36,642 nt of DNA, taken from the IMG/VR virus record IMGVR_UViG_3300036772_000071, positions 1-36,642 of that record. One strand, given 5' to 3'. Under the pieces are notes generated by a model. That model did not search any database. It was not told the DNA's origin and saw nothing but the letters and a program-made list of their open reading frames with translations. Below, piece after piece: positions 1-36,642 of this stretch. Within the stretch, counting starts at the first letter, position 1. Each line of letters starts with the position of its first letter. A program made the position numbers and the translations under genes. The DNA comes from a virus.

Positions 1-2
1 AA

Positions 3-197
3 GACGATCAAGGCTACGAGCTGACTCGTAACGGCGTTGTCATCATCATCATGCTCACACCAGGTGGCCGCATCCGCTCCGCTCGCACGGACAGTCCTGG
101 TCGACTCACTGCGATCACCGAGCTACACCCCCTTGACCAGAACTACGGCCGTAAAGCCAGCATCGTCAAGCAGTGGCTTTACGGCCAAGGAAGGTAG
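3..197 (+). CDS. C-terminal part of a gene cut by the window start
   Basis: The reading frame is open from base 3 to a TAG at 195-197 and gives 64 codons with no start needed inside the window. The visible protein end is mixed hydrophobic and basic and finishes with KQWLYGQGR. It runs into an AAGGAAGG ribosome-binding site for the next gene, 7 bases after the stop, so it is probably the upstream member of the same operon. The family is not recognised. An overlapping frame starting near 37 is longer but appears to be a read-through of the next gene's frame, whose own ATG at 205 has the better ribosome-binding site. Confidence 0.55.
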   Translation, partial: DDQGYELTRNGVVIIIMLTPGGRIRSARTDSPGRLTAITELHPLDQNYGRKASIVKQWLYGQGR

Positions 198-204
198 CCG
201 GGTC

Positions 205-342
205 ATGAGCGAGTACCGAATCACCGTTGATCTGTCCAGCGACCTGGACGAGTCGACCGCCGAGGACATCCGCGTCGTCATCGCGGGCATGTACGGCGTG
301 GACAGCGCCGACATGAGCAACCTGACAGACGATAAGGACTAA
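205..342 (+). CDS. Small acidic protein, 45 aa, unknown function
   Basis: This begins at ATG 205, preceded by AAGGAAGG at a suitable distance, and encodes an acidic 45-residue protein starting MSEYRITVDLSSDLDES. The pattern is one beta strand followed by an acidic helix and a DDKD tail, resembling a small half-domain. The frame stays open upstream to 37, but that part is Ser/Ala/Thr-rich and overlaps the preceding gene, so the short form is preferred. The next gene starts two bases after the stop, consistent with an operon. No family is recognised. Confidence 0.7.
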   Translation: MSEYRITVDLSSDLDESTAEDIRVVIAGMYGVDSADMSNLTDDKD

Positions 343-344
343 GC

Positions 345-575
345 ATGCAGATCAACATCAACCACAACAATGTGGGCACGCAGCACTTCACCGGACCGCC
401 CCCCTCGTTCATCGGCTGGGAGCAGCTGATCGAGGTCGAGTGGCACACGGAAGACCGGCGCTGGACGGTACGCGCCCGCGCGACCGAGATGGACAGCTGG
501 TCGGTATGGATGGGCAGCGAGGACGAGCTGGACCAGCTGCTCTCCGTCGCCCGCGACGTAGCGACAGGAGGCTGA
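345..575 (+). CDS. Hypothetical protein, 76 aa
   Basis: ATG 345 lies two bases after the previous stop, with AAGGA just upstream. The 76-residue product starts MQININHNNVGTQHF, is rich in Trp (WEQ, WHT, WSVWMG) and has an acidic C-terminal helix (SEDELDQLLSVARDV). This is the composition of a compact alpha/beta domain. Its last codons contain the ribosome-binding site (ACAGGAGG) of the following gene, showing translational coupling. Function is unknown. Confidence 0.75.
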   Translation: MQININHNNVGTQHFTGPPPSFIGWEQLIEVEWHTEDRRWTVRARATEMDSWSVWMGSEDELDQLLSVARDVATGG

Positions 576-577
576 TC

Positions 578-904
578 ATGAGCGACTTCGCGCCCGAGCT
601 GCCCGAGGGCTACCACTGGCAGTTCTGCAAGGCCGGTGACGACATCACCGGCGACTACTACGCCGAGTCAGATGCGGACGAGGCCCGCATCTGGTGCGAG
701 AACGCGGACCTGGTGCTGTGCCTCAAGCGGACCGGTGACCACGGTTACTGGGGCGAGCAGCGCCAGGACGGTGAACAGGGCCTGCGCAAGTGGGAGATCG
801 AGGGGCAGGCGCCCGAGGGCCTGTTCAGCTGGGAGCAGTTCGAGGTACTGGCCGGCATCCCGCAGCGCATCACTAGCTCGTTTGTGACCGAGGGGCTGAT
901 CTGA
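578..904 (+). CDS. Hypothetical acidic protein, 108 aa
   Basis: The start is ATG 578, with ACAGGAGG eight bases upstream and a TGATCATG junction with the previous gene. The frame is open further left, but the ribosome-binding site fixes this start. The product begins MSDFAPELPEGYHWQF, contains an acidic middle (YYAESDADEARIWCENADLVLC) split between two cysteines, and ends ITSSFVTEGLI. The PEGY phrase recurs at the N-terminus of the protein at 5309, which may mean a shared short motif. No catalytic motif is visible. Confidence 0.78.
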   Translation: MSDFAPELPEGYHWQFCKAGDDITGDYYAESDADEARIWCENADLVLCLKRTGDHGYWGEQRQDGEQGLRKWEIEGQAPEGLFSWEQFEVLAGIPQRITSSFVTEGLI

Positions 905-906
905 TC

Positions 907-1203
907 ATGCCAGAGCCAACCGAGGCACAGATGGCCGAGGAGCGCGAACTGGTCGAGCTGGCTCTGCGCTGCGCCGACTCGGGTAGCGCGACGCACTGGC
1001 CGACCGCAGCGGGTTACCTCGCGGACGAGGTGCGCAGCCTGCGCGCCGAGGTCGCCAAGCTCAAGGCCGAGGCGGTTGCGCTGCAAGAGCGGCACGACCT
1101 GGACCAGGCGGCCTACCGCAGCGTGTGCATCGACCGCACGACGCTGCGCGAGATGAACGAGACACTGGCTGTCCGGCTCCTCAAGGCCGGACGGAAGGGC
1201 TGA
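907..1203 (+). CDS. Helical, coiled-coil-like protein, 98 aa
   Basis: This starts at ATG 907 inside the TGATCATG junction. The 98 residues are almost entirely helical. Residues about 40-65 (DEVRSLRAEVAKLKAEAVAL) show a heptad pattern expected of a coiled coil. A conserved-looking RTTLREMNETLAVRLL helix and a basic tail AGRKG follow. It probably oligomerises. No DNA-binding motif is certain, and the family is not recognised. Confidence 0.78.
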   Translation: MPEPTEAQMAEERELVELALRCADSGSATHWPTAAGYLADEVRSLRAEVAKLKAEAVALQERHDLDQAAYRSVCIDRTTLREMNETLAVRLLKAGRKG

Positions 1204-1205
1204 TC

Positions 1206-1532
1206 ATGCAGAGCTTCACCGCAATGAGCACCGAGGGTATCGAGGCCGTCAAAGCGGCCCAGCGCACCCAGGGCGTGCCCTACGACATCCGGGTGGCCGG
1301 CAACTGGAGTGAGGACTACGCCACGCTCAACACGGCGCTCAGTGACGGCACCGACCCGCTGTGCGCCAAGCTGCTCACCGACCTCGGCGTGGACTACCGG
1401 CTGGAGATGACCAACGAGGAGTTCGAGGCGCTGGTGGACGCGCTGGACGACCGGTTCAACCACTGGGGCGACGACAAGGCCGGAAGCTTCCTGTCCGGTA
1501 TCGCCGAGACGCTGGATATCGAGTTCATCTGA
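1206..1532 (+). CDS. Hypothetical acidic protein, 108 aa
   Basis: ATG 1206 is part of a third TGATCATG junction, directly after the previous stop. The product is acidic, with a helical N-terminus (STEGIEAVKAAQRTQGVPYD) and a C-terminal half rich in Asp and Glu (EEFEALVDALDDRFNHWGDD). It could be a small protein-binding domain. The following frame has an ATG overlapping this stop (TGATG), but a better start for the next gene lies downstream. Function is unknown. Confidence 0.75.
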   Translation: MQSFTAMSTEGIEAVKAAQRTQGVPYDIRVAGNWSEDYATLNTALSDGTDPLCAKLLTDLGVDYRLEMTNEEFEALVDALDDRFNHWGDDKAGSFLSGIAETLDIEFI

Positions 1533-1603
1533 TGTTGCTGCACAGCTGGTCAACGGAGCGCATCAGGCACGAGTTCAAGATCTACACACAAGGGAGATCA
1601 ACA

Positions 1604-1981
1604 GTGAGCACAAGCACGATGGCCCCCGACGCCGAGGCGACCCGCTGGGTTGCCGGCTGGGGTGACGCGGACTCGGGCGGCCGAGGCATCCGGCAGAGTG
1701 GCAGCTGGAACGGCCAGGTTGAGCACGTCAACTGGGCGACCGCGCGTGAGGCCGTCCTGGCGTTCATCGACACGTTCCTGGCCAACGAGGAGCGCGAACG
1801 CGCAACGCTGGAGGTCACCGAGCATGACGACCTGCTGGACGCCGAGGCTGAGTGGGAGAGCAAGAACAGCCGCATTGACGGCGTGCTGGTCACGGCGGGC
1901 GCCGAGTGGGTCACCACGCTGGAGTCCTGCACGGGCTACCGCTACGCGTTCGTGATCGAGTGGGACGGCCCGCAGGACTGA
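1604..1981 (+). CDS. Hypothetical protein, 125 aa
   Basis: GTG 1604 is chosen because AGGGAGATC lies just upstream, the same ribosome-binding site style as at 2471, 2863, 32586 and 34384. The alternative is ATG 1532, overlapping the previous stop, which would add 24 residues of less typical sequence. The protein has Trp/Gly-rich strands at the N-terminus (WVAGWGDADSGG), a long helix with an acidic and basic face (FLANEERERATLEVTEHDDL) and a C-terminal strand region ending EWDGPQD. It resembles a small immunity or inhibitor fold but is not recognised. Confidence 0.72.
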   Translation: MSTSTMAPDAEATRWVAGWGDADSGGRGIRQSGSWNGQVEHVNWATAREAVLAFIDTFLANEERERATLEVTEHDDLLDAEAEWESKNSRIDGVLVTAGAEWVTTLESCTGYRYAFVIEWDGPQD

Positions 1982-2008
1982 CCTCGGCGTTAGCCCATGA
2001 AAGGCGCT

Positions 2009-2045
2009 ATGTACCCCCGGTACTAAACGGGGGTACACTCGTGTC
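2009..2045 (+). promoter_or_regulatory. Leaderless promoter with inverted repeat, copy 1
   Basis: A -35-like box ATGTAC (2009-2014) and a -10-like TACACT (2034-2039) are 19 bp apart. The -10 ends 6 bp before ATG 2046, so transcription would start at or next to the A of the start codon. There is no ribosome-binding site. Perfect 8-bp arms GTACCCCC (2011-2018) and GGGGGTAC (2029-2036) flank a 10-base centre. The same layout recurs at 14087, 15053, 16937, 32069 and 34886, which is the main support for function. Promoter activity is inferred. Confidence 0.75.
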
Positions 2046-2252
2046 ATGACCGAAAACGTCCCCCTCTCGCCCAAGATGTCAGCTGCAATATCTGACGCGC
2101 AGGTCGACCACGACGGCGAACTGCATGTGGGCTGGATCGGCTACGTGCCGGACGGCACGGTGTCGGCCCTGCGTCGTCGGGGTCTCGTCAATCACTTGGG
2201 CCAGCTGACCGAGGCGGGCAAGCAGTGGTTCAACGCCAACGTGAAGGACTGA
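2046..2252 (+). CDS. Small protein from a leaderless promoter, 68 aa
   Basis: This is the first gene of a three-gene unit (2046, 2255, 2471) that begins at the copy-1 promoter and ends at the hairpin 2797-2833. Its ATG has no ribosome-binding site, and a -10 box ends 6 bases before it. The C-terminal part (VSALRRRGLVNHLGQLTEAGKQWF) looks like a winged-helix-type wing segment, in which a small protein reads as strand, recognition helix and hairpin. A DNA-binding role is possible but unproven. Confidence 0.8.
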   Translation: MTENVPLSPKMSAAISDAQVDHDGELHVGWIGYVPDGTVSALRRRGLVNHLGQLTEAGKQWFNANVKD

Positions 2253-2254
2253 TC

Positions 2255-2458
2255 ATGACCACCGACCCGGCACTGACCGAGACCCGTGTCACCCGTCGCA
2301 CCAGCTACCGAGGCCAGAAGATCACCGTGGTGCTCCGCGACGGCGGCATGGCCATCGGCACCCTGCGCGGCTGGGGCGACCGCATGATCCAGATGAACAC
2401 CGAACAGGGCTACCGCGAGGTCGCCACCAGCACCTACTCGGCCGTGTTCGCGGCCTGA
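2255..2458 (+). CDS. Small beta-rich protein, 67 aa
   Basis: ATG 2255 follows the previous stop in a TGATCATG junction, so it is translated by coupling within the 2046-2791 unit. Residues 15-60 contain short strands with glycine turns (SYRGQKITVVLRDGG, GTLRGWGDRMIQM), a pattern typical of a small SH3- or Sm-like barrel. Such folds bind RNA, DNA or peptides, but no ligand residues can be assigned. The frame is open to 2225, but the upstream codons overlap the previous gene. Confidence 0.75.
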   Translation: MTTDPALTETRVTRRTSYRGQKITVVLRDGGMAIGTLRGWGDRMIQMNTEQGYREVATSTYSAVFAA

Positions 2459-2470
2459 ACGGAGATCGAC

Positions 2471-2791
2471 ATGTCCACCACGTTCTTCACCGAGCCCGCC
2501 GTTCAGGGCGGCCACCTGGAGTTCTCCCTGTCAGCCGGGCACGCCGGTTGGATCATGGAGACGCTCGGTTTCACGGTCGACTACGAGGACGTGATCGCGG
2601 GTGAGCCCGAGGTCAATGACCTGGCCAAGCGGATCGCCGAATACCGGGCCGGCAGCCGACCCGCGATGCGGCGTGGAGCGCCGACCGAGGACAGCGAGGT
2701 GATTGCCTACGTCGCTGCGCACATGCCCTACCTGGACGCGCTGGTGCAAGCGGCCCAGGAGGCTGACCGGATGTTCATCTACTACAGCTGA
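2471..2791 (+). CDS. Hypothetical protein, 106 aa
   Basis: The start ATG 2471 has ACGGAGATC upstream. It is the last gene of the first leaderless unit, ending 5 bases before a strong hairpin. The protein starts with STTFFTEPAVQGGHLEF and continues as helices, with a charged segment (DLAKRIAEYRAGSRPAMRRG) and a C-terminal helix ending DRMFIYYS. No recognised domain. Confidence 0.75.
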   Translation: MSTTFFTEPAVQGGHLEFSLSAGHAGWIMETLGFTVDYEDVIAGEPEVNDLAKRIAEYRAGSRPAMRRGAPTEDSEVIAYVAAHMPYLDALVQAAQEADRMFIYYS

Positions 2792-2796
2792 TCTAA

Positions 2797-2833
2797 CCGG
2801 CGCCGAGCTACCGAGGGGTTAGCTCGGCGCCGG
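2797..2833 (+). terminator. Strong hairpin, likely terminator
   Basis: A perfect 14-bp stem, CCGGCGCCGAGCTA (2797-2810) pairing with its complement at 2820-2833, with a 9-base loop. It sits directly after the 2471 gene and before the ribosome-binding site of the 2863 gene. There is no U-run, as is common in high-GC genomes. No clear promoter separates it from 2863, so it may be partly read through. Confidence 0.75.
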
Positions 2834-2862
2834 TCCGTATCGCAACCAAACAGGAGATCGCA

Positions 2863-3255
2863 GTGAGCAAGGCTGACAAGAAGTTCATCCGCGAGAGCCG
2901 CGACGCGCTGCTCCGCCAACAGCAGCGCACCCGTGACGGGTTCATCAGCCAGCGGCTGGACAACGAGGTGCGCCGCGAGCGGCAGACCGGGCTGTCCGCG
3001 AGCATGTCCGACATGGAGGTCAAGCAGTTCGCCAAAGAGTTCCTTGGTGTGTCGTGGGATGACATCCGCGACGAGGCGGCACGACACACCGATGGCCTGG
3101 ACAAGAGGGTCGACGAGGCGATGGCAGGGTTGGCCAAGGCTGGCCGGAAGTGGACCAAGAAGGGCAGGACCGAGGCAACCAAAAAGGTGCTGCGGAGCAA
3201 GCACGGCAAGGTCATCAAGAAGGCCGTGCAGAAGCGAAAGAGGTGGTTCTGGTGA
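2863..3255 (+). CDS. Basic helical protein, 130 aa
   Basis: GTG 2863 follows CAGGAGATC. The protein is highly charged and helical throughout. Its first 45 residues are basic and Gln/Arg-rich (RDALLRQQQRTRDGF, DNEVRRERQTG), and its last 30 are strongly basic (KWTKKGRTEATKKV, KKAVQKRKRWFW). The charge suggests nucleic-acid binding or a role inside the virion, but no family is recognised. The next gene starts within its stop codon. Confidence 0.78.
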   Translation: MSKADKKFIRESRDALLRQQQRTRDGFISQRLDNEVRRERQTGLSASMSDMEVKQFAKEFLGVSWDDIRDEAARHTDGLDKRVDEAMAGLAKAGRKWTKKGRTEATKKVLRSKHGKVIKKAVQKRKRWFW

Positions 3256-3587
3256 TGCCGACGATCACCATCCAGCGGTTGCCCGACAGCTACTGCTGGG
3301 ACATCTGGGTGCACGACGGGGCGATGCAGCCCGAGTCGCCCGAGGAGTTCGCACTGGGCAGGCTCCAGTGCTCCACGACCAACCCGGACGGATCGCTGAT
3401 GGACGCGATCAAGCGGCACGGCGGCAAGGCCCTCGTGGTGATCGATGACCAGGACAGCCTGACCGCCCGCAAGGCTCGTAAGGCGCACGCGATCCGCGAG
3501 GCCAGCCAGCACGACGAGGCGCAGCGCCGGATCACCGAGGCACGGTCACAGGCCGAGCCGTGGCGTGCGGGAGTGAGCCAGTCGTGA
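3255..3587 (+). CDS. Hypothetical protein, 110 aa
   Basis: ATG 3255 shares its A with the previous TGA, so it is translationally coupled. The N-terminus is a beta-strand region (TITIQRLPDSYCWDIWVHDG). The middle (MDAIKRHGGKALVVIDDQDS) has an alternating helix-strand look, and the last 40 residues are a charged helix. No motif identifies the function. It immediately precedes the SLOG-family gene and may act with it. Confidence 0.75.
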   Translation: MPTITIQRLPDSYCWDIWVHDGAMQPESPEEFALGRLQCSTTNPDGSLMDAIKRHGGKALVVIDDQDSLTARKARKAHAIREASQHDEAQRRITEARSQAEPWRAGVSQS

Positions 3588-4015
3588 CGGCGGTTGCTGG
3601 GCCAGCGACGGAGCTGCTGCGGCTGCACCGCTGGCTCCAGCACCATCACCCGGTCCGCGTGCTGATCACGGCCTCGCGCACCTGGCCGAGCGTGCAGGTG
3701 ATGCGCCAGGCGCTCGAAATGCTGCCTACCGGCGCCGTACTCGTGACAGGAGGCGCCCGAGGTGGCGATGCACTGGCCGCCCAGATCTGGCGCTGGCTGG
3801 ACGCAGGCAGGCTGGAGGAACACCCTGTGTCGCACGAGCAGTGGCGCTTCTCCCGAGGCGCGGGCATGGTGCGCAATCAGCTGATGGTCGACCTCGGCGC
3901 GGACTGCTGCCTGGCATTCATCCGCAACGGCAGCGCGGGCGCCAGTCACTGCTCCACGGTTGCCGAGCTGGCCGGCATCGAGACGTTCCGATTCAAGATC
4001 ACATCAGGAGGCTGA
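3584..4015 (+). CDS. SLOG/YspA-like (DUF2493) nucleotide-binding protein
   Basis: Recognised as a Rossmann-like SLOG protein of the DUF2493 kind. Residues about 24-31 form the first strand and loop (RVLITASR). The phosphate- or nucleotide-binding glycine loop is TGGARGGDALA, followed later by SRGAGMVRNQLMVDLGADCC and an aliphatic strand before the conserved Ser/Cys/Thr helix (STVAELAGI). These families sense or process nucleotides or related ligands and occur in phage and defence settings. GTG 3584 overlaps the preceding stop; GTG 3560 is also possible. The ligand and partner are unknown. Confidence 0.85.
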   Translation: MTAVAGPATELLRLHRWLQHHHPVRVLITASRTWPSVQVMRQALEMLPTGAVLVTGGARGGDALAAQIWRWLDAGRLEEHPVSHEQWRFSRGAGMVRNQLMVDLGADCCLAFIRNGSAGASHCSTVAELAGIETFRFKITSGG

Positions 4016-4016
4016 G

Positions 4017-4427
4017 ATGGGCGGTTGGAAGTACCAGGGCAAGGACTCGCACAACACGCCGATGATCATCCGCTTTGGGCACTTCGGCCCGAGCGAAGGC
4101 GGATTGTGGGAGTGCGTGTGCGGCAAGACGCACACCATCGTCAAGGTGGGCAACCAGTTGCACTGGGACTGGCAGGTCGAGCGGGCGCGGGACGAGGTGC
4201 TGGCCGATCTCGCCGAGGAGCAGCCGCTGGGCAGCGCGGACAACCCGATCAACATCATGGCCAAGGTCGTGCCGCTCGAACTGCACAGCCTGGCTGTCAA
4301 CCTGTCCGAGCTGATCGACGGATACCGCCACACCGACTCCGACGTGCGCCACATCGAGGCCGTGCTGCGCAAGCTGGAGGATTGGGGATATATCCGATTC
4401 GAGGCTGCCAAGACCAAGCAGGACTAG
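4017..4427 (+). CDS. Hypothetical protein with possible zinc site, 136 aa
   Basis: ATG 4017 follows TCAGGAGGC. Residues about 34-42 carry a CVCGKTH cluster, the only Cys/His cluster here and a plausible half zinc site. The rest is strand then helix, with an aliphatic middle (IMAKVVPLELHSLAVNLSEL) and a helix near the end (HIEAVLRKLEDWGYIRFEA) like a small winged helix. The gene ends before the terminator at 4476. Function is unknown. Confidence 0.76.
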   Translation: MGGWKYQGKDSHNTPMIIRFGHFGPSEGGLWECVCGKTHTIVKVGNQLHWDWQVERARDEVLADLAEEQPLGSADNPINIMAKVVPLELHSLAVNLSELIDGYRHTDSDVRHIEAVLRKLEDWGYIRFEAAKTKQD

Positions 4428-4475
4428 GCTGACCGCGCTGGCCGAGACTTCCCCTCACGACCAGCGACCCCCCCG

Positions 4476-4515
4476 ACAACCCCCGCCATGTGTCCCGACA
4501 CGCGGCGGGGGTTGT
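4476..4515 (+). terminator. Intrinsic terminator
   Basis: A 12-bp stem, ACAACCCCCGCC (4476-4487) pairing with GGCGGGGGTTGT (4504-4515). A further small GTGT/ACAC stem lies in the loop. The right arm ends in a T-containing run (TTGTTCGTG). It closes the 2863-4427 run of genes, ahead of GTG 4534. Confidence 0.8.
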
Positions 4516-4533
4516 TCGTGCGAGAATGGCAAC

Positions 4534-4899
4534 GTGATAGCGACCGTGAACCCGCAGGTCACCTACCACTCGTGGTGGCCGGCCAGCGTGCTGCTACCCC
4601 GTGTTGAGGGCGAGCGGCAGCAGATCCTGCACACCTGCCGGGCCTTCGCGACCGATGCCGGCCTGTTCGTCTACCGCATCCGGCCAGCGGACGGCATCAC
4701 GCCAGACTGGTTCAGCCCGATCGACTACCGCCTGACGGTCAAGCCGATCAACGGCCTGCCGGGCTACGCGGCTGACGTGTTCACCGAGGCCGGTCTGGTC
4801 GTGGTGACACAGACGGGCGGCTGCGGCTGCGGCAACCCGGTCAAGGGCTGGCGTCCCGAGTTCAGCAAGGTGGTGGCGGCATGGCCGATGAGCAGCTGA
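4534..4899 (+). CDS. Hypothetical protein, 121 aa
   Basis: GTG 4534 starts just after a terminator and has no clear ribosome-binding site. A GAGAAT box ends 6 bases before it, with TGC directly upstream as in an extended -10, so a leaderless start is possible, but it lacks the -35 and repeat of the other elements. The protein opens IATVNPQVTYHSWWP and ends with a Cys/Gly-rich stretch (TGGCGCGNPVKG) suggesting a metal or nucleotide loop. It overlaps the next gene by 19 bases. Confidence 0.72.
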   Translation: MIATVNPQVTYHSWWPASVLLPRVEGERQQILHTCRAFATDAGLFVYRIRPADGITPDWFSPIDYRLTVKPINGLPGYAADVFTEAGLVVVTQTGGCGCGNPVKGWRPEFSKVVAAWPMSS

Positions 4900-5312
4900 T
4901 CACACAGGAAGCACCGTGGCCGGTCGAGCTGGCCGAGATGGTGGAGGCGCTGGAGTACCGGCATAACTGGACGTTCTGGCTGATCAGCGACGAGGACCGG
5001 GGCCAGGGCTGTCGCGGCCTCACCCTGAGCGTGTTGGTGTCGACGGTGAACAGCTACGAGCCGCACGAGCCGATCCGCGTCCGTCACCTGTTCCCGGTGC
5101 CTGCGGCAGCCTACGACCGTGACAGCTGGCAGCGCTGGCTGTTCGAGCAGCTGCTGCTGGTGGAGCGGCACGAGGCGATGGAGTTCTTCACGGTCGCCGG
5201 CACCAAGCCCTACGCGCCGAACCATGGCCCAGGCAACGATCCGTACACGGTGCGCGAGCTGACGACGGACGAGGCTCGGCGCACCAGCTTCCGAGGCGAG
5301 GTCAGCACGTGA
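4881..5312 (+). CDS. Hypothetical protein, 143 aa
   Basis: ATG 4881 lies within the end of the previous gene. The product is acidic and Trp-rich (HNWTFWLISDEDRG, DSWQRWLFEQLLLVE). It begins as a helix and ends with a charged tail (TTDEARRTSFRGEVST). No domain is recognised. GTGA coupling joins it to the following gene. Confidence 0.75.
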   Translation: MADEQLITQEAPWPVELAEMVEALEYRHNWTFWLISDEDRGQGCRGLTLSVLVSTVNSYEPHEPIRVRHLFPVPAAAYDRDSWQRWLFEQLLLVERHEAMEFFTVAGTKPYAPNHGPGNDPYTVRELTTDEARRTSFRGEVST

Positions 5313-5554
5313 GGCGCTTCCAGCTCTACCGTCCCGAGCCGCCCGAGGGCTACCGCGAGTCCGGTGTGGCGAACGCGGCGCACGAGGTGCAGCTGGAGGG
5401 GGTCGTGTTCAGCGACGGCACGGTGGCGATCCGCTGGCTGACCGAGTTCCGCAGCGTCTCGATCTGGGCTGACTTCGCGACGTTCGAGAAGGTCCACGGC
5501 CACCCCGAGTACGGCACGGTGGTCAAGTGGCTGGACCACGAGGACTGGCACTGA
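5309..5554 (+). CDS. Hypothetical protein, 81 aa
   Basis: GTG 5309 overlaps the previous stop. The protein starts MRRFQLYRPEPPEGYRE and folds as short strands (VQLEGVVFSDGTVAIRWL), with an aromatic C-terminal helix (WADFATFEKVHGHPEYG) and ends DHEDWH. The pattern resembles small beta-sheet proteins often found in actinobacteriophage accessory regions. Function is unknown. Confidence 0.74.
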   Translation: MRRFQLYRPEPPEGYRESGVANAAHEVQLEGVVFSDGTVAIRWLTEFRSVSIWADFATFEKVHGHPEYGTVVKWLDHEDWH

Positions 5555-5838
5555 TGGGCCTCGCCCGCGCCCTGTGGCCTCGGCTGACCTACCGGCTGTG
5601 GAGTGGCCACTGGTGCACGCACGCGACGTACCGGTTTGGCAGCTGGGTCGACGAGGTGGACGTGGCGGCTGGCAACGCCGAGTACAGCGAGGACATGGTC
5701 AATCCGGGCTTTGGCCCGTGGGAGATGTACGACATGGGTCGGGCGAAACACCGCTGCTGTGCCCGCTGCGGCTACCGGGAGACGACCTGGCCGACCCCGG
5801 TCATGGACTGGCTGCAACGCCGAGGGCTGGTGCACTGA
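5554..5838 (+). CDS. Hypothetical protein with possible zinc ribbon, 94 aa
   Basis: ATG 5554 shares a TGATG junction with the previous gene. Cys and His residues occur as HWCTH near residue 20 and HRCCARCGYRE near residue 70, which together could hold one zinc ion. Between them is an acidic region (GSWVDEVDVAAGNAEYSED). The context is a run of coupled small genes. Function is unknown. Confidence 0.74.
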   Translation: MGLARALWPRLTYRLWSGHWCTHATYRFGSWVDEVDVAAGNAEYSEDMVNPGFGPWEMYDMGRAKHRCCARCGYRETTWPTPVMDWLQRRGLVH

Positions 5839-5942
5839 TGCCGGGCTGGGCGTGGTTACTGATCGGTATCGTGCTGGGCATCCTCGGCGCCGTGCTGTGG
5901 ATCTGGCTGAGCTTGATCAAGTGGGGACAGGACTCATGGTGA
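5838..5942 (+). CDS. Single-pass membrane microprotein, 34 aa
   Basis: A 34-codon frame starts at the ATG of a TGATG junction and ends overlapping the next start. It is one transmembrane helix (WAWLLIGIVLGILGAVLW then IWLSL) with a short basic and polar tail (IKWGQDSW). It could modulate a membrane protein or act in lysis. Its tight coupling to both neighbours supports that it is real. No family can be named. Confidence 0.65.
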   Translation: MPGWAWLLIGIVLGILGAVLWIWLSLIKWGQDSW

Positions 5943-6205
5943 ACGAGGAGAACGCGTGCGACGAGCCCGCCGAGGGTACGGACTGGGATCTGCCGCAGGG
6001 TCACGCCTGGGTAGGCGAGGCATTCCGCGACCCCGCAGCCATGTTCATCGTCTCCTCGCCGAGCATCCCGCTGGAGGAGAACGACGATCACGAACGTCAG
6101 GTGCACGAGCAGCTGCGCCAGGCGTTTCTCCGCAGCCATGCGGAAGTCCTGGCCTCTCGGCGCTCGTGGTGGACTCGCTGGCTACGGCGCGGATCGTCCG
6201 GCTGA
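5936..6205 (+). CDS. Hypothetical acidic protein, 89 aa
   Basis: ATG 5936 overlaps the end of the membrane microprotein. The first half is acidic with aromatics (CDEPAEGTDWDLPQG) and the second half is a basic helix (FLRSHAEVLASRRSWWTRWL), giving a strongly polar molecule. It overlaps the next gene by about 40 bases. Function is unknown. Confidence 0.7.
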   Translation: MVNEENACDEPAEGTDWDLPQGHAWVGEAFRDPAAMFIVSSPSIPLEENDDHERQVHEQLRQAFLRSHAEVLASRRSWWTRWLRRGSSG

Positions 6206-6453
6206 TCCAGGTCGACTCGATCGTGGCCAAGCCTCGGCAGTGGCTGCTGGACCGGCTGTATGACCATCGCCTGGACGGCCTGACCGAGCTGATGCAGTGC
6301 AGCTGGTGTCTGAGCGTGTGGGTCGGGGGAGGACTGGCGGTGAGCCGGGCATACGTGCCACGACTCCACGCGGTGGTAGCGGGCTCTCTGGCAAGCTCGC
6401 AGGCAGCGAGTGTGTTGATCAGCGTCCTGGACAAGATCAACGTTGAGGGCTAG
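6166..6453 (+). CDS. DUF1360-like small protein, 95 aa
   Basis: The sequence resembles the DUF1360 family, seen in phages and some bacteria. It has an N-terminal helix with an ATARIVRLIQVDSI phrase, then a CSWCLSVWVGG motif near the middle, followed by a hydrophobic C-terminal helix (AGSLASSQAASVLISVL). Family members are probably membrane-associated. The start is uncertain, with GTG at 6166 or 6169, and no good ribosome-binding site is visible. The body of the protein is the strongest evidence. Confidence 0.7.
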   Translation: MVDSLATARIVRLIQVDSIVAKPRQWLLDRLYDHRLDGLTELMQCSWCLSVWVGGGLAVSRAYVPRLHAVVAGSLASSQAASVLISVLDKINVEG

Positions 6454-6460
6454 CCACAGT

Positions 6461-6478
6461 GTTCGACCGCGATCGAAC
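6461..6478. repeat. Short inverted repeat upstream of the head operon
   Basis: GTTCGA (6461-6466) and TCGAAC (6473-6478) are perfect 6-bp arms around a 6-base centre, placed between the 6166 gene and the portal ribosome-binding site. It may be an operator for the structural operon, but a single short copy is weak evidence. Confidence 0.35.
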
Positions 6479-6498
6479 TAACCCCAGGAGGGCGCTTA

Positions 6499-9165
6499 AT
6501 GGGTTGGCTCAATCGCGGGATGCAAAAGCCCAGGTCAAGCGCCGTGATGACCGCAGCCGGCCAGCGCATCGACCTCCAAGACCGCAACGTCATCAACGCC
6601 ATCGCCGCCACCAAAATGAACTGGCAACACCAAGCCTGGAACTACCGAGACCTCGTCGGAGAGATGGGCAGCGCACTGCGCTTCCGAGCCAACGCCCTGA
6701 GCAAGGTCGGCTACATCATCGCCCAGGTCAACGACCTCGAAGACGAGCCCATCAGGATCGACGCCGAGAACTGCACCCTGGATCCCGCAGTCGCGCAGGC
6801 CGCACAGGACGCCCTCAACCGCCTGCCCTGGCGCAACGGCATGAGCTTCGGTGGCACCGTGGACACCTGCTTCAACGTGACCGGTGAGGCATGGCTGCAC
6901 GGCCGTACCGACCCCAAGACGCGGGAAGAGACCTGGGTGGTGCGCTCCACCGACGAGATCCAACCGGTGGCCGGTGCCAGCGCCCTCGGCGTGGTCGAAG
7001 TGCCTGGTCGGCCCGCCAAGCCGATCGACGTGAAGAACGACACTCTCCTGCGCCTGTGGGTGCCGCATCCCCGCTTCAAGGCCCTGGCCGACGCGCCGAT
7101 GCGCTGGATGCTGGACGTGTGTGAGGACATCGTACTGATCGGCCGCGAGCTGCGCGCAGCCTCCCGTAGCCGCATCGCCGCCAACGGCATCCTGTTCCTG
7201 CCGGACAGCATGCACCTGGCCCGCAGGGAGCCAGGCAGCAACGACAGCGACGCCGAGACCGACGAGTTCAGTGCCGAGTTCGAGGCCGCCGTGTTGGCGC
7301 CGATCGCCAACGAGGGTGATGCCGGCTCGGTCGTGCCGATCGTGATCCGGGGTGACGCCGAGGACATCGCCGCTGTTCAGCACATCACCTTCGACCGCGA
7401 GACCTCGCCCACGCTGATCGACAAGCTGAACAACGCGCTCAAGCGCATGGGCGAGACGCTGGACGTGCCCCCGACCGTGGTGACGGGCATCCAGGACACG
7501 AACCATTGGAACGCGTACGTGATCGACGCGCAGACCTGGTCGAACCACCTTGAGCCTGGTCAGCGCATGATCGTGGACAGCGCGACCGAGGCGTACCTGC
7601 GGCCGATCCTGGCTCTGCCGGTCACCGAGGGCGGCTACGGCTTGTCGCCGGACCAGGCCCGCACCGTGCAGATCTGGTATGACGCGGGCAAGGTCACCGA
7701 GAACCCCAACCGCAGCGCCGACGCACAGGCTGCCTACACGGCAGGCGTGATCGGTCCCAAGACGTTGCGCCGTAACATGGGCTTCGAGGAGTCGGACGCG
7801 CCGACCGAGGACGAGCAGCGGATGATGCTGGCGTTCAAGACCGCGCCCGATCCGGCTACCGCTGGTGCCCTGATCAGCCAGGCATTCGGCGTGCCGCAGG
7901 TGGTGCAGGCCGCACCAGGTGGAGTGGCACCGTCCGGCCTGCCCGCTGGGCCGTCTGTGACCCGGCAGAGCATCGCTCCCCCGATCGGCCACCAGCCACC
8001 CGCGAGGGCGCTACCGGCCAACCAGGCATCCGTACCGGCCGGCAACCCGAGTGCAGGCCAGCCGAGCGCACCGGCAGGCGTGGCGATCCGGGGTGCTGCT
8101 CACGCGCAGCGAGTACTCGATTCAGACCCAGGTTTGAAGATCATCGACGGCACCCGGCTGGTCGAGATCGACCGCGAGCTGCGTGCCAAGCTCCTCGTCG
8201 CCTGTGACTCAGCCGTCACCGAGGCGATCGAGAAGGCCGGCAAGCGCGTCGCCAGTGCCGCACAGCACAAGGTCGACAAGGGTGTGCTGGCTGCCCACCG
8301 TGGTGCTGAGCTGGCACTGTTCCTCGGTCCCGAGGCCGTGGCCGAGCTCGGCGTCACCGAGGACATGCTGCTGGCCGCAGCGTTCGCCTACCTCGCTACC
8401 AAGTTCATCAGCTGGACGACGAGCGCGGTGAAGCAGGCGGTGAAGTTCGCAGCCGCCACCTACGGCCTGGAGCTGACGGCGGTCGCGCAGCTGTCCCGCA
8501 CGCTGCTGGCCCGCATCCCGGCCTCGTGGAATCACCTGGAGCACAGCCTGCGGCAACGTGCCATGAACAAGCTGTTCGGCAAGGGCGGCACTGAACAGCA
8601 CCTCGGCGAGCAGGTGGACTCGATCGTGATGCCCGGTGACATCCGCTCCGCGCTCGCCAAGATCGGCGGTGAGCCCGCGAGCGGCGTGACCGAGGGAGGC
8701 CGCAGTGACGCTCCGCTCGGCGGCATCGCGACAGGCGGTGACCTGACCGCAGCGATCGACAAGGTCAACGACCGGATCGGCTGGCTGTGGAAGTACGGCA
8801 TCACCGACCGGGGCAGGCACTTCGAGCCGCACCTGGCGTTGGATGGAGTGAAGTTCACGAGCTGGACAGAGGCCACGCTCAAGACGGACGGCCGTGACGT
8901 GTGGGTCGGTCCCTACTTCCATCCCGGTGATCATGACGGCTGCCTGTGCGACTTCATCCCGGTCTGGGCGATCCCGGATCACATTGACCGGCTCGAACGT
9001 GACTTGGCCGCGCCCGAGGCACCCAGCATGCAGTCTGATCGGGTACTGGCCGACCTCGATCGAGCAGCAGGGCGCACCGGCACGACGGCACAGCAGAACG
9101 TGACCCAGAGGCAGCGAGTGATCGATGCGCAACAGCGCTGGTTGACGAACGCGAGGAGAGCGTAA
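6499..9165 (+). CDS. Portal protein with C-terminal MuF-like domain, 888 aa
   Basis: This is the portal ring protein through which DNA is packaged, fused to a minor head (MuF-like) region. ATG 6499 follows CCAGGAGGG. The portal part covers roughly residues 1-430 and includes typical portal phrases such as ETLDVPPTVVTGIQDTNHWN. A flexible Ala/Pro/Gly linker lies around 460-545, then a helical region. Near residues 764-820 a HFEPHL...FTSWTE...GPYFHPGDHDGCLCDF signature is like phage head morphogenesis proteins. At 888 residues it is longer than a simple portal. It overlaps the protease by TAATG. Confidence 0.9.
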   Translation: MGWLNRGMQKPRSSAVMTAAGQRIDLQDRNVINAIAATKMNWQHQAWNYRDLVGEMGSALRFRANALSKVGYIIAQVNDLEDEPIRIDAENCTLDPAVAQAAQDALNRLPWRNGMSFGGTVDTCFNVTGEAWLHGRTDPKTREETWVVRSTDEIQPVAGASALGVVEVPGRPAKPIDVKNDTLLRLWVPHPRFKALADAPMRWMLDVCEDIVLIGRELRAASRSRIAANGILFLPDSMHLARREPGSNDSDAETDEFSAEFEAAVLAPIANEGDAGSVVPIVIRGDAEDIAAVQHITFDRETSPTLIDKLNNALKRMGETLDVPPTVVTGIQDTNHWNAYVIDAQTWSNHLEPGQRMIVDSATEAYLRPILALPVTEGGYGLSPDQARTVQIWYDAGKVTENPNRSADAQAAYTAGVIGPKTLRRNMGFEESDAPTEDEQRMMLAFKTAPDPATAGALISQAFGVPQVVQAAPGGVAPSGLPAGPSVTRQSIAPPIGHQPPARALPANQASVPAGNPSAGQPSAPAGVAIRGAAHAQRVLDSDPGLKIIDGTRLVEIDRELRAKLLVACDSAVTEAIEKAGKRVASAAQHKVDKGVLAAHRGAELALFLGPEAVAELGVTEDMLLAAAFAYLATKFISWTTSAVKQAVKFAAATYGLELTAVAQLSRTLLARIPASWNHLEHSLRQRAMNKLFGKGGTEQHLGEQVDSIVMPGDIRSALAKIGGEPASGVTEGGRSDAPLGGIATGGDLTAAIDKVNDRIGWLWKYGITDRGRHFEPHLALDGVKFTSWTEATLKTDGRDVWVGPYFHPGDHDGCLCDFIPVWAIPDHIDRLERDLAAPEAPSMQSDRVLADLDRAAGRTGTTAQQNVTQRQRVIDAQQRWLTNARRA

Positions 9166-11246
9166 TGGGCAAGCGGGCACGGATCGCCCCCGGTGGTGCC
9201 GACGCGGCTGCCGAGGTGGGCGACCTCAACGAGCAGGGTGAGTTGCCGCTGTTCTTCCCGGCCTTGGCGATCGAGGGCATGGCCACCAGTGACCGGCGCA
9301 CCATCAAGCCGGGCGCACTGAGCCACCGCGCACTGCCCTTCTCGATCCTGGCGCAGTACCGCAACCCTGGTAGCGACGGCGGGCACAGCGGCGCCGAGGT
9401 CATCGGCCACATGAACGAGATGTGGCGCACGCCCGGTCCCGAGGTGACGAGCCGCGAGACCGGCAAGCCGTTCCCTGAGGGCACGTTCGTGTGGCAGGGA
9501 CGCGGCGTGGCCGACCCGGACACCGTGGGTGGGTCACTGGCCCGCAAAGGTCACCTGCGCGGCAACAGCGTCGACCTGAGTGAGCTCGACTTTGCCCAGG
9601 ACTTCGCCGAGGACGGCAAGGACACCGTCACGATCTTGAGTGGCAAGATCGCTGCCACCACGCTGTGCCCGATCCCGGCCTTCGCGGACGCGTACGTGGC
9701 GATCGGCGAGGACGAGGAGCCCGCCGAGGCCGCCGAGAAGCTGGACAGCACCCTGGTGGCCGCAGGGGTGGGACCGGACGTGTGCGCCGAGATCGAGCGC
9801 CAGTATGAGGCGATGGTGGCGGCTGGCGGGCTGCCGATGTTCCGCGCGGCCGACCTCGGCGACGAGTGCGGCCTGTGCTCGGTCGAGGATGACGACGCCG
9901 AGTGGACGCTGGACGAGGCGACCGGCGAGTTCAGCCCCACCGTGGCGAAGCGCAAGCGTGCGTTCGCCCGTGGACTGGCGATGAAGGGCGAGAAGGCTGA
10001 CGGCTCGGATGCGGCCTACCCGATCGAGAACCAGGCCGATGCCGACAAGGCAGCCAACATGCGGGGCAGCGGATCGGCGGACACCTCGGCCGTGGTCGCG
10101 CACATCAAGAAAGCGGTCCGCAAGCTCGGGCTGACCCTGCCCAAGAGCCTCACCGCAGCCGCCGAGGAGCAGCTGCCACCGATCGCCCTGTTCGCGGATC
10201 CGCACCTGAGCGCACCGAGCCCGATCAGTGTCGGCGCCGAGCGGCTGGACGGCCGCAGGGAGATCAGCGGGCACATCGCCACCTGGGGCACCTGTCATGC
10301 CTCCTACGGCAACGCGTGCGTGCGTCCACCGCACAGCCGCACCGACTACGCGCGCTTCGCTACCGGGGCAATCCGGGTGGACGACGGTGGCACGCCGAGG
10401 GTCGCGGCCGTGGGCCGGATCACGATGAGCAAGAGCAGCAGCGAGGGCGGCCACGCTGACGGGCGTCTGGCCGAGGCCGCTGCGGTCGCGCACTACGACA
10501 ACACCTGCACGGCGGTCGCGGACGTGGCTGCCGGTGAGGACGCACACGGCATCTGGATCCATGGCCTGACCCGCTCGGGCATCGACGTGGACGCGTTGCT
10601 GTCCGCGCCTCCCTCGGGCGACTGGCGCAACCACGAGGGCAACCTGGAGCTGTGCGCCGTGCTCGCGGTGAACACGCCCGGATTCCCGGTGCCTCGATCT
10701 CGGGTTGCCTCGGGTGAGGCGCAGTCCCTCGTCGCGGCCGGCATGCTCAAGCCGGGTGCCGAGTTCGCACCGGCTGGCGGGCTGACGCTGGCCTCGATCC
10801 GCACCGTGATCGACGCGGCGCTGGTCGCATTCTTCGACCCGGACAACGATGGTGACATTGACCGGCCGATGGACGACGGCAGCGACGACGGCACCGGCAA
10901 CAAGCCCGTCAAGCCGGCACCGCCACAGGCCAAGGGTCAGGCGGGCGAGGGCGCACCGCCGAGTGCGAGCAGCAAGAGCGTCACGGCCGCCATCTACAAG
11001 CCCCAGCCCTACACGCGTGACCCTGACGAGACGGTCAAGTGCCCCAAGTGCGGCAAGTTCAACGACACCGATGCCCGCTTCTGTGACCAGTGCGGCTTCA
11101 ACCTGGTCGGCAAGAACATCGCCGGCAAGCCGGGCAGCCTCACCAACCGGCGCCAGGCGGCACTGCTGGAGATGAGCCGGGCGGCCCTGCTGTCCGACAT
11201 GGGCGTCAAGCCGGTAGGTGTCGACCCTTTCGGCCTGGCTCGGTAG
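9165..11246 (+). CDS. Capsid maturation protease, 693 aa
   Basis: This is a prohead protease that trims head proteins during assembly. It has the layout seen in actinobacteriophage proteases. An N-terminal region (about 1-230) is followed by a middle A..SDAAYPI-type segment. A conserved block near residues 345-515 has GHIATWGTCH, GNACVRPPHS and VAHYDNTCTAVAD, with His and Ser/Thr candidates for catalysis. The C-terminus has a zinc ribbon of two CxxC pairs (VKCPKCGKFND, RFCDQCGF) near residues 625-646. The stop at 11244 follows a CCCTTTC heptamer (see findings). ATG 9165 shares an A with the portal stop. Confidence 0.88.
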   Translation: MGKRARIAPGGADAAAEVGDLNEQGELPLFFPALAIEGMATSDRRTIKPGALSHRALPFSILAQYRNPGSDGGHSGAEVIGHMNEMWRTPGPEVTSRETGKPFPEGTFVWQGRGVADPDTVGGSLARKGHLRGNSVDLSELDFAQDFAEDGKDTVTILSGKIAATTLCPIPAFADAYVAIGEDEEPAEAAEKLDSTLVAAGVGPDVCAEIERQYEAMVAAGGLPMFRAADLGDECGLCSVEDDDAEWTLDEATGEFSPTVAKRKRAFARGLAMKGEKADGSDAAYPIENQADADKAANMRGSGSADTSAVVAHIKKAVRKLGLTLPKSLTAAAEEQLPPIALFADPHLSAPSPISVGAERLDGRREISGHIATWGTCHASYGNACVRPPHSRTDYARFATGAIRVDDGGTPRVAAVGRITMSKSSSEGGHADGRLAEAAAVAHYDNTCTAVADVAAGEDAHGIWIHGLTRSGIDVDALLSAPPSGDWRNHEGNLELCAVLAVNTPGFPVPRSRVASGEAQSLVAAGMLKPGAEFAPAGGLTLASIRTVIDAALVAFFDPDNDGDIDRPMDDGSDDGTGNKPVKPAPPQAKGQAGEGAPPSASSKSVTAAIYKPQPYTRDPDETVKCPKCGKFNDTDARFCDQCGFNLVGKNIAGKPGSLTNRRQAALLEMSRAALLSDMGVKPVGVDPFGLAR
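11225..11231 (+). promoter_or_regulatory. Candidate -1 ribosomal frameshift site
   Basis: CCCTTTC sits in the protease frame as C CCT TTC, matching the X XXY YYZ slippery pattern, and is 12 bases before the stop codon at 11244. A -1 shift here enters the open frame that encodes the 3' end labelled 11336-11491, with no in-frame start codon available in the intervening 85 bases other than CTG. The downstream fold is only a short GGCG/CGCC hairpin (11252-11263). Function is inferred. Confidence 0.45.
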
Positions 11247-11335
11247 ATCCGGGCGTACTCGCCAGTAACCTGGAGGTCGGGCGTGGCTCGAAGCTGTGGC
11301 GCTACTGGGTCGGACCGAAAGGCTCGGCGCGCTAC

Positions 11336-11491
11336 ATGGGTGCGCCTCACCCGTGGACAACGCTGCGGGATGCGCTGATCTCGGAAGGGGTACCCGCGAG
11401 TCAGGCTGACGGCCTCGCCACCAACATCATGATGGCGACACCAGGTGGACGAGCCGCATTCAAGCGCGGCCGAGCGAAGGGGAAGCACTGA
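11336..11491 (+). CDS. Small protein or frameshifted protease extension
   Basis: The frame is open from 11090 to 11491 and has only one normal start after the protease stop, ATG 11336. The coding-like sequence begins earlier, near 11270 (SKLWRYWVGPKGSARYMG then APHPWTTLRDALISEG), a WxYW...GSPHPWTTL-type pattern shared with small actinobacteriophage head-region proteins as I recall them. This means the true start may lie upstream, or the segment may be made by frameshifting at 11225. The product ends in a basic tail RGRAKGKH. The coordinates given are the minimum. Confidence 0.5.
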   Translation: MGAPHPWTTLRDALISEGVPASQADGLATNIMMATPGGRAAFKRGRAKGKH

Positions 11492-11688
11492 TGGATGCGC
11501 ACACTCTCGCCACACTGGCGGACATCGGCGCGCTGCTGGTCGCACTCGGGCTGTTCCTGATCGTGCTCGTGCGTCCAGCGCAGCCAGGCAAGCCGATCGT
11601 CACGCTGGCCTGGATCATGGTCGGTGTGTGCGCGTTCGTGGCGCTGGTCTTCGCGGTCATTGTGCTGATATCGCTCCTGGCCGGCTGA
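11491..11688 (+). CDS. Two-helix membrane protein, 65 aa
   Basis: ATG 11491 shares a TGATG junction with the previous frame. Two transmembrane helices are clear: residues about 9-27 (ADIGALLVALGLFLIVLV) and 38-63 (TLAWIMVGVCAFVALVFAVI), with a short PAQPGKP loop between. It is the size of a small holin-like or accessory membrane protein. It is the first of four membrane genes in a row. A holin role is not demonstrated. Confidence 0.78.
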   Translation: MDAHTLATLADIGALLVALGLFLIVLVRPAQPGKPIVTLAWIMVGVCAFVALVFAVIVLISLLAG

Positions 11689-11689
11689 G

Positions 11690-12106
11690 GTGGTCGCGGA
11701 GCAGCGCTGGCCGCTACGGCTGCTCTCGGCGGTGCTCCTCGGGCTCCAGGTGGCCTTCGCTGCCCTGCACGCCACGGTCGGCATCTCGATCCGGGGGACA
11801 GCCGTGCCGGTCGCCAACACCTCGCACCTGATCGGTCTGAACTGGTGGTGGCTGTGCGCGTTCGGCGTCACGGCGATCGCCCTCGGGGTGACGTGGTGGC
11901 GCGGACGCTACCGACACCAGGCACACGCGGTCTCCGGTGCGGTGTGGGCGATGTACGCGGCTGAGCTGTGGTTCGCTACCTTCCGTACGCCACCGTATGT
12001 GCCGATCACGTGGCCGGTCGCGGCAACCGGGCTGGCGATCATGTACGCGGTCGTGGCCGGCGCACTGGCCGAGGCTGCGGACCTGGCGGCGAGAGGTGAA
12101 CGGTGA
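11690..12106 (+). CDS. Four-helix membrane protein, 138 aa
   Basis: GTG 11690 begins one base after the previous stop. Four hydrophobic stretches are visible: LLSAVLLGLQVAFAALHATV; LIGLNWWWLCAFGVTAIALG; AVSGAVWAMYAAELWF; and VAATGLAIMYAVVAGAL. It ends with a charged EAADLAARGER tail. It is an integral membrane protein of unknown role and may form a complex with its neighbours. Confidence 0.76.
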   Translation: MVAEQRWPLRLLSAVLLGLQVAFAALHATVGISIRGTAVPVANTSHLIGLNWWWLCAFGVTAIALGVTWWRGRYRHQAHAVSGAVWAMYAAELWFATFRTPPYVPITWPVAATGLAIMYAVVAGALAEAADLAARGER

Positions 12107-12450
12107 GCCTGTCGAGCCTGTCCACGCTGATCTCGATCATCACGGCGCTACTGTTCCTGCTCGTGACGCTGGCGACGTTCCGCACGCGGCGCATCGGTCG
12201 CGAGAACCGCGAGCTGCGTGAACTACGGGTGACCAATGTGGCCTACGCCCGTTACGTCTACCCGATCGAGCTGCTGGCCGCCCGTGAGGGGTGGGACACT
12301 CATCCCGGCTGGCCGGTCAAGCCCAAGGAGCTGAGCCTGGACTACCTTGCGGGCAAGGCCGAGGGCGAGGGCAACGCCGAGCTGGCCAGCCTCGTCAACA
12401 TCATGCAGTCGCTACGCGGAGCACCGGAGACGAAACCAGGACAGCCATGA
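12103..12450 (+). CDS. Single-pass membrane protein, 115 aa
   Basis: GTG 12103 overlaps the end of the previous gene. A single N-terminal transmembrane helix (residues about 5-27, STLISIITALLFLLVTLATF) is followed by a basic helix (RTRRIGRENRELRELR) and a soluble tail. This type II layout fits a protein anchored with its C-terminus on one side of the membrane. The function is unknown. Confidence 0.76.
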   Translation: MSLSSLSTLISIITALLFLLVTLATFRTRRIGRENRELRELRVTNVAYARYVYPIELLAAREGWDTHPGWPVKPKELSLDYLAGKAEGEGNAELASLVNIMQSLRGAPETKPGQP

Positions 12451-13274
12451 GTGAGCACAGCGCGACCACCACGCAGCAGCAGCGCCGACAGGGCTGGCGC
12501 GACCGCTGGCACGTCCAGGTGCCCACGCCGTGGCTGGTGGCCGTGATCGGCCTCGGGCTGATGGTCATCCTCGTCCTGAGCCTGTTCTTCATCCAGGCGG
12601 CCAACGGCGTGCAGACGAGCGCCGACAACGCCAACGCGCACTCCACGGCCGTGCAGAGCCAGGCCGCACCGCTGGTGGGTCAGGTGCAGTCGGTGTGCGC
12701 GAACGGCGGCGCAGCGGCCACACAGCTGGCCGCGTCGGGTGCCTGTACGCAGGCGAGCAAGGTGCAGTCGGTGATCGAGCAGCCCGGTCCGTCTGGTCCG
12801 CCCGGTCCAGGTCCGTCCCAGGCCGCAATCGACGCCTCGGTGAACGGCTACTTTGCGCTCCACCCGCTGCCTGCCGGACAGCTGCCCCCAGTGAGCGAGG
12901 TGGCTGCGCTGGTGGCGAACTACCTTGTGGCCAACCCGCCCGCAGCCGGCCAGAATGCCACGCCGGCCATGGTGAGCACGGCGGTCACGAGCTACTGCAC
13001 CGCCAACAATGGCTGCGTGGGTCCAGCCGGCCAGAACGCGACGGATGCGCAGGTGGCAAACCAGGTGGCGCTCTACTGCGCGGCGCACAGCAACTGCCAG
13101 GGACCTGCGGGCACCAACGGCACGAACGGAACTAACGGCACGAACGGCGCGCCCGGTCCAGCTTGCCCCTCGGGCTACACGCCGCAGTCGGCCATCGTGA
13201 CCATACCCACCAGTAACCCGAACAACCCGCTGATCACCGCAACCCAGGTGCCGGGCATCGCCTGCGTGAGCTGA
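12447..13274 (+). CDS. Membrane-anchored collagen-like protein, 275 aa
   Basis: ATG 12447 overlaps the end of the previous gene (ATGA). A single transmembrane segment near residues 30-52 (TPWLVAVIGLGLMVILVLSL) separates a short cytoplasmic Gln/Arg-rich head from a long outer part. That part holds a GPSGPPGPGPS collagen-like stretch, Ala-rich helices, and a second GPAGTNGTNGTNG array, with scattered cysteines (CTQA, CTANNGC, CAAHSNC) that could form disulfides. The collagen pattern suggests a trimeric surface or fibre-like protein. It ends at a terminator. Confidence 0.8.
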   Translation: MSEHSATTTQQQRRQGWRDRWHVQVPTPWLVAVIGLGLMVILVLSLFFIQAANGVQTSADNANAHSTAVQSQAAPLVGQVQSVCANGGAAATQLAASGACTQASKVQSVIEQPGPSGPPGPGPSQAAIDASVNGYFALHPLPAGQLPPVSEVAALVANYLVANPPAAGQNATPAMVSTAVTSYCTANNGCVGPAGQNATDAQVANQVALYCAAHSNCQGPAGTNGTNGTNGTNGAPGPACPSGYTPQSAIVTIPTSNPNNPLITATQVPGIACVS

Positions 13275-13280
13275 GCACAC

Positions 13281-13323
13281 AGAACGGCCCACCGAGCGTG
13301 ATCAGCGCCTGGTGGGCCGTTCT
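13281..13323. terminator. Bidirectional terminator between convergent genes
   Basis: A perfect 13-bp stem, AGAACGGCCCACC (13281-13293) pairing with GGTGGGCCGTTCT (13311-13323), with a 17-base loop. It lies between the rightward collagen-like gene and the leftward genes ending at 13386, and can serve both directions. Confidence 0.85.
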
Positions 13324-13385
13324 GGTCCGGTCTGCCGAGATCGTGGGCGAGGCCCTGATACCCAACCGGCCGAACACTGAGCAAT

Positions 13386-13736
13386 CTACCCCATGGCGCT
13401 ACCGGGGGCAACGGACGGCGCGGCTGTGTCGGCTGCCGCTGCAACTGGTGCGGCGGGCGCGGCTGGGGTCGTCACCGTGGTGCCGGTGCTCGGGGTGCCG
13501 GTCGTGGCTGGCGGGTTGGCCGCAGCCTGCGCAGCGGCGATACCCGAGGACAGCGCCTGAACCTGAGCCTCGATCGCGGTAGCGGCGGCCGTAGCGCCCG
13601 CCGTGTTGCCGGCTGCCAGCTCAGCGTTGAGCGTGGTCACCAGCGTGGAGAGGTCGCCGAGCTCGGTCAGTGCCGAGGTGACGACGTTGGTCAGGTCGGT
13701 AACGGCCTGAGTGAGCGGGTCGGTAGTGCTGGTCAT
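13386..13736 (-). CDS. Ala/Thr-rich helical protein, 116 aa
   Basis: ATG at 13736 overlaps the stop of the upstream leftward gene (ATGA). Residues 1-75 are helical with regular spacing (AVTDLTNVVTSALTELGDL, AAATAIEAQVQALSSGIAAA), consistent with a coiled coil. The rest is a low-complexity Ala/Pro/Thr tail. It has no recognised enzymatic motif. Together with its neighbour it forms the only leftward pair in the accessory block. Confidence 0.75.
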   Translation of the reverse strand: MTSTTDPLTQAVTDLTNVVTSALTELGDLSTLVTTLNAELAAGNTAGATAAATAIEAQVQALSSGIAAAQAAANPPATTGTPSTGTTVTTPAAPAAPVAAAADTAAPSVAPGSAMG

Positions 13737-14074
13737 GAGGTTGCCGATCCTTCCGATGAGGTAGGTGCCGAAACGTTCGAGCTCGGCGTGGAGGTCGTCG
13801 CGGTCGATGTCGTCGCCTCCTGAGTTGATGCCGCTGCCGGGGCTGCGGCCTGAGTAGGGTCCACGGCCGCTGTGCTCGCCATCTCGGGGTTGCTCACGGC
13901 GAGGTGTGCGGCCTGTTCGAGGTGCTGCACGATCGACATCAGTGCCGGCGACTCCTGTGCCAGCTTGTTGATCTCAGCCGCTGCCGAGGCGAGGATGCCG
14001 TGCACCTTCGCTGCGACCGTGCCCGCATCCGCGCGCAGTTGCGCGAACCGGGCCTCAATGTTCGCCAGTCCCAC
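13733..14074 (-). CDS. Helical protein with Ala/Ser/Thr tail, 113 aa
   Basis: The start GTG at 14074 has AGGAGG (14085-14080, leftward) five bases upstream; the frame is open further right but that part overlaps rightward genes. Residues 1-65 form helices (NIEARFAQLRADAG, AAKVHGILASAAAEINKL, SIVQHLEQAAHLAV). A disordered Ala/Ser/Thr-rich tail follows. Its layout mirrors the downstream protein, suggesting a related pair. The function is unknown. Confidence 0.74.
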   Translation of the reverse strand: MGLANIEARFAQLRADAGTVAAKVHGILASAAAEINKLAQESPALMSIVQHLEQAAHLAVSNPEMASTAAVDPTQAAAPAAASTQEATTSTATTSTPSSNVSAPTSSEGSATS

Positions 14075-14086
14075 GTGAACCTCCTG

Positions 14087-14122
14087 TAGTGCCCCGTCGC
14101 CCTCACGGGGTAACATTCGACA
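14087..14122 (+). promoter_or_regulatory. Promoter with inverted repeat, copy 6, leadered
   Basis: TAGTGC (14087-14092), an 18-bp spacer and TAACAT (14111-14116) repeat the geometry of the leaderless elements, with CCCC/GGGG arms. Here the ATG is 30 bases after the -10 box and has GAGAGGA just before it, so the mRNA would have a leader of about 24 bases. The element also lies just upstream of the leftward gene starting at 14074, so it may influence both strands. Confidence 0.65.
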
Positions 14123-14146
14123 CACCAACTGCGAGAGGAACAGCCG

Positions 14147-14632
14147 ATGCTGCCGCTGATCGTGATCGGCGCGACCCAGGCAATGACGGACCTGCTGCAC
14201 CCGTATGCCGAGGTCGGGCATATCGAGTACCACCGTAGCGCCGAGGAGGCGCACTGGACGCTGAGTGACGCGCTCAACCGCGCCTACAGCGCCTCGGGCG
14301 TGACCGAGCTGCTGGTGCAGGCCACCGAGGATGGCCGCTGGCAGGCCCACGTCGCCTATGGCCCGGACTGCTTCGGCCCGATCGCGGTCGCGCGTGTCGG
14401 TACCAATCCGCCCCTGCTCGGGCACATGGGCCACACGCTGCTGCTCGGCTACGAGGTGCACGAGCCACCCGCCAACATCCGCGTGCGCGACGGCGCCGAG
14501 GCCGGGATGCCCGAGGACACGATGATCTGGCAGGCGGCTGTCCTCGCCTCGGCGGACCTGATCGTGGACATGGCCTCACCTGAGGCGATCAGCCACATGG
14601 CCAACTACCTGGAATGGAAGGACGCAAGCTGA
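14147..14632 (+). CDS. Hypothetical protein, 161 aa
   Basis: ATG 14147 has GAGAGGA upstream and follows the copy-6 promoter. The protein starts MLPLIVIGATQAMTDLLHP, continues as alternating helices and strands (AEEAHWTLSDALNRAYSASG, VTELLVQATEDGRWQAHV) and ends in a helix rich in Met and Ala (ISHMANYLEWKDAS). It looks like a compact cytoplasmic domain. The next gene starts in its stop. Function is unknown. Confidence 0.78.
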   Translation: MLPLIVIGATQAMTDLLHPYAEVGHIEYHRSAEEAHWTLSDALNRAYSASGVTELLVQATEDGRWQAHVAYGPDCFGPIAVARVGTNPPLLGHMGHTLLLGYEVHEPPANIRVRDGAEAGMPEDTMIWQAAVLASADLIVDMASPEAISHMANYLEWKDAS

Positions 14633-14736
14633 TGGGCCTGGAGATCTTGATCCTGCCGGTCGTGGTGGTCATCGTGCTGTCCGGCATCGCAGCGGGTATC
14701 GCCCTCGGCGCGCAGATCAGGAAGTGGAAGCGGTGA
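14632..14736 (+). CDS. Single-pass membrane microprotein, 34 aa
   Basis: This short frame starts at the ATG of a TGATG junction and ends in a GTGA overlap with the next gene. It codes for one strongly hydrophobic helix (LEILILPVVVVIVLSGIAAG) and a basic tail (QIRKWKR), giving an inside-positive topology. It has the same length and style as the 34-residue protein at 5838. It may regulate a membrane protein. The tight coupling supports expression. Confidence 0.66.
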   Translation: MGLEILILPVVVVIVLSGIAAGIALGAQIRKWKR

Positions 14737-15047
14737 GCGGCAAGGCGGCACGCTGCGAGTTCTGCCGGATGCCGATCCTGTGGGCGCAGCGCATGCCTAA
14801 CCCGAGGGCGCGGACAGCGAAGGGACCGGAGTTCGTGCCGATCGACCCTGATCCGTCCACCGACCAGCGCGCCAACCTGGCGCTGACGGAGCGCACGGGC
14901 GACCGTCCACTGGTGGGCGAGATGACCCGAGGGCAGATCACGGGCTGGCGCGCGGCCGGCAAGCACGTCTTCATCGCTCACGCCAAGACCTGCGTGAACG
15001 CGAAGGAACTGGTCCGCAAGATCGCGGCGCGTAACTCAGGTCGGTGA
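14733..15047 (+). CDS. Small putative zinc protein, 104 aa
   Basis: GTG 14733 overlaps the preceding stop; GTG 14724 is an alternative. The N-terminus has CEFCRMPILWAQRMPN, a CxxC-PI-WA start, and the C-terminus has HVFIAHAKTCVNAKEL. This CxxC...H...C layout is that of a treble-clef-like small zinc protein common in actinobacteriophages, to my recollection. The middle is a loop with acidic Pro residues (VPIDPDPSTD). Its role is unknown. Confidence 0.8.
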   Translation: MSGKAARCEFCRMPILWAQRMPNPRARTAKGPEFVPIDPDPSTDQRANLALTERTGDRPLVGEMTRGQITGWRAAGKHVFIAHAKTCVNAKELVRKIAARNSGR

Positions 15048-15052
15048 CCCAG

Positions 15053-15088
15053 TTGTGCCCCGTAGTGTACCGGGGGTACATTGTGTCC
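15053..15088 (+). promoter_or_regulatory. Leaderless promoter with inverted repeat, copy 2
   Basis: TTGTGC (15053-15058), an 18-bp spacer and TACATT (15077-15082) are followed by exactly 6 bases and ATG 15089. The spacer carries CCCC and GGGGG arms of the inverted repeat. No ribosome-binding site precedes the ATG. It starts a unit that ends at the hairpin 15909-15941. Confidence 0.78.
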
Positions 15089-15307
15089 ATGACCCAGAAC
15101 AGCCCGGACTACACCACCACCTGCACCCTCTGTCACGAGGACATCGCATGGGTGGAGGAGCATGGTGACGGCTTCTGGGTCGCACCATCCGGCTACGAGG
15201 GCTGTCCTGACCCGCAGCAGCCCGACGCGGGCATCTTCCCGCACGAGCCTGCCGACGATTCCGCCTACTGGGCCTGGGTCGCCCGCAATGAGGAAGTTCC
15301 CGCATGA
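15089..15307 (+). CDS. Leaderless small protein, 72 aa
   Basis: ATG 15089 is six bases after the copy-2 -10 box. A longer frame from 15044 would start inside the promoter and has no ribosome-binding site, so it is rejected. The protein has a CTLC pair near residue 12, followed by a beta hairpin (EEHGDGFWVAPSGYEGC) and an acidic, Pro-rich C-terminus (PQQPDAGIFPHEPADDSAY). The two cysteine pairs could bind one metal ion. It overlaps the next gene by four bases. Confidence 0.8.
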   Translation: MTQNSPDYTTTCTLCHEDIAWVEEHGDGFWVAPSGYEGCPDPQQPDAGIFPHEPADDSAYWAWVARNEEVPA

Positions 15308-15903
15308 GCAACCACCGCGCACCCCGGACGCACCGCACCCTGCGGCTGTCCGTCGCCGTACTGGCCAGTGCGACCCTCGCGGTCAGCCTGGTCGTGCTCG
15401 CCCACAACGGCGAGACGCCCACCGCACAGGAGCCGTCATGGTCATCCGCTGCACCCGCGAACAGGTCGCCCCACACTGCCCCTGTGCCTGCCACCTCGTT
15501 GAACGACGCCCCGGCCTCGTCCTTGCCGGCCAACACCCCGGATTCACCTGCGCCGACGAATTCGCCGGCAAGCTCTACCACGACGCCCGTGCCGTCGACC
15601 GGTACCGCGAACATGGCCAGCCGCCCGAAAGCGACGCCCCACTCTTTGAAGTCGTCGCCGAGTTCAGGGTCAGCTGCGAGCAATTCCGCACCGCTTGCGA
15701 GTCCGCCCGGTCAGACCTACCCAGCACCGACCGGCCCGCTGACCTGTGACCCCGGCAACGCCCCGGTCGGCCAGTGGGTGATCTGCACCGGCACGCAACT
15801 GCTCGCCCCGGTCATCCCGCCGAACAACTCGTGCAGCGGCGACGCCACGCAGTGCCTGAACAGTCTCAACCCGAGCGATCCGAACCCGGTCCCGCTCCCC
15901 TGA
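15304..15903 (+). CDS. Signal-anchored Ser/Pro-rich protein, 199 aa
   Basis: ATG 15304 overlaps the previous stop. Residues about 11-34 form an N-terminal membrane segment (RTLRLSVAVLASATLAVSLV), so it is membrane-anchored or secreted. A Ser/Thr/Pro/Ala-rich stalk of about 110 residues follows, then a compact end with cysteines (TCDPGN, ICTGTQ, SCSGDATQC). The stalk is coded by the same DNA as the 15438 frame. The end of the gene, 15750-15903, is covered by no other frame. It ends before a terminator. Confidence 0.7.
   Translation: MSNHRAPRTHRTLRLSVAVLASATLAVSLVVLAHNGETPTAQEPSWSSAAPANRSPHTAPVPATSLNDAPASSLPANTPDSPAPTNSPASSTTTPVPSTGTANMASRPKATPHSLKSSPSSGSAASNSAPLASPPGQTYPAPTGPLTCDPGNAPVGQWVICTGTQLLAPVIPPNNSCSGDATQCLNSLNPSDPNPVPLP
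15438..15749 (+). CDS. Nested out-of-frame gene, 103 aa
   Basis: This frame lies wholly inside the 15304 gene, in another reading frame. ATG 15438 has an AGGAG site ending five bases before it. The product has a normal globular composition, begins MVIRCTREQVAPHCPCACHL and contains six cysteines. Its third codon positions are mostly C or G, in keeping with the other genes. It could be a small Cys-rich cytoplasmic protein. Both frames look coding, so a true overlap is likely, but one could be a by-product. Confidence 0.6.
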   Translation: MVIRCTREQVAPHCPCACHLVERRPGLVLAGQHPGFTCADEFAGKLYHDARAVDRYREHGQPPESDAPLFEVVAEFRVSCEQFRTACESARSDLPSTDRPADL

Positions 15904-15908
15904 TCGCC

Positions 15909-15941
15909 GTGTCCCGAGGCGCCGACACACCCTCGGGACAC
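15909..15941 (+). terminator. Intrinsic terminator hairpin
   Basis: A perfect 11-bp stem, GTGTCCCGAGG (15909-15919) pairing with CCTCGGGACAC (15931-15941), with an 11-base loop. It follows the stop at 15903 and closes the unit that starts at 15053. Confidence 0.8.
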
Positions 15942-15963
15942 GCGCCTACCTGGAGGTAACACG

Positions 15964-16200
15964 ATGAGCCTGATCAAGTTCTACCGCGTCGCCTGCGAGA
16001 GCTGTGGCTCGCACCCCAGCGGCACGGACATCAGCTCCGACGCTGCCCGTAGGCGGGCTCGGTCCCTCGGGTTCAAGCGCCTGCCGCACCCGGACAGCTT
16101 CCGCAGCTACGGCGCCGACGCGGCCAAGCGCGACTACTGCGGCGGCTGTGCCCGGATCGTGCAGGACACGCTGAACCTGATCAAGGCGGGAGTCGCGTGA
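15964..16200 (+). CDS. Small Cys-rich protein, likely zinc-binding, 78 aa
   Basis: ATG 15964 has TGGAGG upstream. Residues 10-13 are CESC and residues about 58-62 are YCGGC, a CxxC...CxxC zinc-ribbon arrangement. Between them is a basic helix (DAARRRARSLGFKRL). It resembles small DNA- or protein-binding zinc ribbons. No promoter is evident between the terminator and this gene. Its stop overlaps the next start. Confidence 0.78.
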   Translation: MSLIKFYRVACESCGSHPSGTDISSDAARRRARSLGFKRLPHPDSFRSYGADAAKRDYCGGCARIVQDTLNLIKAGVA

Positions 16201-16424
16201 CCGAGGGACCGATGAGCGGCAAGCTCCCAGTGAGCGAAGTCGCTGCCGTGGTATCCGAGGAGAACCCCACGCCGATCGGCATCCAGTTGTATGCCGAGCA
16301 GGGCGCCGAGATGCGCGAGGCGCAAACCAACCTGGCCGCGTCGATGGAGCGCATGCGTGTTGCGCTCGAAGCGGCCTACGGAGGACAGGAGAAGGCTGAT
16401 GGAGACGGAACCGCTGCCGGGTGA
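16197..16424 (+). CDS. Helical hypothetical protein, 75 aa
   Basis: Two starts are plausible: GTG 16197, overlapping the preceding stop, and ATG 16212 with GAGGGA before it. The body is helical with a heptad-like helix (GAEMREAQTNLAASMERMRV) and a flexible Gly/Asp-rich end. It is probably a small oligomeric protein. Function is unknown. Confidence 0.7.
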   Translation: MTEGPMSGKLPVSEVAAVVSEENPTPIGIQLYAEQGAEMREAQTNLAASMERMRVALEAAYGGQEKADGDGTAAG

Positions 16425-16623
16425 GCCGGGCAGCCATGCGTGGATGCTCGACCTGCTGGACGGCCTCGGCCACGACCTGCGGGCGCAGAACGCCCTGGTG
16501 AGCTGGGAGCTGTCCCGAGGCGACAAGTGGGCGACGATCGCCGTGAGCACCGAGGGCGTGACCCGCGAGTGGCGCATGGTGCCGTGCGACCGCGAGGAGC
16601 GCCGGAAGGTGGACGGCTCATGA
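16399..16623 (+). CDS. Hypothetical protein, 74 aa
   Basis: ATG 16399 has AGGAGAAGG upstream and overlaps the previous gene by 26 bases. The first part is helical (HAWMLDLLDGLGHDLRAQ) and the second half is a strand-rich region with an acidic and basic end (EWRMVPCDREERRKVDGS). It could be a small adaptor. Function is unknown. Confidence 0.72.
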   Translation: METEPLPGEPGSHAWMLDLLDGLGHDLRAQNALVSWELSRGDKWATIAVSTEGVTREWRMVPCDREERRKVDGS

Positions 16624-16775
16624 TCACGGGCGTGTTCGTGAGCCCGGACGGTCAGGAGCTGGCGGTGCAGACCGACGATGAGCTGATCGTGGTGTGCGAC
16701 CCGCACGAGGACGGTGCCGAGCTGATCGAGGTCGGTCACGTGGAAGCGGGGTGGCAGCGTGTCTACGGAGCCTGA
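16620..16775 (+). CDS. Hypothetical acidic protein, 51 aa
   Basis: The ATG at 16620 overlaps the previous stop as ATGA. The 51-residue protein is a compact beta-rich domain (MITGVFVSPDGQELAVQTDD, ELIVVCDPHEDGAELIEVGH) with acidic turns. It could be a small binding domain. It overlaps the following gene by 17 bases. Confidence 0.68.
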   Translation: MITGVFVSPDGQELAVQTDDELIVVCDPHEDGAELIEVGHVEAGWQRVYGA

Positions 16776-16977
16776 GCCGAACTGTCCGGCCGTGACGGTG
16801 GGCGAGGGTGCGCCGTGCCGCTGGTTGCCACTTGCTCCACTCTCGGCGCCGTATGGCCCGGTCGTGGACGGCAAGCCGATCAAGGTGCTGGAGGTGTGCA
16901 CGGGCTGCCGTCGCTACCGTGTTGCTGGTTACAGCCCTGTACCCCGTGACCCGACCGGGGGTACACTCGCGTCATGA
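16759..16977 (+). CDS. Small Cys-containing protein, 72 aa
   Basis: GTG 16759 follows a GCAGC stretch. The product has four cysteines (NCPAV, PCRWL, VCTGCRRY) and many Pro, a composition seen in small zinc-binding proteins. Its last 40 bases lie under the copy-3 promoter of the next gene, and its stop overlaps that gene's ATG. Function is unknown. Confidence 0.7.
   Translation: MSTEPEPNCPAVTVGEGAPCRWLPLAPLSAPYGPVVDGKPIKVLEVCTGCRRYRVAGYSPVPRDPTGGTLAS
16937..16973 (+). promoter_or_regulatory. Leaderless promoter with inverted repeat, copy 3
   Basis: CTGTAC (16937-16942), a 19-bp spacer and TACACT (16962-16967) are followed by 6 bases and ATG 16974. Arms GTACCCC and GGGGTAC form the inverted repeat. 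The element overlaps the end of the 16759 gene. It starts a unit of four small genes that ends at the terminator 17793-17827. Confidence 0.75.
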
Positions 16978-17222
16978 TGATCCTCCCCGCAGTCCGCTTC
17001 CGCCACCACGTCTACTTCTACCGTCGCCATCGGCGCCTCAACCGCTGGAGCCCGCTGTACTGGCTGTTCGGCGGCTGGCTGTTCGAACTGTCCATGTGGA
17101 CGCTGATTGGCTCGGCGATCGTGGCCTTCTGGTCGCTCTACGGGTTCCTGTGGCTGGTCGTCACGGGCGCGGGCATCGCATTCCGCATGGTCCGCGCCAC
17201 GATCCACAACAGGAGGCACTGA
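16974..17222 (+). CDS. Two-helix membrane protein, leaderless, 82 aa
   Basis: ATG 16974 is six bases after the copy-3 -10 box and has no ribosome-binding site. Two hydrophobic helices are visible (LYWLFGGWLFELSMWTL and IVAFWSLYGFLWLVVTGAGI), with a basic Arg-rich N-terminus (RFRHHVYFYRRHRR) suggesting a cytoplasmic start. The last 20 residues are basic. It is a small integral membrane protein of unknown function, rich in Trp and Phe. Confidence 0.78.
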   Translation: MMILPAVRFRHHVYFYRRHRRLNRWSPLYWLFGGWLFELSMWTLIGSAIVAFWSLYGFLWLVVTGAGIAFRMVRATIHNRRH

Positions 17223-17449
17223 TGCCGCAATACCGCGTTGGTATCACCCAGACGGTCAGCTCGTCCGTCCTGGTCGAGGCCGAGAGCCCAGAAGCTGCGG
17301 CTAGCGAGTTCTACAACTCCCCCGACATGCCCGGCTCGATCACCGTGGGCGCGTTTGGCAGCTACTGCAACGTTGACGAGGCGGGCGAGTGGGAAGCGTC
17401 CGAGGTGTTGGACGCGAAGGGCAATATCGTCTGGACCGGTGGGGCGTGA
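17222..17449 (+). CDS. Hypothetical protein, 75 aa
   Basis: ATG 17222 has ACAGGAGGC upstream and shares a TGATG junction with the membrane gene. The protein has a short strand and helix start (MPQYRVGITQTVSSSVLVEA), a loop with Asn/Tyr and ends with a strand (KGNIVWTGGA). It looks like a small cytoplasmic domain with a sheet. Function is unknown. Confidence 0.72.
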   Translation: MPQYRVGITQTVSSSVLVEAESPEAAASEFYNSPDMPGSITVGAFGSYCNVDEAGEWEASEVLDAKGNIVWTGGA

Positions 17450-17523
17450 TGGAAGACGACCCGCTGGACCGGCTCTATGACGAACTGATCTACGGCGCCG
17501 AGCCGGTGATCAACGATGATTGA
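17449..17523 (+). CDS. Acidic microprotein, 24 aa
   Basis: A 24-codon frame sits between two coupled genes. It starts in the TGATG junction at 17449 and its stop overlaps the next ATG. The peptide is acidic, beginning MEDDPLDRLYDELIYG and ending NDD, with no membrane segment. It may be a true microprotein or only a coupling sequence for the next gene. The conserved stop-start architecture favours translation. Confidence 0.5.
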   Translation: MEDDPLDRLYDELIYGAEPVINDD

Positions 17524-17734
17524 GCAGCTGCACATCTGGCTGGTGCAGTCCGGTGATGGCGAGAGCGAGGCCGTAGTGGCTGCGGCCAGCGTGCCGCAGG
17601 CCAAGCAACTCGCCGAGGCGGAGATCGGCGATGCGTATTACACGGTGGCGACGCAACTCGCCAGCTGCCCGATCGAGACGCACCTGACGCCGATGCTCAT
17701 CCTGGCCGGCACGAGCCGAGCCGACCGCGACTAA
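17516..17734 (+). CDS. Hypothetical protein, 72 aa
   Basis: ATG 17516 is inside the end of the microprotein frame. The protein starts MIEQLHIWLVQSGDGESEAV and forms a helix (ASVPQAKQLAEAEIGDAYY), followed by an aliphatic end (PMLILAGTSRADRD). It is the last normal-sized gene before a terminator. Function is unknown. Confidence 0.7.
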   Translation: MIEQLHIWLVQSGDGESEAVVAAASVPQAKQLAEAEIGDAYYTVATQLASCPIETHLTPMLILAGTSRADRD

Positions 17735-17743
17735 GGAGGCGAT

Positions 17744-17767
17744 ATGCGCGACACCACCTGGCCCTGA
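17744..17767 (+). other. Seven-codon mini-ORF before the terminator
   Basis: A good ribosome-binding site (AAGGAGG) precedes ATG 17744, but the frame ends after seven codons (MRDTTWP). It sits 25 bases before a terminator hairpin and upstream of the major capsid gene. It may be a remnant or part of an attenuation leader. No function is claimed. Confidence 0.35.
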
Positions 17768-17792
17768 TCACACAACTTCACTCCGCAACATG

Positions 17793-17827
17793 CGCCCCGT
17801 CTGCAACGATCACCCGCAGACGGGGCG
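17793..17827 (+). terminator. Intrinsic terminator before the major capsid gene
   Basis: A perfect 12-bp stem, CGCCCCGTCTGC (17793-17804) pairing with GCAGACGGGGCG (17816-17827), with an 11-base loop. It ends the unit that begins at 16937 and separates the accessory block from the major capsid gene. The 100 bases after it hold no promoter I can identify with confidence. Confidence 0.82.
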
Positions 17828-17927
17828 ACTCGTGCTGATAGGTCCCTAGGTCCGACACAGCAACTGGCAGCTCACAGCGCCATTGCCTCGGGCAGGTAGA
17901 CCACCATCGGCATGAAAGGTGCGGCTC

Positions 17928-19817
17928 GTGAATCGCATCCTTGAGATCTTGCGCAGCCTCGCGGCGGCTGAGACCGACCGCGAGCGTGAGGCGATCCGGG
18001 GTCAGCTGGCCGCCGAGATCCGCGCCTCCAGTCCCGAACAGCTCACTGCGGCGCTGGCCGCCATCCGCACGCGCGGTACCGAGCTGGCCGCCGAGGAGCT
18101 GACCGAGGCGAACGTGGCCGAGGTCGAGCAGCTGCGCGACGCGGTCACCGCGATCAACGCGTCGCTGTCCGAGCGCGCCGAGGGCACCAGCCTGGCGGAT
18201 CGTCAGCGTGCGGCGCTGGCCGACCTGGACGGCACCGCAGCGGGCGAGGGTGGCGAGCACGAGGCTCCGGCCACGCACGATCCGGCCACGGACGCGGTGC
18301 AGGGTGGCGACCCTGCTGCCGTACCAGACCCAGCCGAGAACGCTGGCGAGGGAGGCAGCGAGGGTGGCGAGCACGAGGCCCCCGCGCCCTCGGGTCGCGG
18401 CAACGGCCTCGGCGGGCTCAACAACGCGAATCAGGGTAACCCTGAGCGCGTGTTCGCTGGCCAGGTGCAGGTCACCACGCGCCTCCAGGGCGGCATCCCC
18501 GGATTCGAGGTCGGCCAGCCTGCCGGCACCCGCGAACAGCTCGCCCGTGCGTTCACCGAGCGCTACAACACGATCGCCCGGTCGAACGGCCCAGCCGAGA
18601 AGATCCACGTCGCTCGGATGAGCTACGAGTACCCCGAGGAGCGTCGCCTCACGCGGGACAACGCGCACCTCAACACGATGCGGATCGAGGGCGCGACCCG
18701 AGCCGAGTCGCTGACCGCTGCGGCCCAGTCTGGTGGCTTGTGTCTGCCGCTCGAAGTGATCTACGACATCAACGTCGTGGGCGTCACCGACCGACCGGTG
18801 ATGAACGACCTGACCCGCTTCCAGGTGGAGCGCGGCGGCATCCAGTACCGGCTGCCCTTCGATGCGCTGGCGATGACCTCGGGCCTCGGCGTGTGGGGCC
18901 AGGACAACGACCAGAGCGTCACCGTCAGCAACACGGGCGTGGTCACCTACGAGACCGGCAACGACAGCCAGGGCAACGCGTTCGGCCCCAAGTCGTGCTT
19001 CGTGGTCGACTGTCCTGGAGTGGTCAACGCGTCGATCTACAGCACGTACATGTGCCTGGAGTTCGCGAACATGACCGCGCGCTTCGACACCGAATGGGTC
19101 GACGCCACCAACCAGGCCGCACAGGTCGCCTGGGCTCGGTTCAGCGAGAACCAGCTGCTGAGCCGCATCTTCACCGCCAGTAAGATCATCTACGGCAAGC
19201 AGGTGCTCGGCGCCGTCCGCGACGTGCTGGCCAACTACGACAAGGTGATCAGCTACTACCGCAACCGTCACCGTCTCAACAGCGCGGTCCCGCTGCACAC
19301 GATCATGCCGCAGTGGCTGATCGACATGCTGCGCACCGACATGTCCCGCACGATGAACACCAGCGGCGACACGGCGACCCAGTTCGCGGTCGCGCAGGCC
19401 ACGCTCGAAGGCTGGTTCCGCACCCGCAACGTCAACGTCACCTGGCACCTGGACGGCCTCGCGACCAACACCGCCAACGGTGTCGAGGTGCCGGCCCAGA
19501 ACTACGCCACGATGAGCGCCGGCCAGCAGATCGAGGGCTGGCCCAACGCCGTGGACACCGTGCTCTACCGCGAGGGTGACTGGCTGTTCCTGGACGGCGG
19601 CACGCTCGATCTCGGCCTGGTCCGCGACAGCGCGCTGAACATGCGCAACCGCTACCAGACCTTCATCGAGACCTTCGAGGGTGTGGCCTTCCAGGGCCTG
19701 GAGTCACTGCGGGTCGTCATGCCACTGATGCCCAACGGTGCACAGTCCGGCACGATCAGCCCGGACAACACTGGAGTGTGGGACAACATGACTGCCTACA
19801 CGATCACCACTGGCTGA
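17928..19817 (+). CDS. Major capsid protein with N-terminal extension, 629 aa
   Basis: This is the head shell protein. GTG 17928 has GAAAGG nine bases upstream; GTG 17919 is also possible. Residues 1-105 are helical (a scaffold- or delta-like region), 110-170 are an Asp/Glu/Gly/Pro linker with two near-identical GGEHEAPA blocks, and 170-629 are the shell domain. Landmarks of the shell part are SGGLCLPLEVIYDINV, EFANMTARFDTEWVDATNQA, SAVPLHTIMPQWLIDM and FIETFEGVAF. It is followed by a hairpin that may limit transcription downstream. Confidence 0.92.
   Translation: MNRILEILRSLAAAETDREREAIRGQLAAEIRASSPEQLTAALAAIRTRGTELAAEELTEANVAEVEQLRDAVTAINASLSERAEGTSLADRQRAALADLDGTAAGEGGEHEAPATHDPATDAVQGGDPAAVPDPAENAGEGGSEGGEHEAPAPSGRGNGLGGLNNANQGNPERVFAGQVQVTTRLQGGIPGFEVGQPAGTREQLARAFTERYNTIARSNGPAEKIHVARMSYEYPEERRLTRDNAHLNTMRIEGATRAESLTAAAQSGGLCLPLEVIYDINVVGVTDRPVMNDLTRFQVERGGIQYRLPFDALAMTSGLGVWGQDNDQSVTVSNTGVVTYETGNDSQGNAFGPKSCFVVDCPGVVNASIYSTYMCLEFANMTARFDTEWVDATNQAAQVAWARFSENQLLSRIFTASKIIYGKQVLGAVRDVLANYDKVISYYRNRHRLNSAVPLHTIMPQWLIDMLRTDMSRTMNTSGDTATQFAVAQATLEGWFRTRNVNVTWHLDGLATNTANGVEVPAQNYATMSAGQQIEGWPNAVDTVLYREGDWLFLDGGTLDLGLVRDSALNMRNRYQTFIETFEGVAFQGLESLRVVMPLMPNGAQSGTISPDNTGVWDNMTAYTITTG
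18244..18379 (+). repeat. Direct repeat inside the major capsid linker
   Basis: The same 22 bp occur at 18244-18265 and 18358-18379 (beginning GCGAGGGTGGCGAGC), coding for a repeated GEGGEHEA / SEGGEHEA stretch. This points to a duplicated linker between the N-terminal helical region and the shell domain. Confidence 0.75.
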
Positions 19818-19826
19818 TTGAGTTTC

Positions 19827-19852
19827 GGCGCCCGGTCGCAAGGCCGGGCGCC
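19827..19852 (+). terminator. Terminator hairpin after the major capsid gene
   Basis: A 9-bp stem, GGCGCCCGG (19827-19835) with its complement at 19844-19852 and an 8-base loop. It is located 10 bases after the capsid stop and is likely a partial terminator that keeps capsid mRNA higher than the downstream messages. Confidence 0.78.
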
Positions 19853-19880
19853 AACAGGCCCCACTCGATCAGGAGGAATC

Positions 19881-20156
19881 ATGGCGGCGGTCGGCAACTT
19901 CGAGGTCGTTTCGCACGCGTTCAGTTACGAGACCGACCCACCGACCAATCTTGTGGTGAACGCACCAGCCGGCAAGGTGGTCCTGGGTGGAGGAATCGAG
20001 TTCAACTCCAACGTGGCGAGCTTGACCGCTGACGGCTACCCCTCGGCGGACGGATCAGCATGGAACTTCTTGATCAAGTTCAACACAGATCAGGGCGTCT
20101 CCCTCCCCGTGGCCGGTACCGCGTATGTCACGTGCGCTGAGCTGGGAGTCTGCTGA
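19881..20156 (+). CDS. Small virion-type protein, 91 aa
   Basis: ATG 19881 has AGGAGGAATC upstream. The protein is beta-rich (VGNFEVVSHAFSYETDPP, VVLGGGIEFNSNVASL), has one Cys pair at the end (CAELGVC) and no charged helices. Being placed right after the capsid gene, it could be a head decoration protein, but sequence alone does not show this. It overlaps the next gene by one base. Confidence 0.72.
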   Translation: MAAVGNFEVVSHAFSYETDPPTNLVVNAPAGKVVLGGGIEFNSNVASLTADGYPSADGSAWNFLIKFNTDQGVSLPVAGTAYVTCAELGVC

Positions 20157-21025
20157 TGCCACTGTTCACCCCGGTAAGCGGCTATCAGGCAGCGCCGATC
20201 AAGGCCGCAAACCTACTGGCCTCGGCTGCACCGCAGCCCGAGGGCGAGAACGTGCACTGGCAGGAGGGCTTCGTTTGGCGGTCGGAACTGTGCCCCGAGT
20301 TCGAGGTGTTGGACCCGTGCGAGAGCCCGACCACCTACGGCACGGACGACATGACACGCGGTGGCCTGGTCTATCACGTGCCGGCTGGCTACCGGGTGCG
20401 CGACTACGCCACCACCCTCAACGTCAGCTACGACCTCGACCGCGTGACGCGACAGGCCGAGGCCGTGGTCAGTTCCGTGGCGGCTGGTGAGCTGTGGACC
20501 GGCGCTGTTACCGCTGCTAACCCCTACGCGCTACCGCCGAACACCGTGGTACTCAACCCGAGCCCGAGCGCGGGCGAGTACACCAACCCCTACCTCGCGG
20601 CCAGCACCTCGACCACAATCACCGCCGTCACCGACCCGATGGAGGCCCTGGGCCTGCTGGAGGAGAAGGCGCGTCAACAGATCGGCGGCATGCAGTGCTT
20701 CCTGCACGTGCCGACCCGCATCGCCACACAGCTCGGTGCCCAGCTGCGGCGCGTCGGCAACCTGCTCTACACGCAGACCGACGCGATCGTGGTCGCCGAT
20801 CCGGGCTACCCCGGCACCGGACCGGACGGCACCGACCCCACCTCGCCCGGCACCTGGTGCTACGCGACCGGACCGGTCACGCTGCGCCTCGGCAACGTGG
20901 TGGCGACCGAGGAACCCGTGTCCGCCACGATCAACCGGCAGACCAACATCCGCGAGGTATGGGCTGACCGCATGTTCGCGGCGACGTTCGACCCGTGCTG
21001 CCACTTCGCCATCATGATCGACTGA
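20156..21025 (+). CDS. Possible capsid-associated protein, 289 aa
   Basis: ATG 20156 shares a TGATG junction with the previous gene. It lies between the capsid and tail tube genes, contains several Cys residues (LCPEFEVLDPCESP, DPCCHFAIMID) and helices (DPMEALGLLEEKARQQIGG). Domains are not recognised. Proteins in this position in actinobacteriophages are virion structural proteins, so a virion role is inferred, possibly as a minor capsid or stabilising protein. Confidence 0.74.
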   Translation: MPLFTPVSGYQAAPIKAANLLASAAPQPEGENVHWQEGFVWRSELCPEFEVLDPCESPTTYGTDDMTRGGLVYHVPAGYRVRDYATTLNVSYDLDRVTRQAEAVVSSVAAGELWTGAVTAANPYALPPNTVVLNPSPSAGEYTNPYLAASTSTTITAVTDPMEALGLLEEKARQQIGGMQCFLHVPTRIATQLGAQLRRVGNLLYTQTDAIVVADPGYPGTGPDGTDPTSPGTWCYATGPVTLRLGNVVATEEPVSATINRQTNIREVWADRMFAATFDPCCHFAIMID

Positions 21026-21036
21026 CCGGAGGAACG

Positions 21037-21972
21037 ATGAGTGCCACCTATGACGGCGCAGGCAGCGTCTACGCGCTGGGCCTCCGGCTGACCAAGCTGG
21101 ATGTCAACGGCGCGCCGGTTGTCGGCCCGAACCAGTGCTACACCACGCAGGCCCTGGTGAAGATGGAGCTCGGGCTGGAGTACGAGGACGCGAAGGAAGT
21201 CACCCAGCTCAACGGGCAGGGCACCGTCTGTATCGACTTCCAGGCGCCCTACACGCTCAAGCGCGGCTCGATCGCGGGCTTGCAGCTGTGCCAGCCGGAT
21301 CCGAACGTGATCCAGTTCCTGCTCGGCGGTGACATCATCAACGACGCCACCGTGCCGACGCCGAACCAGATCGGCTACCGAGCACCGCTCACGGGTGTCG
21401 AGGAGGTGCCGAACGGCGTCGCGATCGAGGCATGGAGCCGCGCGGTGATCGGCTCGGCGTGGGCACGCTCCCTGCCCTACCTGCACTGGTCGATCCCGCA
21501 GGCATACCTCACCCCGACCGGCAACTGGATCCTGGCGGCCGACAGCTCCGTACTTCCCGAGCTCACCGGCTACGGTCTCCAGAACCCAGGGTTCGGCTCA
21601 GGTCCGCTCAACAACATCGCCACGCCGACCGACCGCGTGTGGCAGTACATCCGCGAGGCCACGCTGCCGGACCTGAGCCAGGGCTACCTCACGACGATCG
21701 CGCAGACGCCACCCACACTGGTCTCGATCGCGGTCACCCCGGTCACCCCGAGCATCAGCCACACGGGCGGCACGGTGCAGATGGTCGCGACGGCCACCTA
21801 CAGCAACTCGACCACGGCCAACGTCACCGGCACCGCCACCTGGACCTCGGGCACCACGGCCGACGCCACTGTGGGCAGCACGGGCCTGGTCACGGGCGTC
21901 GCGGCGGGCTCCAGCGTCATCACCGCCACCCTGACCGGTGTCTCCGGCACCCAGACGGTCACCGTCACGTGA
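21037..21972 (+). CDS. Major tail (tube) protein with Ig-like domain, 311 aa
   Basis: ATG 21037 has GGAGGAACG upstream. Residues 1-220 look like the phage tail tube family (GAGSVYALGLRLTKLDVNG, GTVCIDFQAPYTLKRG). Residues about 228-311 form a bacterial Ig-like (Big_2) domain, with SIAVTPVTPSISHTGGTVQM, TATWTSGTTADATV and GLVTGVAAGSSVITATL. The added domain probably sits on the tail surface. The gene comes before the connectors, an unusual order. Confidence 0.87.
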   Translation: MSATYDGAGSVYALGLRLTKLDVNGAPVVGPNQCYTTQALVKMELGLEYEDAKEVTQLNGQGTVCIDFQAPYTLKRGSIAGLQLCQPDPNVIQFLLGGDIINDATVPTPNQIGYRAPLTGVEEVPNGVAIEAWSRAVIGSAWARSLPYLHWSIPQAYLTPTGNWILAADSSVLPELTGYGLQNPGFGSGPLNNIATPTDRVWQYIREATLPDLSQGYLTTIAQTPPTLVSIAVTPVTPSISHTGGTVQMVATATYSNSTTANVTGTATWTSGTTADATVGSTGLVTGVAAGSSVITATLTGVSGTQTVTVT

Positions 21973-22763
21973 GCAGCCCGCAGCCGGCACCGCGCAGTGC
22001 GATCCTGTGCGGTGCCTGGGCAACTCCAGCCGACATCGGCGAGACCGACCGGGCTCTGCTGTCGGACATCCAGTGGCCGAGCTGGCTTACGGCGGCCAGT
22101 GAGATCCTGTACGCCCTGTCCGGTCGGCAGTGGAGTGGACCGGGCTGCACCCAGGCGGTCGAGCTGCGTGGCCAGCCGCCCGCACCCGGTACCGGCGCGT
22201 GGCCCTACTTCCGCAGCTGGGGCGAGTCGGCACAGAGCTACTGGTGGTGGTCCTTCAGCGGCTGGGCCTGGTTCCCGCGCTACGTCGGCCTACCTCCGCA
22301 GCCGATGGCGATCAAGCTGCCGCATGACCAGGTCACCGCGATCACCTCGGTCGTGATCGACGGAGAGCCGTTCACCGCCTACAACCTGCTCGCCTCGGGC
22401 TGGATCGAGCGCACGGACGGTCGACGCTGGGTCGAGTTCGACAACGGCACCGTGATCCAGTACGCGTACGGCGTGCCACCCATCGAGTCCGGCGTGCGGG
22501 CCGTGGTCCGGCTGGCGATCGAGATGGTCAAGGACTGGCTGGGCAACAGCTCGTGCCGGCTGCCTCGGCGCGTCACCTCGGTCACCCGCCAGGGCATCTC
22601 GCTGGCGATCTCCGACCCGCAGATCTTCCTGAAGGAAGGTCGGACCGGGCTGTATGAGGTGGATCTGTTCCTGGCCGCCGTCAACCCGGACAGCCGCAAG
22701 CAGCGCGCCACGGTCTGGAGCCCGGACATCCCCAAGCCCGTGCGGATGCCCTACACGCCATGA
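21969..22763 (+). CDS. Head-tail connector/adaptor, 264 aa
   Basis: GTG 21969 overlaps the tail tube stop. It matches the general form of head-tail adaptor proteins. It has an N-terminal helix (LLSDIQWPSWLTAASEIL), then a very Trp-rich insertion near residues 76-104 (YWWWSFSGWAWFPRYVGLPP), a sheet region (ITSVVIDGEPFTAYNL) and a C-terminal helix with VDLFLAAVNPD. Such proteins join the portal to the tail. The Trp-rich loop is unusual. Its stop overlaps the next ATG. Confidence 0.78.
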   Translation: MSSPQPAPRSAILCGAWATPADIGETDRALLSDIQWPSWLTAASEILYALSGRQWSGPGCTQAVELRGQPPAPGTGAWPYFRSWGESAQSYWWWSFSGWAWFPRYVGLPPQPMAIKLPHDQVTAITSVVIDGEPFTAYNLLASGWIERTDGRRWVEFDNGTVIQYAYGVPPIESGVRAVVRLAIEMVKDWLGNSSCRLPRRVTSVTRQGISLAISDPQIFLKEGRTGLYEVDLFLAAVNPDSRKQRATVWSPDIPKPVRMPYTP

Positions 22764-23185
22764 GCGCCATCGGTGACTGGCTGTTCTACCAGTTCGGCGC
22801 CTCGGGCACCGGATCGCGGTACGGCGTGCTCTCGGGTGCTGGCGGCGACGTGGGCGAGCTCGGCATCCTCGGCGGTCTATACCTGGTGATCCGCAAGTAC
22901 AACTGCCACGAGAAGGGCTGCTGGCGCTGGCCGGCTCGGCACGAGCTGGTTGACCCGGACACCCACGAGACGCACCTGCTCTGCGGCAAGCACCATCCCC
23001 GAGGTGCGCCGACGCACGAGCACATCGCGGACATCGTGCGCAGGATTGAGGCCCACAAGCAGGCCGGGGGTTACGCTCGCCACCATGACCCTGAGCCGCC
23101 CGTGGGATCCTTTCAGCCCGCACCTCCCACCGGAGACATCCCCCCCGGTGGAGATCAAGTCTGGCGAGGACGAGACGCCCGTTGA
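22760..23185 (+). CDS. Small Cys/His-containing connector-region protein, 141 aa
   Basis: ATG 22760 overlaps the previous gene (ATGA). Near the middle is a NCHEKGCWRWPARHE...LLCGKHHP arrangement, a likely zinc site. I recall this type of small CWR...C.KHHP protein beside connectors in actinobacteriophages. It starts with a Gly-rich hydrophobic region and ends as a Pro-rich tail. Its last 100 bases overlap the 23085 gene. Its exact role is unknown. Confidence 0.76.
   Translation: MSAIGDWLFYQFGASGTGSRYGVLSGAGGDVGELGILGGLYLVIRKYNCHEKGCWRWPARHELVDPDTHETHLLCGKHHPRGAPTHEHIADIVRRIEAHKQAGGYARHHDPEPPVGSFQPAPPTGDIPPGGDQVWRGRDAR
23046..23084 (+). promoter_or_regulatory. Possible degenerate copy of the leaderless element
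   Basis: TTGAGG (23046-23051), a 20-bp spacer ending GGGGG and TACGCT (23072-23077) are followed by 7 bases and ATG 23085. The order matches the leaderless elements, but the spacer is longer and the inverted repeat is incomplete. It lies inside the coding sequence of 22760-23185. It may be chance. Confidence 0.35.
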
Positions 23186-23348
23186 GGCCCCTGTCGTGGC
23201 CGTAGAGGCACCGGAGCCCGATCCGGCTCCCGAGTCACCGGCCAAGCCGCGTACGGCACGAGGGCGACGCGCGGGGGTGGCGAAGCGGCAAGCTAGGCGC
23301 AAGCCGACCCAGGATGAGGTCGACGCGGCCGTCAGGAAGCTCGGATGA
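23085..23348 (+). CDS. Pro/Ala-rich basic protein, 87 aa
   Basis: ATG 23085 has no good ribosome-binding site and overlaps the previous gene by 101 bases, but the frame continues to a clean ATGA junction with the 23345 gene. The first half is acidic and Pro-rich (EDETPVEAPVVAVEAPEP) and the second half basic (RTARGRRAGVAKRQARRK), ending in a small helix (TQDEVDAAVRKLG). It could be an assembly or DNA-binding factor. Its leaderless-like start is suggestive only. Confidence 0.6.
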   Translation: MTLSRPWDPFSPHLPPETSPPVEIKSGEDETPVEAPVVAVEAPEPDPAPESPAKPRTARGRRAGVAKRQARRKPTQDEVDAAVRKLG

Positions 23349-23926
23349 CCCAGACCTACCCGTATGAGTACGCGGCGCCCTCGGGCGGCGTGGACATGCT
23401 CACCGTGCCGACCGCGCTCCTGGCCTACGTCAACGCCTACTTCGCACAGGCGGGGGTCGCGCTGCCGACCAACCAGTACTTCGCGGCGGGTGACCGGACG
23501 AACGTGCCGTGGGACTGCGAACAGGTCGTGGTGACGATGGACGGCATCAGCTGGGGCAGGTCGAAGGACGCCACCCAGCTGTCCAGCTCGTTCGGCAAGG
23601 AGTCCTCGGTCAACGCGATGCGCCACGCCGACTACACGATCGAGATCGTGCGCTGCCACCCGACCCTGGACAACCAGGACGGCCAGCCGCTGCCGTCCGC
23701 CGAGTACGAGGCAGCCGCCGTGGCGAACTGGATTGATGCCGGTCTGCTGTCCCAGGCCCTGATCAACTTCGTGGCCTTCCCCAACTCGGCACTGCCCCCT
23801 GGCGGCTCGACCCAGGCGGGCGCCGTGGGTGTCCTCGGGCCTGCGGGCGGCTTCGTGGGCGTCAATGCCTCCCTGACGATGACGCTGGCGCAGCTGGCTC
23901 CCCCGGCACCAGGGCAGGTGACATGA
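23345..23926 (+). CDS. Connector or tail-completion protein, 193 aa
   Basis: ATG 23345 overlaps the preceding stop. The protein begins with an aromatic Tyr-rich segment (TQTYPYEYAAPSG) and has a helix (VPTALLAYVNAYFAQAGVAL), a central sheet (DYTIEIVRCHPTLDNQDG) and an Ala-rich helix. Its position between the adaptor and the HK97-gp10-like gene matches the phage tail-completion or second adaptor protein. Domain assignment is tentative. Confidence 0.72.
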   Translation: MTQTYPYEYAAPSGGVDMLTVPTALLAYVNAYFAQAGVALPTNQYFAAGDRTNVPWDCEQVVVTMDGISWGRSKDATQLSSSFGKESSVNAMRHADYTIEIVRCHPTLDNQDGQPLPSAEYEAAAVANWIDAGLLSQALINFVAFPNSALPPGGSTQAGAVGVLGPAGGFVGVNASLTMTLAQLAPPAPGQVT

Positions 23927-24348
23927 GCGAGTTCGCGGTGGTGTGCACCGGCAAGGTCGATAACGCGCTGTTCGCCAAGTTCGTGCGGGACGAGCACGGG
24001 CCGATCCGCCGTGACCTCGACCGGCGCAGCCTGAAGGTCTACAACAAGGCCGTGGACGAGTGCCCAGTGCACACCGGCAAGCTCAAGGCGACCGCGCGGC
24101 GCGAACAGGGCATCGAGGGTGAGAAGCAGTACACAGACATCACCTTCGGCAAGGAGGGCGAGACCGACTACCTCGGGTACGTGCTCAACGGCACCGAGCC
24201 ACACGACATCTACCCGCACCAGGACCGGCCGAACGCCCACCTGCGGTTCGTCGTGGGCGGAATGATCATCTACGCGAAGGTCGTGCACCATCCCGGCACG
24301 CGGCCGAACAACTTCATGGAGCGGGCGCTGCCGCTCGCAGCCAGCTGA
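23923..24348 (+). CDS. HK97-gp10-like connector, 141 aa
   Basis: ATG 23923 overlaps the previous stop (ATGA). The conserved order of the gp10-like family is visible: a helix with a DECPVHTGKLKATARR phrase, a short sheet, and YVLNGTEPHDIYPH, then HHPGTRPNNFMERAL near the end. Such proteins complete the head-tail joint or tail end. It is 141 residues, the usual size. Confidence 0.85.
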   Translation: MSEFAVVCTGKVDNALFAKFVRDEHGPIRRDLDRRSLKVYNKAVDECPVHTGKLKATARREQGIEGEKQYTDITFGKEGETDYLGYVLNGTEPHDIYPHQDRPNAHLRFVVGGMIIYAKVVHHPGTRPNNFMERALPLAAS

Positions 24349-24362
24349 ACAGGAGACACGAC

Positions 24363-24851
24363 ATGCCAGGCAAGCGCTACCGCGCCGTCAACCCAGACGA
24401 GATCACCCCCGTGCCCTTCGAGCTGGAGGTGTGGCGCGACGGCAAGTCGGAGATCCACGAGTTCACCGCCAAGCCGCAGGCGGACGCGGGCTCCATGACC
24501 CAGTTCACCGCAGCGGGCGTGGACGGTGAGCGCAAGGCACAGGTCATCTTCAAGATGATGAGCCGGCAACTGGTCAACAACGATGGCGTGCCGTCCCAGT
24601 GGACGCCTCAGCCGCTGCCGAGGCCGCGCAACGCGGGCGATGCCTACCAGGTCAAGTTCCGTGGCCCGGACGGCAAGCTGCACACGATGGACAAGGCCGA
24701 GCTGTTCACCGATCCGGCGAAGGGCAGCAGCCGCAGGCGCTGGGACTACCTGATGTTCGAGGATGACGGCGTGACCGTCGACATCGGCGTGATCTCCAAC
24801 ATCCTGGAGGACCTGATCGAGCTCGTGGCGGAGCGCCCTACGGTCGGGTGA
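24363..24851 (+). CDS. Probable tail assembly chaperone, 162 aa
   Basis: ATG 24363 has AGGAGAC upstream. The position between the connector genes and tape measure is that of tail assembly chaperone genes, and the protein is a helical and acidic, DNA-non-binding type (FELEVWRDGKSEIHEFTA, ISNILEDLIELVAERP). In many phages a second, longer form is made by -1 frameshifting near the stop; here the next gene overlaps as GTGA and no slippery heptamer is evident. Confidence 0.74.
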   Translation: MPGKRYRAVNPDEITPVPFELEVWRDGKSEIHEFTAKPQADAGSMTQFTAAGVDGERKAQVIFKMMSRQLVNNDGVPSQWTPQPLPRPRNAGDAYQVKFRGPDGKLHTMDKAELFTDPAKGSSRRRWDYLMFEDDGVTVDIGVISNILEDLIELVAERPTVG

Positions 24852-25150
24852 TCAGCATGCTTGCTGTCACCCGACACTCCAGCTTCGGCCCCTACGTGCG
24901 CGGTCGCCTCGCCCTGGCGGGCCTGGGGCCGCGTACGTCGATATCCACCTGGTGCGACGCGGTGTGGGCGATTCTGGCCGAGGCGCCTGCCGACGTGCTG
25001 GACAAGCTGGCTGACCACTTCGCGATCAACGAGGCCGCCCGCGATCCTGAGCGGGCACGCGAGACGTGGGGCCTGCTCCCCGAGCATCAGGCGGGCGCGG
25101 CGAAGGCGGAGAGCGCACCGCCCCCGATGCCGGGGGGCGTGCCGAGGTAG
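24848..25150 (+). CDS. Second chaperone-position protein, 100 aa
   Basis: GTG 24848 overlaps the preceding stop (GTGA), with ATG 24857 as an alternative. The frame is also -1 to the upstream gene and is open leftwards, as expected of a frameshifted chaperone extension, but no slippery site is seen. The body is helical (WAILAEAPADVLDKLADHF, EAARDPERARETWGLL) with a Pro/Gly-rich end. It is probably the second chaperone component. Confidence 0.7.
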   Translation: MISMLAVTRHSSFGPYVRGRLALAGLGPRTSISTWCDAVWAILAEAPADVLDKLADHFAINEAARDPERARETWGLLPEHQAGAAKAESAPPPMPGGVPR

Positions 25151-25162
25151 GGAGGTGTGCCG

Positions 25163-27829
25163 GTGGCGAATGTTATCGGCACTGCCTCCATACGTGTTAT
25201 CGCTGATACCACGGGCCTCAAGAACAAGATCAATAAAGACCTGGCCAACGCCCTCAAGGGTGTCTCGATCCCTGCCGGCGACGACCCGATGGCCGCGACC
25301 GAGGCCAAGATCGGCGACGCACTCAAGTCGCAGGTGGCGGCGGCCGAGAACGCGAAGGCAGCGCGCGACAAACTGACCAGCTCCACCGAACCGCTCGTGG
25401 CCAGTGAGCAGAAGCTGGTGCAGGGCCTCAAGGACGAGGACGCGGCCGGCAAGGCGGCCACGACATCCGAGGACAAGCTGGGCCTCGCCCGCAAGCAACT
25501 CGCGGCGGACACCGACGCCCAGAACAAGCTTGAGGCCGCGTTCGCGAAGGCCGAGAAGACCAGCCAGGCATCGACCGACAAGCTCACCCAGTCGCTGAAG
25601 TCGAACCTCGCCACGCGGCTGCTGAGCAACATCACCTCCAAGATCACCAATAAGAACAGCACGGACGCCAACAAGGCCACGGCCGACCTGACCAAGCAGA
25701 CCAACACGCTCACGCAGAGCTTCGGCAACCTGAACACGCAGGCGAACACGCTGATCAAGAGACTCGGCTCACTCACCTCGGCGTTCGGCAACGCAGGTGG
25801 AGCGGGCACCGCGCTCAAGTCGAAGATGAGCCTGATCTTCTCGGGCGTCGCCGCTGCGGCCGGTCCCGCGCTCGGCATCCTCGGCGCCTCGCTGCCCCTG
25901 GCGTTCATCGGCATGGGCATCCTGGCCGAGAAGTCCAACGTCCAGGTACAGAACGCGTTCAAGAAGACCGGCACCACCATCCAGCAGACGCTCGCCAAGA
26001 GCTTCCAGCCGTTCGTGCCGGTGCTGGTCAACATCGCGAACCAGGCCGACAAGCTGATCACGTCGCTGGCCCCTGCCTTCTCCACGATCGCCAAGGCGGT
26101 CGCCCCGATGCTCCAGACGCTCGCCTCGGGCGTGATGGGCTTCGTGGGGACGCTGGTCAACGGTCTGGCCCCCGTGGTGGCGAGCTTCGGCCCGCTGATC
26201 TCGGCTCTCGCGGCGGGCTTGCAGCCGCTGGCCCAGGGGCTGATCGGCCTGTTCAAGTCGATCGACGTTGGCCCAGCGGCGGCAGGACTCCAGTCGTTGC
26301 TCTCCTCGGTCGGCGCGATCCTGCCCGCAGTCGGCCAGCTGCTCAACGCTTTGCTGCCGCTCGGCAACGCCATCCTCCAGGCTGTCCTGCCCGCGCTGGT
26401 GCAGCTGATCCAGCAGCTGTCCGCCACGCTGGCGCCGATCCTCACCAGCCTCGCCCCGCTGGTACAGCCGTTGGTGGCCGTGTTCATCGAGCTGGCGCAG
26501 ACGTTCCTCTCGCTGATCCAGGCAGCCGCTCCGCTGATCGCGCCCATCGTGCAGATCATCACCACGATGCTGTCGATGAACACGGTCCTGGAGAACATGG
26601 TCCCGCTGTTCAACGCGATCGCGGACGTGATCAAGTCCGCGCTGCCGATCCTGGGTCAGCTGGCCACGGTGGTCGCCGGCCTGATCACGACAGCGATCGT
26701 GGGGCTACTGACCGCGCTCAAGCCGATCCTGCCGGTGATCGGGCAGGTGTTGCAGATCGTCGGCGCGGCACTGCTGTCCGCGTTCAAGGCGCTCGCCCCG
26801 GCCATCATCGTCATCGTCCAGGCGGTCGGTCAGCTGCTCGGCGCGATCGCCCCGCTGCTGCCCCCGATCGCGGTGCTGGCCGGGGCCATCCTCAACGCCC
26901 TGGTCTCGATCCTCGTGGCACTGCTGCCGGTCCTGACACCGATCATCAACGCGTTCCTCCAGATCCTGACCGCGATCGCGCCCGTGATCCCGGTGCTGAC
27001 TCAGCTCGTGGGCGTGATCGTCGCGCTGGTCATGCCGATCATCAAGGCCCTGCTGCCGCTGGTCACCGACGTGTTCCAGTCCATCGGCAAGATCATCACT
27101 GACGTGCTCAACGTCGTGGTGGGAATCATCAAGGTCGTCATGGGGGTGATCACCGGCAACTGGTCCGAGGCGTGGAACGGCATCAAGATGATCGTCTCCA
27201 ACCTGTGGAACACCATCCGCGACATCTTCACCGGCGCCCTGTCCGCTATCGGCCACGCGGTCAGTGACGGCCTCGGCGCGATCATCGGATTCTTCGGCGC
27301 GCTGTTCGGCAAGGTGCTCTCCGCGATCGGCAACGCGGGCGCGTGGCTCTACGACGTGGGCCGCAACATCATCCAGGGCCTGATCAACGGCGTCACCGGC
27401 ATGATCCAGAACGTCATCAACACGGTGAAGAACGTCGGCGGTCAGATCGTCAACGGGATCAAGAGCTTCCTGGGGATTGGCTCACCGTCCAAGGTGTTCG
27501 CCGAGATCGGCAAGAACACGATGCAGGGCTACAACCAGGGTGTGATCGCAACCTTGCCGGCCACGGTCGCAGCGGTGCGCAAGGTCGGCAACGCCGTCAC
27601 CAACGCCTGGGGTGCGGTCGGTGGCGACGGTGCCAGCCTCGGTAACCTCTCGGCCGCACTCGGCTCGGCCTCGGCGGGCGCGTCGGCCAGCGGCGGGAGT
27701 TCGGACATGCATGCTGCGATCGTGGACGCGATCAAGCAGGGCATCAACGGCTGGGACGTGCAGCTCTCCGCGAAGCAGGCCGCCACGACGATCAACCAGG
27801 TCAACAAGCAGCAGGGGCGTAACCGATGA
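25163..27829 (+). CDS. Tape measure protein, 888 aa
   Basis: This sets tail length. GTG 25163 has GGGAGG seven bases upstream; GTG 25157 is too close. The first 230 residues are helical and charged, from about residue 230 a long run of repeated hydrophobic helices follows (LLPLGNAILQAVLPALVQLI, GLITTAIVGLLTALKPILPV), and near residues 640-780 a GSPSKVFAEIGKN-type Gly-rich part ends the molecule. The length of 888 would correspond to a tail of roughly 130 nm at 1.5 angstrom per residue, as a rough family rule. Confidence 0.93.
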   Translation: MANVIGTASIRVIADTTGLKNKINKDLANALKGVSIPAGDDPMAATEAKIGDALKSQVAAAENAKAARDKLTSSTEPLVASEQKLVQGLKDEDAAGKAATTSEDKLGLARKQLAADTDAQNKLEAAFAKAEKTSQASTDKLTQSLKSNLATRLLSNITSKITNKNSTDANKATADLTKQTNTLTQSFGNLNTQANTLIKRLGSLTSAFGNAGGAGTALKSKMSLIFSGVAAAAGPALGILGASLPLAFIGMGILAEKSNVQVQNAFKKTGTTIQQTLAKSFQPFVPVLVNIANQADKLITSLAPAFSTIAKAVAPMLQTLASGVMGFVGTLVNGLAPVVASFGPLISALAAGLQPLAQGLIGLFKSIDVGPAAAGLQSLLSSVGAILPAVGQLLNALLPLGNAILQAVLPALVQLIQQLSATLAPILTSLAPLVQPLVAVFIELAQTFLSLIQAAAPLIAPIVQIITTMLSMNTVLENMVPLFNAIADVIKSALPILGQLATVVAGLITTAIVGLLTALKPILPVIGQVLQIVGAALLSAFKALAPAIIVIVQAVGQLLGAIAPLLPPIAVLAGAILNALVSILVALLPVLTPIINAFLQILTAIAPVIPVLTQLVGVIVALVMPIIKALLPLVTDVFQSIGKIITDVLNVVVGIIKVVMGVITGNWSEAWNGIKMIVSNLWNTIRDIFTGALSAIGHAVSDGLGAIIGFFGALFGKVLSAIGNAGAWLYDVGRNIIQGLINGVTGMIQNVINTVKNVGGQIVNGIKSFLGIGSPSKVFAEIGKNTMQGYNQGVIATLPATVAAVRKVGNAVTNAWGAVGGDGASLGNLSAALGSASAGASASGGSSDMHAAIVDAIKQGINGWDVQLSAKQAATTINQVNKQQGRNR

Positions 27830-28719
27830 CCTCCCCGGCACGCACCGGCTACCCGGTGCTCTACTTCGGCCCGCTTGGGCGACTGCTCGCCCTGACCGTG
27901 CCCCGCGAGGGCTACGGCATGGGTGACATGCAGATCGGCTCCCTGCACCAGGCGCTGTCCGGCGCGGCCACCAAGGACGTGTTCGGCTACAAGCGCCAGG
28001 TGCAGATCAACATGGACTCGATGGGTCCGCGCGCCTGGAGCTGGTTCGAGATGTGCTACCGGGGCGTCGTGCCTGGTCCGTACTACCTGCTGGACCGGCG
28101 ACGGCGCAACCGGCTCGGCGCGGTCATATCCGCCAACGGCATCTCCTACGATCCCTCTGGGGTCAGTCCGTGGACTCCTGCCAACGGGACTGTCACCGTT
28201 GTCGCGGCTGACCCCGCCTATGCCCTCCTGCCCTCGGCGGGCAGCGTCTGGACGCCTGGACCGGCCTACGCCACGAAGTGGGTGTCCACGGCGGCCGGCG
28301 TGCTTGTCGGGGGAGTCAAGCCGATCCCGGTCCTACCGGGCGAGCAGCTGGTCTTCAGCGCCTATGTGGTAGCTGGTGCCCCAACACTGGAGATCGTGCC
28401 GTACAGCGCAAGCCTGGTGGCAGGAACGGCCATCACCGGCACCGTGGACGTACCGGGTGTGCCTGACCGGAAGTACGTCACCTACACCGTGCCGGCCTCG
28501 GGCGTCGCGGCGGTGCTGCCGCAGATCCGCGCGGGCGCGGCCACCACGATCACGACCCTGGCGTGGCAGCTGTCCGACGCGAGCACGCCGGAACCGTGGG
28601 TGATCGGCAACGGCGTGCCCTCGCTGGTGTTCGACGCGGCGGCGCAGGCCAACACGACCGGTGGCGCGGACTTCCTGAGCAATACCCAGTCCGGCACGCT
28701 GTTCCTGTACGAGGCATGA
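27826..28719 (+). CDS. Distal tail or minor tail protein, 297 aa
   Basis: ATG 27826 overlaps the tape measure stop. The first part resembles a distal tail protein, with YPVLYFGPLGRLLALTVP, then a YKRQVQINMDSMGPRAWSWF segment. Residues about 130-290 are a beta-sandwich-like region (VSTAAGVLVGGVKPIPVLPG, TISTLAWQLSD type pattern) resembling a carbohydrate-binding or adhesion domain. It caps the tail tube near the baseplate. Moderate certainty. Confidence 0.82.
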   Translation: MTSPARTGYPVLYFGPLGRLLALTVPREGYGMGDMQIGSLHQALSGAATKDVFGYKRQVQINMDSMGPRAWSWFEMCYRGVVPGPYYLLDRRRRNRLGAVISANGISYDPSGVSPWTPANGTVTVVAADPAYALLPSAGSVWTPGPAYATKWVSTAAGVLVGGVKPIPVLPGEQLVFSAYVVAGAPTLEIVPYSASLVAGTAITGTVDVPGVPDRKYVTYTVPASGVAAVLPQIRAGAATTITTLAWQLSDASTPEPWVIGNGVPSLVFDAAAQANTTGGADFLSNTQSGTLFLYEA

Positions 28720-28728
28720 GGAGCGGGC

Positions 28729-31278
28729 ATGCAACTGGCCGGTAACGCGGCACTCCTGGCGGCGCTGGCTCCCGGTCAGCAGCGCAACTTCGGCGTGAGC
28801 CTCAAGTTCGACTGGGACCGCAACGGGCTGTACGCGAACGCGGCCAGCGACATGTCCGCCGTGTTCGAAGGCTGCTCGATCAACCGACAGCTGACCGGCG
28901 ACTTCCCGACCGAGCTGGACATCACCGAGGGCTACGTGGCGGCCGAGATGGTGGTGACGCTCGCCGGCAACACCTCGGTCCTGGACACGAACGGGCGCCC
29001 GGTGCCGGCCTGGCAGCTGTTCAGCCCGTACGCGGGCTATTCCGAGGGCACAGTGGGCGCGATCAACACGCCCGTGACCTTGGACCTACAGGTGCTGATC
29101 CCACTGGGCAACGTCACCATTCGACAGTTCACCGGCTACGTCAGCGACGGGCTGCCCGACCGCGCCAGCGCCAACGTGATCGTCACCTGCTATGACCAGT
29201 CCTCGCAGCTGGTCAACCCGATCAGCCTGCGGGCGTGGGCGGCCGACTCCACGGTGCGCACCCAGCTTTCGACCAGCAACGCGGACGCGTCCGACTCCTG
29301 CACGGCGACGCTGTCCTGGGTGATCGAGGACGTGCTGCGGCGCTCGGGCGTGACGATCGGACCGGCCTGGCATCCCAACGTCGCCTGTGCCTGGACGCTG
29401 AACGGCTCCGCGCTGCCCGAGGTCGGCACGATCGGCATCGAAGATCCGTTCATGGGTGACCTCGGTCGGGCCGCGTCCGACCCAGGCTGGTCGAGCGCGT
29501 ACGGCACCTACAACATCCCGCAGTACACGCCAGCCGGCATTCCGAGCGCGATCTATGGCCCCGGCCAGTTCGGCAACTCCTGCTTCAAGGGCGCCAGCAA
29601 GATCCCCGCGTGGCCGGGCGGGCGCAACATCACCTACCTGTACGGCAATGCCCACTGCACCTACGCCCAGGCGCCGAGCAACAGCTACGGCTCGAACAAC
29701 TCGAACTTGGTCGGTATGGGCCTGTGGGTGCAGATCGACCCGACACAGACCGGCACCTCCACGATGACGGTGTGGCTGGAGGACGCGCAGTACAGCTACG
29801 GCGCGCCCGCCAACCAGTACCCGGCCTACATCCTGATGACGATCAACCACGCGACCGGCGCCAACAGCGTCGTGATCCACAACGAGGGCTACAGCCAGAC
29901 CTGGACCAACAACGGCACCACGCTCGCTGCCGGCTGGCACTACGTGTACACGATCGTGCAGTTCACCTCCACGGCGGTCAACTGCACGATCTACGACACC
30001 GGCACCTCGATCGGCTCGGGCAACGGCGGCAACGCCAACCCGCTGGGCGTGGTCAGCTACGGGTTCCCGCTCACCGGCACCAACCTGGCCCAGGTGCACA
30101 CACACGGACCGGCTCAGTACGCGCAGGTGTGGTTCCAGGGCAATACGCCGATGGCCTCGGCGACGATGCCCACCTGGACGCAGACTAACCCGCAGGCCAC
30201 GGTCGATCTCTCGCTGACCCGGCTGACTTGGCTGCCGGACCTGTATCAGACGGCTGCCTGGGACATTCTCAAGGCCGCTGCGGCGGGGGAGCTCGGCGTG
30301 CTGTTCATCGACGAGCAGGGCATCGTGCACTTCCAGAACCGCGCCACCATCAAGGCCAACCAGGCTGCGGCCTCGGTCGCGAGCTATGGGCGCGACAGCT
30401 TCACCGACATCAGCCCGCAGTCCACGCTGGCCTCGATCGTCAACTCAATCCCGTGGTCGGTGGACGTGAAGCAGGCGACCGCGCTGAGTACGGTGTTTTC
30501 CTCGGCGCAGGCCAACAGCTACCCGATACCGATCAACACCACGCTGGCCTACCCGATCACGCAGAGCGGCGTGCAGTCGATCCGGCTCGGCGCGGTCAGC
30601 TGGCACCCCGAGGCGCAGGGATACGGCAACCCGTCCAACTCACTGGAGGACGGCGGGGCTGGCCCCGGTGGCACGTTCACCTACAAGGACTGGATGTCGA
30701 TCTACAGTCCGGCCTACTGGTATGACGGTTTCACCGCCTACTCGCCCGGCTCGACAACCCCCGGCAACCAGCCGCCCCTCGGCGGCGGCCTGAACTGTGT
30801 CGTCTCCCTGGGGCTCACGGCGGGCGATCAGGACTCCCGGCACATGCAGCTCGCCCTGTCCAACTCGAACACCAGCGGCGGCAACCTGGAGTTCGCGGTG
30901 GACGACGCCACCGCGTTCCTGCACGTGGGCGGCACGATCATCACCGACGTGGGCACCAAGACCGGCACAGTGTCCGACGCGGGCTCGATCACCACGTTCG
31001 GCACCCGGTCCAACCCGCTGCCGACCTCGGATTGGCACCAGGATCCGGTGACGGTGCCGACGATCGTGTCCAGCCTGCTGGCCGACACCAAGGCGCCGAC
31101 GCCCTACTTCCAGACGGTCGAGATCGTGGGCGACCCGCGCCTCCAGCTCCAGGACGTGGTCACCTTGCTCGATCCGGGCGGTATGGGCGCTACGATGCCG
31201 GCCAGCGTGATCGGCATCAGCCGAACGATCGACACCCAGGGCGGCGTGAAGGATGTCCTCACGCTGCGGACGTTCTAG
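28729..31278 (+). CDS. Large minor tail protein with lectin-like insert, 849 aa
   Basis: ATG 28729 has GAGGAGCGG upstream. The first 230 residues resemble a tail hub (SLKFDWDRNGLYANAASD). A region around residues 240-480 looks like a concanavalin/LamG-type beta-sandwich (MGLWVQIDPTQTGTSTMTV, NHATGANSVVIHNEGYS, GWHYVYTIVQF), which could bind host glycans. The C-terminal half continues as tail-hub-like domains with an LFIDEQGIVHFQNR motif. It likely acts in host attachment. Confidence 0.84.
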   Translation: MQLAGNAALLAALAPGQQRNFGVSLKFDWDRNGLYANAASDMSAVFEGCSINRQLTGDFPTELDITEGYVAAEMVVTLAGNTSVLDTNGRPVPAWQLFSPYAGYSEGTVGAINTPVTLDLQVLIPLGNVTIRQFTGYVSDGLPDRASANVIVTCYDQSSQLVNPISLRAWAADSTVRTQLSTSNADASDSCTATLSWVIEDVLRRSGVTIGPAWHPNVACAWTLNGSALPEVGTIGIEDPFMGDLGRAASDPGWSSAYGTYNIPQYTPAGIPSAIYGPGQFGNSCFKGASKIPAWPGGRNITYLYGNAHCTYAQAPSNSYGSNNSNLVGMGLWVQIDPTQTGTSTMTVWLEDAQYSYGAPANQYPAYILMTINHATGANSVVIHNEGYSQTWTNNGTTLAAGWHYVYTIVQFTSTAVNCTIYDTGTSIGSGNGGNANPLGVVSYGFPLTGTNLAQVHTHGPAQYAQVWFQGNTPMASATMPTWTQTNPQATVDLSLTRLTWLPDLYQTAAWDILKAAAAGELGVLFIDEQGIVHFQNRATIKANQAAASVASYGRDSFTDISPQSTLASIVNSIPWSVDVKQATALSTVFSSAQANSYPIPINTTLAYPITQSGVQSIRLGAVSWHPEAQGYGNPSNSLEDGGAGPGGTFTYKDWMSIYSPAYWYDGFTAYSPGSTTPGNQPPLGGGLNCVVSLGLTAGDQDSRHMQLALSNSNTSGGNLEFAVDDATAFLHVGGTIITDVGTKTGTVSDAGSITTFGTRSNPLPTSDWHQDPVTVPTIVSSLLADTKAPTPYFQTVEIVGDPRLQLQDVVTLLDPGGMGATMPASVIGISRTIDTQGGVKDVLTLRTF

Positions 31279-31285
31279 GAGTGAC

Positions 31286-31612
31286 ATGGCTCAGCACGCA
31301 TCCGGCGGTGGCCCGCTCGGGCCGTACGCCATCAGCCTGATCCGCACGGTGGTTCCGGTCATCTGGGGCCACCTGATCGCCTACGCGGTGGGCTACGGCA
31401 TCCCGCTGGGCCTGCTCGACAACTACCGAGCCGTGGGCACCGAGGTGTTGGCGGCGCTGCTCACGGCGGGCTGGTACGCGCTGTGGCGGCTGCTGGAGAC
31501 CAAGTTGCCGGCGATCGACAGCGACCTGACCCACTTCCTGGCCGTGCTCGCCCTCGGTCATCCGGCCCAGCCGAGCTATGCGCCCGTGACAACTCCGGCA
31601 CCGACGCCGTAG
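31286..31612 (+). CDS. Holin-like membrane protein, 108 aa
   Basis: ATG 31286 has AGGAGTG upstream. Two hydrophobic segments are visible (ISLIRTVVPVIWGHLIAYAV and VLAALLTAGWYALWRLLE), with a Pro/Ala tail. This layout and its position after the minor tail gene match small membrane proteins in actinobacteriophages that may be holins. No lysin is seen nearby, so a lysis role is only inferred. Confidence 0.72.
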   Translation: MAQHASGGGPLGPYAISLIRTVVPVIWGHLIAYAVGYGIPLGLLDNYRAVGTEVLAALLTAGWYALWRLLETKLPAIDSDLTHFLAVLALGHPAQPSYAPVTTPAPTP

Positions 31613-31660
31613 CCTGGCCTGGATCAGCCGTTCCACGCGCAGTCGGGTGATCTCCTGTTC

Positions 31661-31698
31661 GATGGCCGCTCCGGTCTCAGCCTTCCGGGGCGGCCATC
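31661..31698. terminator. Bidirectional terminator between convergent genes
   Basis: A 14-bp stem with one G-T pair, GATGGCCGCTCCGG (31661-31674) with its partner at 31685-31698 and a 10-base loop. It lies between the rightward holin-like gene and the end of the leftward HNH gene, and overlaps the last codons of the HNH gene. Confidence 0.78.
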
Positions 31699-32051
31699 TG
31701 CATCTGGAGGTAAGCGCCCTCGTCGGACAGCAGCGCCCACTGCCGGCCGAGCAGCCAGACCGGCTCCAGCCGGGGGACCGAGTTACCGGCCAGTAGGTAG
31801 CCGCGTGCGTAGGCCCAGGCGACCGCGAGGTGGACCGAGGGCGTGCCCAGGTTGTGGATGTGGTGCGTCAGGGCCATCACGTTGGACAGGGTGTGCGTGT
31901 CGGCGCGGGCCGTGCCACCCATTCCGCGCTGTCTGCGGTGATGCAGTGCCCACGACTCGCCGAGCGGCATCCCGGTGATCTCACACCTGCCCTGTGCCCG
32001 CTCGTAGACCTGAGCACGTAGTTTGCCGGCATCGTAAGAGATCTTGCTCAT
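31677..32051 (-). CDS. HNH endonuclease-like protein, 124 aa
   Basis: ATG at 32051 (GTG 32054 also possible) has GGAGGAG seven bases upstream on the lower strand. The protein has a C-E-I-T-G turn, then LHHRRQRGMGG, LSNVMALTHH and IHNLGTPSVH, the His-His, Asn and His of an HNH nuclease. The tail is a helical region (LAVAWAYARGYLLAG). HNH proteins in phages act in packaging or as mobile nucleases. It is 124 residues, a free-standing size, and away from the portal. Confidence 0.85.
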   Translation of the reverse strand: MSKISYDAGKLRAQVYERAQGRCEITGMPLGESWALHHRRQRGMGGTARADTHTLSNVMALTHHIHNLGTPSVHLAVAWAYARGYLLAGNSVPRLEPVWLLGRQWALLSDEGAYLQMQMAAPEG

Positions 32052-32087
32052 CACACCACTCCTCCACGTTGTGCCCCCGACAGTATA
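32051..32087 (-). promoter_or_regulatory. Promoter for the HNH gene
   Basis: On the lower strand a TATACT -10 box (32087-32082) is followed by a leader of about 24 bases with GGAGGAG before ATG 32051. A TTGGTC box lies 19 bases upstream of it. It overlaps the spacer of the rightward leaderless promoter, so both cannot be fully occupied at once. Confidence 0.55.
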
Positions 32088-32104
32088 GGGGGTAACATTG
32101 CCGC
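32069..32104 (+). promoter_or_regulatory. Leaderless promoter with inverted repeat, copy 4
   Basis: TTGTGC (32069-32074), an 18-bp spacer with CCCCC/GGGGG arms and TAACAT (32093-32098) are followed by 6 bases and ATG 32105. It starts the recombination operon and overlaps a leftward promoter. There is no ribosome-binding site before the ATG. Confidence 0.78.
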
Positions 32105-32566
32105 ATGACCAACTCCAGCACTCACAGCCAGGCGCTGTCCGAGCTGGCCGTGCGCTACACGGCCGAGGCCGCGCCGGTCACGGCCGAGCCCGAGGCGGAC
32201 GACAGCGCGGTTCGCGGCAAGCAGGAGATCGATCTGCTGATCGACAAGGATGTCTATGCAGCCGCGATGACGCGCGCCAACCATCAGGGTCGGACTGTCT
32301 CGGCGGTCGCGCGTGCGGTGCTGTTCCTGGCCGCAGCCGACGCCCAGCCGGATCCGGCATACCGCAGTCAGCACACCCGTCCCCCGCTGCGGGCCTACCG
32401 CAGCCCGGACGACCGGACGCGCCTGCGGTTCAAGCTGCCCCGAGCTGACTACGAGGTGGCACGACAGACGATCATGCAGTCCGGCAACTCGGTCAGCGCG
32501 GCCGTGGAGGACGGACTGCGGACCTACGCCCGCACCGGCACCATCCGATCCACCAATGACGACTGA
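32105..32566 (+). CDS. Tandem ribbon-helix-helix-like DNA-binding protein, 153 aa
   Basis: ATG 32105 is six bases after the copy-4 -10 box. Two similar segments are present: residues 40-77 (EIDLLIDKDVYAAAMTRANH, turn QGRTVS, helix AVARAVLFLAAA) and residues 105-143 (RLRFKLPRADYEVARQTIM, turn SGNSVS, helix AAVEDGLRTYART). Each is a strand, helix, G-x-(S/T)-V-S turn, helix, the ribbon-helix-helix pattern. Two tandem units would let one chain act like a dimer. The gene may control its own promoter and the others of the same type. Confidence 0.8.
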   Translation: MTNSSTHSQALSELAVRYTAEAAPVTAEPEADDSAVRGKQEIDLLIDKDVYAAAMTRANHQGRTVSAVARAVLFLAAADAQPDPAYRSQHTRPPLRAYRSPDDRTRLRFKLPRADYEVARQTIMQSGNSVSAAVEDGLRTYARTGTIRSTNDD

Positions 32567-32585
32567 TCAACAGGAGATCACCGAC

Positions 32586-33482
32586 ATGACCGATCAACCC
32601 GCAGTCCTCGGTGCCGTCGCGGCCGTGATGGACAGCGTCCGCAGCATCGCCAAGGGCGACCGTGGCCCGAGGGAGCAGGGCAGCTACAAGTACCGCAGTG
32701 CCGAGGACGTGGTGAACGAGCTCGGCGTTGCGTTCCGCGAGCAGGCCCTGTTCCTTCAGTCCCGCGTCGTCTCCACCGAGCACACCACCCACACGACCAG
32801 CGGCAAAGAGGGTCGCACCACCACCTGGTCCCGCAGCATGGTGACGATGGAGTACACGATCACCAGCCTCGTGGACGGCTCCACGCTGGTCTGCCAGGGT
32901 GCCGGCTCGGGCCTGGACCAGAGCGACAAGGATCGCAACAAGGCGATGACCGCAGCGCACAAATACGCGCTGTGCCAGGCATTCATGATTCCGACCGGCG
33001 ATGCCGACCCGGACAGTGAGGCGCCGAGCCCGGTCGACACCCCTGCCGCTCGGGCGGTCGCCGAGCGTCGTGCCGCGCAGCAGCCTCCCGCAGCCGCCCC
33101 GGCCGTCGCCGAGGCTGTCCGGGACAACGTCAATGCTGCGATCGACCCGCACACCTCGGGGCGGGTGCAGGCTGGCGTTGCACCCGCCGAGCAGCAGCTG
33201 ACGCAGCAGGTGCAGGCGACCGAGCGGGCCGCGACCGAGGCGATCACCGAGGCGAGCAAGCTCTGGGTGCAGGCCGAGGGGCGGGGTGAGCTCCCCACCT
33301 TCACCCCCGAGCAGCAGAAGCGCTCCGTGGCCGCGCTCGTGGCCGCCCACACCGCCAAGGACCGGCACACCATCAACCGCATCATCTTGGCGGCCAAGGC
33401 CGAGGGCATCCTGAACAGCATCCCCGAGGCCAACGGCCAGACGCTCGCCGGTCGCCTGGCCGCAGGTCGGGGGTTGGTGTGA
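32586..33482 (+). CDS. ERF-family single-strand annealing recombinase, 298 aa
   Basis: ATG 32586 has AACAGGAGATC upstream. The ERF family landmarks are visible: GSYKYRSAEDVVNELGVAF near the N-terminus and GSGLDQSDKDRNKAMTAAHK then YALCQAFMIPTG near residue 130. ERF proteins anneal complementary single strands in phage recombination. The C-terminal 140 residues are an Ala/Gln/Pro linker then a helical region (EEQQKRSVAALVAAHT-like). The next gene overlaps it, and SSB lies two genes further. Confidence 0.93.
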   Translation: MTDQPAVLGAVAAVMDSVRSIAKGDRGPREQGSYKYRSAEDVVNELGVAFREQALFLQSRVVSTEHTTHTTSGKEGRTTTWSRSMVTMEYTITSLVDGSTLVCQGAGSGLDQSDKDRNKAMTAAHKYALCQAFMIPTGDADPDSEAPSPVDTPAARAVAERRAAQQPPAAAPAVAEAVRDNVNAAIDPHTSGRVQAGVAPAEQQLTQQVQATERAATEAITEASKLWVQAEGRGELPTFTPEQQKRSVAALVAAHTAKDRHTINRIILAAKAEGILNSIPEANGQTLAGRLAAGRGLV

Positions 33483-34369
33483 TCAGCGCGGAGCGTGGCC
33501 TGATCCGGGCCTTCTACAAGGAGCACATCGGCTGCCTGGAGCTGGGTAACCCGATCCAGGATCCGACCGAGGGTCTGGTGTGCCCCTGCGGCACGATCCT
33601 GGGTTTCCCTGGGGTGAACCCGGCCGTGCAGGAGACGCAGACGACACCCGTCACCGTGGTCGACTCGGGGCCAGCTGATGGCGACCCGCCACCGTGGGAC
33701 AGCCCGCGCTCAGCTGGTCCGCCCGATCCGGCTGGTGGCGATCTCGACCCGGATGACTGGGCTGCTGCGGCGGCCGAGCAGAAGATGATCGCCGAACAGG
33801 AGGCCGACGAGGCGGTGGCTGGCTTCGAGCCGGACGCCTACGAGCGGGACCTGATCGCCGAGGCCGACGCCGAGATGGCCCAGGGTGGACCTGGCCCGGC
33901 ACCGGCACCGCCCGAGTCCAAGGGTGAGCTGCCCGAGGGCCACGGCGTGGTCGGTGGCTCGATGGTGGTGCCGCAGGATCCGATCCTGGCTGCGGTGAAC
34001 GTGATCGACGCGACGCGGCCGTACACGCCTGCCGAGGTCGAGGCCCAGCTGATCGATATCGAGGCGCGGCTGGACCGGGGGGCGCACTTCCAGCGCATCT
34101 GGGAGGAGCGCGCCTACCGCACCAAGATGGCCTACACGCTGGCGAACGCGCGGGCGCTGGTGGACAGCCGAGCGGGCTCGGCGGACGTGCGGCGGGCCGA
34201 GGCGCTGCTGGCCTGTCAACAGCAGTACGAGGACCAGGCGCTGGCCGACATGATGGTGCGCGCCGTCCGCGAGTCCATGCACAACCTCCGCTCGCAGCTG
34301 AGCGGCTACCAATCAATAGCCCGGTCGGTCGGCACCACGATCAGTGGCCCGCACGGCTACCGGACCTGA
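33479..34369 (+). CDS. ERF-associated protein, 296 aa
   Basis: GTG 33479 overlaps the ERF stop. The N-terminus has a C...CPCG cluster ([20 protein letters not shown]), possibly metal-binding. The middle is Pro/Asp/Gly-rich. The last 110 residues form helices ([57 protein letters not shown]) resembling accessory proteins that lie next to phage ERF and SSB genes. A role with ERF or SSB is inferred from position. Confidence 0.72.
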
Positions 34370-34383
34370 ACAGGAGATCATTA

Positions 34384-34875
34384 ATGGCTGGAGATACGTC
34401 GATCGTCGTGGTGGGTAACCTCACCGCCGATCCTGAGCTGCGGTTCACCGCGTCCGGCGCGGCCGTCGCCAACTTCACGGTCGCGAGCACGCCCCGCAAG
34501 TTCGACAAGGCGAGCGGGCAGTGGCAGGACGGAGACGCGCTGTTCATGCGGTGCAGCGTGTGGCGCCAGTACGCCGAGAACGTGGCGGAGAGCCTGACTC
34601 GGGGCATGCGCGTGATCGTGCAGGGCAACCTGGTGCAGCGCTCCTACGACACCAAGGAGGGCGAGAAGCGCACCGTGTTCGAGCTCCAGGTGGAGGAGGT
34701 CGGGCCGTCACTGCGGTACGCGACCGCGAAGGTCAACAAGGCTGAGCGACAGGGCGGCCAGCAGCAGCGTCCGGCGCAGCAGCAAACCCCACCGGCCGAC
34801 GACCCCTGGGGCCAAGCGCCCGCGCCTGCCGGCCAGCAGGCCGGGTTCGACTACTCGGGTGAACCACCCTTCTAG
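34384..34875 (+). CDS. ssb: Single-stranded DNA-binding protein, 163 aa
   Basis: ATG 34384 has AACAGGAGATC upstream. The OB-fold is clear ([72 protein letters not shown]). A Gln/Pro-rich linker follows, and the end is FDYSGEPPF, an acidic-hydrophobic tip like the usual DDIPF. It protects single-stranded DNA and works with ERF. Length is normal for the family. Confidence 0.95.
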
Positions 34876-34885
34876 GGCGTACCGG

Positions 34886-34921
34886 TTGTGCCCCGCTCGA
34901 CTACGGGGGTACATTGTTCCC
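34886..34921 (+). promoter_or_regulatory. Leaderless promoter with inverted repeat, copy 5
   Basis: TTGTGC (34886-34891), an 18-bp spacer with CCCC/GGGGG arms and TACATT (34910-34915) are followed by 6 bases and ATG 34922. It lies in the short gap after SSB. No ribosome-binding site precedes the ATG. Confidence 0.78.
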
Positions 34922-35227
34922 ATGACCACTACTACCGCAGCCGCGCTCCTAAGCCTCAAGGCCAAGAGCGCGGCTGACTACTACCTGGCCGTGGCGATCG
35001 TCCCGACGACCGGCGTGGAGCACATGACCTGCACGCGGTGCGACGAGGGCAAGTGCGTCGCCGTGGTCAGCTTCAGCCGCAACGAGCCGACCGAGGGCGC
35101 CGAGCGCAACTACCGCGACGTGTGCCTGGCGTGCGTCATCCCGCTCATCGACTCGATCGACTACCTCAACACCGACGAGCCGATCGAAGTGGAGGTGTCC
35201 CGTGGCGCAACCAACAGGCCGTTTTGA
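34922..35227 (+). CDS. Leaderless Cys-rich protein, 101 aa
   Basis: ATG 34922 is six bases after the copy-5 -10 box. An open frame from 34859 would begin inside the SSB gene and cross the promoter, so it is rejected. The protein has CTRCDEGKC near residue 37 and CLAC near residue 70, a plausible zinc site made of two Cys pairs. The rest is a sheet and helix (YRDVCLACVIPLIDSIDYLN). It overlaps the next gene by 26 bases. Confidence 0.82.
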   Translation: MTTTTAAALLSLKAKSAADYYLAVAIVPTTGVEHMTCTRCDEGKCVAVVSFSRNEPTEGAERNYRDVCLACVIPLIDSIDYLNTDEPIEVEVSRGATNRPF

Positions 35228-35504
35228 GCCTCGCGACGACCCACGCTGGGGCGACATCGCCCAGCGTGCCCTCGTCGACAACAGCGAGGCCCTGGACAAG
35301 CTGGCCGTGCAGGACTATCGGGCTGCCGGCGTGGCCATGGCCAACGGTGTGATCGGACGTGGTGGCGACATCGCGCCCGAGGTACAGGCGGCACAGCTGC
35401 TATGGGACACCGTGCCAGAGACCGCTGACCCGACCTTCATCGAACTGATCGGCGGCTACCGCGACACGCTACGAGAGCACCAAGAGAGGGGCAGCGATGC
35501 CTGA
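35202..35504 (+). CDS. Hypothetical protein, 100 aa
   Basis: GTG 35202 has GGAGG about six bases upstream, inside the previous gene. The product is helical and acidic (DIAQRALVDNSEALDKLAVQ, PEVQAAQLLWDTVPETADP) with an Arg/Asp-rich end. No motif is recognised. It overlaps the next gene by eight bases. Confidence 0.76.
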   Translation: MAQPTGRFEPRDDPRWGDIAQRALVDNSEALDKLAVQDYRAAGVAMANGVIGRGGDIAPEVQAAQLLWDTVPETADPTFIELIGGYRDTLREHQERGSDA

Positions 35505-36159
35505 CCGTGACCTGGTACTCGGCGACAGCCGGATGCCGTCAGCCCGCTCCGTCCTGGCGATCTTGCGGGACCAGCTCAACGAGGGCGTGCTGACCGAGCG
35601 CAAACGGCGCGGCGACGTGCACGCGCCGGAAGACACCTTCGGCATGCAGCGCAGCCTGGCCGCCGTGATCGACGTGTGCGGCGAGTACGGCCGCGCGTTC
35701 ACCACGGTGGCGAAGGAGGCGCGGGCGGTTGCCGAGGAGGAGCTGATCGACGCACTCGGCGAGCAGGAGGGCGTGCCGAACGGCGGGCTGACCGTGCCGG
35801 ACGCCGAGGGTGACGTGCGGATCGACCTGGATACCGCGAACAGCTACGCGATCGACCTCGGCAACCTGCTGCCGGCCGTCGCGTTCGCGGTGATGACCGA
35901 GCGTGTCCAGCAGGTCGAGGCACTGATCGATCCGCATGACGAGAACGCCGAGGGCGAGGACATCCTGGCTGATCTACTGATCGCCGCCATGTCCAAGCTG
36001 ATCGACACCGGCAAGTACGAGCCGCAGGTGTCGAAAGTGCGCGCGTTCAAGGCCGCGCTGTCGCGGTTGCCGGACGCGGACGGTGTGGCCTCCACGGTTG
36101 AGGTGCGCAAGACCGTCAGCTACCGGGGCGTCAAGGTGTCCCGCAAGGAGCCCAAGTGA
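35497..36159 (+). CDS. Hypothetical protein, 220 aa
   Basis: ATG 35497 follows GAGAGGGGC. It is a helical protein with a basic segment near residue 35 (TERKRRGDVHAPEDTFGMQR), a helix (FTTVAKEARAVAEEELIDAL), an acidic central part and a basic end (SYRGVKVSRKEPK). It lies after SSB and may belong to the DNA-processing module, but the family is not recognised. Its stop overlaps the next start. Confidence 0.78.
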   Translation: MPDRDLVLGDSRMPSARSVLAILRDQLNEGVLTERKRRGDVHAPEDTFGMQRSLAAVIDVCGEYGRAFTTVAKEARAVAEEELIDALGEQEGVPNGGLTVPDAEGDVRIDLDTANSYAIDLGNLLPAVAFAVMTERVQQVEALIDPHDENAEGEDILADLLIAAMSKLIDTGKYEPQVSKVRAFKAALSRLPDADGVASTVEVRKTVSYRGVKVSRKEPK

Positions 36160-36425
36160 AGTCCTACGACATCGTCGGCTGGACGTTTGACGCCGACACC
36201 TATCACCCCGAGTGCATGCCCGAGTACTGGCGCGGGTCGCTCAAGGGTGGCGACCCGAACGATCACATCAAGGCGCGCGTCTGGCGTCACGGCATCGACG
36301 AGTTGAAGCTGGAGACCAGCGATCCGCGCTGGGAGGACAGCGGCACGCTTCCGCAGGTGATCTTCGTCGACCAGTGCACCGAGGAAACCTGCGGCAAATG
36401 CCACGAATCACTACTGGAGGTTTGA
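36156..36425 (+). CDS. Small protein with Cys cluster, 89 aa
   Basis: GTG 36156 overlaps the preceding stop. It starts with a strand and aromatic region (YDIVGWTFDADTYHPECMPE) and ends with CTEETCGKCHESLLEV, a Cys cluster that could bind metal. Middle helices are charged. Function is unknown. Confidence 0.75.
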   Translation: MKSYDIVGWTFDADTYHPECMPEYWRGSLKGGDPNDHIKARVWRHGIDELKLETSDPRWEDSGTLPQVIFVDQCTEETCGKCHESLLEV

Positions 36426-36426
36426 C

Positions 36427-36642
36427 ATGGATATCCCCAAGCCCGAGCCGATCAAGTTGAGCCATGACCCTGTCCGCCCGGCCAGCCAGGTACCGCTACC
36501 CAGCGTGGACGGCGGCACCTGGCACAAGATCCCCGAGGGGAACGTTGACCGCGACCCGTACGTGATCGAGGCCGTGATCTCGGTCCGCGCGGCACGAGTC
36601 CGGCTGGCCAGCGTCAACGTCTCCTCGGCGGTCACCGACGCG
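36427..36642 (+). CDS. N-terminal part of a gene cut by the window end
   Basis: ATG 36427 begins two bases after the previous stop, with ACTGGAGG about five bases upstream. The frame is open for 72 codons to the last base. It starts MDIPKPEPIKLSHDPVRPAS and continues with a basic helix (VIEAVISVRAARVRLASVNV). The family cannot be named from this part. Confidence 0.7.
   Translation, partial: MDIPKPEPIKLSHDPVRPASQVPLPSVDGGTWHKIPEGNVDRDPYVIEAVISVRAARVRLASVNVSSAVTDA

Follow-up and report, generated by a model that had tools for sequence, protein, structure and literature searches.

The HNH-RHH-ERF locus and the predicted fold of its central protein

The window, meaning the whole stretch of 36,642 nucleotides analysed here (positions 1 to 36,642 of IMG/VR record IMGVR_UViG_3300036772_000071; G000), carries at 32105-32566 on the plus strand a gene for a predicted tandem ribbon-helix-helix (RHH) protein of 153 amino acids (P0001), an assignment based on the open reading frame, on AlphaFold2 models, and on relatives in three further contigs (G003, G005 and G010). 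An HNH endonuclease gene is encoded divergently on the minus strand (31677-32054; PHROG 740, E 4e-21), a gene for an ERF-type ssDNA-annealing protein lies directly 3' of the RHH gene (32586-33482, plus strand; PHROG 155, E 2.5e-21), and a single-strand DNA-binding protein (SSB) is encoded at 34384-34875 on the plus strand (PHROG 44, E 1.3e-49). The intergenic gap between the HNH and RHH genes measures about 50 bp and holds little besides one copy of a repeated promoter-like element; an autoregulator of the RHH gene would therefore have to act there. On the minus strand, a sigma-70-like site (32111-32082, TGGTCA-18-TATACT) overlaps this copy, and the element may thus also control the HNH gene.

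The fold of the protein was modelled with AlphaFold2 from an alignment with its three relatives. A strand at residues 39-47 followed by helices at 48-60 and 65-79 was predicted, and then a strand at 104-112 followed by helices at 113-125 and 130-144 (pLDDT about 83 in the units; pTM 0.67). The first unit (residues 39-79; 32219-32341, plus strand) comprises the strand KQEIDLLID, two helices and the turn QGRTVS, and the second (residues 104-144; 32414-32536, plus strand) comprises the strand RTRLRFKLP, two helices and the turn SGNSVS. The initial annotation had placed RHH-like units at residues 40-77 and 105-143, which agree almost to the residue with those modelled, and the G-x-(S/T)-V-S turn that it ascribed to each was found as GRTVS (62-66) and GNSVS (127-131), the glycine of the first turn not being kept in the most distant relative. 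The relative in G005 (141 amino acids, 40% identical), modelled as its own query, gave a strand at 36-44 with helices at 45-57 and 62-76 and a strand at 98-106 with helices at 107-120 and 124-138, and this model was the more confident of the two (pTM 0.74; pLDDT mostly 82-91 within the units). The strand-helix-helix unit was consequently predicted twice per chain, independently, for two sequences only 40% identical, which is the outcome that the initial annotation had looked for in structure prediction. DSSP assigned no strands in either model other than these two, and both units were covered in the alignments to TraY. As modelled, the protein holds two RHH units in one polypeptide, laid out like one RHH dimer.

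Comparison of both models with solved structures returned as top match a chain of the F-plasmid relaxosome (9f0y_G; Z 7.3 for the window protein and 8.1 for the G005 relative), which is taken to be TraY from the length, number and fold of such chains, the entry itself printing a title alone. AvtR came next (4hv0_A; Z 5.7 and 5.9) and DndE matched more weakly (Z 4.2-5.2); Z values below 8 are middling according to the notes of the search tool, and unrelated structures mostly scored 2-3.4. Matches to non-ribosomal peptide synthetase condensation domains and similar large proteins had a large rmsd and were discarded as noise. At the sequence level, the window protein had no match in Pfam, the PF01402 profile had none in the window, a search of the protein against sequences of solved structures gave chance-level matches only, and PHROG 6506 (Arc-like) matched weakly over residues 49-73 (E 0.08). 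The missing match to a curated profile lowers the case for sequence membership in the RHH (MetJ/Arc) superfamily, but does not lower the claim about the fold.

The two predicted strands differ in charge. Residues R104, R106, R108 and K110 of the second strand alternate with core residues, and the three arginines are invariant across all four relatives. The first strand of the window protein turns an acidic face outward (E41, D43 and D47), which counts against the regulator reading; E41 is invariant and position 43 is either Asp or Glu. Judged by the alternation of residues in the sequence, R104, R106, R108 and K110 would be suited to guanine contacts, and E41 and D43 could contact cytosines.

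Copies and anatomy of the promoter element

The element has the common form TTGTGCCCC-N11-GGGGTA(AC/CA)NT, i.e., TTGNNN-N18-TANNNT, and six copies are present in the window, starting at 2010, 14087, 15053, 16938, 32069 and 34886. The initial annotation had described six leaderless elements over 33 kb; the number and the span (32.9 kb) hold, but an ATG follows the element by exactly 6 nt in five copies and the sixth belongs to a leadered gene. The copy of the RHH gene (32069-32098; TTGTGC-N18-TAACAT with C-run and G-run) has the ATG 6 nt downstream of its -10, so that the gene does start directly from the element as had been noted. Leaderless starts are likewise found behind the copies at 2010-2039 (TGTACCCCCG/CGGGGGTACA, a perfect dyad; ORF 2046-2252), 15053-15082 (ORF 15089-15307), 16938-16967 (TGTACCCC/GGGGTACA; ORF 16974-17222, a small membrane-type protein; G001 and G003 also have an element followed by a similar protein) and 34886-34915 (just past the SSB gene; ORF 34922-35227). 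The remaining copy (14087-14116), whose position is kept in G001 and G003, precedes the gene at 14147-14632 with an intervening leader that carries a GAGAGGA ribosome-binding site; all six copies lie on the plus strand. Behind an element in G001, G002 and G003 there is a protein that looks similar to the product of 14147-14632 (MLPLIVIG.../MLPIVAVG...). A weaker element-like site in G003 (48325, minus strand), which may be a chance occurrence, lies near the gene at 48365-49039, which appears ParB-like by eye and had no Pfam match.

A consensus scan of the window gave 5 matches versus about 0.8 per shuffled sequence, and these were four element copies and one likely chance match; the copies at 2010 and 16938 lie outside that scan and are exact matches of a separate element pattern. 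Of 44 copies compared across eight contigs, at least 35 have a spacer of 17 or 18 between TTG and TANNNT, and 25 have an ATG at 6 or 7 nt. The best reading of the element is a SigA-type promoter that usually yields leaderless transcripts, and the G/C arms, being upstream of the expected start, would act as DNA and not as RNA. Covariation between the arms was significant when copies were pooled (p 0.002) but not within genomes (p 0.26), and it was therefore rejected as proof of a dyad; the dyad symmetry rests instead on both runs being conserved. C-run and G-run are 15-16 bp apart in the window, and apparently closer together in some copies of G005; a distance of 15-16 bp is not an integral helical repeat, which speaks against a simple rigid dimer.

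One alternative is that the element is simply the strong SigA promoter of this lineage, perhaps helped by WhiB, with the runs as promoter features and the RHH protein acting elsewhere or on its own gene. The attachment of the arms to the -35 and -10, which lie 17-18 bp apart in most copies, is consistent with this, as are the use of the element by leadered and leaderless genes alike and the occurrence of WhiB genes in G001-G004. Conversely, the copies at 2010 and 16938 lack the TTG and still have perfect TGTACCCC/GGGGTACA arms, and the strict leaderless element had a single match in 84,980 bacterial and archaeal species genomes (a Gemmatimonadetes metagenome-assembled contig, taken as chance), which is odd for a plain host promoter. 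This near-absence speaks against a type of promoter common in hosts, and a host-regulon reading is disfavoured by it, other promoter contexts still being allowed. WhiB was also considered as the regulator of the elements and was set aside, because G005 holds 13 elements and had no WhiB match in the Pfam scan in which G003 did. Altogether, we consider the plain-promoter alternative unlikely, if far from negligible. WhiB-type genes are located at L010:3292-3615, L009:13224-13466, G001:4168-4347 and G004:1279-1470, three of the four with an element no more than about 100 bp away; they suggest a second transcription factor in the lineage, and their presence in G001-G004 points to actinobacterial hosts.

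Co-occurrence of gene and element in related contigs

Scans for the element alone yielded G001, G002 and G003 and then G004-G009, and G010 was found through the RHH protein. The portal protein, where present, is 40-68% identical to that of the window, a capsid protein is common to most contigs, and searches with tape measure, capsid and portal proteins among cultured phages returned distant matches only. By these sequence comparisons, the element-bearing contigs with testable markers form one uncultured lineage with distant cultured relatives only, the larger contigs of which carry 4-13 element copies. No relatives of the RHH protein were found by tblastn in cultured phages, nor by two peptide patterns of the protein run on the genome_contigs collection. 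A segment of G003 (49404-52098) encodes an amino acid:DNA transferase (PF18724), a DAO-type oxidoreductase and a P-loop nucleotide kinase and is likely a thymine hypermodification cluster; PF18724 had no match in the window, G001, G002, G004 or G005.

Relatives of the RHH gene are present in G003 (63% identity), G010 (66%, truncated where the contig ends) and G005 (40%). In all four contigs with the gene, including the window, its ATG lies 6-7 nt past an element copy and the HNH gene is divergent from it, and in the three that continue, ERF follows on the 3' side with SSB nearby. G005 was found by the element pattern only, and its possession of the RHH gene (E 1.8e-28) in addition to its 13 elements is thus a prediction passed; the element of the RHH gene itself is degenerate there (TTGTAACCC...CGGGTAGCAT), in the same place and among the weakest copies, which counts against the regulator reading. 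Seven contigs have elements and no RHH gene (G001, G002, G004 and G006-G009), but none of them covers the HNH-RHH-ERF segment, and ERF, SSB and HNH had no match in them. Every contig that spans the region accordingly has both the gene and the elements, as the regulator proposal had anticipated, and the elements were not encountered in phages shown to lack the gene. In G011, an ERF gene is present and the elements and the RHH gene are both absent, which fits the pairing and counts weakly because it is a different phage. Because all testable element contigs belong to one lineage, the co-occurrence may also be plain inheritance.

Pfam scans of the two 60-kb contigs G003 and G005 covered genes up to about 420 amino acids and few longer ORFs. 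An HTH_36 protein was found near the DnaB gene in each, and the scanned genes gave no match to a cI-like or MerR-like family. Apart from HTH_36 and the WhiB of G003, no other likely regulator was seen, which makes the RHH protein the leading candidate for the regulator of the element promoters. A different host or phage protein, such as a dimeric HTH repressor encoded in an uncovered part, could instead bind the inverted repeats and have the RHH gene as one of its targets. The size and symmetry of the arms would suit a dimeric HTH operator, and most contigs are fragments; beyond WhiB, however, the scans of G003 and G005 offer for this role only the HTH_36 protein near DnaB and a weak HTH match before the large terminase, and we regard such a protein as improbable.

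The RHH protein could also be a DNA-architecture or recombination accessory, comparable to TraY or DndE, that works with ERF and HNH at its own site. TraY is the closest fold, and the ERF, HNH and SSB genes are its neighbours. Against this, the elements do not gather at a single origin but serve as promoters for small genes in scattered places, neither a relaxase gene nor Dnd genes were recognised beside the RHH gene, and the general Pfam scan recognised no relaxase among the scanned genes of G003 and G005. This role is the least probable of those considered, and we give it very little weight.

A proposed single-chain tandem RHH regulator and its counterparts

The computation supports the fold, the promoter-like anatomy, the repetition of the elements and the conserved pairing of gene and element, and binding as well as the sign, stoichiometry and timing of regulation are inferred. 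The RHH protein is most likely an autoregulated, phage-wide transcription regulator, and probably a repressor. In the explanation as a whole, to which we assign a probability of roughly 0.6, a single-chain tandem RHH regulator would repress the element promoters as two chains. Each element would be a SigA-type promoter, TTGNNN-N17/18-TANNNT, with a C-run beside the -35 and a G-run beside the -10, from most copies of which transcription would begin at or beside the ATG. The two RHH units of a chain would form one antiparallel ribbon and read one arm, and two chains per promoter, seated on the two runs between -35 and -10, would exclude RNA polymerase. The protein would thereby repress the gene that encodes it together with the ERF operon that follows and, bound in the same way to the remaining copies, would coordinate accessory genes with recombination; besides ERF, the regulon would consist mainly of small genes of unassigned function.

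The initial annotation had one two-unit chain bind both arms. In TraY and AvtR, however, the paired units make a single ribbon that behaves as an ordinary RHH dimer does (PMC12117103, PMC5569661). The models contain only two strands and a strand assignment needs pairing, so that one chain is expected to supply one ribbon for one DNA arm. The regulator interpretation is thus upheld in its folds and its co-occurrence with the elements, but not in its use of one chain for two arms. A more specific version, in which the ribbon is lopsided and the R104/R106/R108 strand reads the G-run while the E41/D43 strand reads cytosines across a leaderless regulon, is possible but tentative.

Scattered SigA-like promoters with inverted repeats are used by actinophages of more than one lineage. 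Here, a related architecture comes with a candidate protein, with a conserved autogenous layout and with a target short enough to be synthesised, which makes the question directly testable. A regulatory role of the RHH protein is likely, and it would act by binding to the promoters. If the binding is true, tailed phages would join archaeal viruses and plasmids as users of single-chain tandem RHH regulation, and the G/C-run target would suit genomes rich in GC. If the lopsided ribbon is true as well, the protein would give bacteriophages a counterpart to AvtR, the regulator of an archaeal virus, and would offer a type of regulator for those actinophage promoter/inverted-repeat elements that are still without a known one.

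The ESAS elements of cluster K mycobacteriophages contain an imperfect inverted repeat and SigA-like hexamers with a spacing of 17-18 bp, and they precede a scattered subset of genes (PMC3203893, PMC11373665); a regulator that binds the repeats has been proposed, its identity being called unclear by the authors (PMC11373665). The element of this lineage shares the SigA-like -35 and -10, the 17-18 bp spacing and the inverted repeat, but differs in sequence. A 13-bp SAS and a leader usually accompany ESAS (PMC3203893, PMC11373665), and this SAS, GGGATAGGAGCCC, had 0 matches with up to 2 mismatches allowed. An RHH profile run on the cluster K phage Anaya returned nothing, an empty answer that shows little. 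In mycobacteriophage BPs, the repressor gp33 acts at several dispersed sites, with operators of two half sites and a variable spacer (PMC4557955); the dispersed two-half-site layout is similar, whereas the protein is a different one and the half sites are palindromic and 12 bp long.

Among proteins with the tandem fold, TraY of the F plasmid holds a whole RHH-dimer fold in one polypeptide (PDB 9f0x-9f12; PMC12117103) and is the best structural match to both models (Z 7.3-8.1), but it acts at oriT in the relaxosome, whereas oriT and a relaxase were not recognised here and the neighbours are HNH, ERF and SSB. DndE has two tandem RHH units per chain (PMC10853773), but its partners are DndD-type ABC ATPases in DNA modification/phosphorothioation, none of which was recognised here. 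The closest parallel in function is AvtR of Acidianus filamentous virus 6 (PDB 4hv0), a viral single-chain tandem RHH protein that is monomeric when it binds DNA, acts as repressor of the gene encoding it and has eight potential sites in the virus genome (PMC5569661). AvtR belongs to an archaeal virus with AT-rich sites and TATA-type promoters, and its sequence relation to the window protein is not detectable; the layout, with an element before the RHH gene in four of four contigs and further copies in the larger contigs, would be AvtR-like if the RHH protein binds the elements.
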